The translations under genes were made by a program, and so were the position numbers. From Steroidobacter gossypii (lineage in GTDB: Bacteria > Pseudomonadota > Gammaproteobacteria > Steroidobacterales > Steroidobacteraceae), in assembly GCF_016801985.1 (NCBI RefSeq), contig NZ_JAEVLS010000001.1, forward strand, positions 62,001-126,000: 64,000 nucleotides of DNA, given 5' to 3'. Below the pieces are notes generated by a model. That model searched no databases. It worked only from the letters and a program-made list of their open reading frames with translations, and was not told the DNA's origin. This document shows, piece by piece, positions 1-64,000 of the stretch. How positions within the stretch are numbered: position 1 is the stretch's first letter; every line of letters starts with the position of its first letter.

Positions 1-916
1 CGATGCGCACCGAGTCGCCGAACTTCAGGAACGACGTGACCGGCTTGCCCTGCTCGATCTGCTCCAGCGTACGCCGCTCGGCGATACAGGCCGAACCCAG
101 CGAACGATCGTAGTTGGAGATGGTGCCGGAGCCGAGCACCGTGCCGGCGCGCGCGTTGCGAGTCAGCGTGATGTGCTCGACCAGCCGGGCGAAATCGAAA
201 GTCATATCCACGCCCGCGTTCGGCTTGCCAAAGGGCTGGCCGTTGATGTGCACCACCAGTGGCAAATGCACTCTGCCTTCCGACCACGCGTCGCCGAGTT
301 CGTCCGGAGTGACGGCGACCGGCGAGAACGCGGTCGCGGGCTTGGATTGATAGAAGCCAAAGCCTTTCGCCAGCTCGCCCGGAATCAGATTGCGCAACGA
401 CCAGTCGTTCACCAGCATGATCAGTTTGATGTGCTGGAACGCGGCGTCGCGCTTGGTGCCCATGGGCACATCGTCGGTGACGATGGCCACCTCGCCTTCC
501 AGATCGATGCCGAACTCTTCGCTCGGCACCGGCACGTCCTGACGCGCGCCGAGGAAGTCATCCGAGCCGCCTTGATAGACCAGCGGATCGGTCCAGAAAC
601 TTTCTGGCATCTGCGCGCCGCGCGCCTTGCGCACGAGCTCGACATGATTCACATATGCCGAGCCGTCGACCCAGTGATATGCGCGCGGCAAGGGTGCCAT
701 CGCGTTCGACGGATCGAATGCGAACGATCCGCTCACCGCGCCCTGCTCCAGCGCCGCGGCCACCTGGACCAGCTCCGGAGCGATGTTCGACCAATCGTCC
801 AGCGCCGCCTGCATCGTTGGCGCGATCTGCGGGACCGCGACAGCTTTGGTGAGATCGCGACTGACGACCACCAGTTGGCCGTCGCGAGAGGAGCTACGAA
901 TGCTTGCCAGCTTCAT
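1..916 (-). CDS. Fumarylacetoacetate hydrolase family protein (3' end outside window)
   Basis: Last enzyme of tyrosine/homogentisate degradation, splitting fumarylacetoacetate into fumarate and acetoacetate in the cytosol. Reading the minus strand from the ATG at 916 gives an open frame to the window edge that begins MKLASIRSSSRDGQLVVVS and contains family-typical stretches such as FGIDLEGEVAIV (metal-binding acidic residues), VNDWSLRNL and GTISNYDRSLG. About 305 codons are present; family members are usually near 330, so only the C-terminal tail is missing. The ATG overlaps the stop of the upstream hmgA-like gene by 4 bases (ATGA), so the two are translationally coupled. Confidence 0.9.
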   Translation of the reverse strand, partial: MKLASIRSSSRDGQLVVVSRDLTKAVAVPQIAPTMQAALDDWSNIAPELVQVAAALEQGAVSGSFAFDPSNAMAPLPRAYHWVDGSAYVNHVELVRKARGAQMPESFWTDPLVYQGGSDDFLGARQDVPVPSEEFGIDLEGEVAIVTDDVPMGTKRDAAFQHIKLIMLVNDWSLRNLIPGELAKGFGFYQSKPATAFSPVAVTPDELGDAWSEGRVHLPLVVHINGQPFGKPNAGVDMTFDFARLVEHITLTRNARAGTVLGSGTISNYDRSLGSACIAERRTLEQIEQGKPVTSFLKFGDSVRI

Positions 917-2073
917 TTGGTCTTCCAGCTATCCACATATCCGGACCACTCGACCGCGGCGGCGGCTTCGGTGATCTCCAGTGCATCGCGCGTATCGATC
1001 ATGACCGCGTACTCATCCGTCGCCGGCTTGGACTGCACCAGCATGTTCTTCAACGCCTTGGGATGCGGCCCATGGGTGAAGCCACAAGGATGCAAGGTCA
1101 TCATGCCGGGCTTGATGTTGTCGCGCGAGAAAAAGTCACCCGCGTGATAGAACAACACTTCGTCGTAGTCGTCGTTGTTGTGAAAAAACGGGACCTTCAA
1201 GGCGCCCGGATCGGTCTCGAACGGCCGCGGCACGAAGGTGCAGACCACGAAGCGATTGCCAACAAACGTGGTGTGCGCCGAGGGCGGCAAGTGATAACGA
1301 TGGCTCGCCACCGGGCGAATGTCCTTGACGTTGATGCGCACCACCGACAGGTCGCCATGCCAACCGGTCGCGTCCAGGGGATTGAACGGATAAGTGACGG
1401 TCGAAATCGAGCTGTTGCGTTTGACGCGCACCTGCCAACGATCGTTGCCGTTTCGCCGGGGTCGATCGTCCGCTTGCTGAGCCACGAACATCGCATCCAT
1501 TTGCGGCACGTCCAGCATGGCCGGATCGAAGATGGCGTGCGCGCCAAGCAGACCTTTATCCGGCAACGAATAGCTGGAGTTAGTCGCTTCGATGAGCAGC
1601 GCGAAGACGGGTTGTTGTTGGGGCTCCTGCAGCTCGATGCGCCACATCGTGCCGCGAGGGATCACTACATAGTCGCCCGCCGCCAGCGTGAGATGACCGT
1701 AGTCGCAGTAAAACTCGCCGGCGCCACGATGCACGAACAACAAATCGTCGCCATCGGCGTTGCGAACCAGATGATCCATCGATTCGCCAACATTCCACAC
1801 GCGCACGCGGACGTGCGCGTTGCGCAGAATCTCGGCAGCCTGCCAGGGCGACGCCTGGCCAGCTTCGAACTTGGTCAGGTCGAAGGCATGCGGACGCAGC
1901 GGCCCTTCGAACTCCACCCACCCGGTGGGCGGATGGCGATGATGAAAGAAGGCGGCCGGGCCGAAAAAACCTTCCTTACTGATCTCGCGCTCGTAGGTGC
2001 CCGGCGGCAGGTCGGCATGCGCCTGCCGCGAGGCCGTCCCCTCGACGCGGGATGGAATGATGGGCCGTTTCAT
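913..2073 (-). CDS. hmgA: Homogentisate 1,2-dioxygenase family protein
   Basis: Non-haem iron ring-cleaving dioxygenase that opens homogentisate to maleylacetoacetate. The 386-residue protein carries the cupin-type C-terminal half with FHNNDDYDEVLFYHAG (likely iron His and Glu) and LHPCGFTHGPHP (third ligand His). It is shorter than the classical 430-445 residue enzyme, matching the compact branch of the family, so substrate range is inferred partly from its place between hpd and the fumarylacetoacetate hydrolase. A GAGGTG ribosome-binding site precedes the ATG. The stop overlaps the next gene by 4 bases. Confidence 0.9.
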   Translation of the reverse strand: MKRPIIPSRVEGTASRQAHADLPPGTYEREISKEGFFGPAAFFHHRHPPTGWVEFEGPLRPHAFDLTKFEAGQASPWQAAEILRNAHVRVRVWNVGESMDHLVRNADGDDLLFVHRGAGEFYCDYGHLTLAAGDYVVIPRGTMWRIELQEPQQQPVFALLIEATNSSYSLPDKGLLGAHAIFDPAMLDVPQMDAMFVAQQADDRPRRNGNDRWQVRVKRNSSISTVTYPFNPLDATGWHGDLSVVRINVKDIRPVASHRYHLPPSAHTTFVGNRFVVCTFVPRPFETDPGALKVPFFHNNDDYDEVLFYHAGDFFSRDNIKPGMMTLHPCGFTHGPHPKALKNMLVQSKPATDEYAVMIDTRDALEITEAAAAVEWSGYVDSWKTK

Positions 2074-2156
2074 GGCGCACCTCGAAAGTCGCTTCTATGT
2101 TTCATCGTGCCACCCCGCGTACATGGAAGTACCTCATCCCCAGGAGGACGGCGAGA

Positions 2157-2178
2157 GGCAAAAGTCACGCCTTTTGCC
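2157..2178. terminator. Perfect 8-bp hairpin between hpd and hmgA
   Basis: GGCAAAAG at 2157-2164 pairs with CTTTTGCC at 2171-2178 around a 6-base loop, inside the 150-base gap between hpd and hmgA. It could be a weak intra-operon terminator or a processing/stabilising hairpin that lets hpd be expressed at a different level from the two genes behind it. There is no long T-run on the minus strand after it. Confidence 0.45.
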
Positions 2179-2223
2179 GACTCGCACGAGGGTCGTGGCA
2201 GGATGCCCGATCCCTCGTTTCAA

Positions 2224-3270
2224 TCAGATCACACCGCGGCGCATCTGATCGAGCTCGATGGACTCGAACAGCGCCTTGAAATTGCCTTCGCCGAAGCCGT
2301 CGTTGCCCTTGCGCTGAATGATCTCGAAAAAGATCGGTCCGATGACGTTCTGGGTGAAGATCTGCAACAGCAGGCCCTCGCCCTTGTCCGGGTTGCCGTC
2401 GATCAGGATGCGGCGCTTGCGCAGCTCTTCCAGATTCTCGCGATGCCCGGTGACGCGGGCGTCCACGCCTTCATAATATGTATCGGGCGTATCCTGAAAC
2501 TGCACGCCCTGCTCGCGCAGCACGTCGACCGTGCGCACGATGTCCGAGGTGCCGAGTGCGATATGCTGAATGCCTTCGCCCTTGTATTCGCGCAGGTACT
2601 CTTCAATTTGCGACTTGTCGTCCTGGGACTCGTTGATCGGGATGCGGATCTTGCCGCACGGGCTGGTCATGGCGCGGCTGAACAGGCCGGTCTTTTTGCC
2701 TTCGATGTCGAAGTAGCGGATCTCACGGAAGTTGAACAGCTTCTCGTAGAAGCCGGCCCACTTGTCCATGTTGCCGCGAGCCACGTTGTGAGTCAGATGA
2801 TCGATATAGGTCAGCCCGGCGGTGCGGCCCAGCGAATGGCCCGACACCGGCACGAAATCGACGTCGTAAATCGTGCGCTCGCCGTAACGGTCGACCAGAT
2901 AGACCAGGCTGCCGCCGATGCCTTCGATGGCGGGAATGTTCAACTCCATCGGGCCGACGCGGGTTTCCACCGGCTTGGCGCCGAGCTCCACGCAGCGCTT
3001 GAAGGCGTAGGCCGCGTCCTTGACGCGAAACGCCATGGCGCAGGCCGAGGGGCCGTGTTCCTTGGCGAAACGCTGACCGAAGCTGTCTGCTTCCGCATTG
3101 ATGATGAAATTGATGTCGCCCTGCCGATGCAACGTGACATTCTTGCTGCGATGTTTGGCCGTGGCCGGAAACCCCAGCCGTTCGAACAGGGTGCGCAACA
3201 ACTCCGGATCTTCGGCGGTGTATTCGACGAACTCGAAACCGTCGGTGCCGAGCGGATTCTGGCTATTCAT
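2224..3270 (-). CDS. hpd: 4-hydroxyphenylpyruvate dioxygenase
   Basis: Converts 4-hydroxyphenylpyruvate to homogentisate (VOC-superfamily Fe(II) enzyme, 348 residues, usual length). The ATG at 3270 was chosen because GGAGGG lies just upstream and the protein then starts MNSQNPLGTDGFEFVEYTA, as in the family. The C-terminal catalytic half shows YIDHLTHNVARG, GIQHIALGTSDI and GPIFFEIIQRKG, which supply the two His and one Glu iron ligands. The open frame continues far upstream, but only as antisense of other genes. It is first in a minus-strand operon with hmgA and the fumarylacetoacetate hydrolase and is divergent from a MarR regulator. Confidence 0.96.
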   Translation of the reverse strand: MNSQNPLGTDGFEFVEYTAEDPELLRTLFERLGFPATAKHRSKNVTLHRQGDINFIINAEADSFGQRFAKEHGPSACAMAFRVKDAAYAFKRCVELGAKPVETRVGPMELNIPAIEGIGGSLVYLVDRYGERTIYDVDFVPVSGHSLGRTAGLTYIDHLTHNVARGNMDKWAGFYEKLFNFREIRYFDIEGKKTGLFSRAMTSPCGKIRIPINESQDDKSQIEEYLREYKGEGIQHIALGTSDIVRTVDVLREQGVQFQDTPDTYYEGVDARVTGHRENLEELRKRRILIDGNPDKGEGLLLQIFTQNVIGPIFFEIIQRKGNDGFGEGNFKALFESIELDQMRRGVI

Positions 3271-3325
3271 GGGGATCCCTCCGGGGGACGGGGCATCGGT
3301 GATGCGAATGGGTGCGGAACGAATG

Positions 3326-3339
3326 GTTACAATTGAAAC
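3326..3339. promoter_or_regulatory. Palindromic operator candidate between hpd and marR
   Basis: GTTACAATTGAAAC is a 14-bp near-perfect palindrome (12 of 14 positions symmetrical, centre CAATTG) midway between the divergent hpd and MarR genes. Size and symmetry fit a MarR dimer site. Inference: the MarR protein encoded at 3379 binds here to control itself and the tyrosine operon. Confidence 0.55.
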
Positions 3340-3378
3340 TATATCCCTGGGAGCCGTCAAGAGGAGCGCCGGTAAACC

Positions 3379-3954
3379 ATGACCGGGTCTAAAGAAAAAG
3401 ATCTCGCGGCGGCGCCGGGCACCAGCCGCGCTCAGAAAGATGCGACCGTGGCGCCGGGCACCGGCCGCGCTCAAAAGGATGCCGCCGTCGAACCGGGCGA
3501 CAGCCCGCTGCACCTGGATCGCTTCATTCCCTACCGCCTGTCGGTGCTCTCGAACACCATCAGCATGCTGATCGCGAGCGCCTATGAACGAGAGTTCGGC
3601 CTGAGCATCCCGCAGTGGCGAATCATGGCCGTGCTGGCGCGCTATCCGGATCTGTCGGCGGTGGAAGTGGCCGAGCGCACGGCCATGGACAAAGTCGCGG
3701 TCAGCCGGGCCGTGCAGGGCCTGCTCAGCTCCAAGCGAGTGCTGCGCGCTTATGACAAGGGCGACCGCCGACGCTCCATCCTGCGCCTGTCTGCCGCTGG
3801 ACAGGCTGTGTACACGCGCGTCTCGCCAATGGCGCTGCGCTACGAGCAGGAGTTGCTCAGCGCGTTGAGCCCCGCCGACCAGCGCACGCTCGACCGACTG
3901 CTCACCCGGTTGATGGACCAAGCACAATCCATGCAGGCGAGTCGCGATAGTTAG
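3379..3954 (+). CDS. MarR family transcriptional regulator
   Basis: Winged-helix repressor of 191 residues. The MarR core runs from about residue 48 to 185, with LSIPQWRIMAVLARYPDLSA, the recognition helix MDKVAVSRAVQGLLSSKRV and the wing DKGDRRRSILRLS. Its likely targets are the divergent hpd-hmgA-fah genes, and its ligand may be an aromatic intermediate such as homogentisate (inference from context). The first ~45 residues are unlike MarR proteins: two copies of a 13-residue unit (APGTSRAQKDATV, APGTGRAQKDAAV) encoded by an almost exact 39-bp tandem repeat around 3411-3490. Confidence 0.9.
   Translation: MTGSKEKDLAAAPGTSRAQKDATVAPGTGRAQKDAAVEPGDSPLHLDRFIPYRLSVLSNTISMLIASAYEREFGLSIPQWRIMAVLARYPDLSAVEVAERTAMDKVAVSRAVQGLLSSKRVLRAYDKGDRRRSILRLSAAGQAVYTRVSPMALRYEQELLSALSPADQRTLDRLLTRLMDQAQSMQASRDS
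3411..3490 (+). repeat. 39-bp tandem repeat in the marR 5' end
   Basis: Two adjacent copies of a 39-bp unit starting GCGCCGGGCACC differ at only a few bases and keep the reading frame, adding a low-complexity, charged extension before the MarR fold. Confidence 0.75.
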
Positions 3955-3965
3955 CAAGGCTTCGC

Positions 3966-3971
3966 TATACT
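3966..3971 (+). promoter_or_regulatory. -10-like TATACT before the 2-oxoacid dehydrogenase operon
   Basis: TATACT at 3966-3971 would place a transcription start near 3978. That leaves almost no leader for the ATG at 3985 but about 40 bases before the GTG at 4021, which has AAGGGAG upstream. No convincing -35 hexamer was found, so the promoter call is tentative. Confidence 0.35.
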
Positions 3972-4020
3972 CCGCGCCGCTTGTATGCAATGGGTCAGTG
4001 GCGAAGGGAGCGGCGAACGA

Positions 4021-5106
4021 GTGAGAACAGTGGCGGAGTTCCGCATCGAGTACCTGCGGCAGCTGAGTCCGCAAGGCCGCCCACTCGATGAGCTGCCGGC
4101 ATTCGCGGCGGACAACGACGAGTTGCTGAAGATGTTCGCGGCCATGCTCCGCGCGCGCACGTTCGACGCCAAAGCGGTGAATCTGCAACGCACCGGCAAG
4201 CTCGGCACCTACGCGCCCTGCCTCGGCCAGGAAGCCGCGCATGTCGGCGTCGGCGCGGCCATGCGCCCCGAAGACTGCCTCGCCATCGTCTATCGCGAGA
4301 TCGGAACGCTGTTCTGGCGTGGCGTGAGCATGACGGAAGTGTTGCTGTACTGGGGCGGAGATGAACGCGGCAACAACTTTGCCGTGCCCCGCCACGATTT
4401 CCCCTGGTGCGTACCCATCGCCACTCAGACGCTGCACGCAGCCGGCGCCGCCATGGCGTTCAAGATTCGCAAAGAGCCGCGCTGCGCCGTTGCTTACATC
4501 GGCGATGGCGGCACCTCCGAAGGCACGTTCTATGAAGCGATGAACCTGGCCGGCGCGCGCCAGCTGCCCATCGTGTTCGTGATCGTCAACAACAAGTGGG
4601 CCATCTCGGTCCCCATCGAACAACAGACCGCCGCGCAAACCCTGGCGCAAAAAGGCATCGCCGCCGGCATTCCCGGCATGCAGGTCGACGGCAACGACGT
4701 GATCGCGGTTCGCGATTGCATGTCGCGCGCCCTGGAGAATGCCCGCAATGGCGGCGGCCCGGCCGTGATCGAAATGATGAGCTATCGTTTGAGCGATCAC
4801 ACCACCGCCGACGACGCGAGTCGTTACCGCGACGAAGCTGAAGTCGCCGAAGCGTGGAAGGTCGAGCCGCTGGTGAGATTGCGCAAACTGCTCGAATCGC
4901 GCGGCGTGCTCGATGAAGCACGCGAGCAAGCCATGAAGGCGCAGTTCACGCGCGAGGTCGACGCTGCCGTTCAGGAATATCTGAGCACTCCGCGTCAATC
5001 CACCGATGCGATGTTCGATCATCTGTACGCCAACCCTCCTGCCTATCTCGAAGCGCAAAAGGAAATCGCGCGTCGTTACGCCGGCACCGGCCGGCCTTCG
5101 CACTGA
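4021..5106 (+). CDS. pdhA: Pyruvate/2-oxoacid dehydrogenase E1 component, alpha subunit
   Basis: Thiamine-diphosphate-dependent decarboxylase subunit of an alpha2beta2 E1. The TPP/Mg motif is visible as GDGGTSEGTFYEAMNLA followed by IVNNKWAISVP, and the run QKGIAAGIPGMQVDGNDV is like Gram-positive-type pyruvate dehydrogenase E1alpha, so pyruvate is favoured over branched-chain acids. The GTG at 4021 (MRTVAEFRIEYLRQL) is preferred because AAGGGAG lies 10 bases upstream; an in-frame ATG at 3985 is the alternative. It lies 10 bases before the beta-subunit gene. The complex uses thiamine diphosphate, which links it to the thiamine salvage genes at 54-58 kb. Confidence 0.9.
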   Translation: MRTVAEFRIEYLRQLSPQGRPLDELPAFAADNDELLKMFAAMLRARTFDAKAVNLQRTGKLGTYAPCLGQEAAHVGVGAAMRPEDCLAIVYREIGTLFWRGVSMTEVLLYWGGDERGNNFAVPRHDFPWCVPIATQTLHAAGAAMAFKIRKEPRCAVAYIGDGGTSEGTFYEAMNLAGARQLPIVFVIVNNKWAISVPIEQQTAAQTLAQKGIAAGIPGMQVDGNDVIAVRDCMSRALENARNGGGPAVIEMMSYRLSDHTTADDASRYRDEAEVAEAWKVEPLVRLRKLLESRGVLDEAREQAMKAQFTREVDAAVQEYLSTPRQSTDAMFDHLYANPPAYLEAQKEIARRYAGTGRPSH

Positions 5107-5116
5107 AGTTTCGCGC

Positions 5117-6094
5117 ATGCCTAAAGTCACAATGGTCGAAGCCATCGCGATGGCCCAGGCGTGGGAGCTGGCGCACGATCCCAGCGTGGTCGTGCTCGGT
5201 GAGGACGTCGGCAAGAGCGGCGGCGTGTTTCGCGCCACCTCGGGACTGTTCGAAAAGTTCGGCGCCGATCGCGTGCAGGACACGCCGCTGGCGGAGAACA
5301 TGATCGCCGGCATGTGCGTCGGCATGGCCGCGCAAGGCATGCGGCCGGTGGCCGAAATCCAGTTCATGGGATTTCTGTATCCGGCGGTCGATCAGATCGT
5401 GAATCACATGAGCCGATTGCGTCATCGCACGCGCGGGCGACTGTCGTGTCCGGTGGTGATTCGCACGCCGCACGGCGGCGGCATCCATGCACCGGAACAT
5501 CACTCCGAATCGGTGGAGTCGATGATTGCGCACGTGCCCGGCATTCGCGTGGTCTGCCCTTCGTCGCCGGCGCGCGCCTATGGACTGTTGCTGGCGTCAA
5601 TTCGCGATCCCGACCCGGTGTTGTTCCTCGAACCCACGCGGATCTATCGGCTCGCCAAACAGGAAGTGGCCGACGACGGCGTCGCTGCGCCGCTGGATGT
5701 TTGTTACATCCTTCGTGAAGGCGAGGACGTCACCATCGTGACCTGGGGGGCGATGACTATTGATGTGTTGCAAGCGGCCGAGCAGCTCGCCGCGCAGGGC
5801 GTCAGCGCCGAAGTGATCGATCTCGCCACCGTGAGCCCCATCGATGCCGAGACCATTCTCGACTCGGTCGCGAAGACCGGCAGATTAGTGATCGTTCACG
5901 AAGCCGCCCGCAACTGCGGCGTCGGCGCGGAGATCGCGGCCATCGTTGCCGAGCACGGTCTGTACGATCTGCTCGCCCCCATTCAACGAGTCACCGGCTT
6001 CGACACCGTCGTGCCGTTGTATCGGCTCGAGAACGATTACATCCCAAGCGTGGCGCGCATCGTAGACGCTGCCAAAGTCACACTGGCCGGTTAG
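5117..6094 (+). CDS. pdhB: Pyruvate/2-oxoacid dehydrogenase E1 component, beta subunit
   Basis: 325 residues, the usual length for E1beta. Seen: VVLGEDVGKSGGVFRATSGL, RVQDTPLAENMIAG, the cation-site region VIRTPHGGGIHAPEHHSES and the transketolase C-domain near GRLVIVHEAARNCGVGAEI. The ATG at 5117 gives the standard start MPKVTMVEAIAMA; a longer upstream frame only re-reads the end of the alpha gene. The alpha and beta genes are close and co-oriented, as expected for a heterotetramer. Confidence 0.93.
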   Translation: MPKVTMVEAIAMAQAWELAHDPSVVVLGEDVGKSGGVFRATSGLFEKFGADRVQDTPLAENMIAGMCVGMAAQGMRPVAEIQFMGFLYPAVDQIVNHMSRLRHRTRGRLSCPVVIRTPHGGGIHAPEHHSESVESMIAHVPGIRVVCPSSPARAYGLLLASIRDPDPVLFLEPTRIYRLAKQEVADDGVAAPLDVCYILREGEDVTIVTWGAMTIDVLQAAEQLAAQGVSAEVIDLATVSPIDAETILDSVAKTGRLVIVHEAARNCGVGAEIAAIVAEHGLYDLLAPIQRVTGFDTVVPLYRLENDYIPSVARIVDAAKVTLAG

Positions 6095-6104
6095 GACGAA
6101 GCTT

Positions 6105-7373
6105 ATGACTGTTACCTTCAACCTCCCCGACCTCGGCGAAGGCCTGCCCGAAGCGGAAATCGTGACCTGGCATGTCGCCGAGGGTCAGCGCGTCGAAGTC
6201 GATCAGCCGTTGCTGTCCGTGGAAACGGCCAAGGCCGTGGTGGACGTGCCCAGCCCCTACTCCGGCAAGATCCAGCGCCTGCACGCAAAGCAAGGCGATA
6301 CCGTGCAAACGGGCAAGCCGCTGGTCGATTTCGATCTGCCGTCGCAGTCGAACGCCGCCGGGAATTCATCTTCTCCTTCGCTTGCCGGCCAGGAAAAGGC
6401 CGGTGGGCACGGCGCGCAGCCTTCGAATCAAGGCATGGCCGCTGGGCAAGGCGCGAAGGCGCCGTCGAATCAGGGAATGGTTGTTGGCCACATGGCCACG
6501 CGTAGCGAAGAGCTCGTTGATCACGCGATCGTCGGCCGCGGTCGACGTGCATTTCGAGACCGCGATGGTGGTCGTGTGCGCGCCGCGCCGGCCGTTCGCA
6601 TGTTGGCAAAACGTTTAGGCGTCGAATTGAGCGCCTGCGGCACGACCGGCCGACACGGCCTGGTCAGCGTGGATGACGTTCTTGCCCGCGCCAACCTGAA
6701 CAAGCCTCAACAGCGCTCGCCTGCCGTCGCCGGTCTGACCGACGCCGATAAATTGCGCGGCCCGCGCAAGGCCATGGCGCAAAGCATGTCTCTGTCTCGC
6801 GATGAGATCGCGATGTGCACGATCTTCGACGACGCCGACATCGACGTCTGGAAGAGCAAAGGCGACATCACGATCCGCCTGATTCGCGCCATCGTCGCCG
6901 GCGTCAAGGCCGAACCCGCGTTGAACGCACTGTTCGACCCGTCCGTGCCGGCGCGCAAGCTGATGGAACCAGTTCATCTGGCGATGGCAGTGGATACAAC
7001 GGACGGTTTGATCGTTCCGGTGCTACGTGACGTCGGCTCGCAATCGCCGGCGCAATTGCGCGCACAACTGGACGACATCAAGCAGCGGACGCGCAGCCGT
7101 ACCATCACGCCGGAAGAGATGCGCGACTACACCATCACACTTTCCAATTTCGGCACCGTGGCCGGACGATATGCAACGCCCCTGGTCGTGCCCCCCACCG
7201 TCGCCATCCTCGGCGCCGGCAAGTTACAACGTGACGTAGTCGCGGGTGAAACAGCGCCGGAAATACATGTTCGTCTGCCGCTGTCATTGACCTTCGACCA
7301 CCGCTGCGTCACCGGCGGCGAAGCGCTCCGCTTCCTGGCCGCCGTGATCGCGGATCTGCAGCTCGCCAATTGA
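6105..7373 (+). CDS. pdhC: Dihydrolipoamide acyltransferase E2 of the 2-oxoacid dehydrogenase complex
   Basis: E2 core of the complex, 422 residues. One lipoyl domain at the N-terminus carries the lipoylated Lys in SVETAKAVVDVPSP; a peripheral-subunit-binding domain follows around residue 160 (APAVRMLAKRLGVELSACG), then the trimeric acyltransferase domain with FDHRCVTGGEALRF. The usual DHRxxDG reads DHRCVTG here, a variant known in E2 proteins. The linker between lipoyl and E3-binding domains is unusual: instead of Ala/Pro it has Gly/Gln-rich repeats (PSNQGMAAGQGAKA, PSNQGMVVGHMATR). No E3 gene follows, so the complex must use an E3 from elsewhere. Confidence 0.93.
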   Translation: MTVTFNLPDLGEGLPEAEIVTWHVAEGQRVEVDQPLLSVETAKAVVDVPSPYSGKIQRLHAKQGDTVQTGKPLVDFDLPSQSNAAGNSSSPSLAGQEKAGGHGAQPSNQGMAAGQGAKAPSNQGMVVGHMATRSEELVDHAIVGRGRRAFRDRDGGRVRAAPAVRMLAKRLGVELSACGTTGRHGLVSVDDVLARANLNKPQQRSPAVAGLTDADKLRGPRKAMAQSMSLSRDEIAMCTIFDDADIDVWKSKGDITIRLIRAIVAGVKAEPALNALFDPSVPARKLMEPVHLAMAVDTTDGLIVPVLRDVGSQSPAQLRAQLDDIKQRTRSRTITPEEMRDYTITLSNFGTVAGRYATPLVVPPTVAILGAGKLQRDVVAGETAPEIHVRLPLSLTFDHRCVTGGEALRFLAAVIADLQLAN

Positions 7374-7457
7374 TCGAGCTAACCGCCAGAAAGCTCCAAC
7401 ACGCGCCGTTATTCGTTTTTGGTTGGCCATTCCGGCCAGTCATCCCTTACGCTATGC

Positions 7458-7474
7458 GTCACCATCATGGTGAC
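7458..7474. promoter_or_regulatory. Perfect palindrome upstream of NAD-glutamate dehydrogenase
   Basis: GTCACCATCATGGTGAC has two perfect 8-base arms and a single central base. It lies just upstream of a -10-like TACAAT (7495-7500), so a protein bound here would cover the -35 region. Inference: operator for a nitrogen- or amino-acid-responsive regulator of the dehydrogenase gene. Confidence 0.5.
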
Positions 7475-7597
7475 CTCGAAGCACTGCGCGCTCTTACAAT
7501 CCGCCAATAAAGTTGCGCCCGCTACTGATTGCATACAAGTGAGCCCAAGCGCTCTATGCGGGGCTCGCTGCCAACCTCAACCATCAACGTTCGCATC

Positions 7598-10500
7598 ATG
7601 ACACCGACCATTCCCGCTGCCCGTCAGAAGCTGATCGAGCGAATCGCGCAGGCCGCCCGCGAGCTGAGAAAACGCGGCGACCCGCTGGATGTTCAGGAAT
7701 TCATCCGTCATTACTATCGGGGCGTGGGTGAAGAGGACATGGCCGAGCACGCCAGCGAAACGCTGGCTGCACTCGCGCTCGCGCACCTGCGCAGCGCCGC
7801 CGTTCGCAAGCCCAACCGACCGTTGGTGCGTGTATTCAACACCGATCAGGAACGCGACGGCTGGAGCAGCACGCACACCATCGTGGAAGTCACCACCGAA
7901 GACATGCCGTTCCTGGTGGACTCGCTCGGCATGGTGCTCACCCAGGCCGGGCTCACTATTCATATGATGGTCCATCCGGTGCTGCCTGTGCGCCGAGATC
8001 GCACCGGCAAGCTCGAAGCCCTGGCCGAGGATAGCGACAACAAGAAGTTCACCAACGAATCCTGGCAGCACATCGAGATCGATCGCCTCGGCGCGCCCGA
8101 GCGCTTGCAGGAATTGGAACAGAAGCTGTTACGCACCCTCGAGGACGTACGCCTCGCGGTCGCCGACTGGACGCAGATGCGCCAGCGCGCCACCGAACTC
8201 GCCAACGAGATCGAGCGCGAAAATCCCGGCGTGCAGCCGAACGAAGCCCGCGAAGCCAAGGCGCTGCTCGACTGGATGGCCGCGAATCATTTCACCTTCC
8301 TCGGCTATCGGCAGTACGAGTTGCGGCGAGGGCGCAGCGAAGACTTGTTGGTGCCCATGCCAGAGACCGGCCTCGGCATCCTTCGCGCGCGCAAGGGATA
8401 TCGCGCCGAGCCCACCGTGCTCAAGGGTGAGTTGCGCGAACGCGCACGTCAGCCCGAGTTGCTGATGATCACCAAGGCAAACTCAGTCTCGACCGTGCAT
8501 CGCTCCACCTATCTCGACTACGTGGGCGTGAAAACAGTCGACGCGCAGGGCCGCGTCACCGGCGAGAAACGCTTCCTCGGCTTGTTCACGTCGGCGGTCT
8601 ACAACCGCAGCCCGCGGGAAATCCCGATGCTCCGACACAAGATCGAGCGCGTGGTCGGGCACTTCGGGTTGGATCCCGCCAGCCACGACGGCAAGGCCGT
8701 GGTTCACGTGCTGGAAACCTATCCTCGCGACGAGCTGTTCCAAGCCAGTGTCACGGACCTGATCCGCACCGTCCGCGGCATCGTCAATCTCTATGAGCGC
8801 CAGCGCGTTCGTGTATTCCTGCGTCGGGATACGTTCGGTCGCTTCTACTCCGCCCTCGTGTTCGTACCGCGCGACCGCTACAACACGCAGGTCCGTCAAA
8901 AGATGGAAGCGGTGATCAACGAGAAGCTGCAAGCGACCGCGATCGAATCGCAGGTGCAGCTGTCGCAGTCGGCTCTGGCTCGCGTGCACATGATCATCCG
9001 TTTGCCGGCCGACGGCGGCCCGCGCATCGATGCCGAAGAGCTGGAAGAGCTGATCGCCGAGACCGTCCGCACCTGGAACGACCGGTTGCGCGACGCCTTG
9101 ATCGAGAAGCACGGCGAGCTGGACGGCCGCTTGATCGCCGAAAAATATAAAGACGCATTCCCGGCGGCGTATGAAGAAGACACCAGCGCCGAAGTCGCGC
9201 TCGAGGACATCGGACAACTGGATCAAGTCATCGCCGACCCCGATCGGGTCGCGATGCGCCTGGCCAGCGGTGAAGGCCAGACCGTGCATCTGCGCCTGTT
9301 CCGCGCCTCCTCGCCGATCGCGCTCTCACAAGCGTTGCCGATCCTGGAGAACATGGGCTTCCTGATCGTGAGCGAACGCCCGTATCGGATCGGCGTGCCG
9401 GGCGGGCGCGAGATCTGGCTGCAGGATTTCGAAATGCAGCGTCGCGATGGCGGCACCATCAATCCCGCCGCGCTCGGCGAACGTTTCACCGATACCTTCA
9501 CCGCGGTGTGGACCGGCCGAGCCGAGAACGATGGGTTCAATCAGCTCATCGTGGTCACCAACGTCACCTGGCGTCAGGCCAGCGTGCTGCGCGCCTATTG
9601 TCGTTACGCGATTCAGACCGGCGCGAGCTTCAGCCAGGCGTACATGGAGCAGGTGCTGATCTCGAACGCACGGATCGCGGCCATTCTGTCGCAGCTGTTC
9701 GAAGCGCAGTTCGATCCGGCCATCAAGCCGGCCAAGCGCAGCGGCGAAGTCGATCGCTTGAAACAGGAATTGTCCGATCTGCTGGACTCGGTCCGCAGCC
9801 TGGATGAAGACCGCATCCTGCGTCGTTTCGCGCACGCCATTCAGGCGACTCTGCGCACCAACTATTTTCAGCTCGACCGCAGCGGCGCACCGAAAGACCG
9901 CCTGTCGTTCAAGCTCGACGCGCGCAGCATTCCCGAAGTCCCGCAGCCCCGCCCTGCCTTCGAGATTTTCGTGTACTCGCCGCGCGTCGAAGGCGTGCAC
10001 CTTCGCATGGGTCAGGTGGCCCGCGGCGGCATCCGCTGGTCGGATCGTCGCGAAGACTTCCGCACCGAAGTGCTGGGCCTGATGAAGGCGCAGAACGTGA
10101 AGAACACGCTGATCGTGCCGGTCGGCGCCAAGGGCGGCTTCGTGCCCAAACGCATGCCCGCCGGTGCAAGCCGTGAAGAAGTGCAGCGTGAAGGCATCGA
10201 GTGCTATCGCACCTTCATCTCGGCGCTGCTCGACATCACCGACAACATCGTCGAAGGCAAGATCGTGCCGCCCGCGCAGGTGGTCCGCCGCGACGGCGAC
10301 GATCCGTATCTGGTGGTGGCGGCCGACAAGGGCACGGCCACCTTCTCGGACATCGCCAACCAGCTGGCCGCCGACTACAACCACTGGTTGGGCGACGCGT
10401 TCGCCTCGGGCGGCTCGGCCGGTTACGACCATAAGAAGATGGGCATCACCGCCCGCGGCGCCTGGGAATGCGTGAAGCGCCACTTCCGCGAAATGGGCAT

Positions 10501-12433
10501 CGACACCCAGTCGCAGGACTTCACCGCGATCGGCATCGGCGACATGGCCGGCGACGTGTTCGGCAACGGCATGCTGCAGTCTCCGCACATCCGGCTGCTG
10601 GCCGCGTTCAATCACCAGCACATCTTCCTGGACCCGGATCCGGACGCGGCGCTCTCATATAAAGAGCGTCAGCGGCTGTTCAACCTGCCGCGCTCCACCT
10701 GGGAAGACTACAGCCGCAAGCTGATCTCCAAGGGCGGCGGCGTGTACCCACGCAGCGCCAAGTCCATCAAGGTGTCGCCCCAGGTGCAGGTCATGCTCGG
10801 CATCAAGCGCGACACGTTCACGCCCATCGAGTTGATCCGGGCGATCCTGTGCATGCCGGTGGACCTGCTGTGGAACGGCGGCATCGGCACCTATGTGAAG
10901 GCCGCCGATGAATCTCACATCGAGGTGGGCGATCGCGCCAACGACGCCGTGCGCGTCAACGGCCGCGACTTGCGCTGCAAAGTGGTGGGCGAAGGCGGCA
11001 ATCTCGGCTTCTCGCAACGCGGCCGCGTCGAGTACGCGCTGGCGGGCGGCCGCCTCAACACCGACTTCGTCGACAACTCCGGTGGCGTCGACTGCTCCGA
11101 CCACGAAGTCAACATCAAGATCCTGCTGAACAACCTGCCCAAACGTGCGGGCCTCACGCTGGAGAAGCGCAACGACCTGCTGGCCGACATGACCGACGAG
11201 GTTGCGGCGCTGGTCCTGCGCGACAACTATCTGCAGAGCCAGGCACTGTCAATGCTCGAAGCGCGCGCCAGCAAGGATCTGCTGGAGCACGCGCATTCCA
11301 TTCGCCGCCTGGAAGTGTCGGGCCTGCTGGATCGCGGCCTGGAGTTCCTGCCGGCCAGCGAAGAGATCGCCGAGCGCCATCAGGCCGGCCGCGGGCTGAC
11401 CCGACCGGAGCTGGCTATTCTGCTGGCGTACGCCAAGATGGCGCTGTACTCCAAGCTGATCGATTCGGATGTGCCCGAGGATCCGTACCTGGCCCACGAG
11501 TTGGAGCGTTACTTCCCTGCATTGATGCAGAAACGTTTCAGCAAGTATCTTTCCGAACATCGGCTGCGACGCGAAATCATCGCCACCGCGACCACCAACA
11601 GCATCGTCAATCGCATGGGCCCGACGTTCGCGCGTCGTGTTCAGGAAGACACCGGCGCCAACGCCGGCACGGTCGCTCGCGCTTACGCCATCGCCCGCGA
11701 GTTCGTCGCCATGCGCGACACCTGGGCCGACATCGAAGCGCTCGACACCAAGATCGCTGCGGCCGTGCAGTACGAAATGATGTTCGAGACCACCCGGCTG
11801 CTGCGCTTCTGCACCTACTGGCTGATCCATCGGCAGAGCGGTCGACTCGACATCGAGCGCCAGGTGTCGCGCTTCCGCGCCGGCATGAAGGAGCTGGACG
11901 GCCTGCTGCCGCGAGTGTTGACGGGCGACGATCTGGCCGCTTTCAACAATCGCCAGAGCCGTTACACGAGCGCCGCGGTGCCCGACAAGCTGGCGCGTCG
12001 CATGGCCAGCCTGGTGGCGCTGCGTTCCGGCCCGGACCTGATCGAGATCGGCGAACAAACCGGCTTGCCGCTGGATCGAGTCGCGCCACTTTATTTCGGC
12101 GTCGGCACTGCCTTGTCGCTGGACTGGATTCGCGAGCAGGTCGAAGCGCTCGGCGTCGAGGGTCACTGGCAGGCGGTCGCACGCACCACCCTACGCGACA
12201 ACGTCTACAACCTGCAGCGAGTGCTGAGCTTGCAAGCAATCGGCGAAGCGAAGCGCGTTCAGAAGGACAGGAAAGGCGCGCAGCCGGCCGAATTGCTGGA
12301 AGGTTGGATCGCCCGTCATCGCGCCGCTGTCGATTACTTGCGACAGACGGTGAGCGACATGCGAGCGTTGCCGGCGATGGACTTCGCCACCCTGTCGGTG
12401 GCGCTGCAGGCCGTGCGCCGCATGACTGAATGA
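7598..12433 (+). CDS. gdhB: NAD-specific glutamate dehydrogenase, large (180-kDa) class
   Basis: Catabolic oxidation of glutamate to 2-oxoglutarate and ammonia with NAD. The protein is 1611 residues from the ATG at 7598, the normal size of the GDH180 class with long regulatory flanks around a central catalytic domain. Seen: the N-terminal part with ACT-like features (TEDMPFLVDSLGMVLTQAGL), the catalytic part with MGQVARGGIRWSDRREDFRTE and VPVGAKGGFV (substrate-lysine region), and the dinucleotide-binding region including IGIGDMAGDVFGNGML and VVGEGGNLGFSQRGR. An in-frame start at 7529 adds 23 residues that look like leader; the ribosome-binding site at 7598 is weak. Confidence 0.96.
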   Translation: MTPTIPAARQKLIERIAQAARELRKRGDPLDVQEFIRHYYRGVGEEDMAEHASETLAALALAHLRSAAVRKPNRPLVRVFNTDQERDGWSSTHTIVEVTTEDMPFLVDSLGMVLTQAGLTIHMMVHPVLPVRRDRTGKLEALAEDSDNKKFTNESWQHIEIDRLGAPERLQELEQKLLRTLEDVRLAVADWTQMRQRATELANEIERENPGVQPNEAREAKALLDWMAANHFTFLGYRQYELRRGRSEDLLVPMPETGLGILRARKGYRAEPTVLKGELRERARQPELLMITKANSVSTVHRSTYLDYVGVKTVDAQGRVTGEKRFLGLFTSAVYNRSPREIPMLRHKIERVVGHFGLDPASHDGKAVVHVLETYPRDELFQASVTDLIRTVRGIVNLYERQRVRVFLRRDTFGRFYSALVFVPRDRYNTQVRQKMEAVINEKLQATAIESQVQLSQSALARVHMIIRLPADGGPRIDAEELEELIAETVRTWNDRLRDALIEKHGELDGRLIAEKYKDAFPAAYEEDTSAEVALEDIGQLDQVIADPDRVAMRLASGEGQTVHLRLFRASSPIALSQALPILENMGFLIVSERPYRIGVPGGREIWLQDFEMQRRDGGTINPAALGERFTDTFTAVWTGRAENDGFNQLIVVTNVTWRQASVLRAYCRYAIQTGASFSQAYMEQVLISNARIAAILSQLFEAQFDPAIKPAKRSGEVDRLKQELSDLLDSVRSLDEDRILRRFAHAIQATLRTNYFQLDRSGAPKDRLSFKLDARSIPEVPQPRPAFEIFVYSPRVEGVHLRMGQVARGGIRWSDRREDFRTEVLGLMKAQNVKNTLIVPVGAKGGFVPKRMPAGASREEVQREGIECYRTFISALLDITDNIVEGKIVPPAQVVRRDGDDPYLVVAADKGTATFSDIANQLAADYNHWLGDAFASGGSAGYDHKKMGITARGAWECVKRHFREMGIDTQSQDFTAIGIGDMAGDVFGNGMLQSPHIRLLAAFNHQHIFLDPDPDAALSYKERQRLFNLPRSTWEDYSRKLISKGGGVYPRSAKSIKVSPQVQVMLGIKRDTFTPIELIRAILCMPVDLLWNGGIGTYVKAADESHIEVGDRANDAVRVNGRDLRCKVVGEGGNLGFSQRGRVEYALAGGRLNTDFVDNSGGVDCSDHEVNIKILLNNLPKRAGLTLEKRNDLLADMTDEVAALVLRDNYLQSQALSMLEARASKDLLEHAHSIRRLEVSGLLDRGLEFLPASEEIAERHQAGRGLTRPELAILLAYAKMALYSKLIDSDVPEDPYLAHELERYFPALMQKRFSKYLSEHRLRREIIATATTNSIVNRMGPTFARRVQEDTGANAGTVARAYAIAREFVAMRDTWADIEALDTKIAAAVQYEMMFETTRLLRFCTYWLIHRQSGRLDIERQVSRFRAGMKELDGLLPRVLTGDDLAAFNNRQSRYTSAAVPDKLARRMASLVALRSGPDLIEIGEQTGLPLDRVAPLYFGVGTALSLDWIREQVEALGVEGHWQAVARTTLRDNVYNLQRVLSLQAIGEAKRVQKDRKGAQPAELLEGWIARHRAAVDYLRQTVSDMRALPAMDFATLSVALQAVRRMTE

Positions 12434-12516
12434 GTTGGTTCTTTTCCGCACCGGCGTTAGAAAACTGTAACAAATTCAACTTAGATTAGCGCCGCCAAGT
12501 GACGGCAACTGGCGAC

Positions 12517-12567
12517 AGGTGATGCTCCGCAGGCGCGGCTTCCGGCCGTAGCTCGCGAGCATCACCT
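12517..12567. terminator. 11-bp perfect inverted repeat between gdhB and gpmA
   Basis: AGGTGATGCTC (12517-12527) is exactly complementary to GAGCATCACCT (12557-12567), with a 29-base GC-rich loop that can itself fold. It lies 84 bases after the gdhB stop and lacks a T-run. It is either a Rho-dependent/stability hairpin at the 3' end of the gdhB transcript or a structured leader element of gpmA. Confidence 0.45.
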
Positions 12568-12644
12568 GAATGGACCCGGCGACACCTGCGGGTTGAGGGC
12601 GATGTCTGCTATAAAGTCGGCCCTCATTCACCCTCACTTTAGTT

Positions 12645-13397
12645 ATGCCTGGCCAACTCGTACTCCTGCGTCACGGACAAAGCACCTGGAATCTGGAAAA
12701 CCTGTTCACCGGTTGGGTGGACGTGGATCTCACCGATCAGGGGCGCAATGAAGCGCGCGAAGCCGGTCGGCTGCTGAAGGCCGAGGGTTTCGAGTTTCAA
12801 CAAGTGTTCACCTCGGTGTTGAAGCGCGCCATCCGCACGATGTGGATCGTGCTGGACGAGATGGATCGCATGTGGCTGCCGGTGGAGCGCAGCTGGCGAC
12901 TGAACGAGCGTCACTACGGCGCTCTGCAGGGGCTGAACAAAGCCGAGACCGTCGCCAAATTCGGCGCCGACCAGGTGAAGATCTGGCGCCGAAGCTATGA
13001 CATCCCGCCGCCGGCGCTGTCGCTGGATGATGAACGACATCCGCGCTTCGAGCGGCGTTATGCGTCGCTCAAACCCGACGAGTTGCCCAATACCGAGTCG
13101 TTGAAGACCACACTCGATCGAGTGCTGCCGTACTGGAACAACCGGCTCGCTCCGGAGTTAAACGCCGGACGAGATGTATTGGTCGTCGCACACGGGAATA
13201 GTCTGCGCGCACTTGTAAAGATGCTCGACGGTATGTCGAATGACGAGATCGTCGAATTCAACATCCCGACTGGCGTGCCCATTCACTATCAGTTGGACAA
13301 GGCGCTGAAACCCACGTCGCGACGCTTCCTGGGCGATCCGGAAGCGATCAAGGCGGCAGCCGAAGCCGTGGCGAGACAGACGGAAAAGAAAAATTAG
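12645..13397 (+). CDS. gpmA: 2,3-bisphosphoglycerate-dependent phosphoglycerate mutase
   Basis: Glycolytic/gluconeogenic interconversion of 3- and 2-phosphoglycerate. The 250-residue protein has the histidine-phosphatase signature [12 protein letters not shown] near the N-terminus (phospho-His), [19 protein letters not shown] and [13 protein letters not shown] with the second catalytic His. Length and motifs match the cofactor-dependent dPGM family. A TATAAAG -10-like element lies about 35 bases upstream of the ATG. It appears to be a single-gene transcript ended by the hairpin at 13431-13460. Confidence 0.96.
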
Positions 13398-13430
13398 TCT
13401 GCTTGGCTTGATCGGGTTTGAAAGTTGAAT

Positions 13431-13460
13431 CTGCGCTGTCGCCGTTTGCGAACAGCGCAG
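13431..13460. terminator. Hairpin downstream of gpmA
   Basis: CTGCGCTGT (13431-13439) pairs perfectly with ACAGCGCAG (13452-13460) across a 12-base loop, 34 bases after the gpmA stop. There is no T-run, so it is a terminator-like or mRNA-stabilising element rather than a classic intrinsic terminator. Confidence 0.45.
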
Positions 13461-13672
13461 GCGGCATGCAGCGCGGCGAGTGCAGCAAAGCAACAGATGT
13501 TTCGAAGCCCCGTTGCGATATCAGCAGCCGCGTGGTGACGGGCAATTTAACACTTGCGAATCAACGATCCATATTGATGCACAGCTGCATCGGAACTGAT
13601 CGATGGTGAAGCGTGTCATCTGCTCGTCGCGTTCGAATGTTGTACTTGCGCAGCAAACGAGATTGGTCTAAT

Positions 13673-13687
13673 AACCGGCTGCCGGTT
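13673..13687. promoter_or_regulatory. Palindrome, candidate enhancer-binding-protein site
   Basis: AACCGGCTGCCGGTT has perfect 7-base arms around one central base and lies about 100 bp upstream of the -24/-12 promoter at 13786, the usual distance of an upstream activating sequence for a sigma-54 activator. The identity of the activator is unknown; PrsR of PEP-CTERM/exopolysaccharide systems is a reasonable guess. Confidence 0.45.
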
Positions 13688-13785
13688 TGTTACAGGTGCG
13701 GATTTGTTAGATGCCCTGTGTTTGTTTCGAAGGGCTTGAACTGCGCGTTGTGACGTTTCGCGATTCAGCGACGGAAAAAATTACA

Positions 13786-13802
13786 TTGGAATAAAACTTG
13801 CT
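13786..13802 (+). promoter_or_regulatory. Sigma-54 (-24/-12) promoter
   Basis: TTGGAATAAAACTTGCT keeps the invariant GG and GC dinucleotides exactly 10 bases apart and the flanking T residues of the RpoN consensus (YTGGCACGrNNNTTGCW). The predicted transcript starts near 13813 and runs into the PEP-CTERM-like gene and the exopolysaccharide operon with a leader of about 150 bases. Confidence 0.55.
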
Positions 13803-13848
13803 TTGTTCCTGCTCTGTGTTCGGAAGAGCAGCGGACCAGATCGATGGG

Positions 13849-13880
13849 GCAAGACGCCTTGGAGTCTTGCGATGTTTTTT
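13849..13880 (+). terminator. Intrinsic-terminator-like hairpin in the exopolysaccharide leader (possible attenuator)
   Basis: GCAAGAC (13849-13855) and GTCTTGC (13864-13870) form a 7-bp stem with an 8-base loop, followed by GATG and six T residues (13875-13880). It sits between the sigma-54 promoter and the first start codon, where it would act as an attenuator. A preceding small hairpin (TGCTCT 13810-13815 / AGAGCA 13825-13830) could compete or assist. Confidence 0.5.
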
Positions 13881-13965
13881 GCGAGCCGTGGGGACGGGGG
13901 CGCAACGCACACACGAACGGCAACGGTGCCTGCTTGGGTGTGCGTCATTGATTGAGGAGTGATGC

Positions 13966-14322
13966 ATGCGTCTTATCAGACTCGCGTTGGTGTTGGCAGC
14001 GGTGAGTTTCAATGGGGCCGCGGTGGCGAACCCGGCGGTGAATAGCAATGTGAGCGGCTCGATCGCCGGCACGGTCGGCGCCAACATGGCCGGCTCGGTG
14101 GGTAGCAATGCCTCTACACAAATGGTCGCGGGCCAGGCCCAGGTGCGCCTCGGCGGGCTGAACGGCAACGACCGCAACCTTTCCAGGTCCTCGAGCGCCG
14201 GCGCGATGGATGAATCCATGCCGCGCGGCTGGCTGATGGCGCTGGTCACGGTGCTGCTGATCGGGCACCAGCTGCGTCGCAAGCATCGCTTCCTGCGTCC
14301 GCAGCGGTTCAGCGATCTGTAA
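13966..14322 (+). CDS. Small exported protein with PEP-CTERM-like C-terminal anchor
   Basis: 118 residues. A signal peptide (MRLIRLALVLAAVSFNGAAVA) is followed by a short Gly/Ser/Ala/Asn-rich stretch with little predicted structure, then SMPRGWLMALVTVLLIGHQLRRKHRF, a hydrophobic helix capped by Arg/Lys/His. That architecture is the exosortase-sorting layout, but the Pro-Glu-Pro motif is degenerate. GAGG precedes the ATG. It is the first gene behind the sigma-54-type promoter and sits directly before the priming glycosyltransferase. No exosortase lies in this window. Function unknown; it may be a surface or matrix protein co-regulated with the polysaccharide. Confidence 0.75.
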   Translation: MRLIRLALVLAAVSFNGAAVANPAVNSNVSGSIAGTVGANMAGSVGSNASTQMVAGQAQVRLGGLNGNDRNLSRSSSAGAMDESMPRGWLMALVTVLLIGHQLRRKHRFLRPQRFSDL

Positions 14323-14360
14323 CGCCAGCACGGCTGCTTCCGCACCCGGCGGGAGGTGAA

Positions 14361-15791
14361 ATGACCAATCAACGTCAACCCCTGAGGTCGTACGATCGTT
14401 CGGCCGGCGTCAGCGCGTCGGAGCCGACGTCGCTGTTCGTCCTGAAGTCGCTGCTGTATCCGGTGATGCCGGTGCTCACGCTCGGCCTGTGCATGCTGGT
14501 GTGGCGCGAGAACCTGGACGGCCCCTACTTCCTGATGGCGGTGCTGGCCTTCTTCGGCGCGGCGGACGTGCTCGACGCGCTGCCGATGGCGCCGCCGCGT
14601 GCCCGCTCGCTGGCCATCGCCTCGTTGCTGGACATCATCTTTCGCTGGTCGCTGGTGATCGCGTTCATCTGGGCGCTGCTGGAAATCGCCGGCATCGCCA
14701 ATCAGCTGCGTTGGGAAGTGCTGGTGAGCTGGGCCATCGCCACGCCGCTGGTGATCTGGGTGGGTCGGCTGTATGCGCCCCATCTGTTCCTGCGGGCGAG
14801 CAACAGCGGCGCGCCTCGCAGAGTGGTGATCGCCGGCGCCAACCGCCTCGGCGCCAAGCTGGCCAGGAGCCTGCAGGAGTCGCCCTGGCTGAACATGGAA
14901 GTGCTGGGCTTCTTCGACGATCGCGATTCGGGCCGGCTGCCCGAGGATTGCGCCAATCGGTTGCTGGGCAAGCTCGGCTGGATGCGCGATTACATCGCCC
15001 GCAACTCCATCGACGTGGTCTACATCACGCTGCCGATGACGCGCCATCCGCGCATCACCGAGCTGCTGCAGTCGTTAAAAGATTCGACAGCCTCGGTCTA
15101 CTTCGTGCCGGATCTCACCATGTGCGATCTGATGCAGCCCCGCTTCGATCTGGTGAACGGCATTCCGGTGGTGGCGGTGTGCGAATCGCCGTTCTACGGC
15201 GGCCGCGGCATCGCCAAGCGCGTCAGCGACATCGCCATTTCGGCCACCGCCATCGCGCTGTTGTCGCCGGTGATGCTGCTGATCGCGGCGGCCATCCGCC
15301 TCACCTCGCCCGGCCCGGTGATCTTCCGCCAGAAGCGCTACGGCTTGGACGGCAAGGAAATCGTGGTCTACAAGTTCCGTTCGATGACCGTCACCGAGGA
15401 CGGCAACAAGAGTTACACCCAGGTCACACGCAACGACTCGCGCGTGACGCCGATCGGCTCGTTCATTCGTGCAACGTCGCTCGATGAACTGCCGCAGCTG
15501 TTCAATGTCCTTGAAGGAACCATGAGCATTGTGGGCCCGCGCCCGCATGCAGTGGCGGTGAACGAGCAGTATCGGCGACTGATCCCCGGCTACATGCTCC
15601 GGCATAAAGTGAAGCCGGGCATCACCGGCTGGGCGCAGGTCAACGGCTATCGCGGCGGTGACGACATCGGCTCGATGCGTGCGCGCATCGAACACGATCT
15701 GGAGTACCTGCAGCACTGGTCATTGACGCTCGATCTGATGATCATCCTCAAGACAGCCATGGTGGTTTGGAACGACAAGCATGCTTATTAG
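14361..15791 (+). CDS. Polyprenyl glycosylphosphotransferase (exopolysaccharide priming enzyme)
   Basis: Transfers the first sugar-1-phosphate to undecaprenyl phosphate at the inner membrane and so starts repeat-unit synthesis. 476 residues: N-terminal membrane helices (to ~residue 130), a Rossmann-like CoA-binding-3 type domain (VVIAGANRLGAKLARSL), another helix near residue 300, and the C-terminal bacterial sugar transferase domain with KRYGLDGKEIVVYKFRSMT and DELPQLFNVLEGTMSIVGPR. It belongs to the WcaJ/WbaP-like group; the sugar cannot be read from sequence. GGGAGG precedes the ATG, and the stop overlaps the export gene by 11 bases. Confidence 0.93.
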   Translation: MTNQRQPLRSYDRSAGVSASEPTSLFVLKSLLYPVMPVLTLGLCMLVWRENLDGPYFLMAVLAFFGAADVLDALPMAPPRARSLAIASLLDIIFRWSLVIAFIWALLEIAGIANQLRWEVLVSWAIATPLVIWVGRLYAPHLFLRASNSGAPRRVVIAGANRLGAKLARSLQESPWLNMEVLGFFDDRDSGRLPEDCANRLLGKLGWMRDYIARNSIDVVYITLPMTRHPRITELLQSLKDSTASVYFVPDLTMCDLMQPRFDLVNGIPVVAVCESPFYGGRGIAKRVSDIAISATAIALLSPVMLLIAAAIRLTSPGPVIFRQKRYGLDGKEIVVYKFRSMTVTEDGNKSYTQVTRNDSRVTPIGSFIRATSLDELPQLFNVLEGTMSIVGPRPHAVAVNEQYRRLIPGYMLRHKVKPGITGWAQVNGYRGGDDIGSMRARIEHDLEYLQHWSLTLDLMIILKTAMVVWNDKHAY

Positions 15792-16608
15792 TCCGATGGC
15801 GCGCCGTAATGTCTCGACGCGATTCGTCCCAATGCTGGGCGCGGCGCTGCTGGTGATCTGCTCGATGCTGAGCAGCGTGGCGATGGCGGCGGCTTCGGAT
15901 TATCGACTGGGGTCCGGCGATCTACTGCGAGTCAACGTGTTCGGCTCGCCGGAGTTGTCCGGCGAGGTGCGGGTGAGCGAGTCCGGCAACATCACCTATC
16001 CGTTGATCGGGCAGGTGCAGGTGGCAGGCAAGACGGTCGCCGAGACCGAGGCGCTGCTGGTGAACGCCTTCGTCGCAGGCGGCTACCTGCGGCAGCCGCA
16101 GGTCTCGGTGCTGGTGATGGAGTACGTCAGCCAGAAGGTGTCGGTGCTCGGCCACGTCACCAAGCCCGGCCAGTACACCTTGCAGTCCACCAGCCGCGTG
16201 CTGGACATGCTCGCCGAAGCGGGCGGACCGAAGGCCGAGGAAGCGGCGGATGTCGCGACCCTGATGCGCAAGGACGGCAGCAAGGCGAGCATCGATCTGG
16301 TGGCGTTGTTCAGTGGCGACCCGGCGCAGAACCACGTGGTGGCCGGCGGCGACACTGTTTATGTACCGCGCGCTCCGCAGTTCTATATCTACGGCGAGGT
16401 GCAGAAGCCGGGGATGTACAAGCTCGAGCGCAACATGACCGTGTCGCGGGCGATTTCGGCCGGCGGCGGCCTGACCACGCGCGGCTCGGAACGGCGCGTG
16501 GTCATCAAACGGAAAGACAAGAACGGTAAGGAACAGCAGTACTCGGCCAAGGGCTCGGATCTGTTGTCGGCTGACGACGTGGTGATGGTGAAGGAAGGCC
16601 TGTTCTAA
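15781..16608 (+). CDS. epsE: Polysaccharide export protein, Wza/EpsE family
   Basis: Outer-membrane export channel component for the exopolysaccharide. The 275-residue precursor has a signal peptide ending near AMAAASDY, a polysaccharide-export domain (DYRLGSGDLLRVNVFGSPEL) and two SLBB domains (VSVLGHVTKPGQYTLQ and FYIYGEVQKPGMYKLE). No lipobox Cys is seen, unlike E. coli Wza. It is the short EpsE form found with EpsF and EpsG, which follow directly. An in-frame ATG at 15796 is a possible alternative start. Confidence 0.92.
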   Translation: MLISPMARRNVSTRFVPMLGAALLVICSMLSSVAMAAASDYRLGSGDLLRVNVFGSPELSGEVRVSESGNITYPLIGQVQVAGKTVAETEALLVNAFVAGGYLRQPQVSVLVMEYVSQKVSVLGHVTKPGQYTLQSTSRVLDMLAEAGGPKAEEAADVATLMRKDGSKASIDLVALFSGDPAQNHVVAGGDTVYVPRAPQFYIYGEVQKPGMYKLERNMTVSRAISAGGGLTTRGSERRVVIKRKDKNGKEQQYSAKGSDLLSADDVVMVKEGLF

Positions 16609-16643
16609 GGTAGGCACACATTGGTTAACGGGAACGAAGCACT

Positions 16644-18074
16644 ATGATGGGCCTGGCTCAAATGTTGAGAGTTCTGCGTGGACGCGCGCTGCTGTTCACG
16701 ACCATCGTGCTGGTGGTGGTGACGGGCGTGGCGCTCATCAGCCTCATCTCGCCCAAGAAATATGTGGCGGAGCTGGCGCTGGTGGTCGACCTGCAGGGCA
16801 ACGACCCGATGAAGGAAACGGCGCTGGCCCCCTCGCTGGTGCCCACTCACCTGGCCACCCAGACCGAGATCATCCGCAGCCGCAACGTGGCCATGAAGGT
16901 CATCGACAAGATGGACCTGACCAATCAGCCCGAGGTGATCGCAGCGTTCCAGGACAGTGGCGCCGACACCGATCTGCAATCGTGGCTGGTGGCCAACTTG
17001 CTGCGCGCGGTGGATGCCAAGACCTCGCGTAACAGCAACATCATTCGTATCTCGTACGGCAGCTCCGATCCCACGGAAGCGGCCAACATGGCCAACGCGT
17101 TCGCCGACGCCTACATCCAGACCAGCCTGGAGCTGCGCGTGGATCCGGCCCGTCGCCAGGTGACGTGGTATGAAGAGCAGGTCGCGCAGCTGCGCGACGC
17201 GTTGGTGGCCGCGCAGACCAAGTTGTCCAAGTATCAGGCGGATCATGGCGTGCTCGGCGTCGATGCCGCTCGCATGGACGTCGAAAACGCCCGCTTGCAG
17301 GAGATCTCCAATCAGCTGGTGGCGGTGCAGGCGCAGATGTTCGACGCCAACTCGCGCAATCAGCAGATCAGCTCCAGCGACCAGCTGGACTCGCTGCCAG
17401 ATCTGATGAAGAACCCGACCATTCAGAATTTGAAAGCGGAGCTGGCGCGCGCGGAGTCCAAGCTCGCCGAAGTCAGCGAGCGCTACGGCGTGAATCATCC
17501 GCAGTACATCGCTTCGAACGCCGAAGTGGCTTCGCTCAAGTCCAAGCTCAACGTGGAAATCGGCGTGACGCGCGGCTCGCTGGTGCAGAGCGCCGCCATT
17601 GCGCGCCGCCAGGTGGGCGAAGTGCAGAAGGCGCTGGAAGAACAGAAAGATCGCATCATCGCGCTGAAGAGGCAGCAGGACGAGCTGGCGGTGCTGAGTC
17701 GCGACGTCGAGAGCGCGCGCACCGCCTATGACGCAGCCTTGCAGCAGGCCAATCAGACCAAGCTGGAAAGCCGCGTCGATCGTACCAACGTCGCCATTCT
17801 CAATCAGGCCACGCCGCCGCTGCTGCCGGACTCGCCCAAGGTCCTGCTCAATCTGGTGGTGGGTCTGTTCGCCGGTATCGCGCTCGCGATCGGCCTGATT
17901 CTCACCCTCGAGGTGTGCAATCGCCGCCTGCGCTCCGCCGAAGACCTGGCCGACTTCACCGATTTGCCCGTGCTTGCGGAATTGCCGCAGTTGCCGCCCA
18001 CCGCGCGCCGCCACGGCCGTCGCGAAGTGCGTCGTGCGCTGAAACTGCAGCCCAACGTTGCCCCGGCGAATTGA
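16644..18074 (+). CDS. epsF: Chain-length determinant protein, Wzz/EpsF family
   Basis: Inner-membrane polysaccharide co-polymerase that sets chain length. 476 residues: a helix near residues 12-34 (TTIVLVVVTGVALISLI), a long periplasmic coiled-coil region with GNVR-type segments (about 160-380), and a second helix near 400-425 (VLLNLVVGLFAGIALAIGLIL) before a short cytoplasmic tail. A separate kinase gene follows instead of a fused kinase domain, as usual for EpsF. Confidence 0.92.
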   Translation: MMGLAQMLRVLRGRALLFTTIVLVVVTGVALISLISPKKYVAELALVVDLQGNDPMKETALAPSLVPTHLATQTEIIRSRNVAMKVIDKMDLTNQPEVIAAFQDSGADTDLQSWLVANLLRAVDAKTSRNSNIIRISYGSSDPTEAANMANAFADAYIQTSLELRVDPARRQVTWYEEQVAQLRDALVAAQTKLSKYQADHGVLGVDAARMDVENARLQEISNQLVAVQAQMFDANSRNQQISSSDQLDSLPDLMKNPTIQNLKAELARAESKLAEVSERYGVNHPQYIASNAEVASLKSKLNVEIGVTRGSLVQSAAIARRQVGEVQKALEEQKDRIIALKRQQDELAVLSRDVESARTAYDAALQQANQTKLESRVDRTNVAILNQATPPLLPDSPKVLLNLVVGLFAGIALAIGLILTLEVCNRRLRSAEDLADFTDLPVLAELPQLPPTARRHGRREVRRALKLQPNVAPAN

Positions 18075-18111
18075 CGAGTTCAACGAGTTCGAAACATTGA
18101 GGACGCCCGTT

Positions 18112-18987
18112 ATGGACGCCGCTGTCGCCCCCAGAGCTCGCCTTCCCAGGGTCACTCGCCCGCGCATTCGCATCGGCGAGATCCTGCTCAACATGGGCGC
18201 GATCTCCGAAGCCGATCTGCAAAAGGTTCTGGCCGCGCACCTGGATCGTGGCGAACCGTTCGGCAAAGTCGCGGTGGCCATGAAGGTGATCACCGAAGGC
18301 GAGCTGCGTACCGCGTTATCGCAGCAGTTCGCGTATCCGATCGCTCGCATTGGCGAATCGGCGCTGTCGCCGATGCTGGCTGCGGCTTACGAGCCATTCG
18401 GGCAGTACGCCGAAGGGCTCCGCACGCTGCGCAGCCAGTTGTTGATGCGCTGGATGGGCGAGCACGATTGCACGCTCGCGGTCTGCTCGGCGCGCAGCGG
18501 TGAAGGTTGCAGCACTCTGGCCGCCAATCTCGCCATCGTGTTCTCACAGCTGGGCGAGCGCACGCTGCTGATCGACGCCAACCTGCGCAATCCGGTCCAG
18601 CATCACCTGTTCGGTCTCGGCGAGTGCGACGGCCTCACCGACCTGATCAAGGGCGCGACCCGAACCGAAAAGGCGTTGCGCAAGGTCGCGCAGTTCGAAG
18701 CTTTGAATGTGTTGTGCGCCGGCACGCCGCCGCCCAATCCGCAGGAGCTGTTGAGCCGCCTGCCGTTCGCGCAATTGCTGGATGAAATGTCCGGCCGTTA
18801 CGACGTGATCATCATCGACACGCCGCCGCTGCTCGAGTTCGCCGACGGCCAGATCGTCGCGGCCCGCGCTCGCGGCTGCCTGCTCGGCACGCGCAGGGAC
18901 AGCACGCGCCTGATCGACATCGCCCGCATGAAGGCGCAGCTCGATCCCAACCTGACCCACGTGCTGGGCACTGTGATCAGTGGCTGA
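18112..18987 (+). CDS. epsG: EpsG-family tyrosine-kinase-like ATPase with altered Walker A
   Basis: Cytoplasmic partner of EpsF, 291 residues from the ATG at 18112 (TGAGGA upstream; an earlier in-frame ATG lies inside epsF). An N-terminal general-secretion-like domain (IGEILLNMGAISEADLQKVL) precedes the BY-kinase fold with Walker A' TLLIDANLRNP and Walker B VIIIDTPP. The Walker A loop reads SARSGEGCSTLAANLA, so the lysine that contacts ATP phosphates is Cys, and there is no Tyr cluster at the C-terminus. Other EpsG proteins, from memory, also deviate here, so this may be a regulatory pseudokinase. The stop overlaps the next gene by 8 bases. Confidence 0.88.
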   Translation: MDAAVAPRARLPRVTRPRIRIGEILLNMGAISEADLQKVLAAHLDRGEPFGKVAVAMKVITEGELRTALSQQFAYPIARIGESALSPMLAAAYEPFGQYAEGLRTLRSQLLMRWMGEHDCTLAVCSARSGEGCSTLAANLAIVFSQLGERTLLIDANLRNPVQHHLFGLGECDGLTDLIKGATRTEKALRKVAQFEALNVLCAGTPPPNPQELLSRLPFAQLLDEMSGRYDVIIIDTPPLLEFADGQIVAARARGCLLGTRRDSTRLIDIARMKAQLDPNLTHVLGTVISG

Positions 18988-20254
18988 AACAACGGCAATC
19001 GGCAACTTCAGCGGGGTCCACGCCGCGCCGCGAGCGCAATCCCGACGCGATTTCGTGCCCCTGCTGATGCTGTGCACGCCGATTGCGTGCGCCAGCCTGC
19101 TGTCGAAATTCGGCATCCCCGGTTACGCCAACCTGGGCATCGGCATCGCCCTGCCCTTGATGATGCTGGTGCTCGCGTTCGGCATGATCAACGACTGCGT
19201 GCGCATCGAGCCGAAGCGCCTGGGCTTCTACTGCATCACTCTGTCGGTACTGATCCTGCCGCAGCTGTTGCAAGCCGGGACCTTCTCGCTGAACTCGCTG
19301 ATGATGCTGGCGCTGTTGCATCTTCCTTATGTGCTTGTGGTGATGCGCGGCGACGAGCTCGCGCCCAAGGTGCTGACGTTTTTTCTGCACATCGCCAAGC
19401 TGCTGGCCGTGCTGGGCATCGCGCAGTATTTCCTGCAGCCGTTCATCGACAAGGCATTTCTGTATCCGATCGATAATCTGATTCCGCAGGATTTCGTGGT
19501 GCAGGGCTTCAACGCCCAGGGCACCATCAACTACAACTCTACGCAGATTCGCGCCACCGGCATGTTCATGCTGGAGCCGTCGTTTCTGTCGCAGTATCTG
19601 GCCGTCGCCATCATCGCCGAGTCGGTCACCACGCGGCGCCTTTGGCCACTGGGCCTGTACGCTCTCGGCATCATTGCCTCGCACGCCGGCACCGGCATGT
19701 TGATCCTGCTGATCTGCATGCCATTCGTGGTGCTCTTCCATCGTCGTTGGGACCTGCTGGCGCTGGGCGTGCTCGGCGTTGCCGGCCTGTTCGCCTTCGG
19801 CGAGCTGCTGAATCTGGACTTCATCGCCAACCGCGCCGGCGAGTTCGACGATCCCAACTCCAGCGGCTTCGCCCGCTTCGTCGGCGGCTTCTACATGTTC
19901 GACCAGATGCTGTGGCCGGATTTCAAGCGCGCCTTGTTCGGTTACGGCGCCGGCGCCTTCATGGACTACGCGCACCTGTTCAACATCGAAGTGGCCGACA
20001 TGCCCATGACCAAGATGATGTTCGAATTCGGTCTGGTCGGCGCTTTCACTTACTTCGCTTTCATCGCGACCTCGTTGTTTGCCTCGCCGCTGCCGCGCAT
20101 GTTGAGTGTGGCGATCGCGCTCACCTTCCTGCTCAACGGCATGTATGTGCCGTTCTCCCACGGACTGGCCATGGGGCTGCTGGTGCTGACCTCGACCAGG
20201 AAGGTGCAGACCGTCACCGCCACCGTGCTGAAGACCCGGGCCGCGCGAGTTTAA
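18980..20254 (+). CDS. O-antigen ligase/polymerase-like membrane protein
   Basis: 424 residues with about ten membrane helices and a long external loop near the middle, the layout of Wzy polymerases and WaaL-type ligases. The region EPSFLSQYLAVAIIAES and the later FGYGAGAFMDYAHLFN/MPMTKMMFEFGLVGAF resemble the conserved E..H/..G..HN segments of the family. Starts at GTG (18980) inside the epsG stop region. In this operon it most likely polymerises repeat units in the periplasm. Confidence 0.8.
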   Translation: MAETTAIGNFSGVHAAPRAQSRRDFVPLLMLCTPIACASLLSKFGIPGYANLGIGIALPLMMLVLAFGMINDCVRIEPKRLGFYCITLSVLILPQLLQAGTFSLNSLMMLALLHLPYVLVVMRGDELAPKVLTFFLHIAKLLAVLGIAQYFLQPFIDKAFLYPIDNLIPQDFVVQGFNAQGTINYNSTQIRATGMFMLEPSFLSQYLAVAIIAESVTTRRLWPLGLYALGIIASHAGTGMLILLICMPFVVLFHRRWDLLALGVLGVAGLFAFGELLNLDFIANRAGEFDDPNSSGFARFVGGFYMFDQMLWPDFKRALFGYGAGAFMDYAHLFNIEVADMPMTKMMFEFGLVGAFTYFAFIATSLFASPLPRMLSVAIALTFLLNGMYVPFSHGLAMGLLVLTSTRKVQTVTATVLKTRAARV

Positions 20255-20257
20255 GGA

Positions 20258-21427
20258 ATGACCATGCCACTCGAACTCATCCTGCTGGCGCTGGCGGTGC
20301 TTTGCATCGGTCTGGCTCAGCATCCGTTCATCACGTATCCGCTGTCGTTGCAGCTGCTGAAAAAGTTTTGGCCGCATCGCGCGAAGCCCCTGCCCGCGCG
20401 CAAGCCGCACATCGATTTCACTATCTGCATGTGCGCCTATAACGAGGAAGGCGTGATCCGGGAGAAGCTGCAGAACCTGCTGGCCCTCAAGCAGCGCGAG
20501 CCGGGCCTGGAGATTCTGATCTATGTGGACGCCGCCAGCGATCAGACCGCCAAGCGGCTGCGCGCCTATGCGCCTCACATCAGTTTCCACGTTTCGCCGG
20601 CACGTCACGGCAAGACCTATGGGATGAATCTGCTAGCCAGCCGCGCCACCGGCGACGTGATTCTGTTCACCGACGCCAACGTGATGCTGGACATGGAAGT
20701 GCTGGACAAGCTGCGCGCGTCGTTCGAGGACCCCGAGATCGGTTGTGTCTGCGGCAACCTGATCTACACCAATGGCGACGCTTCCGTGACCGCCTCGACC
20801 GGCTCGCTCTACTGGCGGCTGGAAGAAGGCATCAAGCGACTCGAGCAGGAAACGGGTTCGGTGATGGGCGCGGACGGATCGTTGTTCGCCATTCGCCGTT
20901 CTCTGCACAAGGCGCCGCCGGATCACATCATTGACGACATGTTCGTGTCGTTCTGGGTGCTCATCCAGGGCTATCGCATCGTGCAGTCCAAGGACGCGCG
21001 AGCGTTCGAAGAGTCGGCCAGTAACGCCGCCGACGAATTCGGCCGCAAGGCGCGCATCGCCTGCCAGGCGTTCAACGTGCATCGCCTGATCTGGCCGCAC
21101 CTGCGCAAGATGGATTTCCTGACCGTCTATAAATATGTGTCGCACAAGCTGCTGCGCTGGCTGTGCATCTACTTCCTCGCGCTCGGCGGTGTCTTCCTGC
21201 TCGCCGCGCTTGCCGTCGCGGGCTACACCTGGGCCGCGGTCGCGCTGGTCGCGGCGACGATGGTCGGTTTCGTGCTGGGCGCCCGTTATACGGTGAAGCC
21301 GTTCTCGCAGATCGTCGACATCATCACCAGCATGGCCGGCGCCGGCCTGGGTGTATGGAAATCCGTGCGCGGCGAATCTTTCCAAACCTGGACGCCAGTG
21401 GCGTCGTTGCGCAAGGTTGCCGAATGA
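20258..21427 (+). CDS. Glycosyltransferase family 2, membrane-anchored
   Basis: 389 residues. An N-terminal helix is followed by a GT-A domain with MCAYNEEGVIREKLQNLLAL, IYVDAASDQTAKR, the metal-binding FTDANVMLD and acceptor region GADGSLFAIRRSL, then a pair of C-terminal helices (about 305-345). The order resembles cellulose-synthase-like or NodC-like processive enzymes but without a QxxRW motif, so single sugar addition is more likely. ATG at 20258 is 3 bases after the polymerase stop, and the stop overlaps the next gene (ATGA). Confidence 0.88.
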   Translation: MTMPLELILLALAVLCIGLAQHPFITYPLSLQLLKKFWPHRAKPLPARKPHIDFTICMCAYNEEGVIREKLQNLLALKQREPGLEILIYVDAASDQTAKRLRAYAPHISFHVSPARHGKTYGMNLLASRATGDVILFTDANVMLDMEVLDKLRASFEDPEIGCVCGNLIYTNGDASVTASTGSLYWRLEEGIKRLEQETGSVMGADGSLFAIRRSLHKAPPDHIIDDMFVSFWVLIQGYRIVQSKDARAFEESASNAADEFGRKARIACQAFNVHRLIWPHLRKMDFLTVYKYVSHKLLRWLCIYFLALGGVFLLAALAVAGYTWAAVALVAATMVGFVLGARYTVKPFSQIVDIITSMAGAGLGVWKSVRGESFQTWTPVASLRKVAE

Positions 21428-22665
21428 GATGTTTGTGGATCAGCCGCCATGTGCCCTACCCCATGAACGAGGGGTTGAAGGTGTACTCGGCGAAACTTTC
21501 CGAAGCGCTGGCGCAGGCCGGTGCGTTCGTGCGCGTGCTGGGCTTCGGCGGCACCGAGGCTGCGCCGAAGAACCGCGCTCGCATGGAATGGGTGTCGGTG
21601 CGGGGTGAACGTCGCGGTCAGATGGTTGCTTTGTTGAATCGTTTCCCGTTGACCGCGGCCGTCGACTCGACCGACGCGTACCGCGCGCTGCTCGACGAAC
21701 AGTTGCGGGAGTCCTGGGACGCCATCATCTTCGACAGCTACGGCAGTGGCTGGGCGCTCGATCGCTGCAAGGCGTACCGCGCCAGCCAGTTGGGTTCGCG
21801 CTGCATCCTGGTCCATGTTTCTCACAACCACGAAGAGGTGTTGTGGCGTTCCATGGTCAAACAAGCCGAGGCTGGTCTGCCCAAGCGCCTGGCGCTCTGG
21901 CAGAACTACTACAAGGTGCGGGCGCTGGAACGTCGGCTGGTGCGGGAAGTCGACCTGGTGTCGGCCATCACCATCGAAGACGAGCAGGCGCTGCGAGCTC
22001 ATCGGAACGATGACAATCTGCTTACTCTGACTCCCGGCTACGGCGGCGCGGTCGCGCCGGAACGAGTCATTGACGCGTCCGTGCCACGCCGTGCAGTGAT
22101 CGTCGGTTCATTCCAGTGGGTGGTGAAGCGCGAGAACCTGCACCGCTTCGTCGAACATGCCGACGCCCGATTCGCCGCCGCCGGCATCGAGCTGGTCGTC
22201 GCAGGCGACGTCCCGGCCGATCTGAAACAAACATTGACCGCGACCAGTCGCGCCACTCGGTTCGAAGGATTCGTCAGCAACCTGGGTCCGTTCCTGGCTC
22301 AGGCCCGCATCGCCATCGTGCCCGAGCTGATCGGCGGCGGCTTCAAGCTGAAGTTCCTGGATTACATCTTCGGTCGCGTGCCGGTCGCGACCGTGGACGC
22401 AGCTGCCGCGGGCCTGCCCGCCCGGTTGCGCGCGGACTTGATCACGGGCGGCGACTTCGCCGAGCTCACTTCCGCGATCATCGAGAACATGGATCGCCTG
22501 GAGCACTTGAATCAACTGCAGAGCGCAGCGTTCGAACAGGCGCGCACGTTGTATCGATGGGAGGATCGCGGGCTTCAATTGCAGCAGCGCATTGCCGAGT
22601 TGCAACAGGCGCGCACGAAATCGCCAGCACGCCCGTCGGCCACGGCCGCGGCGGCGAGCGCCTGA
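21424..22665 (+). CDS. Glycosyltransferase, GT4-like (GT-B fold)
   Basis: 413 residues from the ATG at 21424 (MRCLWISRHVPYPMNEGLKVY), whose first bases overlap the previous stop. The N-terminal domain has a typical start-of-fold motif, and the C-terminal domain has AVIVGSFQWVVKRENLHRFV, LVVAGDVPADLKQ, TRFEGFVSNLGPFLAQARIA and PELIGGGFKLKFLDYIFGRV, matching the donor-binding part of GT4-type enzymes. Sugar specificity is not readable. The tail after about residue 390 is a low-complexity Ala/Thr/Ser stretch. Confidence 0.85.
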   Translation: MRCLWISRHVPYPMNEGLKVYSAKLSEALAQAGAFVRVLGFGGTEAAPKNRARMEWVSVRGERRGQMVALLNRFPLTAAVDSTDAYRALLDEQLRESWDAIIFDSYGSGWALDRCKAYRASQLGSRCILVHVSHNHEEVLWRSMVKQAEAGLPKRLALWQNYYKVRALERRLVREVDLVSAITIEDEQALRAHRNDDNLLTLTPGYGGAVAPERVIDASVPRRAVIVGSFQWVVKRENLHRFVEHADARFAAAGIELVVAGDVPADLKQTLTATSRATRFEGFVSNLGPFLAQARIAIVPELIGGGFKLKFLDYIFGRVPVATVDAAAAGLPARLRADLITGGDFAELTSAIIENMDRLEHLNQLQSAAFEQARTLYRWEDRGLQLQQRIAELQQARTKSPARPSATAAAASA

Positions 22666-22676
22666 AGGAGCACGGA

Positions 22677-23657
22677 ATGTTCGGTTACGTTTCTTTTGCC
22701 CAGCTGTCGACTGCGATCCGATCGCAGCTGTACACCATTCCGAAGGACGTGGATCTCATCGTCGGGATTCCTCGCAGTGGCATGGTGCCGGCCTATCAGA
22801 TCGGCTTGTTCCTGAACCGCCTGGTTTGTGACATTGACGGATTCCTCCTCGATGGCGCCATCAGTCACGGTCACACCCGCAAGCTGGGTGTGTCGCTCAC
22901 TTCGTTGCGCCAGGCGCGGCACATCCTGCTGGTCGACGACAGCATCGCGACGGGCGGCTCGATGCAGAAGGCGCTGGCGCGAATCAAGGATTCCGGCTAC
23001 GCGGGTCGCATCTCGACTTGCGCCGCCATCGTCGCGCCGTCCCACAAGAGCAGCGTGGATGTTTCCTTCATCACCATGCCGCAGCCCCGGCTGTTCGAGT
23101 GGAACGCCTTTCATCACGCCTGCGTGGAGAACGCCTGCTTCGATTTGGACGGCGTATTGTGCGTCGACCCGACCGCGCACGACAACGACGACGGCCCGCG
23201 CTATGAGAAGTGGCTGGCGAACGCCATCCCGCTGTTCCGACCGACGCTGCGCATCGGCCACATCGTGTCGGCACGCCTGGAGAAATATCGCAGCCTGACC
23301 GAAGACTGGCTGGCGGCCAATAACATCTCCTATGGACAGCTGCACCTGGTGGACTTGCCGAGCAAGGCAGAGCGCATCCGTCTCGGTGCGCACTGCGCTC
23401 ACAAGATTCGCGTCTATCGCGAAACCGGCGCCACCATGTTCTACGAGAGCAACCTCGGCCAGGCCCAGGAGATCGCCACTGGCTCGGGCAAGCCCGTGCT
23501 GTGCATCGACGACATGACCATGGTGATGCCGGGCGCGTCGCACATCGCTGCGACGGCCAAGAGCGCGCTATGGCGACTGCGGGCGCCGCTGGGCCTCGCC
23601 AAAGGCTGGGTGAAGCAGCAGCTGCGCTCCTCCCGAACTCCCGTCAGCGGGTCGTGA
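22677..23657 (+). CDS. Phosphoribosyltransferase-HAD phosphatase fusion in the exopolysaccharide locus
   Basis: 326 residues; GAAGGAG precedes the ATG. Residues ~1-150 form a type I phosphoribosyltransferase domain: IVGIPRSGMVPAYQIG and the PRPP-binding loop HILLVDDSIATGGSMQKAL. From ~residue 160 a second domain begins with CFDLDGVLCVDPTAHDNDDG, a HAD motif I (DxDGV), and continues through KEY-like middle segments to CIDDMTMVMPG near residue 285. Fusion of a PRTase to a HAD hydrolase among glycosyltransferases suggests synthesis of a phosphoribosyl-derived precursor or lipid-linked ribose, analogous in logic to decaprenyl-phosphoribose pathways, but this is inference. Neither substrate is known. 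Confidence 0.82.
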   Translation: MFGYVSFAQLSTAIRSQLYTIPKDVDLIVGIPRSGMVPAYQIGLFLNRLVCDIDGFLLDGAISHGHTRKLGVSLTSLRQARHILLVDDSIATGGSMQKALARIKDSGYAGRISTCAAIVAPSHKSSVDVSFITMPQPRLFEWNAFHHACVENACFDLDGVLCVDPTAHDNDDGPRYEKWLANAIPLFRPTLRIGHIVSARLEKYRSLTEDWLAANNISYGQLHLVDLPSKAERIRLGAHCAHKIRVYRETGATMFYESNLGQAQEIATGSGKPVLCIDDMTMVMPGASHIAATAKSALWRLRAPLGLAKGWVKQQLRSSRTPVSGS

Positions 23658-23683
23658 GTGCGCCGGTGCAGCCGTTCCACTTC

Positions 23684-24595
23684 TCACGGTTTCCGTCGCC
23701 AGACACGGATGTAATCGATCACGTAGTTCCACTGCGACTCGTCGGCCTGCATGGCCGAAACATCGACGCCCTTGAGCACCATGCCGAGCTGGTTGGTGAC
23801 CAGGATGTGCGCGGGCACCGGTTTGCTCCAGATGTAATAGGTTTGTTTGATCGGCTCGCCGTCCAGCAGCCAGATCGGCTTGTCCTTGACCCAATCGAGC
23901 GAGAACACGTGAAAGTCCTCGGAAAAATCGAAGCCGGGGACATACTCGTTGTTCTTGAACTTGGTGAACAGGTCCTTGGGCGGCCCGTAGCGCTCGGGGT
24001 TCTTGTGAACCTGGACGTAGCCGGTCATGACGCGCGTCTTGGGGCGGCCCTGCCAGTTGAAAAATTCGAAGATGTCGATTTCCGGCGGCCACGGCAGCTC
24101 GGAAAACTTGCCGTCAGGATATTGCACGCCCGGGTTCAGCCAGAACGCCGGCCATGCGCCGACGCCGCGCGGCAGCTTCGCTCGCATTTCGATGTACATG
24201 CCGTCGGTCACCGGCAGCTTCCCTCGCAGCATGCCCGATTCAATGCCGCGCGGTTTCAGGCCGCCGCCCGGCGGGATGCGACCTTTCAATGTCAGCGTGC
24301 AATCGTCGAACACGTGCAGCGAGCGCGGGTCGCCGTCGGGGTAGTCGCGATGGTACGACCAGTAGGTCTTGAGGCCGTCCAGCTTGCCGTTCTCGTAGAT
24401 GTAACGATAGAAAAATTCCTGATCGAGCTGCGGGCGCTGCGAGATGGTGGCGTCCTGACGCGCGCGACCGAACGTGTAGTCCTTGACCAGCTCGAACTCG
24501 CCGGTTTGTTTGTAAGGCCGCGCCGGATCGATGGGCTGGCCCAGCAAGGCAGTACAAGTCGCGGCCGCGGCGGCCGCCAGCACCATGATGCTCAT
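23684..24595 (-). CDS. Glycoside hydrolase family 16 protein
   Basis: Endo-acting beta-glycanase, 303 residues, with the GH16 catalytic signature PPEIDIFEFFNW (nucleophile Glu, Asp, acid/base Glu) near residue 173 and the C-terminal WNYVIDYIRVWRR typical of the family. The N-terminus MSIMVLAAAAAATCTALLG is a secretion signal, possibly with a weak lipobox before the Cys. It is the only minus-strand gene inside the locus, yet its position suggests trimming, release or turnover of the same polysaccharide. GAGAGG precedes the ATG. Confidence 0.9.
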   Translation of the reverse strand: MSIMVLAAAAAATCTALLGQPIDPARPYKQTGEFELVKDYTFGRARQDATISQRPQLDQEFFYRYIYENGKLDGLKTYWSYHRDYPDGDPRSLHVFDDCTLTLKGRIPPGGGLKPRGIESGMLRGKLPVTDGMYIEMRAKLPRGVGAWPAFWLNPGVQYPDGKFSELPWPPEIDIFEFFNWQGRPKTRVMTGYVQVHKNPERYGPPKDLFTKFKNNEYVPGFDFSEDFHVFSLDWVKDKPIWLLDGEPIKQTYYIWSKPVPAHILVTNQLGMVLKGVDVSAMQADESQWNYVIDYIRVWRRKP

Positions 24596-24690
24596 TCATA
24601 CCTCTCGGTGATCGCGCGTCAACGCGCGACAGAAGATTCGCCGAGAACATCTTCACGGTCGGAGCTTCCGCTGGCAATAGGAGATTTTGT

Positions 24691-25569
24691 TTGAGTCGCG
24701 AAATCATCATCACGGGCGGCGACGCTCATTTCTTTCCCTGGATGATCGCGGCGATCAGCTCTCTGCGCGCGCACGCACAAACCAGTGCGATCGACATGGG
24801 CATCATCGATCAAGGGTTGACGGACGAACAACGCGCGCAGCTGCTCGCGCTCGGCTGCAAGATCATCCGCCCGGAATGGACGCTGCCCGTGCCGCAGGAG
24901 GCGCGTCAGTTGCGCAATATCGGCCTGGTGGCCCGCACGGCGCTGCGCGATTACTTCACCGGCTACGAAGTTTACTTGTGGTTCGACGCCGACGCGTGGA
25001 TGCAGACGCCGGAGTTCGTCACCGCCTATGTGCAGGGGGCAAGACAACGCGGCGCCGCGGTCGTCACCGAAGACGGTCCGGGTTATCGCAAGACCTTCAC
25101 GGACTGGAAATGGTGGGCCGGCAACATGGTGGCCTGCTTCGGCCCGATCGACGGCCTGCGCTGCTCGTTCGCGACCAGCATCAACATCGGCGTGCTGTGT
25201 CTCAGGGACAACGCGCCTCACTGGAAAGAATGGCAGCGCTACTACACCAAGGCGCTGGAGCGCACCGGCAAGGTGAACATGGATCAGCACGCGTTGTTCG
25301 CGGCGATTCATCTCGGCCGGCTGCCAACGGCGTTCCTGCCGGCGCGTTTCAACTGGCTGCCGCATCTGAGCACGCCTGTTTGGAACGCTGAATCGAAACT
25401 GTTGTGCGAGCCCGCGGCTCCACATCGTCCTTTGTCCGTGATTCATCTGGCCGGCCCGCGTAAGGATCGCCCGTATGAAGTGGCGCGCCTGAGCGGCGGC
25501 TCGGTGGGCAGCGAAACGTTGGCCACATCGCTGACCTATCCAGCCATGCAACAGCATCTGGCGGCGTGA
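24691..25569 (+). CDS. Putative glycosyltransferase (GT-A/GT8-like)
   Basis: 292 residues, starting at TTG (24691) seven bases after AGGAG. It opens with IIITGGDAHFFPWMIAAISSL, has VYLWFDADAWMQTPEFV with the DxD metal site of GT-A enzymes, and later MDQHALFAAIHLG, as in GT8 relatives where a conserved D-Q-D/H pair lines the acceptor site. Overall similarity is weak, so family membership is inferred from these motifs and from its position between glycosyltransferases. It is divergent from the GH16 gene, 95 bases apart. Confidence 0.7.
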   Translation: MSREIIITGGDAHFFPWMIAAISSLRAHAQTSAIDMGIIDQGLTDEQRAQLLALGCKIIRPEWTLPVPQEARQLRNIGLVARTALRDYFTGYEVYLWFDADAWMQTPEFVTAYVQGARQRGAAVVTEDGPGYRKTFTDWKWWAGNMVACFGPIDGLRCSFATSINIGVLCLRDNAPHWKEWQRYYTKALERTGKVNMDQHALFAAIHLGRLPTAFLPARFNWLPHLSTPVWNAESKLLCEPAAPHRPLSVIHLAGPRKDRPYEVARLSGGSVGSETLATSLTYPAMQQHLAA

Positions 25570-25576
25570 GAGCATC

Positions 25577-26488
25577 ATGAAGTACAGCGCGTTCAAGACC
25601 GTGTCGGTGGTGATACCGGCTTACAACTCGCGTGACACGATCCAGCAGGCGATCGCTACCGCGCGCGCGCAAACATTGCGGCCCACGCAAATCGTAGTGG
25701 TCGACGATTGCTCCAAGGACGACACCATCCAACAAGCCGAGGCCGTAGCCGGCCCCGACCTGCTGGTGGTGCGCAGCCCGAAGAACGGCGGCGGCGGCGC
25801 GGCTCGCAATCGAGGCATCGATCACTCGACCGGCGACGTGGTCGCGTTCCTTGACGCTGACGATCTGTGGGCTCCGAACAAGCTCGCCAATCAGCTGGCG
25901 ACGTTGCGCACGCAGACGCGTGAAATGTTCTGTTTCACGGCGGTCGAGCAGGTAAACGAATATGGCGAGAAACACATCCTGCCCAAGCGCGAGCCGCTGC
26001 CGGGCGGAAGCCTCGCCGACTACATGCTCAAGTCGGGCAACATCATGCAGACCAGCTCGCTGATGGTGCCGCGCCATTTGCTCGACAAGTGTCGCTTCAA
26101 TGAACAGCTGCGCCGCTTCCAGGATCTGGATTTTGTGCTGACGCTCGGCGAAGCCGGGGTTGGCGCAGTGTTTTGCCCGCAGCCGCTGGTCGAATGGCGC
26201 AACGTCGGCAATCCGAAACGCGTCAGCGCCAATCCCGATCCGTCGGTCATGCGCACGTTCCTCAGCCATCATCCTCAACTCACCTTGTCGCAGAGGCTGG
26301 GCCTGGAAATCCGCAGCGTCGGCCCGACGCCGGGCGCGGCTGGAAAGTTGCGCTGGTCGTGGCGACTGGCGCTGTCCGTCTGCTCCGGAGCATTGGCATT
26401 GCCGAATGCCGTGAGTTTGTTACTCAAGCACAGCCTCGGCCTTCGTTATTACGGCGCGCTCCGCTCGCGCCTTGGAGCGCGATCGTGA
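25577..26488 (+). CDS. Glycosyltransferase family 2
   Basis: 303 residues with the classic GT2 start SVVIPAYNSRDTIQQAIATA, the nucleotide-binding VVVDDCSKDDT, GGGGAARNRGIDHS and metal-binding FLDADDLW. QDLDFVLTLGEAGV matches the ED-type acceptor-site motif. Cytoplasmic, no membrane segment. Its stop overlaps the GTG start of the SGNH hydrolase (GTGA), so the two are coupled. Confidence 0.92.
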   Translation: MKYSAFKTVSVVIPAYNSRDTIQQAIATARAQTLRPTQIVVVDDCSKDDTIQQAEAVAGPDLLVVRSPKNGGGGAARNRGIDHSTGDVVAFLDADDLWAPNKLANQLATLRTQTREMFCFTAVEQVNEYGEKHILPKREPLPGGSLADYMLKSGNIMQTSSLMVPRHLLDKCRFNEQLRRFQDLDFVLTLGEAGVGAVFCPQPLVEWRNVGNPKRVSANPDPSVMRTFLSHHPQLTLSQRLGLEIRSVGPTPGAAGKLRWSWRLALSVCSGALALPNAVSLLLKHSLGLRYYGALRSRLGARS

Positions 26489-27243
26489 GATTCGCCCTGC
26501 ACATTGCCGCGGCCCTGGCCACGGTGTTGATAACGCCCATCAATGCCGCTGTCGCCAATCCATCCGAGCCGACGCAATCCGGCCCGACGCCCTACCCTTC
26601 GAGCGTCGAAGACTGGCCGGGCAAAGGCGTGGTGCGCGTGTTCGGCTGGATGAAAGACAACCGCAATTTCTTCTGGACCGAGCGCGCCAAGAAACAAGGC
26701 GCCGTCGTGTTCGCCGGCGATTCGCTCACCGGCAACTGGAAGACGCTCGGCAAGGACTTTTCCGGCACCCTGGTGGCCAATCGCGGCATCGGCGGCGACG
26801 TGAGCCGAGGGCTGCTGTTTCGTTTCCAGGAAGACGTGCTGGACCTGAATCCCAAGGCCATCGTGATCCTGATCGGCATCAACGATCTCACCGCGCGTCA
26901 GCCGGCGAGCGCTACGCTTGAAAACATCCGCGCCATGCTGGCGCAGAAGAACGCCAGGTTGCCGCCGCAAACGCCGGTGTTCCTGTGCACCGTGCCGCCG
27001 AGCGCCAACCCAAAAGCGCCGGTGGACGAGCAGCAGCGCCAGCTACTGAATCAGGGCGTGCGCCAGATCGCCAAGGAGACCAGGAACGTCACATTGGTGG
27101 ATCTGTATGCCGCCATGGTGACCGAGCAAGGCACTCCGGAGCCGAGCTACTTCGGCAAAGATCTGTTGCATCTGTCCGCGGCCGGCCAGGACCGCTGGAA
27201 AGAACTGCTCGAGCCGCAGCTGCGGCGAGCGGGAGTGATGTGA
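26485..27243 (+). CDS. Secreted SGNH/GDSL hydrolase
   Basis: 252 residues from GTG 26485: a signal peptide (MRFALHIAAALATVLITPINAAVA), then the four SGNH blocks: FAGDSLTGNW (catalytic Ser), NRGIGGDVSRG, ILIGINDLTARQ and DLLHLSAAG (Asp and His of the triad). Such esterases add or remove acetyl or other acyl groups on polysaccharides. The neighbouring acyltransferase gene supports a role in acyl decoration of the exopolysaccharide (inference). Confidence 0.9.
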   Translation: MRFALHIAAALATVLITPINAAVANPSEPTQSGPTPYPSSVEDWPGKGVVRVFGWMKDNRNFFWTERAKKQGAVVFAGDSLTGNWKTLGKDFSGTLVANRGIGGDVSRGLLFRFQEDVLDLNPKAIVILIGINDLTARQPASATLENIRAMLAQKNARLPPQTPVFLCTVPPSANPKAPVDEQQRQLLNQGVRQIAKETRNVTLVDLYAAMVTEQGTPEPSYFGKDLLHLSAAGQDRWKELLEPQLRRAGVM

Positions 27244-27246
27244 GCC

Positions 27247-28449
27247 ATGAGCACGCCCAGCAGCAAAGTCGCTGACGGTCACGCCATGAGCGAGATGGCT
27301 TCCGCCTACCTGGATGCCCTGCGCGCCGCCGGCGCCAACATGGTGATCGCCGCGCATGTGATCGCGTTGTATCTGCAGATTCGCGATCCGTACCGATTCG
27401 GCAACCTGGGCGTGGCGATTTTCTTTTTGCTGTCCGGCTTTTTGATCATGCAGTCGATGCTGAACTGGCTGCACAAGCCGGAGCCGCGCCTGCCGGGCTT
27501 CGTCGCCGATCGCGTCGCCCGCATCATGACGCCGTATGTGCCGGCGCTGATCCTGATCACACTGGCCAACGTCTTCATCGCGACCAATCACAGCCAGGGC
27601 GGCGACAACACGGGCGTGCTCACATTCATCGGCAATCTGCTCCTGCTGCAGGATCACGCCGTGTTCCAGGGCCTGGAGCTCGCCGGCATGGACGTGGCAT
27701 GGCGCATCCGCTCCTACAACTCCGCCGAGCCCTTCTGGACCGTGGCCATCGAGATGTGGATCTACGTGTCCATGGGCATGTTCGTGTTTTGCGTCCTGAA
27801 GCGCGAGCGCATCGATCGTTGGCTCGGGGCGGCGCTGGCCGCCATCGCGTTGCCGGTGCTGATCTGGAATGCGGCCGCGGGCGGCGGCAAGTCACTCACG
27901 CTGATCTGGCTGCTGGGCGCCATCGCCGGCTATCTGTTTCATGTATGGCGCTCGCACGGCTATCCCAACATCCGCTCGGTGGGAGCCATCGTCGCCGTGT
28001 TCGGAACCGTGGCGCTGATCGGGCGCGCCGGCAAGATCGGCTTCCATCCCTACGATTTTCAGACCGCCACCTTGATGGCGCTGGTCATGTTCGGCGTGCT
28101 GGCGCTGCTCATGTGCGTAAAGAGGGTACCCGGAGCGCTGCGCGGGTCGGTGAATTTCCTGGCGTCGTATAGCTACAGTTTGTATTTGATCCATAACACC
28201 GTCTTAATTCTGGTGCTGGAGCACGTGAAAACCCAGAATGTCTGGACACACGTGGCCATCGCGGTCATCGCAGCTCACGTCTGCGCGTACTTGCTGTATG
28301 TGGCGTTCGAACGTCACTACCGGGTCGTGGGCCGCTGGCTGCGGCCGAAATTCGAGCGCGCTCTGGGCCCGCGAAGCAGATCGCAAGTCACTTCTGCCGC
28401 GGCTGATCTGGTTTCCCCAAGTGCCGCGGCGAGTCGGCAGGAGCGCTGA
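27247..28449 (+). CDS. Acyltransferase 3 family membrane protein
   Basis: 400 residues with about ten helices. The family hallmark near the N-terminus is present as LRAAGANMVIAAHVIALY (R/H pair) followed by LGVAIFFLLSGFLIMQSM. These proteins move acetyl or succinyl groups across the inner membrane onto sugars. The ATG is 3 bases after the SGNH hydrolase stop, and the stop overlaps the flippase ATG by one base (TGATG). Confidence 0.92.
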   Translation: MSTPSSKVADGHAMSEMASAYLDALRAAGANMVIAAHVIALYLQIRDPYRFGNLGVAIFFLLSGFLIMQSMLNWLHKPEPRLPGFVADRVARIMTPYVPALILITLANVFIATNHSQGGDNTGVLTFIGNLLLLQDHAVFQGLELAGMDVAWRIRSYNSAEPFWTVAIEMWIYVSMGMFVFCVLKRERIDRWLGAALAAIALPVLIWNAAAGGGKSLTLIWLLGAIAGYLFHVWRSHGYPNIRSVGAIVAVFGTVALIGRAGKIGFHPYDFQTATLMALVMFGVLALLMCVKRVPGALRGSVNFLASYSYSLYLIHNTVLILVLEHVKTQNVWTHVAIAVIAAHVCAYLLYVAFERHYRVVGRWLRPKFERALGPRSRSQVTSAAADLVSPSAAASRQER

Positions 28450-29879
28450 TGTCGGCGGTACGCAATGTGCGCTGGGTCGGAATGATCCAGATCACGCGGA
28501 TCAGCGTGCAACTGCTGGCCCTGTTGGTCCTGTCGCGCCTGTTGACGCCGGCTGATTTCGGCCTGGTCGCCATCGTGTTCGCGATCAACAACTTCGCGCT
28601 GCTGTTGCGGGACATGGGCACCGCCTCGGCCATCATCCAGCGCGATGTGCTCGACGAGCAGACGGTGCTGACGGCGCACTGGAGCAATTGCTGCATCGGC
28701 CTCGGGCTGAGCGTGATTCTGCTGGCCTTCGCCCATGTGCTCGAAGGCGTGTTCAAGGCGCCCGGACTCGCGCCGCTGGTGCAGCTGAGCGCGCTGTCGT
28801 TTCCGTTTCTCAGCGGCTCGACGGTGCACCAGGCGCTGCTGGAGCGCGCCTCGAAATTCAACACCGTGGCGCGCATCGAGATCACTGCGTTGCTGACGGG
28901 TTTCGCGGTCGCGGTGACCGCCGCTTTTCTCGGCGCTGGAGCGTACAGCCTGGTGCTGCAGACACTCACCGTCGCGGTGCTGTCCGGAATCCAGTTCTGG
29001 ATCGCCTCGGACATGAAGATGAAATGGGGCTGGAGCAGCGAGCACGCCAGGGGCTTGTGGGGCTACAGCGGGAGTTTGTTCGGTTTCAATCTGGTGAATT
29101 ATTTTTCGCGCAATGCCGACACCATGATCATCGGGCGCATGCTCGGACCGGCCGCGCTGGGTCCCTACTCTCTGGCGTATCGCGTGATGCTGTTCCCGCT
29201 GCAGAACCTCACGTTTGTAGCCACGCGCGCGCTGTTCCCGATGATGAGCCGCCAGCAGCACTCGCCCAAAGAACTGGGCGCAATGCATTTGCGATTGCTG
29301 TCGGTCATTTCGTTTTTCACGGCGCCGATGATGGCCGGCCTGTTCGTGCTGCGCGAGCCGTTCGTGGACGTTGCGCTCGGCGACGGTTGGGACACCGTCG
29401 CGGCGCTGATCCTGTGGCTTGCGCCGATCGGTTTCATTCAATCGTTGGTGAGCGCCGGGGGCGTGGTGTTTCAGGCGCTTGGCCGCACCGACCTGCTGTT
29501 TCGCCTCGGCGTGCTCAGCAGCGTGCTGCATGTCGCCGGCTTCATCTCCGGCGTGCACTGGGGACTGATGGGCGTGGCGGCGGCGTACTTCGTGGTGACG
29601 TTGGTCAACTCGGTGATTTCGTTGGGCGTGTTGTTACATCTGATGCAACAGAGCGTGCCGCGCCTGCTGGGCGCGGTGCTGCCGGCCATCGCCAAGTCGC
29701 TGATCATGGCGACACTGCTTCACTTTGCCGACATCGAGCTGCAGGCGCTGCAACTGCCGCCGCTGGCGCGCCTGATCGGCCTGAGCGCCGGCGGCGCCGT
29801 GATCTTCCTGGCGCTCACCCACATCCATTTGATGCCCGCCGATCGCGACGTCATGCGCCTATTCATGAAAGATGCTTAG
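28449..29879 (+). CDS. Lipopolysaccharide/exopolysaccharide flippase, Wzx-like (MOP superfamily)
   Basis: 476 residues, around 12-14 membrane helices, starting VRWVGMIQITRISVQLLALLVL and with LLTPADFGLVAIVFAINNFA, typical of polysaccharide transporter (PST) family flippases, and NYFSRNADTMIIGRMLGPAALG in the middle. It would flip the undecaprenyl-linked repeat unit to the periplasm for the polymerase at 18980. Confidence 0.92.
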   Translation: MSAVRNVRWVGMIQITRISVQLLALLVLSRLLTPADFGLVAIVFAINNFALLLRDMGTASAIIQRDVLDEQTVLTAHWSNCCIGLGLSVILLAFAHVLEGVFKAPGLAPLVQLSALSFPFLSGSTVHQALLERASKFNTVARIEITALLTGFAVAVTAAFLGAGAYSLVLQTLTVAVLSGIQFWIASDMKMKWGWSSEHARGLWGYSGSLFGFNLVNYFSRNADTMIIGRMLGPAALGPYSLAYRVMLFPLQNLTFVATRALFPMMSRQQHSPKELGAMHLRLLSVISFFTAPMMAGLFVLREPFVDVALGDGWDTVAALILWLAPIGFIQSLVSAGGVVFQALGRTDLLFRLGVLSSVLHVAGFISGVHWGLMGVAAAYFVVTLVNSVISLGVLLHLMQQSVPRLLGAVLPAIAKSLIMATLLHFADIELQALQLPPLARLIGLSAGGAVIFLALTHIHLMPADRDVMRLFMKDA

Positions 29880-29889
29880 GAGGGGAACG

Positions 29890-31161
29890 ATGACTGCGAA
29901 GGTGATACTTCGTCGCAATACCTTGTGCCTGGCCGCGGCTGGCACTGCCCTGTGCCATGTGAGCCCGGCAGTGCTCGCGGCGCAGCCCGACGAGAAAGAG
30001 GAGGAACACTTCTACATCGCCGATCAGTACGTCTACGACGACAACCTGTTTCGCGAGGCCGAGAGCGAAGACCTCGACACGATCCCTGCCGATCCGAACG
30101 ATCCGAACTCGGTCCCCCGCGAGGTGTCGCGTAAGGACTATGTCAATCGCATCACCGTCGGTCTCGGCAACGACTTCCACATGGGCCAGCAGACGCTGCG
30201 GCTCAAAGGTCGCGTGTTCGACGCCCGGTACCAGGACAACGACTACCTGGATTTCACCGGCGGCGACGCCACGGCGCAGTTCGATTTTCGCGCGCTCACC
30301 GTTTTCTCGGGCCGCTTGTCCGGCGGCTACGGCCGCACACTGGCGGACTTCGCCAACACCCGAGGCACCGAGCGCGACCTGATCGAGACCATCAACTACA
30401 ACGCGTTGGTGCGTTATGAGATCGGCCCGCGCTGGTCGATCAGCGCCAGCGGCGGCCGGGCCGAAACCGAGCACGACCTGGACACGCGCGAGAACGAAAA
30501 CGTCGAAGCCGACATCGGACGCATCAGCCTCGACTACGCTACCCCGTCGTTCCACTCGTTCGGCGTCGAGTACCGATACATCGATGCGAAGTTTCCCAAC
30601 GCGGTGATCGCTCCCGGCGCCAGCGCCTCGGAGAGCGACTACGAGGAAAACGCCGCCCTCGCACGATTCACTTACACCGCCACGGTACGCACGCAATTCC
30701 GCGTCAGCGCCGGCTATGTGGAGCGCGAGCGCCCGGCGAATCCGGAAGGCCGCTATTCAGGCGATACCTGGCGAGCGGAAATCGATTGGAAGCCGCGCGA
30801 AAAGTTCTCGACCTTGTTCTCGGCCTGGAGCGAGTTGAAGGCTTATACCGACGTCGAGTCGGATTATTTCATCTCCGACGGCTTCAGCCTGGCGCCCACC
30901 TGGAGCCCCACCGAAAAGCTCAGCCTGGCGCTGTCGGTGGCGTACGAAGACCAGGAGTACCTGAACACGCGCGATCTGGAGCTGGTCGGCGAGCAGCGTA
31001 ACGACGATGTGTTGAGCGGCCTGTTCACCTTCACATACAAGCCTCGGGACCAGCTCGCCATCGAGCTCAGCTATCGCGGCAGCGACCGCGACAGCAATCG
31101 GATCAACCGCCGTTACGACGCGCAAACCGCCGGCGTGTCGGTGCGCTGGAGCGTGTTCTAG
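29890..31161 (+). CDS. Outer-membrane beta-barrel protein, EpsL-like
   Basis: 423 residues from ATG 29890, chosen because AGGAGG sits six bases upstream. A signal peptide (LAAAGTALCHVSPAVLAA) leads into alternating amphipathic strands, e.g. RLKGRVFDARYQDNDYLDF, FSGRLSGGYGRTLADF and IELSYRGSDRDSNRI, ending with a C-terminal aromatic (SVRWSVF) as in outer-membrane barrels. It resembles EpsL-type proteins of exopolysaccharide operons and may form an outer-membrane pore or anchor. Last gene of the locus. Confidence 0.85.
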   Translation: MTAKVILRRNTLCLAAAGTALCHVSPAVLAAQPDEKEEEHFYIADQYVYDDNLFREAESEDLDTIPADPNDPNSVPREVSRKDYVNRITVGLGNDFHMGQQTLRLKGRVFDARYQDNDYLDFTGGDATAQFDFRALTVFSGRLSGGYGRTLADFANTRGTERDLIETINYNALVRYEIGPRWSISASGGRAETEHDLDTRENENVEADIGRISLDYATPSFHSFGVEYRYIDAKFPNAVIAPGASASESDYEENAALARFTYTATVRTQFRVSAGYVERERPANPEGRYSGDTWRAEIDWKPREKFSTLFSAWSELKAYTDVESDYFISDGFSLAPTWSPTEKLSLALSVAYEDQEYLNTRDLELVGEQRNDDVLSGLFTFTYKPRDQLAIELSYRGSDRDSNRINRRYDAQTAGVSVRWSVF

Positions 31162-31181
31162 CCGAATCTCGTCCGGCCCAT

Positions 31182-31204
31182 GAGCGCCTCGCAACGAGGC
31201 GCTC
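31182..31204 (+). terminator. Hairpin at the end of the exopolysaccharide locus
   Basis: GAGCGCCTCG (31182-31191) and CGAGGCGCTC (31195-31204) form a perfect 10-bp stem with a 3-base loop, 20 bases after the last stop. There is no U-tract. A second hairpin (GCTGCAA 31218-31224 / TTGCAGC 31228-31234) follows. Confidence 0.6.
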
Positions 31205-31327
31205 CCTTGCTCTGTGTGCTGCAATTTTTGCAGCGCCCCTGGAACAGAGCGAACGGTTTCCGCGTTGAAAGCTCCGCAGCGGGACCGTACTGAATGACTG
31301 CGCCAGCGGCCGCAGTCCCGATTCACG

Positions 31328-34804
<3,477 letters not shown>

Positions 34805-34816
<12 letters not shown>

Positions 34817-34836
34817 GTCGATGCGGTTCTAGGTCG
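34805..34836 (+). repeat. 16-bp tandem duplication across the stop codon of the sensor kinase gene
   Basis: ATGCGGTTCTAGGTCG occurs twice back to back (34805-34820 and 34821-34836). The first copy contains the last codons and the TAG stop, so the duplicate is an untranslated echo of the gene end. Confidence 0.85.
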
Positions 34837-34854
34837 TCTGTTTAGGAGTAACTG

Positions 34855-35226
34855 ATGCGGACTCTCGATGGCGCTCGCGTACTGCTGCTGGAGGACGAGT
34901 TTCTCATCGCCCTCGACGCGGAGCAGATTCTGCACGAGCTCGGAGCCCGGGAGGTCGAAACGACGTCGACTCTGAGCGAAGCTGAAGAGCGCGCTCAGGT
35001 CGGGCGTTATGACGTCGCTCTGCTGGACGTGAACGTCAATGGTCAGATGAGCTTCGGTTTGGCTGACTTTCTGCGCTCACGTGGCGTGCCTGTCGTGTTC
35101 GCGACCGGCTACGAGTTGAGGGATCGCGCGCTCGGTATCGATCCGGCGCTGTGCGTGAGCAAGCCTTACACCAGCGAGCGCCTGGGCCAGGCGCTGCACG
35201 CCGCATTGGAAAACTCGCGCCCGTAA
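34855..35226 (+). CDS. Single-domain response regulator
   Basis: 123-residue receiver domain: acidic pocket in VLLLEDEFLIALD, phospho-acceptor Asp in VALLDVNVNGQM, switch Thr in VVFATGY and the Lys in VSKPYT. There is no output domain. AGGAG lies upstream, and the gene immediately follows the HWE kinase, whose cognate receiver it likely is. HWE systems often pair with such stand-alone receivers. Confidence 0.93.
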   Translation: MRTLDGARVLLLEDEFLIALDAEQILHELGAREVETTSTLSEAEERAQVGRYDVALLDVNVNGQMSFGLADFLRSRGVPVVFATGYELRDRALGIDPALCVSKPYTSERLGQALHAALENSRP

Positions 35227-35235
35227 TCTTCCGCT

Positions 35236-35580
35236 TCAGTGCAATGGGTACGGTGCAGGCAGCATGGTCGGCACCCGCAAAGTGACGATCTGCATGGCGT
35301 CGTGCTCGACGATGGCCAGGCTCTCGACGCCCGCGATTCCATACTCCGCGTACACCTCGACCGGATGGAATACGAGGTGTTCCAGATCGTCCAGGATGAA
35401 CTCGAGCGCCTCGTCGTCGGCATCGTAAATTACGCCGGTAACGGGTACCCAGTGCGCCTCCATTTGCACACCCAGGTCCTCGGAGGCCACTTCGATGGTG
35501 GCGCGCTTGGTGGGCAACTCCACGCTGAGCTGGCGGCAGAAGCCACCCCATTGCGATTTTGCGATTCGATGCATGCTCAT
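35236..35580 (-). CDS. DUF5335-like hypothetical protein
   Basis: 114 residues from ATG 35580 (MSMHRIAKSQWGGFCRQLS), no signal peptide or membrane helix. The pattern of an N-terminal W/F helix followed by beta strands (ATIEVASEDLGVQMEAHWVP, ALEFILDDLEHLVFHPVEV) resembles small DUF5335 proteins of unknown function. It converges on the response regulator with only 9 bases between stops. Confidence 0.7.
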   Translation of the reverse strand: MSMHRIAKSQWGGFCRQLSVELPTKRATIEVASEDLGVQMEAHWVPVTGVIYDADDEALEFILDDLEHLVFHPVEVYAEYGIAGVESLAIVEHDAMQIVTLRVPTMLPAPYPLH

Positions 35581-35746
35581 GGCGTTGGCCCTCGCTGCGA
35601 TAGACGATCCGGTGATCGTGTTAATGCTCGAAGCCGGCATGATGTGCCCGTCAAGCACGATATCACCCTGTCCGATATTCTCTTGAAGTAAGCGATCAGC
35701 TTACGTGCTCTGCAAGCCCGGCCAGCTGGCTGAACGCGAGCGCATC

Positions 35747-36643
35747 TCATTGCGAACGCGATGGGCTCGTGAGCTTGTCCTGCGTCCTGGTTTCGAAATC
35801 GCTGGCATCGTGACGCTCGTGTAACTGACTGGCGAGATCGCCGCTGGTGCGATTCACCATCCGGCCACGAACCACCGCGGGACGGGCGAGCAGCAGGTCG
35901 GCCCAGCGCAGCACATGTTTATACTCGTGGACGGACAGGAACTCGCCGGCGTCGTAGAGCCAGCCCTTGACCATGCCGCCGTACCACGGAAACACCGCCA
36001 TATCGGCGATAGTGTACTCATCGCCGACCAGATACTCGTGGTTCGCCAGCCGACGGTTGAGCACGTCGAGCTGACGCTTGGTTTCCATGGCGTAGCGATC
36101 GATCGCGTACTCGATCTTCTCGGGCGCATACGCATAGAAATGACCGAAGCCGCCGCCGACGAACGGCGCGCTACCCATCTGCCAGAACAGCCAGGATAGA
36201 CACTCCGCACGCATATGAGGCTGCGAGGGCAGGAACGCTGCAAACTTTTCGGCGAGATAAAGCAGAATCGCGCCGGACTCGAACACGCGAATGGGCCGTG
36301 GCCCGGAGCGATCCACCAGCGCCGGAATCTTGGAGTTCGGATTCACTTCGACAAAGCCGCTGCCGAACTGATCGCCATCGCTTATGCGGATCAGCCACGC
36401 ATCGTACTCGGCGCCCGTGTGTCCGAGCGCCAGCAACTCTTCCAGCAGAATCGTGACTTTCTGGCCGTTCGGCGTGCCCTGGGAATAAAGCTGCAGCGGA
36501 TGCCGCCCGACTGGCAGGTCCTTCTCGTGCGTGGCGCCCGCGACGGGACGATTGATATTGGCGAATTGGCCGCCGCTCGGCTTGCTCCAGGTCCAGACCT
36601 TCGGGGGCGTGTAGTCAGAAGTCACAGTGGGCTTGTCGGTCAT
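35747..36643 (-). CDS. yghU: Glutathione S-transferase family protein, YghU-like
   Basis: 298 residues with the long YghU-type N-terminal arm (WTWSKPSGGQFANINRPVAG), a thioredoxin fold using TPNGQKVTILLEEL in place of the usual catalytic Ser/Cys/Tyr motif, the glutathione gamma-Glu site VFESGAILLYLAEKF and the C-terminal helical domain with EYTIADMAVFPW. YghU enzymes reduce disulfides and organic peroxides using two glutathiones. Single-gene unit, divergent from the M14-like peptidase. Confidence 0.93.
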   Translation of the reverse strand: MTDKPTVTSDYTPPKVWTWSKPSGGQFANINRPVAGATHEKDLPVGRHPLQLYSQGTPNGQKVTILLEELLALGHTGAEYDAWLIRISDGDQFGSGFVEVNPNSKIPALVDRSGPRPIRVFESGAILLYLAEKFAAFLPSQPHMRAECLSWLFWQMGSAPFVGGGFGHFYAYAPEKIEYAIDRYAMETKRQLDVLNRRLANHEYLVGDEYTIADMAVFPWYGGMVKGWLYDAGEFLSVHEYKHVLRWADLLLARPAVVRGRMVNRTSGDLASQLHERHDASDFETRTQDKLTSPSRSQ

Positions 36644-36831
36644 GCGCTCGTCCAGTCGGCTAACAAAATATTTACTCGGGCCCGGTGCTGCCGGGTCTTT
36701 GCAGAATGAGAGAGGCGGCCGCGCGTTCCAAGCCTGGCAACTCAGTCGTGCCGCCCGGTCAAGGGTGTCTCTCGCAGGAGCGCGCTCTGCGCTAAAGTAG
36801 CGGCCCTCACAGGACAGGAGTTGCTCGCATC

Positions 36832-37749
36832 ATGACCGCCACATCCGCGCCGTATCCCATTGGCACTCCCGGCGTCCCCTGGGGCGATGCCGAGCGTGCA
36901 CTGTGGCTATCGCGTCAGGTTCGTCATCGTAGCTACATCGAAGATGTGGTTCGTCGGGTCGAGCGTCTCGGCGAGCGATTTGACGTCGCGGAATATGGGC
37001 AGCTCAGCTATCCACCCGACCAGTATCGCTTGTACGCCGTCCGCAGCCGCGATTGGCGCGACGATCTTCCGGTCGTGCTCGTCACCGGCGGCGTGCACGG
37101 TTACGAAACGAGTGGTGTGCACGGGGCGCTGCAGTTCCTCGAGGAGCGCGCCGCAGACTATGCCGGTCGAATCAATCTGCTCGTGGCTCCTTGCGTGAGC
37201 CCTTGGGCGTATGAGCGCATCCATCGATGGAATGCGAATGCCATCGACCCCAACCGCTCGTTCCGCGAGAACAGCCCCGCCGAAGAATCGGCCGCACTGA
37301 TGCGCTTGATCGCTCCACTGCGCGGTCGCTTCCTTGTACACGTCGATCTGCACGAGACGACAGACACCGACGAAACCGAGTTTCGCCCTGCCCTCGCGGC
37401 GCGCGATGGCAAGACGTCCGAGCCGGATATCATTCCGGACGGCTTTTATCTCGTCGACGATACAGAGAACCCGCAACCTGAATTCCAGCGCGCCATCATC
37501 GAGGCGGTGAGCAAGGTGACGCACATCGCACCCGCGGATGAAAAAGGCCAGATCATCGGCTCGGACGTCGTCTCGCCCGGCGTGATTCACTACGCCATGC
37601 GAAAACTCGGACTATGCGCTGGGATCACGGGCGCGCGATACACCACGACCACCGAGGTCTATCCCGACAGCCCGCGCGCCACACCCGAGCAATGCAACGC
37701 CGCTCAGGTGACGGCGGCCTGTGCAGCGATCGATTTCGCGCTGAGGTGA
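36832..37749 (+). CDS. M14-family zinc carboxypeptidase-like protein
   Basis: 305 residues, cytoplasmic (no signal peptide). Zinc ligands are visible as GGVHGYETSGVHG (HxxE) and HVDLHETTD (third His); the Asn-Arg substrate site reads NANAIDPNRSF and the likely catalytic Glu is in TTTTEVYPDSPRA. Smaller than secreted carboxypeptidases, resembling succinylglutamate desuccinylase/aspartoacylase-like or murein-peptide carboxypeptidases. GACAGGAG lies upstream of the ATG. Confidence 0.85.
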   Translation: MTATSAPYPIGTPGVPWGDAERALWLSRQVRHRSYIEDVVRRVERLGERFDVAEYGQLSYPPDQYRLYAVRSRDWRDDLPVVLVTGGVHGYETSGVHGALQFLEERAADYAGRINLLVAPCVSPWAYERIHRWNANAIDPNRSFRENSPAEESAALMRLIAPLRGRFLVHVDLHETTDTDETEFRPALAARDGKTSEPDIIPDGFYLVDDTENPQPEFQRAIIEAVSKVTHIAPADEKGQIIGSDVVSPGVIHYAMRKLGLCAGITGARYTTTTEVYPDSPRATPEQCNAAQVTAACAAIDFALR

Positions 37750-37846
37750 CGCGCAGCTATAACTTCGTCTCATAGTTTGTCGACACCTTTTGTCGCAGGT
37801 TCAGTCAGCACGCCACTTGTAAACTGACTGCGCGACAGGAGGGTTC

Positions 37847-39022
37847 ATGACAACGACCGAGATCGAGCGCTTCAGTTTCCAGGCGCAACCGCGGGCACTG
37901 GACGATCTTCGGCAGCGACTTCATCGCACGATCTGGCCCGATGAAGTCGCCGCCGAACCCTGGCGGTACGGGCCGCCGGTCGCGTACATGCAGCGCTTCG
38001 TCGATTACTGGCTCAACAAATATGATTGGCCAGCTCAACAGGCGCGACTGAACTCGTTTCCGCAGTTCACCGCGCAGCTCGACGAGCACCGCATCCATTT
38101 CATCCATCAAGTCGGTGCGGGTCCCGCGCCGATGCCACTCGTGCTGACACACGGTTGGCCGGGTAGCGTCGTCGAGATGCTCGAGATCATTCCGCTGCTC
38201 ACGGATCCGGCGGCGCACGGCGCGGATCCGGCGGATTCGTTCACTGTCATCGCGCCTTCCATTCCGGGCTACGGGTTCTCCAGCCGCCCTTCGAAACGAG
38301 GCACGAACGTCTTCGTTGTCGCAGATCTGTGGGCGAAACTGATGACTGCGCTCGGCTATTCGCGCTTCGGTGTACAAGGCGGCGATTGGGGCTCCTGGAT
38401 CAGTGCCGCTACCGCGCTCCGGCACCCGGACCGAGTTGCCGGCCTGCATCTGAATTATCTCTCGACACGCTTCCGGCCCGCGCTCGGCCCGAACGATGCG
38501 CCGTTGAGCGCCGCCGAAGAGGAATATCTCGCTCGCGTGGCCCGATGGGCCGACACTGAGGGCGGCTACATTGCCATTCAGGGAACGAAACCGCTCACCT
38601 TGAGCTACGCGCTCACCGACTCACCCGCGGGCCTCGCGGCCTGGCACGTCGAGAAGTTTCGCAGCTGGAGCGACTGCCGCCTGGAGCCTGACGAAGCGCT
38701 CACCAAAGACGACATGATCACCGACATCATGCTTTACTGGCTGACCGGCACGACGCATTCGGCCATGCGGTTCTACAGCGAATCCAAGGAACATCCTTTT
38801 CACCTCGCGGCCGGCCAGAGAATCACTCCTCCTTGCGGCATCGTTCATCTGCCGAAGGAGCTCCCCATGCCGCCGCGCAGCTGGGCCGAACGCGCATTCC
38901 ACGTCGTGCACTGGTCCAGCCTGCCTCGCGGCGGTCATTTCGCCGCCTGGGAGCAGCCTGAATTGCTCGCGCAGGACATTCGGGATTTCTTCCGGCCGCT
39001 GCGGGCGAGTATCGTATCGTGA
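37847..39022 (+). CDS. Epoxide hydrolase family protein
   Basis: 391-residue alpha/beta hydrolase with the epoxide-hydrolase N-terminal extension (FSFQAQPRALDDLRQRLH), oxyanion motif LTHGWPGSVVEML, nucleophile Asp in VQGGDWGSWISA, lid region and catalytic His in LPRGGHFAAWEQPELLA. Likely hydrolyses epoxides to diols in detoxification or degradation. GACAGGAGGG precedes the ATG. The GNAT gene follows after 32 bases. Confidence 0.92.
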   Translation: MTTTEIERFSFQAQPRALDDLRQRLHRTIWPDEVAAEPWRYGPPVAYMQRFVDYWLNKYDWPAQQARLNSFPQFTAQLDEHRIHFIHQVGAGPAPMPLVLTHGWPGSVVEMLEIIPLLTDPAAHGADPADSFTVIAPSIPGYGFSSRPSKRGTNVFVVADLWAKLMTALGYSRFGVQGGDWGSWISAATALRHPDRVAGLHLNYLSTRFRPALGPNDAPLSAAEEEYLARVARWADTEGGYIAIQGTKPLTLSYALTDSPAGLAAWHVEKFRSWSDCRLEPDEALTKDDMITDIMLYWLTGTTHSAMRFYSESKEHPFHLAAGQRITPPCGIVHLPKELPMPPRSWAERAFHVVHWSSLPRGGHFAAWEQPELLAQDIRDFFRPLRASIVS

Positions 39023-39054
39023 TGAACAATTGCTCGCGCCAATGAGGTGAGGCC

Positions 39055-39558
39055 ATGCTGCGACTGGCGACGCCAGCGGACCGGGACGCCGTCTATTCGA
39101 TCTACATGCATCCCGAGGTGATTCCGTACCTTGGGTACGATCCCATGCCTGCGGAAGCCTTCGTTCCAATCTTTCAAGAGCTGCTGGATTGCCGCTCGTT
39201 CTACGTCTTCGAGCGCGATGGCAAAGTCGCGGGTTTCATCCGGAGCTCGCGTCAGCCCGGGCGCGCGGCGCATGTGGCTTACCTGGGCACCTTCGCGGTG
39301 TCGCCGGATTGGCATGGGACGGGGGTGGCGCGACAGATCATGGAAGAAACGATCGCCCTGCTGAAAAAACAAGGCGTGTTGCGATTGGAGTTGCAACTGG
39401 AGCCCGACAATCCACGAGCGCTCGCCTTCTACACCAAGCTTGGCTTCCAGCAAGAGGGGCGCTTGCGCGCTGCTTACAAGCGCGCCGGCGACCCTCATTA
39501 CACCGACGAGATCTATATGGGCCTGCTACTGGCGGACCTTCCAACCGCATCGAGTTAA
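39055..39558 (+). CDS. GNAT family N-acetyltransferase
   Basis: 167 residues with the acetyl-CoA binding strand and loop GTFAVSPDWHGTGVARQIMEE (motif A, Q/RxxGxG/A variant) and the C-terminal ALAFYTKLGFQQEGRLRAAYK. Overall like RimJ/phosphinothricin acetyltransferase relatives; substrate unknown. GAGGTGAGG precedes the ATG. It converges with the C13 peptidase gene two bases later. Confidence 0.9.
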   Translation: MLRLATPADRDAVYSIYMHPEVIPYLGYDPMPAEAFVPIFQELLDCRSFYVFERDGKVAGFIRSSRQPGRAAHVAYLGTFAVSPDWHGTGVARQIMEETIALLKKQGVLRLELQLEPDNPRALAFYTKLGFQQEGRLRAAYKRAGDPHYTDEIYMGLLLADLPTASS

Positions 39559-39560
39559 TC

Positions 39561-41147
39561 TCACCCGGCGGTGAGTTCGTCGAGAACGGTTCGGATATTG
39601 CTGCCGACGGAGATTTGAGGATTGGAGAAGCCGTCGTCTTTCTTGCCGTCGATCTCGCGTTGTTTGATGACGGGGACGGCGGCTTTGAACGCCTCTTCGA
39701 ACGATAATGTCTTGCGCAACTGCTCGTCGAACACGGCGCGGCCGAAAAAGGTGAGCTCGGAATTCGAACCGCAGCCGTAGGAAGTGTGATCCTTGTCGGC
39801 CGCGGTCATGACCAGCGTATCGTCGTTTCGCAGCGGCTCGATCCAGCCGCCGGAGTAGCACGCCGAAACGGCGATAACGCGATGGCGGATGCCCAGCTCA
39901 TCGAGCATCGAGCGCAGCTCGTCCGCCGTCAGATCTTCGACGTGCAGCGGCCAATTCTCCGCGGCGAGCTTGAAATCGGCGCCGCCATGGGAGGTGAGAT
40001 AGATGACCAGCACGTCGCGTTCGGGGTTCATGGCCTTGGCCAAAGCCTGAAGGCTGCGCTCCAGGTTGCGAGTCGTCGCCCACGGAAACTCATTCGCGGT
40101 GGTCGCATTGTTCACAAGGCGCACGACGCGCCCCCAAGCGCCGAAGCGCTCTTCCAGCACCTGCTTCACCATGGCGCTTTCGCGCAGGAACACGTCCTCG
40201 GCGTACGGCGCATAGATCAAACCGAACGTTTGTCTTTTGTCGCCCGTGGACGGAACGATGGCTTGCAACGAGCCTTGCAGCAACGTTTGCTGAGTCTCGA
40301 ACACCTCCTGGCTGAGTGTGAGCGATGCGTACTCTTCGTCTTCGTACGACTCGAGCGGTTGCCATGCCTGGGTGGAGATCTGCCAACTGGCGGCGATCTG
40401 CACGATGATCGCGTACACCAGCAGGCTCGCGGCGACGAGCATCGAGCGCGTGACTGCTCGCGATATTCGCCACATCGCTATGCCGAGCCAGAACCAGAGC
40501 GCCCCGTAGAACACCCAGGCCAACGTGTCGCCCTGCTCCCACCATCCGGGCTGATAGGCGCGCACGGCGATTCCGAGCAGAGTGATCGGGACCGAGGCGA
40601 TCGTGAAGAGCAGATACCAAGCGGCCACGGGTGAGGCGTGGGCGGCTTTCTCACGTGTCCATTCAAGCACCGACCACAGCCCGAAAATCAGCAGCGCGCT
40701 GGGCGCCCAGCCGAACAGAAAGGAGCGGACATCGAACCACGCCGGGCCGTCCACTTCGTATCTTGAAGCAGCTGTCACAATCGCGGTCGACCCAGCCACC
40801 AGCAGCAACATCGGCCACGCGCCGGGGCCCTCGGGGAGTTGCAGTACAGGTCGCAGCGTGCTGGCTCTGAATCCCTGCCGGACCCATCCTCGCCAGTTGG
40901 CGCGTCGCGCAGTCTGTGCAGATCGCCTACCCTGTTCAGAAGGCGCAGCCGGTTCGGATGGCGCAGCCCGTTCGGAAGGCGCAGCCGGTTCGGATGGCGC
41001 AGCCTGTTCGGAAGGCGCAGCCGGTTCGGATGGCGCGGCCTGTTCGGAAGGCGCAGCCGGTTCGGGTTGCGCGGCCGGTTCGGATCGCGCATCCGCTTGC
41101 GACGCTCCGGGGCTCACATCTGCGGTGCTCGAAATTTGTCGTTCCAT
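39561..41147 (-). CDS. Membrane-anchored C13 (legumain-like) peptidase with hexapeptide-repeat N-terminus
   Basis: 528 residues in three parts: an Ala/Pro/Ser/Glu-rich N-terminus (~15-75) of repeated AAPSE[PQR] hexapeptides; five or six membrane helices (~95-265); and a C-terminal caspase-like domain (~290-528) with the C13 dyad in VIYLTSHGGADF (His) and VIAVSACYSGGW (Cys), plus DLTADELRSMLDEL and TAADKDHTSYGCG. Bacterial C13 proteins are poorly characterised. The N-terminal repeat would be cytoplasmic or periplasmic depending on helix number, so topology is not settled. Confidence 0.9.
   Translation of the reverse strand: MERQISSTADVSPGASQADARSEPAAQPEPAAPSEQAAPSEPAAPSEQAAPSEPAAPSERAAPSEPAAPSEQGRRSAQTARRANWRGWVRQGFRASTLRPVLQLPEGPGAWPMLLLVAGSTAIVTAASRYEVDGPAWFDVRSFLFGWAPSALLIFGLWSVLEWTREKAAHASPVAAWYLLFTIASVPITLLGIAVRAYQPGWWEQGDTLAWVFYGALWFWLGIAMWRISRAVTRSMLVAASLLVYAIIVQIAASWQISTQAWQPLESYEDEEYASLTLSQEVFETQQTLLQGSLQAIVPSTGDKRQTFGLIYAPYAEDVFLRESAMVKQVLEERFGAWGRVVRLVNNATTANEFPWATTRNLERSLQALAKAMNPERDVLVIYLTSHGGADFKLAAENWPLHVEDLTADELRSMLDELGIRHRVIAVSACYSGGWIEPLRNDDTLVMTAADKDHTSYGCGSNSELTFFGRAVFDEQLRKTLSFEEAFKAAVPVIKQREIDGKKDDGFSNPQISVGSNIRTVLDELTAG
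40932..41090 (-). repeat. 18-bp tandem repeat array in the C13 peptidase gene
   Basis: About nine copies of an 18-bp unit alternate between GGTTCGGATGGCGCAGCC and TGTTCGGAAGGCGCAGCC on the plus strand, giving a higher-order 36-bp period. They encode the AAPSEP/AAPSEQ hexapeptides. Such an array can change copy number by slippage without breaking the frame. Confidence 0.9.
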
Positions 41148-41246
41148 TCCGTTATCTTAGTCCTGCGACTCCGGCTCGGCCGGGCGTGCTCCACGTTATG
41201 ATCGGATCCTTCGCCATCAGCAACGAACGCTCCGACGCGAGACTCA

Positions 41247-41684
41247 ATGCCACCGGCCTATCGACTCAACCAGCTCTGCAAGGCTCGCGATCTGCTCGGC
41301 GATGTGACCCAGCCGAGCGTCTCGATCGGCCAGGCTGCGCGCGAGGCGAGCATGTCGCCCTACCACTTCATTCGCACATTCGCCGCGGCCTTCGGTGAGA
41401 CTCCGCACCAGTTCCGGACGCGCCAACGGATGTCCAACGCACAGCGACTGCTCGCGCGCGGCCACTCGGTGACGGAAGTCTGCCTGGAGCTCGGCTTCGC
41501 CAGCCTGGGATCCTTCAGCTCGCTGTTCTCACGTCAGATGGGCATCTCACCTGCGGCTTATCAACGCAGCCTGCGCCGATCGGTTTACATTCCCGACTGG
41601 ACGCCGCATCCGCCGTCGTGCCTGCTGCTGATGGGCGGGCCCGAGGCAATCGCAATTTTCGAGAAGCGCTTGCGAAGGATCTGA
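41247..41684 (+). CDS. AraC family transcriptional regulator (DNA-binding domain only)
   Basis: 145 residues, essentially one AraC-type double helix-turn-helix: VSIGQAAREASMSPYHFIRTF and SVTEVCLELGFASLGSFSSLF followed by the PAAYQRSLR signature. No effector-binding domain is present. It lies 42 bases before a VOC-family gene, which it may control; pairs of this kind occur widely. A ribosome-binding site is not obvious at 41247. Confidence 0.9.
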   Translation: MPPAYRLNQLCKARDLLGDVTQPSVSIGQAAREASMSPYHFIRTFAAAFGETPHQFRTRQRMSNAQRLLARGHSVTEVCLELGFASLGSFSSLFSRQMGISPAAYQRSLRRSVYIPDWTPHPPSCLLLMGGPEAIAIFEKRLRRI

Positions 41685-41725
41685 GCCATCATGGCGGAGC
41701 TTTTTCGGAACTACGGAGCCCGTCG

Positions 41726-42118
41726 ATGAGAATCAAACTGGTCAGCATCTTTGTCGACGACCAGGACAAAGCCGTACGCTTTTACACGGAGGTGCTCAGC
41801 TTCATCAAGAAGCGCGACTTCCCGATCGGGGGCGCGCGCTGGATCGAGGTCGTGTCGCCCGAAGGGCCAGACGATCTGATGCTGATCCTCGAGCCGAACA
41901 GCCACCCCGCCGCAAGCGCCTATCAAGCCGCCCTGTTGAAAGACGGCATTCCTTGTACCGCCTTCGAGAGCACGGACATCCACGCAGAGGTCAAGCGCCT
42001 CAAAGACAAGGGTGTGACTTTCACCATCGAGCCGACGCCCGCCGGCGAGGTGATCATGGCGGTGTTCTCGGATACGTGCGGCAACTTGATTCAGATGTAT
42101 CAGATGATCAAGACCTGA
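41726..42118 (+). CDS. VOC family protein (glyoxalase/bleomycin-resistance-like)
   Basis: 130 residues from ATG 41726 with paired beta-alpha-beta-beta-beta units: KLVSIFVDDQDKAVRFYTEVL and HAEVKRLKDKGVTFTIEP ... FSDTCGNLIQMYQM. Small VOC proteins bind metals and act on or sequester small molecules; the substrate cannot be assigned. Co-directional with the AraC regulator, convergent with the HNH gene. Confidence 0.9.
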   Translation: MRIKLVSIFVDDQDKAVRFYTEVLSFIKKRDFPIGGARWIEVVSPEGPDDLMLILEPNSHPAASAYQAALLKDGIPCTAFESTDIHAEVKRLKDKGVTFTIEPTPAGEVIMAVFSDTCGNLIQMYQMIKT

Positions 42119-42267
42119 AAGGCTGCGGGGATTGGCGCGCTGGCGGGCAGGCGCGCCCGTCAGCCGCAAGCGCCCGACCTCACCCGGCTACTGCAAAACT
42201 GCAGCGGCTGGTCGCACAGAAATCTGCATCGTCTCCGGTCGTCGCGTTTCCGGCGGTCGCGATCCGG

Positions 42268-43617
42268 TTATCGTTTTTGTCGCGCCCGATTTAGCAAAGC
42301 CTCGACCGCCCATGCGTGATCGTAGGACTCTCCGTCCCATCGAGTCGCCGCCGTTTTACGGTCGATGTGCAAGCCCTGCTCTTCATGCTGCTCGACCAGC
42401 TGATACCAATCTCCGAGCGGCTGGGTGTGATCGGGGGCCGTGCTGTCGAAAGACTTGCCAGTCGGCGTCACGAAACGAATCGCGCCGTCGTCTAACACCA
42501 AGACCACGACGTTTCCTTCATGCACTTGTCGGTGGTGATGTTTGCAAAGGCTGACGAGATTGGAGAGCTTCGTCTCGCCACCATGCGCCCAATGCTGAAT
42601 GTGATGGCCGTCCAGGAATCGCGTGTTGGTGCAACCCGGGAAACGACAGCAGCCGCGATCTCGCGACTTGAGCGCGCGGTGTAGCGCGGGCGGTATACTT
42701 CGCGTCTTTCTTCCCACATTGAGCGGCTCGCCGTCCTCGTTTTCTACAATAGGAACGACGCTGCAGTCACAAGACAACCGCCGGGCCGTCTCCGCAGCCA
42801 TACTCGGCCCGTGTTCAAAGTTGCATCGCCCGGGAGCGCTGTCTCGCAACGTCTCCGCGTCCACATGCACCACGATCTGATGTCGATCGCCTCCCTTCAT
42901 CGCGGCCGGCCCATGCGCCAGATAACTCTCCGCCAAGATCGCGAGAGCATCTGCCTTCCCGGCCGTCGGCTGAGGACGCAATTTAACAGATGACGTTTCC
43001 GCAGAAACGTCCGCTGAGATTTCTTCCATGGCGCCTTCGATCGCCTTGATAAACATCTGGCCCGCTTCGGCCGGCAACCGCGCCTTGATCACCAGCATCC
43101 CGTCCTGATCGTGAAACCAGGTGAGCTTCCGATCCGCCTGTTGCTGCGCCTCTCGTCCCAGCTCCTCCGCCTCCTTGCATCGACGGAAGTCGCGCACGAT
43201 GCGCTCCACGTGCACCGCCGTGCCATGCAGCGCGTACATCAGTAAGGTCTCTTCCGTATTCGGGCATGCCACGCGCGTCAACGCGCGCACCTTCGCATAG
43301 CTCAACTCTCCGCGCTCCATCGCCGCGGCAATCTTCGGCAGATTGGCTAGCGCATGTGCCGTGCGCACCTTCTCGCGCGCCGCGCCCATGTCGATACCGC
43401 ACTTCCAATTGAGCCAATGCGCGCAGGACGCCGTGGCGCCATCTCCGCCCCACCCTTTTTGGCGGTCCCATTCCGCGATGAGCGTCAGGAAGCGATAGTT
43501 GGCCGCGTTCAAATGCCCCGCGAGCTTGACGATCTCATCGCCGAGCGCTTCGAGTGCCTGCCGTTTGGCAAGCCGCGTCTGGTAATCGTCGTACTGGCCG
43601 ACTTCTTCCTGGATCAT
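42268..43617 (-). CDS. HNH endonuclease with DUF222 domain
   Basis: 449 residues. The N-terminal DUF222 region (~15-300, helical, e.g. HWLNWKCGIDMGAAREKVRTA) is followed by a C-terminal HNH/McrA-like nuclease with zinc Cys residues in CRFPGCTNTRFLDGHHI (HH of the active site), NLVSLCKHHHRQVHEG. These 13E12-type proteins are scattered as multicopy accessory genes; their biology is not settled. It lies 88 bases after a small gene, and both appear to sit under the LexA-overlapped promoter at 44320-44348, so DNA-damage control is likely. Confidence 0.93.
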   Translation of the reverse strand: MIQEEVGQYDDYQTRLAKRQALEALGDEIVKLAGHLNAANYRFLTLIAEWDRQKGWGGDGATASCAHWLNWKCGIDMGAAREKVRTAHALANLPKIAAAMERGELSYAKVRALTRVACPNTEETLLMYALHGTAVHVERIVRDFRRCKEAEELGREAQQQADRKLTWFHDQDGMLVIKARLPAEAGQMFIKAIEGAMEEISADVSAETSSVKLRPQPTAGKADALAILAESYLAHGPAAMKGGDRHQIVVHVDAETLRDSAPGRCNFEHGPSMAAETARRLSCDCSVVPIVENEDGEPLNVGRKTRSIPPALHRALKSRDRGCCRFPGCTNTRFLDGHHIQHWAHGGETKLSNLVSLCKHHHRQVHEGNVVVLVLDDGAIRFVTPTGKSFDSTAPDHTQPLGDWYQLVEQHEEQGLHIDRKTAATRWDGESYDHAWAVEALLNRARQKR

Positions 43618-43705
43618 GATGCTTCTCCAGAAACGACTCTTCTCGATCTTTGCATTCCTCTGCCGCCGTGGTTGGGTCGGCGGCAGAGGACTCCGGCCTG
43701 CTAAC

Positions 43706-44146
43706 TCAAACCATATAAACAGGCGTCGGCTCTCTCACCATGTACGGCCCGTGCCCTGCCGCATCCGGCTCGCCCTCGCTAGGCTCTCCGCCATCGCCCT
43801 TGCCCGCGGCTTGGATCAACGGCCGCAGCTTCTTCAAATCCAACTCCACGACCGCCTCGTTAACCCATTTCTCCAGCGCCTTCGCCACCTCCGCGTGCAA
43901 CTCCGCGTCTTCGTCATCCGCGTACAGCAACACATCCGACAGACAGTGCAGCGTCGCGCGTATCTGCATCAGCAGCGCCCCCACGTTCTCGATGGCCTCC
44001 TCTAATGTTCGCGGTGGCTCTGCCGGCGGCGGCGGCGTAAGTACGCTGCGCGCGGTGCGCGCCGCGCGGGTGGATGGCTCCGCGTGCGCCCTGGTTGGAC
44101 TGCGTCGTGAACGGCGCGGTTTGGAAGTATCATCGTGCTTAGCCAT
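43706..44146 (-). CDS. Small hypothetical protein upstream of the HNH endonuclease
   Basis: 146 residues from ATG 44146 (AGGA upstream). A very basic Arg/Ser/Thr/Pro tail (MAKHDDTSKPRRSRRSPTRA) leads to an amphipathic helical core (TLEEAIENVGALLMQIRATL, AEVAKALEKWVNEAVVELDL) and an acidic end. No known domain was recognised. The basic N-terminus suggests nucleic-acid or partner binding. It is the first gene of the SOS-type transcript, followed by the HNH nuclease, so a partner or modulator of that nuclease is a fair hypothesis. Confidence 0.7.
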   Translation of the reverse strand: MAKHDDTSKPRRSRRSPTRAHAEPSTRAARTARSVLTPPPPAEPPRTLEEAIENVGALLMQIRATLHCLSDVLLYADDEDAELHAEVAKALEKWVNEAVVELDLKKLRPLIQAAGKGDGGEPSEGEPDAAGHGPYMVREPTPVYMV

Positions 44147-44319
44147 GTCATCTTCCTCTTTAAGGTGGCTGGTTAGGCGTTCGGCGGTGTTCGTGCACCG
44201 TCGAGCGCCGCTTTCATGCAATGCACATCTCTCTCTGCGAATCTGTCTGCGGGGCCGCTCGAAAAGTGAGGAAAGGTTCCGAGCGGAGGTCGGTGGTGCT
44301 CGGAAGCGAGCACGGTGAC

Positions 44320-44348
44320 ATCTTAGCGCCAGTGACTGTATATAACAA
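44320..44348 (-). promoter_or_regulatory. Sigma-70 promoter for the HNH operon
   Basis: On the minus strand, TTGTTA (44348-44343) and TAAGAT (44325-44320) are separated by exactly 17 bases, a good housekeeping promoter reading toward the small gene at 44146. The -35 hexamer lies inside the LexA box. Confidence 0.6.
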
Positions 44349-44352
44349 CAGT
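44335..44352. promoter_or_regulatory. LexA (SOS) box
   Basis: ACTGTATATAACAACAGT matches the gammaproteobacterial SOS box (CTGT-N8-ACAG with AT-rich centre and flanking A/T). It covers the -35 of the minus-strand promoter at 44320-44348, the classic repressing position. A plus-strand target is less likely because the next plus gene begins almost 400 bases away. Confidence 0.7.
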
Positions 44353-44736
44353 GTGTCTTTTGCTTCTGATTCATTCGAATTGAATGCACAGGCGCTCGGC
44401 GCTTGGAGGGATCTACATCGCGCAGTGAGCTTCGGTAGCTCGGCTAGCCGAATGACGTCTGCTTACTGGCCAGAAGCGGCCAAAGCGCTACGAAGCAAGT
44501 GCGCACGATGCGACTTTGTCTTATGGCTTGGAGTTGCGTAGTTCTACACCGCTATCCTAAGTTGCTTAGGGCCATCCAGCCGCAGCGCAGCGCCTCTCGC
44601 GTTCCAACGAGCCATGCTTCAGCGCTTCACGATGCCTCGCATCGCGGCTCTAATTGGGCCCCTCACCTGTACAATGGTTCGGCTCCCTCGCTGAGAGGCC
44701 CGATAGCACCGGCCGACCTGTCGAAAGTGGCGGACT

Positions 44737-47409
44737 GTGGGCGGAAGGTTCGTGAAGAATAGCTACAAGCAAGTGGTAAAGGAGAGCAGCCGAACTGCGC
44801 TGCGGGAGTTCATTCAAGCTGCCTTCACACTCCGAGAGATCAGCATCGCTCGCGTGTTGTGCTTCCCGGGTCGGGAGGGGCTGGAAGTGCCCATCTACTG
44901 CGGGCTCGGCGTTCCGCCTGAGAACATCGTGTGCATTGAGAAGGATCGCTGCTTCGCCAACGAACTCAAGCGCAGAAAACAAGGCACAAAGATCCATCGC
45001 CAGACTCTGCAGGACTTCCTCGACGATCCACCCGTGGGACAATTCGAGATCATTTCCCTGGACACGATGGCGCAGTTCGCTTCGTTCGTGCCTGCCTTAC
45101 ATGCCCTACGAGGGCGCGACCTGATCGCGGATCGCGCGATCCTCTCCACCAACTTCTGTGGCGCACGAGAAGCCGACGCGTCAAAGGGCATGTATGCACT
45201 GGCCGGATGGTCAGGGAGAATAGACTCCGCCGTCGTGTGTGCATTTAAGTTGTTCAGGGCACTGTGTAGGGAAGGGATATCAGTCGAGGACGCGGATGCG
45301 CTTCGGGATGCACTTCGCTGGCTGTTCTCGGGGAACCCTGCCATTCCTGTCAACCGGGGTGTCCTGCAGAGACGTAGCGAAGCGATTCACAGCGGCATCC
45401 GCCGCATCATGACATCTCCCGCAAACAGTCTGGTCCACATTCTTTTTCGTGAGTGCGACCGCGATGGCTCGCTGACGCGTGAAGCCCAGAAGTTTCTGCA
45501 GCCCGATTTCTCCAGAAGCATTCCCGAGATTGCCACGGAGGCAGCGGCCGTCTTCAGGCAACAGCTTGCCATGATTCTCAAGCAGCCTGGCTTCATGCCG
45601 CCGAAAGTTGCGGCGATGCTCGAAGCGCGTGTGGCAAAGCAGATTCGCGAGCTTGTGGAACGGTTTGCGCGAGAGTGCAGCGCTCGGGCGGGTAACTGGG
45701 ACATAGAGCAAACGAGCGAACTATTGGTCCGCGCTATCGACTCGTTCATCGGCGGAGAGCGCTTTGTCGTCACGGCCCGCAGTTGCAAGTACGTGGGCGA
45801 AGGCGGCACGCCCATGTATGCGGACATGCTGCTGACTCGCCGTATCGCGGACTTCGATGAGCTTGGGAGGATTCTGCCGTCCGGGCCTACGACACTGGAT
45901 GAGCTCCTTAAGCCAATCGAGGAGCTTGGCGCGTCGGGATTCAACTCGTTGATCAACAGCCTTGAGTACGGATCGACAAATCTGCGCCGGGGAGAAGCGC
46001 AGATTCCCACTCGGCAGCACCTCGGGTGCGAATCGCGGATCAGACCTCGGGTGCCATATGTCACGCTCGATCCGGCCAGCAGAAAAACTCAAGCGCTGCA
46101 ACTGATGTCGCAGAATCCTTCTCTGACCATCGAAGACATCGCGCATTCCGTAGGAGCCAAATCGTCGCAGGAAATCGCGGCGGTGAAGGCACATTGGACG
46201 ATGGGCACCTATTCGGGTTCTGTGGAAGATCTGGAAGCGTGCGCTGATCGCGAGTTCGCGGCGGGTCGATTTCAGTCGGCGCAGGAGATCATAAAGCGGC
46301 TGCGGCGGCGGAGTCGCAAGAGTGTTCGCCTTCTCACGAAGCTAGCGAAGTGCCTGGATCGACTGGGCAAACCGAGGCAGGGCCTCACTGCGATTCGGCG
46401 GGCGCTTGAGATCGAACCCTCGAATATCGAGGGGCTTTTGCTCGCAGGCGACATGCATCGGCGGGCTGGCCAGTATGAGAAGGCCCAACAGGCATTCGAG
46501 GAAGTACTGCAGGTTGAGCGATGGAGCGTCTCCGCGTTCGTGGGACGGGGAGAGGCGCTACTTGGACAAGAGAAGATTGCCGACGCTTGGGGGTCTTTCG
46601 AGGGTGCGCTCCAGATAGATCGTTCCTGTCTTGCGGCGAAATTCGGCCGGGCGAACTGTCTCGACGCTCTGCGGGGAAGCAGGGCCGCCCTTGCGGCGTT
46701 TTGCGACCCCGAGCTTGAGAAGGCCAATGACGCACGGGTCTGGTACAACCGGGGGATCCTGCGCATCCATCTCAACCGCCGGCGAAAAGCGATCGATGAC
46801 TTGTCACGCGCTGTCGAGGAAGATCCGCAATTTTTCCTGGCCTGGTTCAATCTCGGATACCTCTTCTTTGAAGAGGAAAATATGTTAGAGGCTCATCGCG
46901 CCTACAGTCGTGCAGCCGCCGTGAGGCCGGGCGACATTGACACGCATTGGTTCCTGAGCACTGTTTGCTATCGCCTTGGTAGACTCGAGGAGTCCTATGC
47001 CATAACGAAGTGGCTGGACAAGAACGCTCCCGCCGTACTGAACAAAAAAGCGCACGCCGCGCTTGAGCGCGCTTTGCAGCTGGTCCCGTTCACTTTTGAA
47101 TCTCTCATGAGACGAGCGCAGGCCCTGTTCGATCAGGAAATGTATCGAGCGTCGATCCGGATGTTCAGGCACGTGCTGAAATTGGCGCCACAGTATCCTG
47201 AGGCAAGGATCGGCAGAGCAGCGGCGCTTAGTCGTCTGAAGCTTTTCGACGAAGCGCTCGACGATCTCTACTACATTCAGGAACGGATCCCGGAGGAGGT
47301 TCCCGGCATCTCGGATCAGATCGAACAGATGCATGCTTGCGCCGCTTTGGCTAAGCATGAGCGTTCGATACATTGGTTACGCATCGTGCAAGAAAGGAGC
47401 GGAAAGTAA
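44737..47409 (+). CDS. Orphan protein: Rossmann/methyltransferase-like domain plus TPR repeats
   Basis: 890 residues. The first part resembles the nucleotide-binding half of class I methyltransferases of mobile elements: ARVLCFPGREGLEVPIYCGL, PPENIVCIEKDR (acidic strand-2 end), FEIISLDTMAQF (motif-IV position) and later SCKYVGEGGTPMYADMLL. A helical middle follows (~210-500), then at least eight TPR-like units from ~505 (e.g. GLTAIRRALEIEPSNIEGLL, AWFNLGYLFFEEENMLEAHR). No signal peptide or membrane helix. Base composition looks lower in GC than neighbours. The GTG at 44737 is the longest start; GTG 44752 has GGAAGG very close. No known function. Confidence 0.85.
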   Translation: MGGRFVKNSYKQVVKESSRTALREFIQAAFTLREISIARVLCFPGREGLEVPIYCGLGVPPENIVCIEKDRCFANELKRRKQGTKIHRQTLQDFLDDPPVGQFEIISLDTMAQFASFVPALHALRGRDLIADRAILSTNFCGAREADASKGMYALAGWSGRIDSAVVCAFKLFRALCREGISVEDADALRDALRWLFSGNPAIPVNRGVLQRRSEAIHSGIRRIMTSPANSLVHILFRECDRDGSLTREAQKFLQPDFSRSIPEIATEAAAVFRQQLAMILKQPGFMPPKVAAMLEARVAKQIRELVERFARECSARAGNWDIEQTSELLVRAIDSFIGGERFVVTARSCKYVGEGGTPMYADMLLTRRIADFDELGRILPSGPTTLDELLKPIEELGASGFNSLINSLEYGSTNLRRGEAQIPTRQHLGCESRIRPRVPYVTLDPASRKTQALQLMSQNPSLTIEDIAHSVGAKSSQEIAAVKAHWTMGTYSGSVEDLEACADREFAAGRFQSAQEIIKRLRRRSRKSVRLLTKLAKCLDRLGKPRQGLTAIRRALEIEPSNIEGLLLAGDMHRRAGQYEKAQQAFEEVLQVERWSVSAFVGRGEALLGQEKIADAWGSFEGALQIDRSCLAAKFGRANCLDALRGSRAALAAFCDPELEKANDARVWYNRGILRIHLNRRRKAIDDLSRAVEEDPQFFLAWFNLGYLFFEEENMLEAHRAYSRAAAVRPGDIDTHWFLSTVCYRLGRLEESYAITKWLDKNAPAVLNKKAHAALERALQLVPFTFESLMRRAQALFDQEMYRASIRMFRHVLKLAPQYPEARIGRAAALSRLKLFDEALDDLYYIQERIPEEVPGISDQIEQMHACAALAKHERSIHWLRIVQERSGK

Positions 47410-47507
47410 GGCACATTCGTCCGAAGCGAGGTGCCATATAAGTGCGCCAAGCCCTCGTGCGTCAGACCTAAGCAAGTCCGCAAGAGGGATTCTGCGTCGT
47501 CGGTCCA

Positions 47508-47729
47508 ATTCATCGCCGCACCTCGTCAGCGTCGCTAATCTATCGTCGCACAAAGAACTTGCGAGCTGTCCAACCGCTGCTGGGACATATCAAGTTTGAG
47601 AGCACGGTCCGTTATCTTGGGACCTGGGTGGATGAGGCGCTCAAGATGGCAGAACGGACGGAAGTCTTATTGAGCGCCGGTAAGCGACCGGATGGTCGCT
47701 TACCGACCAGAGCGGAGTCGAAGCGGTAG
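47508..47729 (+). pseudogene. Tyrosine recombinase (integrase) C-terminal remnant
   Basis: An open stretch with no start codon translates to SLIYRRTKNLRAVQPLLGH and STVRYLGTWVDEALKMAERTEV, unmistakably the end of a phage/island-type tyrosine recombinase. It keeps the LGH His and the active-site Tyr (VRYLG), but upstream the usual HSLRRTKA box is shortened to HRRTSSA and the frame hits TAA at 47469. The catalytic Arg region and the rest of the gene are gone. It marks the region as a decayed integrated element. Confidence 0.85.
47678..47705. repeat. Perfect 12-bp inverted repeat in the integrase remnant
   Basis: CGGTAAGCGACC (47678-47689) pairs exactly with GGTCGCTTACCG (47694-47705) around GGAT. 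It may be the integrase terminator or part of a recombination/attachment site. It is unusually perfect for decayed DNA. Confidence 0.7.
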
Positions 47730-47760
47730 ATCGAACGACGCCACGCTCACTCCCACGATC

Positions 47761-47788
47761 TTGCGCGCCCCGCCGCAATGTATATAAC
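47761..47788 (+). promoter_or_regulatory. Promoter candidate for the SitI3-like gene
   Basis: TTGCGC at 47761-47766 and TATAAC at 47783-47788 are 16 bases apart, about 40 bases before the ribosome-binding site GAGGAG of the next gene. Confidence 0.4.
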
Positions 47789-47827
47789 ATCGGCGTAACA
47801 TCAATTCGCTCACGAGGAGCGAAGTCT

Positions 47828-48343
47828 TTGTCAACAGCTTGCACTCTTTGGATTGAGTACTCAGGTGATCGGCGTGTGCTCAGGGACTTCTTCTTCGATG
47901 CATGCAAGTGCACTCATCACTCGGTTGCGCCCAACAGCTCCCAGCAACGCGAACCCGACGCTATCGATCGCGAACACATTGGGATGCACAACCCGAACAA
48001 CCTGATATGCATCCAGGCGTGGAGCTTTGCAAGCAGCGTCTACAAGAACGATGTGAGCATCTGGTTTACTTTCAACAAAGTCGACTACTGGGCTTGGATG
48101 AGTGACGTGGTCGAATCGAGCATTCGATGGATGATGCAGACGTCCGGTGACGCACTCCTCGAGCAAGACGGCAGGCCGCTGCTCGGCCGCAGAGGCGATG
48201 GCCCAATCATCGTCAGCGATCGAGTTGGGATTCCCGAGAAGGGAGCGAAACACAAGCACGCGCGGCAGGAGTTCGATGTCATTGCCACGATTCTCGACCG
48301 GGAGTGCGTGCTGCTCGAGCAGGGGCATCTTCCGCACCTCTGA
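47828..48343 (+). CDS. Hypothetical protein, possible SitI3-like immunity protein
   Basis: 171 residues starting at TTG, eight bases after a strong GAGGAG. The segment DVSIWFTFNKVDYWAWMSDV followed by IRWMMQTSGDALLEQDGRPL has the pattern of SitI3-family proteins (F/W-rich strand, helix, then GDAxLLxNGxxxLxR), which neutralise SitA-type toxins in myxobacteria. No toxin gene is adjacent. A rival minus-strand frame covers the same DNA but lacks a ribosome-binding site. Assignment to the family is by pattern only. Confidence 0.55.
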   Translation: MSTACTLWIEYSGDRRVLRDFFFDACKCTHHSVAPNSSQQREPDAIDREHIGMHNPNNLICIQAWSFASSVYKNDVSIWFTFNKVDYWAWMSDVVESSIRWMMQTSGDALLEQDGRPLLGRRGDGPIIVSDRVGIPEKGAKHKHARQEFDVIATILDRECVLLEQGHLPHL

Positions 48344-48605
48344 CATGTCCACTCTTCGCCGAGTGATGATGAACCGCGGCAGCGACAGCATCAGTTCGAA
48401 GCGCGGCATGTTTTCAACCCGGTCGGCCCGTGCATAGCCCTCTTCAAGGGCCGCCTTTCACGGTGACCGGTGGTTGGTGACAGAACGCGTGGTACACGCA
48501 ATAATCCGAACGGTTCGTCCAGACCGCGGCTCATACCAACAGATTGGATCCATAACTCAGCCCGACGATTCACCCCAACATTTCATCAAAAGGATACCAA
48601 GGACG

Positions 48606-49622
48606 ATGTCACGCACTCACGGATGGTTTGCGGCCTGCTTGAGCGTTAGCGCCCTGAGCCTGTGCGCTCAGGTGGTCCAGGCTCAGCAATATTCACTCAT
48701 CGAACTCGACGTGCCTGCCGGGGTCGATTCCACCCGGGGGCTCGGGATCAACGGCAGTGATAAGGTTGTCGGGACGAGTCCCGGGGCTTCCTCGGGTGAC
48801 AATCCCACGCAGTGGAATGGAACGATTGTGACCACGCTGGGTCTCGCAGGTGGAATCTCGGGCGCGGCGCTTGCGATCAATGACGCGGGTGTGGTCGTCG
48901 GGATGACCTACATCATGCTGCCAAATGGCGGCTACGAATCGCGCGCCACGATGTGGAATGGCGGAGTGGCCACGCTGCTGCCGACGTTGGGAGGAACCGA
49001 GGGCATTGCGCTTTCCATCAATGAACTGGGGCAGATGGTGGGCTGGACGGTCGCAAGCGCGGACCCGACATCACGTGCGGTCATATGGGATGGTGCCACC
49101 GTGACTGACCTGGGACCCGGCACGGCGCGAGATATCAACAATGTCGGTCAGGTGACTGGTCTGTCGAGCCTAGGCGCGACGCTGTGGAATGGAACCACGG
49201 CGACGGCGTTGAGTGTGGCCATGGAACCGGTGGCGATCAACGATGCCGGCGCGATCATCGGCAACAGAGATAGCCGCGATCCGGATACATTCCAATGGAA
49301 GACCACTGCAAGAGTCTGGTCGGAAGGCACGGCCGTCGTGTTGACCGGGCCGACCAATTATCAGTTCAGCACCATCGCCCGAGACATCAACAATGCCGGG
49401 CAGATCGTCGGTTACTCGGAGAACAACTATTCGATGGCCGTTGCCACGCTGTGGGACGGCACGAGTGCGATCAATCTCAACACCGTGCTGACGCCGGCGC
49501 AGGCGCTGCAAATCGAATTGACCGAGGCGACGGCCATCAACGATCTGGGCTACATCGTCGTCAATGGCTACGACTCGGTCGCGCAACAGCAGCGCAGCTA
49601 TATCTTGGCGCCCATTCCGTAG
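48606..49622 (+). CDS. Secreted HAF-repeat protein
   Basis: 338 residues from ATG 48606 (AAGGA upstream). A signal peptide (FAACLSVSALSLCAQVVQA) is followed by about seven repeats of the extracellular HAF type, each with AxxINxxGxVVGxS and xAxxWxxGxxxxL (for example ALAINDAGVVVGMTY, ARDINNVGQVTGLSS, ARDINNAGQIVGYSE). These predicted beta-propeller-like proteins are exported; function unknown. Lies at the right edge of the accessory island. Confidence 0.88.
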   Translation: MSRTHGWFAACLSVSALSLCAQVVQAQQYSLIELDVPAGVDSTRGLGINGSDKVVGTSPGASSGDNPTQWNGTIVTTLGLAGGISGAALAINDAGVVVGMTYIMLPNGGYESRATMWNGGVATLLPTLGGTEGIALSINELGQMVGWTVASADPTSRAVIWDGATVTDLGPGTARDINNVGQVTGLSSLGATLWNGTTATALSVAMEPVAINDAGAIIGNRDSRDPDTFQWKTTARVWSEGTAVVLTGPTNYQFSTIARDINNAGQIVGYSENNYSMAVATLWDGTSAINLNTVLTPAQALQIELTEATAINDLGYIVVNGYDSVAQQQRSYILAPIP

Positions 49623-49857
49623 GCGCAGAGTTGTAAAGCGCCCGCATGGTCGCTTACTCGAAGGAGCATGGCGGGCGCGGCAAATGAAAACGGCGGAGCG
49701 GTTGTGGACTCCGCCGTCCCTTGCTCTCAAGCGTCAGCGCGTACGGATCAGGGCGACTCGCGTGTCGGTTTCTTGTGAAAGTCCAGACAGGGAAACCTCC
49801 GATTTGCGCCGCAGCCGCCGGTCCCGGACAATGCGAGGCTTGTCGCCGGCCCGAATC

Positions 49858-50940
49858 ATGTCCAGGAAATCGCTCGTACACCTCCCACGAAAAGCCGCAC
49901 GCGAAACTGCGTCGCCGGATCAAGTTCGATTTCGATACCTCATCGATCGTATCGAGAAGGCGAAGCGTGCGCGGGCGGATTGGGATGAGCTGGTCGTCGA
50001 GTTCAAAGCGACCCACGCCGAGCGCATCCATCCACTGCAAGGCACGCTCCGGCAACTCACGCGCGATACGGTTTTCCTGATCGACCAGCTGCTCGATCAA
50101 AAGGGCTGGTCGCGAGTGGATCGCGAGGCACTGAAGGATATCGCGCGCCATACCGCGAGCATGCTGCTGGATGTCAATCCTAACGACGTGGAGATGCGCA
50201 CGATCTTCGATCGCCACAGTGCGATGAGCTTTCAGGAAAAGAAGCAGGAAGAGATCGAAGGCCTGAAGGAACATGCGAAGGAATACATGGGCATCGATCT
50301 GGATGATGCCGAGATCGAATCTGAAGAAGATCTGATCGAACGCGTTTACGAGCGCATGAAGGAGGACGAGGCGCGTCGGCAGGAGCGCTCGTCGGAGCGT
50401 CCGAAGTCCAAGCGGCAGGAACGCGCCGAGGCCAGCGCGCAGAACGCGAAGCAGGTGTTGAGAGAGATCTACCGAAAGCTTGCGAGCGCCGTGCATCCCG
50501 ATCGCGAGGCGGATGCGGCGCGACGTGCCGAGAAGAACGAGCTCATGCAACAGATCAACCGTGCGTACGCGACCAACGATCTGTTCACCCTGCTCGAAGC
50601 ACAGATGCGCCTCGAGCTCATCGATCCGGATCACGCGAGCAAGATCAGCGGCGAACGGCTGCGGCAATTCAATCGACTGCTGTCGCAGCAGCTCGAGTCG
50701 GCGACCGAGGAGCTGCGGTCGCTTCAGAGCGCCTTCCGCGTCGATTACGACATTCCATATAGCCGCACGATCACCGCAAGAGATCTACACCTGGCCACAC
50801 AGCGCCGCGCGCGTGAAATACGAGCGCATATCCAACAGCAGAAGCGCTTCCTCGAGGTGCTCGCCAACAAAAGCGCTACGAAGCGCTGGCTCAAAGAACA
50901 GCGGCGCTTCGACGACGATTGGGACGAGGACGAGTATTGA
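49858..50940 (+). CDS. J-domain (DnaJ-like) protein
   Basis: 360 residues from ATG 49858; ATG 49831 is an alternative, and neither has a strong ribosome-binding site. Highly charged and mostly helical. Near residues 200-245 is EIYRKLASAVHPDREADAARRAEKNELMQQ, a J-domain helix II-HPD-helix III, so it probably recruits a DnaK. Flanking coiled coils (about 150-195 and 260-340) have no recognised domain. The acidic C-terminus (DDDWDEDEY) is notable. Confidence 0.8.
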   Translation: MSRKSLVHLPRKAARETASPDQVRFRYLIDRIEKAKRARADWDELVVEFKATHAERIHPLQGTLRQLTRDTVFLIDQLLDQKGWSRVDREALKDIARHTASMLLDVNPNDVEMRTIFDRHSAMSFQEKKQEEIEGLKEHAKEYMGIDLDDAEIESEEDLIERVYERMKEDEARRQERSSERPKSKRQERAEASAQNAKQVLREIYRKLASAVHPDREADAARRAEKNELMQQINRAYATNDLFTLLEAQMRLELIDPDHASKISGERLRQFNRLLSQQLESATEELRSLQSAFRVDYDIPYSRTITARDLHLATQRRAREIRAHIQQQKRFLEVLANKSATKRWLKEQRRFDDDWDEDEY

Positions 50941-51089
50941 TCCGCCTCGCCCGCGCGAGGCAGTCCGGCACAACCTAGGTCTCTCGTCCTAGGTCTCGTC
51001 GAAAAATATTCACCCGCATGTCGGCGGGGCAAACCGCCGTCCGTCTTTCAGGTGCGGCGCTATGGCCGCGTACAACTGGAAGCACTCCG

Positions 51090-51482
51090 ATGACTCAGCC
51101 CTCCCCTGCCGCCCTGTGGATCGGGCGCGTGCTCACGGGCTTGTTCGCGCTGTTCATGCTCGGCGCCTCGATCGCTCCGAAGCTGCTGAACCTGCCCATC
51201 ACGCACGAAACCATGCAGCAGCTGGGCTGGCCGCCTGGTTACGTGTTGATGATCGGACTCATCGAACTCGCGTGCGTCGTTCTCTATTTGATCCCGCGGA
51301 CGGCGCTGCTCGGCGCGATCATGACGATGGCTTTGCTGGGCGGCGCGATGGCGACGCAGATTCGGGTGGGCAACCCGCTCTTCAGCCACATCCTGTTCAG
51401 CACCTATCTTGCGCTGTTCATGTGGGGTGGATTGTGGCTGCGGGACATGCGAGTGAGGGCGATTTTTCCGATCCTCAAGTAA
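51090..51482 (+). CDS. DoxX-like membrane protein
   Basis: 130 residues from ATG 51090, four membrane helices: LWIGRVLTGLFALFMLGAS, GYVLMIGLIELACVVLYLI, LLGAIMTMALLGGAMATQI and LFSTYLALFMWGGLWL. The PKLLNLP segment after helix 1 and the E in helix 2 are as in DoxX/DUF4267-like proteins. Function unknown; members are linked to quinone/thiol redox. Confidence 0.85.
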   Translation: MTQPSPAALWIGRVLTGLFALFMLGASIAPKLLNLPITHETMQQLGWPPGYVLMIGLIELACVVLYLIPRTALLGAIMTMALLGGAMATQIRVGNPLFSHILFSTYLALFMWGGLWLRDMRVRAIFPILK

Positions 51483-51670
51483 GCGGCCGCTCGCCTCGAA
51501 ATCGAACCGTCGCGAGAGAATCGCTCGCTTCGTTACAGGAACGATCGGCACGTCCGGTGAGCAAGCAGCGCTCGATTGCGTTCAGCTTGCCACCGAGATC
51601 GGCAGCCAGTGTCGATCCTGAACTTCCCCCCGAGGTATTCTCGCCCGGGGGATATCCACGGAGGATTCGA

Positions 51671-52459
51671 ATGCGAACGGAAATCAAGCGGGCGCTGGTG
51701 ACCGCACTCGTTGCGACAGTTTTCGTCGGCGGATGCGAGCGGGTGCCGGAGGCGTTTTCGACCAAGACGCCCGAAGAAATCAAACAACTGACCGCGGTCA
51801 CGGATGCCGTCGTTTCGCTCGCGCGCAGTGTCGATGACTCCTCGAAGCGGGAAGCCATTCGACAAACCGTTGCCGCCGTGGCCGCAGCGGATGCGCAGTA
51901 CCAATGGCACGGCGATGCGATCGTCAATACGACGAATGCCGCGACACTCGGCTGTATCGACGCGCACGGCATCACTGTCCTGGATCTCGAAACCCTGTTG
52001 GCGAGACTCGATGAAGCCGTGCAGCAGCAGGATGAAAAGAAAATCGCGGGCCGCAGGGGCCTATTGCAAGAGCTTGCAATGAATGCCACCGGCTGCGCCA
52101 CCCAGAGCACTCAGTTTCTTATTGGCTTGGAAAAGCGACCCGAGGCGCTCGAGCATGGCGCGGTACTGATCTCTGGCATCTTTGCGATCGCGTCGTCCAT
52201 GAGGGCGGCGGGCGGCTTGTCGATAGGCCTCCTGCTCGAAGAGCAGGTGCGCAACTATGAAACGGTGGTCGCGAGACTCGGCGACGAGCGTGATGTGCCG
52301 ATCATCACCGACGCATTGCCGAAGCTGAGAGAGGCCGTGGCGGTGCTCAAGGAAGCAAATTCAGTGGCAGATCCACACCGCGACCCTTCCCCAGACACGG
52401 CCGCTGCTCGATCTGTTTCGGAAAGTGGCGGTGGTACTCATCCATCCACATCTGATTGA
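51671..52459 (+). CDS. Putative lipoprotein of unknown function
   Basis: 262 residues from ATG 51671, preceded by GGAGGA. The lipobox FVGGC at residues 18-22 predicts a lipoprotein anchored after signal peptidase II cleavage. The rest is helical with two Cys (TLGCIDAHG, NATGCATQS) that may pair. No family recognised. The last 113 bases overlap the 3' end of the opposing 2OG-oxygenase gene, where its tail (from ~226) is Ser/Asp/Pro-rich. Confidence 0.75.
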   Translation: MRTEIKRALVTALVATVFVGGCERVPEAFSTKTPEEIKQLTAVTDAVVSLARSVDDSSKREAIRQTVAAVAAADAQYQWHGDAIVNTTNAATLGCIDAHGITVLDLETLLARLDEAVQQQDEKKIAGRRGLLQELAMNATGCATQSTQFLIGLEKRPEALEHGAVLISGIFAIASSMRAAGGLSIGLLLEEQVRNYETVVARLGDERDVPIITDALPKLREAVAVLKEANSVADPHRDPSPDTAAARSVSESGGGTHPSTSD

Positions 52460-53084
52460 TCTCTTCCAGCGCCGGCATGCCGGCCACGCGCATCCATGTC
52501 ACGATGGTGTAGCGATGGCCGGACGTGACCGGGCGAACGCCGTGGATGTAGTTGTGATCGGAAGGGAAACACACCAGCGTGCCGGCTTCGGGCTCGATCG
52601 CGAGATCCAGGGCGGGAAAGAACAATTCGCCGCCCGCGAAATCGTCGTTGATGAAATATACCACTGACAGGTCGCGATCGAGCGTCTTCTCCCACAGCTC
52701 GAGTCCAATGTCGTCCTTGTAGAGCGTCTCCGCGTCGACGTGCGGAATGTAGTGGCCACCGACGCCGTAGTGCAGGATCTGCGACGGCTCGCGCTCACCC
52801 ACCTCGACTTTGTAGAAGGGGTTGATGAACGACGCGATGCTCTTGTCATCGAGCGCGCGCAGTTTCTTTTCGATGGCTTTGGTGAGCCTCAGCTGCTGAG
52901 TGTCGCGGATCTGCTTGTTGACCACCCACTCGACCTCGCCGGTATCTTCGCTTTCGAAGTTCGACACCGGTGATTCGACCTTGACGGCGCTGTGCACGAA
53001 ATCGGAGAGCACCGCCAGGTCCTCGGACCCGATGGCGCCGCGTTGAATCAACACTCCATCCAGCAATTGTTTGTTCGAACTCAT
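52347..53084 (-). CDS. 2-oxoglutarate/Fe(II) oxygenase (prolyl-4-hydroxylase-like)
   Basis: 245 residues with the double-stranded beta-helix motifs: iron HxD in YIPHVDAETLY, GGELFFPALDLAIEPEAG, distal His in DHNYIHGVRPV and the 2OG-binding Arg in SGHRYTIVTWMR. Hydroxylates a protein or small substrate; target unknown. Its ATG overlaps the DUF3025 stop by 4 bases, so it is co-translated with the genes upstream. The 3' end overlaps the opposing lipoprotein gene. Confidence 0.92.
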   Translation of the reverse strand: MSSNKQLLDGVLIQRGAIGSEDLAVLSDFVHSAVKVESPVSNFESEDTGEVEWVVNKQIRDTQQLRLTKAIEKKLRALDDKSIASFINPFYKVEVGEREPSQILHYGVGGHYIPHVDAETLYKDDIGLELWEKTLDRDLSVVYFINDDFAGGELFFPALDLAIEPEAGTLVCFPSDHNYIHGVRPVTSGHRYTIVTWMRVAGMPALEEINQMWMDEYHRHFPKQIEQRPCLGKGRGVDLPLNLLP

Positions 53085-53827
53085 GACTCGCGACGTGGTC
53101 GCCGAAAAACATCGGCGTCATCGTAGAAGCCGGGCGCCTCGTTGGCGGGCCACCATCCTGGCACGCCGAGCACCGGCAGGGGCAGAAAATCTTTCGCGGC
53201 GAGCCGCGAGGGATCAAGGCTGGCCGCCAGCGACTCGTCGCTGATGGCATCGACAACCCAAACATGCGCCGTGATGGCTTTGTAAGGCTGCAGCAACTTT
53301 TCCATCAGGGCGTGTCCAAAAATCACCAGCCGAGCCGCGGCCCACTGCTCGCGCTGATCCAGGAACAAACCCTTCCAATTACGCTGGCGCAAGGCTTCCA
53401 GCAGCGGTGTCGGAGCACGCAGTATGGCCGCGTTCTCGTCGAAGAGGGTCAGCGCATCCCGCAACGGGCCGCGCGAGCCGGGATTACCCCGCGTGGCGAG
53501 CTGCTGCGCCTGAAGGATGTTCAATTGGCGCTTGGTTTGTGGGTAGCTCAACCACATCAGACCGTTGAACAGATCGTGCAAGTTGTCGCGCGTGGGAATG
53601 CAGCCAGTGCGGAATATGAAAGATTCGTAGGGCTCGCCCTCGGGCAGGGCCGTCTGCGCCACAAAGCGCAAATCCTCCAAGCTAGCGCCGCGCGCGGTAT
53701 TCAACGCGTCGGCGACCGAGCCGGACGGAGCAGCACTCGCCACCTGTCCAGCGATGGCAATGTAGGGATCGAGCCAGGGCGTCGGAGTTTTTAAAGCCTC
53801 GCCGAGCGATGCGAGTGCAGGCGTCAT
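53081..53827 (-). CDS. DUF3025 family protein
   Basis: 248 residues from ATG 53827. Family-typical conserved stretches: IPTRDNLHDLFNGLMWLSYPQTKRQLN, LTLFDENAAIL, FGHALMEKLLQPYKAITAHVW and FLPLPVLGVPGWWPAN. DUF3025 proteins are cytoplasmic and uncharacterised. It follows the kinase gene by 63 bases and overlaps the oxygenase gene, making it part of the same minus-strand unit as the thiamine genes. Confidence 0.9.
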   Translation of the reverse strand: MTPALASLGEALKTPTPWLDPYIAIAGQVASAAPSGSVADALNTARGASLEDLRFVAQTALPEGEPYESFIFRTGCIPTRDNLHDLFNGLMWLSYPQTKRQLNILQAQQLATRGNPGSRGPLRDALTLFDENAAILRAPTPLLEALRQRNWKGLFLDQREQWAAARLVIFGHALMEKLLQPYKAITAHVWVVDAISDESLAASLDPSRLAAKDFLPLPVLGVPGWWPANEAPGFYDDADVFRRPRRES

Positions 53828-53890
53828 GACCGCACATATTACGCGGCGCTCGTGACAGTTCCACGCCACAGACGAAGAAGGCAATCAGCC

Positions 53891-54712
53891 TCAAGCGGCC
53901 GGGCCGCTGCTTTCCCTGACCGCCATCCACAAATCGCGCACGTAGTCGAACAACCAGCACGCCAGCTCGAGTCGGTGCCAGGTGGTCAGCTCGGTGAGCG
54001 CGGTGTAAGCGGCCAGCAGCTGTTCGCGCTGCAGCTTGTCGTACTTGTGATAAACGCACACCGACGCCAGATCGAACAATCGCTGCCCGACGCCGGCGTA
54101 TTCCCAATCGATCAAGCGCAGCTTGCCGTCGTCGGTGACGTTGAGATGATGCACGTCGTTATGACACAGGGTGGCCGCGGAGTTCTCACGCAGCTTCAAG
54201 GCGACCTGCAGCGCCCGGTCGCGCAGGGTCTTGCTCGTCAGAGCTGGCTGGATGCCGCGCTCCTGGAGCGTGCGGAAATAACCCTCGAGCGTGTCGTTCA
54301 GCTCCACACGCCGTACGCCGGCGGGCGGCGGCACTCGATGCAGGCGACGGAACAACTGCCCGAGCCGCTGGATGTTCTGATCGTTGACCGCGTCGGCTTC
54401 GGCCCAGGTGTCACCGAGATAGCGCGTGACCAGCACACGCTCGGCCGGGTCGCATCGGATCACTTCCGGCCCGATGCCCGCCTCGTCGACTGCGGCCAGC
54501 ACCAGCGCCTCGCTCTCGCGATCGATCTGCAACGCCTGCTCGGCCGTGTTGCTGATGCGGACCACCACGTCGTCCTGCTTGGTCCGGACCAGCCAGCTTT
54601 GATTGGTGAGCCCGTGCTTGATGGCCTCGCAGGAAAGAATCGCCTCGGCGGGGATCCGCAATGTTCTCGCCGCGACATCCACTGCGGCCGCGGCGTTAGC
54701 AGCCGCCGTCAT
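53891..54712 (-). CDS. Choline/thiamine-kinase-like phosphotransferase (probable thiamine kinase)
   Basis: 273 residues, aminoglycoside-phosphotransferase/choline-kinase fold: N-lobe with HGLTNQSWLVRT, catalytic TLCHNDVHHLNV and metal site KLRLIDWEYAGVGQRLFDLA. ThiK-type thiamine kinases belong to this family. Its place directly after pnuT in a TPP-riboswitch operon makes thiamine the likely substrate, trapping imported thiamine as the monophosphate. Confidence 0.85.
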   Translation of the reverse strand: MTAAANAAAAVDVAARTLRIPAEAILSCEAIKHGLTNQSWLVRTKQDDVVVRISNTAEQALQIDRESEALVLAAVDEAGIGPEVIRCDPAERVLVTRYLGDTWAEADAVNDQNIQRLGQLFRRLHRVPPPAGVRRVELNDTLEGYFRTLQERGIQPALTSKTLRDRALQVALKLRENSAATLCHNDVHHLNVTDDGKLRLIDWEYAGVGQRLFDLASVCVYHKYDKLQREQLLAAYTALTELTTWHRLELACWLFDYVRDLWMAVRESSGPAA

Positions 54713-54718
54713 GTCGGC

Positions 54719-55384
54719 TCAAATCGATGGCGCGGCAATCGCCGACTTGGTCTGCAACACCTGTTCCCGCCGCCACACAAAATATCCACGCACCACGATC
54801 CCGAGATAGATGATGAACAATATCGTGGTGGCGAGCAGCCCCTGGCTGAAATACAGCCAGGCGGCGGCGGCGTCGACCACGATCCAGTACAGCCAGTTCT
54901 CGATTATGCGTCGCGCGACCATCCAAGTGGTAACGATGCTGCCCCAAGTGACGAAAGAATCCAGGAAGGGCGCGGGCGAGTCGGTCCAGCGGGACAGGGC
55001 CCAGCCGTTCAATGCGCTCGCGATTATGACAAGCACGGCCACCGTCACGTGCTGGTTCACACTCCACGACTCGATGCGCACGTCGCCGGATTCAGTACGC
55101 CCGCGCTTCCAGTCGATGAAGCCGTACACCGCCATGACCAGGTAGAACACATTCAGCACCACCTGCATGTACAGCGAAGCCTTGACGAACAGCGCGATGT
55201 AAATCGAGGTGCTGACGAACGCGCACAGCCAGCACAGCAGGTTCCGTCGGACGGCGAGCAGCAGATAGGCGAGACCGAGCAGCGACGCCGCGGCTTCCCA
55301 CGGCGACGTTGCGAGGAATTGCTCGACCACCGTTTGCCACATCGACGCCGGAGCAAGCGCTGTATTGAGGACGGCTTCTTCCAT
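54719..55384 (-). CDS. pnuT: PnuC-family thiamine transporter (PnuT)
   Basis: 221 residues, seven or so membrane helices. PnuC hallmarks: NLLCWLCAFVSTSIYIALFV, VLNVFYLVMAVYGFIDWKRG (WxxW-like) and NWLYWIVVDAAAAWLYFSQG. The operon context (TPP riboswitch, TonB receptor, thiamine kinase) identifies the ligand as thiamine rather than nicotinamide riboside. PnuT moves thiamine by facilitated diffusion and depends on phosphorylation trapping by the kinase next door. Confidence 0.9.
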   Translation of the reverse strand: MEEAVLNTALAPASMWQTVVEQFLATSPWEAAASLLGLAYLLLAVRRNLLCWLCAFVSTSIYIALFVKASLYMQVVLNVFYLVMAVYGFIDWKRGRTESGDVRIESWSVNQHVTVAVLVIIASALNGWALSRWTDSPAPFLDSFVTWGSIVTTWMVARRIIENWLYWIVVDAAAAWLYFSQGLLATTILFIIYLGIVVRGYFVWRREQVLQTKSAIAAPSI

Positions 55385-55392
55385 GGAAGCGC

Positions 55393-55644
55393 TCAGGCGT
55401 CCGGCACGGTGCCGCCGAGCACCTTCATCACGAACACCTTACGGCCCTGCTCGCCGAAGCTGACGGCAGTTTCCTTGCCGAGGATCTCAAACAAGCGCGC
55501 ATGCTCGCCCGCGATCTGCGTGCTCATGGCGTTGGTCGTGACCTGCAGCTCCGGATAACGGTTGAGCCGATCGATGAAATCCTTGATGGGCGGAATGTAG
55601 TCCGAGTCGAGCGGATACAGGCTGATTTCGATAGCGGTGCGCAT
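55393..55644 (-). CDS. Thiamine-binding YkoF/MTH1187-like protein
   Basis: 83 residues from ATG 55644, which shares one base with the stop of the TonB receptor gene. It starts IEISLYPLDSDYIPPIKDFI and continues VTTNAMSTQIAGEHARLFEI and GRKVFVMKVLGG, the pattern of the small thiamine-binding family related to YkoF. Such ferredoxin-like-fold proteins bind thiamine or its HMP moiety; here it may act as a cytoplasmic buffer or as a substrate carrier. Confidence 0.85.
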   Translation of the reverse strand: MRTAIEISLYPLDSDYIPPIKDFIDRLNRYPELQVTTNAMSTQIAGEHARLFEILGKETAVSFGEQGRKVFVMKVLGGTVPDA

Positions 55645-57827
55645 CAATTGAACTCCCAACGGAAGGTGACTCCGAACTGCCGCGGCTCGCCGAGCTGCGT
55701 GTAGCGTTGGTTGGCGAAATCGGGCGGCTCGTTGCCGAAGAAGAAACCTCGCACGACATAGTCCTCGTCGAACACATTGCGGCCCCAGGCGTACACGGCC
55801 CAGCGCTCGCCTTCGTAACCCGCTTTCAGATGAGTGAGCGAGTACGCTCCGGAGCGATAGCTGTCCTTGGCCGAGTCGGCGTCGGGCACGTCGAAGTAGT
55901 AGTTGTCGGACGCGATCACGTCGAGCCGCGCCATCCAGCCGAGCGGATGTCGCCACGTCGCATTCACGGACGCTTGATATTCCGGCGCGTGCGCCTGCTC
56001 GCGATTGCTCGGCCCGCTCTCATCGTCCGGACGGAAGCCCGAGTATCGAGTGCGCAGCAGTCCGAGCGTGCCGCCGACTTCCAGTTGATCCGTCGCTCGC
56101 CAGCGCACGCTGCTTTCGATGCCGGTATTGCGGCCGCCGGAGGCGTTGTCCGTGTACAGCAAATAGCTGCTCGGATCGCCGCGCACGAGTTGCCTGCTGA
56201 TCGCCACCTGCATGTCGGTGCGCTTCATATGGAAGGCGGTGATATCCGTGTACAGCCGACCATCGAGCCACTCGGCTTTCATGCCCACATCGAGCCCGAC
56301 CAGATATTCGGGCAGGAACTCGGCTTTGGCGTTGGCGGCGTTGCCGATGTTGAAGCCGCCGGCCTTGTAGCCACGCGAAACTGTTGCGAACCAGCGCATG
56401 TTCTCGCGCTGATCGAAATACACCGTCGCTTGCCCACCCCACATGGTGTCGCGCGCCGATTCGTCGATGTTGGTCACATCGCCCTCGTCGTTGCGAACAT
56501 CGCTGTAGTCGGCATTGCGCTGCTCGCCGCGCAAACCGAATGACCACCCCCAGCGTTCGTTGAATGGCGCCTCCACTTGCGCATAGGCGGCGACGTTCTG
56601 CGCGTCGTAATCGCTCACCACACGATTGTTCGTGGAGCTGGACCAATCAGGGTTGAACGGATCGACATACACGCCGACGGACGTTGAATCGAGCTGCTCG
56701 TCCACATCGAGCCCATAGATGCCAGCGACCCATGTCAGTCCGTGCGCGGAGGCAGCCGAGTCGGACGTGAGGCGCGCTTCGAGGCTGCGCCCGCGACGAT
56801 CGCGCTCCTGGCGATCGAAATAATCATAGGTGTAGGGCGCCCAGCTCTCCGGGTTGCCCCAATCGGAATCGAAGCTGTATTCGGTTTCGCTGTCGGACAG
56901 CGTCGCGGTCACAGTCAGTCGCCCGAGCCGCCCAGCCGATGTATCGACGCGAAGCGCCGCGCCGTCGGACTTCTGTGCATCCTTGCCTGGACGGTCGGCG
57001 AGCGACCTGCGTGTGTTATCGATCGACCATGCGTCGTAGCCATTGTCGAGATCGGCGTGCAGCCAGGTCAGATCGACCGTGGTGCTTTCGCTAGGTTGCC
57101 AGCGCCACTTGGCGCGAGAGGTGAGCTCGTGGCGACCCATGGTGTCGTCGCGGCCAAGATAAACATCCTCGCGAAAGCCGTCGCTGCGAAAGTTTTGAAC
57201 AGCCACGCGCCAGGCCGAGTTCAGCGAGTCCACCGGCCCGGTGGCCACGGCTCCGATCGAGCGGCTGTTATATTCGCCGTACGACGCTTCGCTGGAGAAG
57301 CCGAACTCTTGTTCCGGGTCGCGGCCGCGCATCACGATGAGACCGCCGAGCGCGTTGGCGCCGTGGTGCAATCCTTGCGGCCCCCGCAGCACTTCGATGC
57401 GCTCGACATCGAACAACGTGGCGGGCATACCCATGCCGCTGAAATCGATGTCGTCGATCAGGAAGCCCACCGAAGGGTTCGGCGCGCCCTGCCATTCCTC
57501 GCGCTCACCGATGCCGCGAATCTGGAAGAAGCGCGGTCGTGAAGTACCGCCGGCATAAGAAAGGTTGGGCACGGCCGTGAGCACATCTTCGAAGTGCTGA
57601 CGACCGGCGTCCTGCAACGTTTGCTGGTCGAGCACGGTCACGCTCACCGGCGCTTCGACCAAGGATTGCTGACGCAGTGTGGCAGTGACGACCACCTCTT
57701 CGATGAGCTTGTCGTCGGCGGCTACGGCGGCTGTCCCGCCATGCAAGCCCAAAACCATGGTGACAGCCGCACAAGTGACAGCCGCACAAGGGCGGCTTTT
57801 CATCGCTTTGTATTTATCGACAGGCAT
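55644..57827 (-). CDS. TonB-dependent receptor, probable thiamine receptor
   Basis: 727 residues from ATG 57827 (GTGAGGA upstream). A signal peptide is followed by a TonB box-like region (KLIEEVVVTATLRQQ), the plug (about 50-165, e.g. FQIRGIGEREEWQGAPNPSV) and a C-terminal 22-strand barrel ending in FGVTFRWEFN, with the terminal aromatic-rich strand. An outer-membrane receptor behind a TPP riboswitch and ahead of pnuT corresponds to the predicted thiamine receptor (OMR1-type) of gammaproteobacteria. Confidence 0.93.
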   Translation of the reverse strand: MPVDKYKAMKSRPCAAVTCAAVTMVLGLHGGTAAVAADDKLIEEVVVTATLRQQSLVEAPVSVTVLDQQTLQDAGRQHFEDVLTAVPNLSYAGGTSRPRFFQIRGIGEREEWQGAPNPSVGFLIDDIDFSGMGMPATLFDVERIEVLRGPQGLHHGANALGGLIVMRGRDPEQEFGFSSEASYGEYNSRSIGAVATGPVDSLNSAWRVAVQNFRSDGFREDVYLGRDDTMGRHELTSRAKWRWQPSESTTVDLTWLHADLDNGYDAWSIDNTRRSLADRPGKDAQKSDGAALRVDTSAGRLGRLTVTATLSDSETEYSFDSDWGNPESWAPYTYDYFDRQERDRRGRSLEARLTSDSAASAHGLTWVAGIYGLDVDEQLDSTSVGVYVDPFNPDWSSSTNNRVVSDYDAQNVAAYAQVEAPFNERWGWSFGLRGEQRNADYSDVRNDEGDVTNIDESARDTMWGGQATVYFDQRENMRWFATVSRGYKAGGFNIGNAANAKAEFLPEYLVGLDVGMKAEWLDGRLYTDITAFHMKRTDMQVAISRQLVRGDPSSYLLYTDNASGGRNTGIESSVRWRATDQLEVGGTLGLLRTRYSGFRPDDESGPSNREQAHAPEYQASVNATWRHPLGWMARLDVIASDNYYFDVPDADSAKDSYRSGAYSLTHLKAGYEGERWAVYAWGRNVFDEDYVVRGFFFGNEPPDFANQRYTQLGEPRQFGVTFRWEFN

Positions 57828-57900
57828 CGCCAGATCCTCACGGTGGAAGATCCGGGCACGAGCGCGAAGCAGAGGAGAAATGAACGGACTGCGAGTCACG

Positions 57901-58012
57901 ACCTGCTCCCTACGCCGGTACTAACCGGATCAGGTTCAACGGGTCCGCCGATGAGCCCCAGCGCACGCTGGGCGGTCGGCATCTCAGGCCCCAGTCAGGG
58001 CCACCCCAAGGC
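57901..58012 (-). ncRNA. TPP riboswitch (THI element)
   Basis: Read on the minus strand the segment has, in order, GGGGTGGCCC, CTGAGATGCCGACC, GGGGCTCATC, ACCCGTTGAACCTGATC, CGGTTAGTACCGGCG and GTAGGGA, which are the conserved THI-box strands including the CUGAGA and the GUUGAACCUGAUC core. It lies 70 bases before the receptor ATG, so the expression platform probably sequesters that ribosome-binding site or forms a terminator. Confidence 0.95.
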
Positions 58013-58102
58013 GAGCGCGATTGTAACAGAGAGCGTCACTCACTAGGCATTCATCGCGTGTAGCGCTATAAGAGCGCTTTGTTTTTTTCTGGCTGCAACA
58101 CC

Positions 58103-59008
58103 ATGCCCAACCGACATTGCCGGCTGTTTCACGTCGACGCGTTCACGCGCACACGCTTTACCGGCAACCCCGCCATCGTGGTGCTGGACGCGGACAATCT
58201 GACGGACGAGCAGATGCAGACCATTGCCACCGAAGTGAATGGCGAAACCGCATTCGTGCTGGAAGCGGAATCCGGCGATCACGACCTGCACGTGAGATTC
58301 TTTACGCCGCGCCATGAAGTGCCATTCGTCGGTCATGCCACCGTTGCCGCGCACTACGTCCGGGCCAAGGCCGACGGCAAACCGGTCGGCAAGCTGCGGC
58401 AACGCACGGGCGCGGGCATCGTGGAAATCGAAGTCACCGAGGCGGACGGCGATCTGCGCATCGCCATCACCCAGAATCCGCCGTCGCTGGGACCTGTCAT
58501 CCCGGAGCATCACCGCCGCCAGGTGTTGAACGCGCTCGGCATCTCCAGCCCCAGCCTGCACGTGGACTGTCCGTTGCAAGTGCTCACCAAGGGCGGCTCG
58601 CGACTGCTGGTCGGTCTGAAATCCAACGAACTGCTCGGCGCCATCAAGCCCGATTTCGAAGAGCTGGCGCGCCTGACTTCGCACGTGGGTGCGGAAGGTT
58701 ATTTCGTATTCGCGATGGTCGAGCAGAACGGCGTCATCGGCACCGAGTCGCGCATGTTTGTTCCGGCGCTGGGCATTCGCGAGGACGCGGTCAGCGGCAA
58801 CGCGCACGGCATGCTCGGCGTGTACCTGGTGAATCACGGTCTGCTGGCGCCGAAGGACGGCCGCGTCGTGTTCCAGGGTCGGCAAGGCATGTGGATGCGT
58901 CGACCCGGCATGGTTCAGGTGGAAGTCGAGTCCACCGGCAAGGTGGCCCAGTCGGTCCGGATCGTGGGCGACGCCGTGATCGTGTACGAGGCCGATATTC
59001 AGGCCTGA
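58103..59008 (+). CDS. PhzF family isomerase
   Basis: 301 residues from ATG 58103. PhzF/epimerase-like fold with the catalytic Glu in NGETAFVLE, substrate-pocket segments FFTPRHEVPFVGHATVA and ALGIREDAVSGNAHGMLGVYL (second half, GxGxH/D loop). Pseudo-twofold diaminopimelate-epimerase-type fold. Not part of a phenazine cluster; general isomerase of unknown substrate. Divergent from the TPP riboswitch operon. Confidence 0.92.
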   Translation: MPNRHCRLFHVDAFTRTRFTGNPAIVVLDADNLTDEQMQTIATEVNGETAFVLEAESGDHDLHVRFFTPRHEVPFVGHATVAAHYVRAKADGKPVGKLRQRTGAGIVEIEVTEADGDLRIAITQNPPSLGPVIPEHHRRQVLNALGISSPSLHVDCPLQVLTKGGSRLLVGLKSNELLGAIKPDFEELARLTSHVGAEGYFVFAMVEQNGVIGTESRMFVPALGIREDAVSGNAHGMLGVYLVNHGLLAPKDGRVVFQGRQGMWMRRPGMVQVEVESTGKVAQSVRIVGDAVIVYEADIQA

Positions 59009-59163
59009 ACGGCCCCACCGCCCGGGTTTTCGACAGAAAAACGCCTACTGACAGCCACTTGGGCCGGCCGACGTACGGCCAGCCCCCAGTCAGGGCTCCG
59101 GAAATTCCCGGCAACCTCGGAAAATTTTCTTTCGTTTACAACGACTTCGGCGGAAATTTCGGG

Positions 59164-59242
59164 TAGAATGCGCGCCCTTCGCCCGGGCGCCCCGGTTGGG
59201 ATCGGCCTGGGTAACAGCATTGGCGCGGTTTTCCGCTAGAAT
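59164..59242 (+). promoter_or_regulatory. Tandem promoters upstream of the EF-G gene
   Basis: Two -10 elements, TAGAAT at 59164-59169 and TAGAAT at 59237-59242, are each followed by a GC-rich discriminator (GCGCGCCC, CCGCGCCC). Such discriminators are typical of growth-rate/stringent-controlled translation genes. The -35 elements are not clear. Confidence 0.5.
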
Positions 59243-59301
59243 CCGCGCCCGCCCAAATGACCCACAAACTCAACGCGCCGAAACCGTAACGGAACTTTGA
59301 C

Positions 59302-61458
59302 ATGCCCCGTACCACTGCCCTTGCCGATATTCGCAACATCGGCATCATCGCCCACGTCGACGCCGGCAAGACGACGACCACCGAACGCATCCTGTATTAC
59401 ACCGGTCGCAAGCACACCATTGTCGACGTTCACGACACCAAGGATTTGAAGTCCTCGACCACCACGGACTACATGGAGCAGGAGCAGAAGCGCGGCATCA
59501 CGATTCAGTCGGCCGCGGTGTCGACCTTCTGGCGCAAGAAGAAGATCAACGTCATCGACACTCCGGGCCACGTCGACTTCACCATCGAAGTGAATCGTTC
59601 GTTGCGCGTGCTGGACGGCGCGGTCGTCGTGTTCGACGGCGTCGCCGGCGTGGAGCCGCAGTCCGAAACCAACTGGCGTCTCGCCGACAACTACGGCGTG
59701 CCGCGTATTTGCTACGTCAACAAGATGGACCGCAGCGGCGCCAACTTCCTGCGCTGCGTGGACATGATCAAGAAGCGCCTCGGCGCCCGTCCGCTGCCCG
59801 TCCAGCTGCCGATCGGCTCGGAAGACAACTTCAAGGGCATGGTCGACCTGGTGGAGATGAAGGCGCTGGTGTGGGAGTCCGACGAGCGCGACGCCGTGCC
59901 GGTCGCCCACGAAATCACGCCGGACCTGGCCGACAAGCTGGGCATCAGCGTGCCGAGCGATCGCAAGATCCTGGCAGACATCGAGAAGTTCCGCTCCGAG
60001 CTGGTGGACACCTGCCTCGAGATGGACGATGCCGCGATGGAAGCCTATCTGAACGACGGCACCGTGCCGTCGGCCGAGACGCTGCGCAAGGCGCTGCGTA
60101 AGGGCACCATCACGTCCGCGTTCAATCCGGTGCTGTGCGGCTCTTCTTATAAGAACAAGGGCGTGACCCAGATGCTGGACGCCGTGGTCGACTACCTGCC
60201 CGCCCCGACCGACGTCGAAGCCATCAAGACCGTGGACCAGGACGGCAACCCGAACGGCGAGCGCAAGAGCTCGGACGACGAGCCGTTCGCGGGACTGGCG
60301 TTCAAGGTGATCAACGACGCGTACGGCGCGCTCACCTTCGTGCGCGTGTATTCGGGCGTGCTCACCAAGGGCATGTCGGTGATGAACTCGACTCGCGGCA
60401 AGCGCGAGAAGATCGGCCGCATGGTGGAGATGTTCGCCAAGGAAGCGAACCCGATCGAAGAAGCCCGCGCCGGTGACATCATCGCGCTGGTGTCGCTCGC
60501 CGAAACCGAAACCGGCGACACGCTGTGCGATTCCAGCGCGCCGGTGATCCTGGAGCGCATGCGCTTCCCGGATCCCGTCATCAGCGTGTCGGTGCGGCCC
60601 AAGAACAAGGCCGACCAGGAGAAGTTCGGCGCCGCCCTCGGCAAGATGGTCCGCGCCGATCCTTCGCTGTATCTCGAAACCGATCGCGAAACGGGCCAGA
60701 CCATTCTGCGCGGCATGGGCGAGTTGCACCTGGAAGTGACGCTCGACCGTATCCGCACGGAGTTCAACGTCGAAGGCGTCATGGGTCAGCCGCAGGTGGC
60801 GTACCGTGAGACCTTCACGAAGCCGATCTCCGAGCAGTACGTCCACAAGAAACAGACCGGCGGTTCCGGTCAGTTCGCCGAAGTGTGGATCACCTTCGAG
60901 CCGCTGGAGCGCGGCGCGGGCTTCCAGTTCGTCGACGAGACGGTTGGCGGCTCGGTGCCGAAGGAATACGTGCCGTCGGTGGAAAAAGGTCTGCGCATGC
61001 AGATGGAAGACGGCGTGCTCGCCCACTTCCCCACCGTGGACTTCAAGGCGCGCCTCACGGACGGCAGCTACCACGACGTCGACTCGAACGCGCTGACGTT
61101 CGAAATCGCCGCCAAGGCCTGCTTCCGCGAAGCCATCCGCAAGGCCGGCCCGATCCTGCTGGAGCCGGTGATGAAGGTCGAGACCGTGACCCCGGCCGAC
61201 TACCTGGGCGACGTGATCGGCGACATCAACCGCCGTCGCGGCATGATTCAGGAGCAGCTGGAGCGCGGCACCAACATCGCCGTGGTGTCCACCGTGCCGC
61301 TGTCGGAAATGTTCGGCTACATCGGCCATCTGCGTGGCATGACCTCCGGTCGCGCCTCGTACACGATGGAGTTCTCGCACTATGACCCAGTGCCGAAGAA
61401 CGTCGCCGACGTGGTGATCGAGGAAGCGAACAAAGCGCGCTCGGCGCCGAAGGCGTAA
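59302..61458 (+). CDS. fusA: Elongation factor G (isolated copy)
   Basis: 718-residue translational GTPase. G1 [18 protein letters not shown]2 [12 protein letters not shown]3 DTPGHVDF, G4 [10 protein letters not shown]; domains II-V follow in normal order, with [10 protein letters not shown] in domain III and the TEMSHY-like EFSHYDPVP near the end. It is not in a str operon (no rpsL, rpsG or tuf around it), so it is either a relocated fusA or a second EF-G. Own promoters upstream and a strong terminator at 61481 make it a single-gene unit. Confidence 0.95.
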
Positions 61459-61480
61459 CTTTCTCGTAACTCGCACGAAC

Positions 61481-61515
61481 AAGGGCGGTGTCGCAAGACA
61501 CCGCCCTTTTTGTTT
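61481..61515 (+). terminator. Intrinsic terminator after EF-G
   Basis: AAGGGCGGTGTC (61481-61492) and GACACCGCCCTT (61497-61508) form a perfect 12-bp stem with a GCAA loop, followed by a T-rich tail to about 61515. The opposite strand also has an A-flanked stem serving the convergent serine-hydrolase gene. Confidence 0.95.
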
Positions 61516-61524
61516 GTTCGCTGT

Positions 61525-62556
61525 TTAGCGGGCCGGGTGCATCGCCGGCAGCAGCCGATCGCGCAGCCAGAACATCGGCTCGAGCATATCGGCCCGATTG
61601 AAGCGAGTGCCGGTGGTGACCATCACGGCCTTGAGCTCCGGCATGATCATCAGCACCGAGCCGCCATTGCCTTGCGCCCACCAGAGTCGAGTTTGCGGCA
61701 GCTTCGCGTCCTTGGTGTGATCCAGCCACCACAGATAGCCATAGCGCTGGCTCATGTTGGGAATCGTGGTGTGCTCTTGAGTCATCGCATCGATCCAGGC
61801 TTCCGACACGATGCGGTTACCTTTATATGTGCCGCGCGTGAGCATCAGGTCGCCGATCTTCAGCAGATCGTCGGGCTCCAGCCGCAAATGGCCGCCCGTG
61901 TCGACGCCACGCTTGTTGTCCCAGTACTGCCACTCGGCGCGCCGCGCTTCGATCGGGATGAACAGATATTTGAGTGCGAACGCGTCGGCGGATATGTGAA
62001 CCGCCGAGGCCAGGATCTCACCCAACGCCACCACGTTGCCGGTGCAGTAGGAGAACTCCTTGCCTGGCTCGGCGCGCATGCGCTGTTCGCTCCAGAAAGC
62101 GACCCAGTCGCGCTGACGATACATTCGATCCTCGTGGCCCGCTGACTTCGGATCCCAGTCGTTGCAATCGAGCCCGCTGCGCATGGTAAGCAGATCTTCC
62201 AGCGTCATCGCCGCTTTGCGGGGATCCTGCTCGAAGGCTGTGCGATGGTTCGGCAGCAACTCCATCACCTTCGCTTGCACCGACGGAATGGCTCCCTTAT
62301 CGATGGCGATACCGATCAGCAGCGCGGTAATGGATTTGGTCGCGGAGCGCAGGTCCGGCGGGCGCCTGGACAGCGTGGATGCTACGGAACGACCGACGAC
62401 ACGGCCGTCGACCTGCATGATGAACGACTCGAAGCCGGGATGAATGCCGCTGTCGACTTCATCGGCGATTTGTCTGGCGGGCGGCAACGTTGCATCGGCC
62501 TGCGAAACGCCGACGCACAGGAAAAGAAACAACGACGCCCCTATCGATCTCAGCAT
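61525..62556 (-). CDS. Serine hydrolase, class C beta-lactamase family
   Basis: 343 residues from ATG 62556. A signal peptide (LRSIGASLFLFLCVGVSQA) is followed by the SxxK active site DLRSATKSITALLIG near residue 73 and EFSYCTGNVVALGE (YxN-like), with KxG-like TGTRF near the C-terminus. Periplasmic or secreted esterase/peptidase-like enzyme, not necessarily acting on beta-lactams. Confidence 0.9.
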   Translation of the reverse strand: MLRSIGASLFLFLCVGVSQADATLPPARQIADEVDSGIHPGFESFIMQVDGRVVGRSVASTLSRRPPDLRSATKSITALLIGIAIDKGAIPSVQAKVMELLPNHRTAFEQDPRKAAMTLEDLLTMRSGLDCNDWDPKSAGHEDRMYRQRDWVAFWSEQRMRAEPGKEFSYCTGNVVALGEILASAVHISADAFALKYLFIPIEARRAEWQYWDNKRGVDTGGHLRLEPDDLLKIGDLMLTRGTYKGNRIVSEAWIDAMTQEHTTIPNMSQRYGYLWWLDHTKDAKLPQTRLWWAQGNGGSVLMIMPELKAVMVTTGTRFNRADMLEPMFWLRDRLLPAMHPAR

Positions 62557-62663
62557 CGGCAGCCTCTGAAGTCCATTGCGGCAAGCGATGCTAGTCGATG
62601 TCGAAGAGCCGTAGCTGCCGCTTGTATCGATTCGCAACGCATGCCTCCTCGCAGCGACGCGCC

Positions 62664-62844
62664 AACTGGAGCCGCTCGCGAGTCGCTCCACCTTGCCGGG
62701 GCTGGCTACCAGCTGAAATCGATTGCGCCTGCTCCGCATTGGCGAGGCCGCTACCATTCGAAGTCGATTGCGACCTGCCTCATCTTGGCGAGGCCGCTAC
62801 CAGCTGAAATCGATCGCGACCTGCTCCGCCTTGCCGCCGCGGCC
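62664..62844 (-). repeat. Tandem 45-49-bp repeats made from the 3' end of the ABC ATPase gene
   Basis: Three clear units, each opening GCTACC on the plus strand (62705-62749, 62750-62795, 62796-62844), and a weaker one at about 62664-62704. The third unit contains the stop codon and last codons of the ABC gene (ending VAIDFSW), so the others are copies of the gene's tail lying beyond its stop. Confidence 0.8.
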
Positions 62845-64000
62845 GATGCGTAGCACATGTTTGACGGCCGGCACGATGTCTTCCGGATCGTGCACGGCCA
62901 TCACGATCTGCGTTCCTTGCTCGGCCAGCTGCTCGATGAAGCCGAGCACGGTAGCTCGCACATCGCCGTCGAGGCCAGTGCACGGCTCGTCGAGCAACAG
63001 CAACTCCGGGTTGTTCATCATGGCGCGCGCAAAGAGCGCCATCCGCATTTGGCCGTACGAAACTTGCCGTGGCCCGCGAGCACGGAGGTGTTCGATATTG
63101 AAGAATTCGAGCCAGCGGTCGGCGACCTTGCGATCCGCGTCGGTTGGCGCGTCGTTCAGGCCGACGCTGGCGTAGCGGCCCGAAATCACGATCTCCTCGA
63201 TCGACGTGGCTAGGTAATGATCCGCCTGCAGTTCGGGCGACACCCAACCGACGCGATGTTTCCAAGCTTCGATGTGCGTGCCCTTGGGAACACCGTCGCG
63301 CTCGATGCTTCCGCCCAGCGCAGGATGCAGATCGCCGTAGATGAGATTCAACAGCGAGCTCTTGCCCGAGCCGTTCGCGCCGAGAATGGCCCAGTTCTCC
63401 CCACGCGCGAGCGTCCAATCGAGGCCACGAATGACGGGCCGGTAGTCGCGATAGATGTCGGCGTTGCGAATCACGACCAGAGGTTTCAACTTAGCCCCGG
63501 CCGGAGTGTCGCCTTGATGCTGCGCGTTGGCGGCTCCCCTCGGCCGCGCCACTAGTTTCTCGCGCGCCTGCCCGGAAATACCGCGAAGCCGATTCGCCGC
63601 CTTGGCGGCTTCCCTCAGCCGTGTCGCTAAACCTGGTTTCTCGCGGCCAGGCTCGGAAACATCCCGCGGTTGGCTCACCGCCTTGCCGAGATGTCTCGGC
63701 GGCGAGGGTTGTTCGGTGTGCGCGATGGCGTGCTCATGGCCGATCGGCCCAGCCGACACGATGCGACCGTGTTCGAGGTGCGCGACGTGCGTGACGTTCT
63801 TCGGCAGCTCCTTGGGTCGATGTGACGTCAAGATCCAATCGTGCCCACCACGCGGTTGCTCGAGCGCTTTGCGAAGCTTTTCCTTGGCGCGCACGTCGAG
63901 GCCGTTGAACACTTCATCCAGCAACAACACCGGCGCGTTGCCAGCAAACAAACGCGCCACCAAGGTGAGCCGCCGCTGCCCATAAGACAGTGTCAGGATG
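62797..64000 (-). CDS. Two-domain ABC ATPase, ModF/PhrA-like (N-terminus outside window)
   Basis: At least 401 residues, open to the right edge. The C-terminal half of ATPase domain 1 is present (signature LSYGQRRLTLVARLFAG, Walker B VLLLDEVFNGLD), then a linker of ~75 residues, then the complete second ATPase (Walker A LGANGSGKSSLLNLI, signature VSYGQMRMALFARAMM, Walker B LLLLDEPCTGLD, VMAVHDPEDI). Fused ATPases without membrane parts are of the ModF/PhrA type. The linker holds two in-frame ~75-bp repeats (LREAAKA..., PRGAANA), another low-complexity insertion. Confidence 0.9.
   Translation of the reverse strand, partial: ILTLSYGQRRLTLVARLFAGNAPVLLLDEVFNGLDVRAKEKLRKALEQPRGGHDWILTSHRPKELPKNVTHVAHLEHGRIVSAGPIGHEHAIAHTEQPSPPRHLGKAVSQPRDVSEPGREKPGLATRLREAAKAANRLRGISGQAREKLVARPRGAANAQHQGDTPAGAKLKPLVVIRNADIYRDYRPVIRGLDWTLARGENWAILGANGSGKSSLLNLIYGDLHPALGGSIERDGVPKGTHIEAWKHRVGWVSPELQADHYLATSIEEIVISGRYASVGLNDAPTDADRKVADRWLEFFNIEHLRARGPRQVSYGQMRMALFARAMMNNPELLLLDEPCTGLDGDVRATVLGFIEQLAEQGTQIVMAVHDPEDIVPAVKHVLRIGRGGKAEQVAIDFSW

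Follow-up and report, generated by a model that had tools for sequence, protein, structure and literature searches.

A DUF222-HNH nuclease operon of Steroidobacter gossypii, probably restrained by LexA and by a SymR-like antisense RNA

A two-gene operon of Steroidobacter gossypii is likely to be induced by the SOS response and to be held shut by two locks, LexA and an antisense RNA resembling SymR. The operon pairs a gene for a small protein with one for a DUF222-HNH endonuclease, and lies in the window, as the whole stretch of 64,000 nucleotides analysed is called here. Its features, in window coordinates, are as follows.

42268-43617, minus strand: DUF222-HNH endonuclease, 449 amino acids (Pfam DUF222, E 8.5e-27; HNH, 1.4e-6; both above cut-off)
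43706-44146, minus strand: small protein, 146 amino acids, with a basic disordered N-terminus and then a helical hairpin (low-confidence model; multi-copy family)
44128-44133, plus strand: -10 element TATCAT for the antisense RNA, lying within the coding sequence of the small protein (hexamer position shared by relatives)
44141-44214, plus strand: SymR-like antisense RNA spanning the small gene's ribosome-binding site and start codon (Rfam symR, covariation, wobbles)
44176-44189 paired with 44196-44209, plus strand: stem of the antisense RNA (compensatory pairs)
44147-44313, minus strand: predicted mRNA leader of about 167 nt (3' half conserved in paralogues)
44296-44313, minus strand: hairpin GTGCTCG-GAAG-CGAGCAC at the predicted RNA 5' end (fold prediction; this locus only)
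44320-44325, minus strand: predicted -10 element TAAGAT (sequence and paralogue alignment; not kept in paralogues)
44343-44348, minus strand: predicted -35 element TTGTTA, within the LexA box (sequence)
44336-44351, palindrome without strand: LexA (SOS) box CTGT-N8-ACAG, here CTGTATATAACAACAG (sequence match; same type at the host recA)

In the mechanism proposed, LexA on its box would block the operon promoter, and a SymR-like RNA, transcribed constitutively from its own promoter within the small gene, would cover that gene's ribosome-binding site and start codon, so that leaky transcripts would go untranslated. Upon DNA damage, RecA would trigger the self-cleavage of LexA. Once the induced mRNA had outrun the antisense RNA, the nuclease would be made together with the small helical protein. 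Three parts of this scheme are inferred: the block on translation, the joint expression of the nuclease, and toxicity.

By analogy, the locus is one that works like symE/symR of E. coli, here linked to an HNH nuclease. Its role is most likely that of a damage-triggered module that processes or degrades DNA and that, like symE/symR, would be dangerous when its expression is mistimed. The double lock, the patchy distribution and the decayed copies described below favour a pair of proteins that do harm when mis-expressed.

LexA control of the operon and its relatives

The sequence-only reading of this DNA had placed a near-ideal SOS box over the -35 element of a minus-strand promoter that reads into the small protein and the nuclease. 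The box is indeed there, TTGTTA (44348-44343) falls inside it, and both open reading frames lie where that reading put them. The promoter itself fared less well. TTGTTA, a spacer of 17 bases and TAAGAT are all present on the minus strand, but the pair agrees with the consensus at only 8 of 12 bases, and a promoter scan did not pick it up; such a weak sense promoter counts against the two-lock proposal. The hairpin said to begin the RNA is likewise found and predicted to fold. However, the two closest paralogues of the leader keep the box and lack both the -10 element and the hairpin, and the hairpin was rejected as a functional element because it is absent from them. The leader stem was also considered as an integron attC site, and rejected because the end boxes, in our reading of the alignments, are wrongly ordered.

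The host LexA (L016) is canonical. It aligns to E. coli LexA with an E value of 1.7e-80, and the core of the recognition helix, SxNAAEEHL, is identical in the two. A box of the type seen in the window, CTGTGCAAATATACAG, also precedes the host recA, 96 bp ahead of the RecA match. Because the helix is as in E. coli and recA has this box, a host LexA of a different consensus, the objection that the sequence-only reading had itself raised, is not borne out. A second, longer LexA-like protein (L017, G000:C28:267827-268021) has a diverged recognition helix, RNRQGIDQHL.

A box of this kind can, of course, arise by chance. One CTGT-N8-ACAG is expected per 64 kb (mean 0.65 for the window), and the genome of 7.1 Mb (G000, in which the window is C11:62001-126000) holds 59 such sites against 43 for the reversed pattern. 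For this reason, the significance of the box must come from its position and its conservation. To assess these, DUF222-HNH genes were collected from the Steroidobacteraceae and from named genomes of the Lysobacterales, the Woeseiaceae and other Gammaproteobacteria. Boxes were scored over 20 bases against TACTGTATATATATACAGTA, with a site defined as a score of at least 20 from -150 to +60 of the start.

Among genes dereplicated at 90% identity, which remain related by descent, 31 of 35 gammaproteobacterial DUF222-HNH genes have a LexA box at the start, compared with 3 of 647 control windows. At a score of 21, shuffled palindromes hit a mean of 0.11 loci (maximum 6), and the real motif 29. A later class-wide draw found the box at 6 of 8 DUF222-HNH genes, including all five paralogues of one genome. 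The four exceptions include the window and G011, where the small gene comes first and the box stands upstream of it; the DUF222-HNH genes of L094 and of an Oleispira MAG have no box between -150 and +60 of the start. The window box thus matches the motif of the host LexA and is conserved at orthologues. Since its position is conserved across the class and in paralogues, a chance match is hardly credible. Control of the operon by the host LexA is, on these sequence comparisons (recA box, recognition helix, class-wide conservation), strongly supported.

Outside the Gammaproteobacteria the picture is mixed. Actinobacterial copies carry an actinobacterial SOS box (for example, TCGAACGCATGTTCGA) in 13 of 60 cases against 6 of 120 controls, at a threshold of at least 11 of 12 matches, and TCGAACGTATGTTCGA stands at the start of a DUF222-HNH gene in a record labelled Actinomycetota. 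No LexA box was recognised by eye at members from the Myxococcota and Rokubacteria.

The antisense RNA

Two things had escaped the sequence-only reading: the SymR-like RNA over the start of the first gene, and the fact that the small protein belongs to a widespread family, often preceded by a LexA box. The Rfam symR model matches the plus strand at 44141-44212 with 39.2 bits (E 3.4e-5), below the gathering score of 61, and this shortfall is a point against two locks. The model matches in seven loci of the family, always over the start of the small gene, with a best score of 59.3 bits against the same gathering score. In an alignment of eleven RNAs, 99.4% of cells are paired, and 5 of 18 pairs are altered on both sides, beyond what shuffles and slid controls give. 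A model of this RNA built here, R1, finds 44 full-length matches in 11 of the 14 genomes of the genus.

The conserved stem might instead act in the sense mRNA, as an attenuator or a protein site. The Rfam R1162 model does match the sense strand, and hairpins can be read from either strand. The wobbles, however, are valid on the antisense strand only. There, G-U cells stand to A/C cells as 27:0, and among sequences beyond the training set as 92:7. Read on the sense strand, such G-U pairs would be mismatches. Further, a -10 hexamer begins at position -13 or -12 relative to the start of the antisense RNA in 39 of 42 relatives, where control windows give a mean of 0.27; as in symE/symR, this promoter lies within a protein gene. 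A stem acting in the sense mRNA is therefore very improbable. These comparisons support both the existence of the antisense RNA and the strand assigned to it, and a SymR-like antisense RNA at the window locus itself is probable.

A true SymE gene, as recognised by the SymE_toxin profile (E 1.1e-12), is present elsewhere in the genus, in a sister species, and one R1 match lies opposite it. This, in turn, ties the RNA family to SymR. Further R1 copies cover the start codons of different small open reading frames, some with an XRE-type regulator downstream. At L336, L337, L340, L345 and others, the frames are very short or unclear, and an XRE-type helix-turn-helix gene follows about 300-550 bp downstream. 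Another SymR-like RNA (G000:C22:1544504-1544578) has a LexA box 161 bp upstream and covers a short open reading frame that overlaps a helix-turn-helix-like frame.

The two locks do not always travel together, which counts against the two-lock proposal. A LexA box lies within 450 bp at only 9 of 42 SymR-like loci. Conversely, DUF222-HNH genes that have the box and lack the small gene have no SymR-like RNA, which means that the nuclease does not need the RNA lock.

We lean, by a modest preference, towards a broader reading, in which SymR is independent of SymE. Within the genus, it would be a reusable RNA lock placed at the start codons of several small proteins that are unrelated to each other, with up to nine copies per genome. 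Here, it would be combined with a LexA box to restrain a small protein and a DUF222-HNH nuclease, giving an SOS-induced, RNA-throttled nuclease system of an undescribed kind. If SymR-type RNAs do pair with proteins unrelated to SymE, then one half of a classic type I toxin-antitoxin system, its RNA, can act as a transferable module for control.

The two proteins

Searches of Pfam, NCBIfam and PHROGs gave no match for the small protein. Among the domains not matched is SymE_toxin, another point against the two-lock proposal. The AlphaFold model from the single sequence (pLDDT 66) suggests, with low confidence, a helical hairpin behind a basic disordered N-terminus; like a further model (pLDDT 61), it was too poor for fold searches. 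The family is multi-copy, occurring in 11 of the 14 genomes of the genus and in 3 of the 25 genera of the Steroidobacteraceae. At 13 of 30 small-protein loci, a LexA box is found 13-214 bp upstream, in favour of the SOS reading. Solo small genes in a gene context conserved in four species (L048, L270, L271, L272) have a near-perfect box and no SymR-like RNA, which again speaks against a general double lock. The full order of box, SymR-like RNA, small gene and HNH gene recurs in G011. In G001, an ORF6N-like protein (identified by eye; L269:5612-6313) takes the place of the HNH gene downstream of a boxed small gene with a SymR-like RNA.

The nuclease contains both DUF222 and HNH domains with their catalytic residues. 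Because the residues of the HNH motif and of the zinc knuckle vary little or not at all among aligned relatives, the enzyme is probably active. Between the two genes lies a gap of 88 bp without a terminator-like site, so co-transcription of the small gene and the nuclease gene is likely.

Comparison with known systems

TisB is a small membrane toxin, and tisB/istR has no nuclease partner. In placing an SOS-induced protein under the control of an antisense RNA, tisB/istR of E. coli (PMC9040746) resembles the working proposed for the window locus.

The closest comparison is with symE/symR, a type I toxin-antitoxin system of E. coli. There, the antisense RNA SymR is 77 nt long and is transcribed from a promoter within symE, and LexA, SymR and Lon act additively on symE (PMC1891008). 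The window locus is alike in its upstream LexA box, its antisense RNA opposite the 5' end, and its antisense promoter inside the open reading frame. The symR covariance model matches it, and the same type of RNA faces a true SymE in the sister species. A SymR-type RNA thus covers the ribosome-binding site and start codon, with an Rfam score below gathering, but the protein has no SymE (AbrB-fold) domain; it belongs to a helical small-protein family and is followed by a DUF222-HNH nuclease. Because the protein fails this test, the locus is not filed as symE/symR.

The second comparison is with the 13E12 (REP13E12) proteins of M. tuberculosis, which are also DUF222-HNH proteins. Several of them are LexA-regulated (PMC5005354, PMC4181829), and five HNH endonucleases of that species are induced by mitomycin C in a RecA-dependent manner (PMC8151990). 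The mycobacterial LexA box is TCGAAC-N4-GTTCGA, unlike the CTGT-N8-ACAG found here, and no small partner gene or SymR-like RNA is described there (PMC5005354, PMC4181829, PMC8151990). The sequence-only reading had held that nucleases of this family have no agreed role. This holds, and matters because these proteins are very numerous in actinobacteria; their induction by damage, however, was already known from 13E12 (PMC5005354, PMC4181829, PMC8151990). What appears to be new is the conservation of the box in the Gammaproteobacteria. A literature search that reached a minority of subscription journals found no earlier report of SOS control of DUF222-HNH genes in that class. The near-universal gammaproteobacterial LexA control parallels the mycobacterial one despite the different LexA motif. 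LexA control in both groups would make acting during DNA damage a core property of the DUF222-HNH family, and its function directly testable.

A further parallel comes from M. smegmatis, where the HNH nuclease MSMEG_1275 cuts the DNA of its own host and favours cell death during stress (PMC9416677). It is reported to be under an ArsR-family regulator, and its membership in DUF222 is not stated.

Alternative roles for the nuclease

The nuclease may be a plain SOS enzyme that aids repair or recombination. LexA control would then be the whole story, with the antisense RNA merely trimming an unrelated small protein. This is a serious competitor, although we consider it rather less than an even prospect. 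Elsewhere, the box immediately precedes DUF222-HNH genes that lack a SymR-like RNA, and in M. tuberculosis a role in a repair system has been proposed for the 13E12 proteins (PMC4181829). One would not, however, expect a housekeeping repair enzyme to occur so patchily (in 25 of 217 genomes of the family and 5 of 369 of the class), to reach 31 copies in an actinobacterial genome, or to leave decayed copies as this one does here.

These high copy numbers are also what a selfish or mobile element would produce. Here, the DUF222-HNH protein would be the nuclease of a proliferating repeat, as in REP13E12, and SOS would be its cue to spread. Multiple copies and fragments in G000, G004, G007 and G010 fit this view, and 13E12 proteins have been described with mobile-element features (PMC5005354). 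Against it, the DNA homology of the window copy to its paralogues spans the genes and leader only and not the flanks, the 64-kb window contains no tRNA, and a box before almost every copy implies retained regulation, not random insertion. A mobile element is accordingly an unlikely explanation, and a transposing unit with common ends was rejected because homology stops at the genes and the leader. We keep to the damage-triggered, doubly locked operon as the preferred reading.

The prophage-like function raised by the sequence-only reading was not borne out. No relatives were found in viral contigs, and phage records gave two unannotated faecal phage entries, the best at 36% identity; a prophage origin was rejected for want of viral relatives. 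A known anti-phage defence system was likewise rejected, as PADLOC models gave no match.

Several minor observations belong beside these. Broken or partial DUF222-HNH copies occur in the same genome (G000:C11:878981-880166, C31:207769, C32:155, C4:4139). A Group I intron match (L031:1020-1265, that is, G000:C22:1283541-1283786; 33.9 bits, E 6e-5, below gathering) lies just upstream of a second DUF222-HNH copy, beside a tRNA-like 3' end. Within the window, a tandem PSEPAAPSEQAA-type repeat stands close to the N-terminus of a protein with a Peptidase C13 domain, encoded at 39561-41147 on the minus strand.
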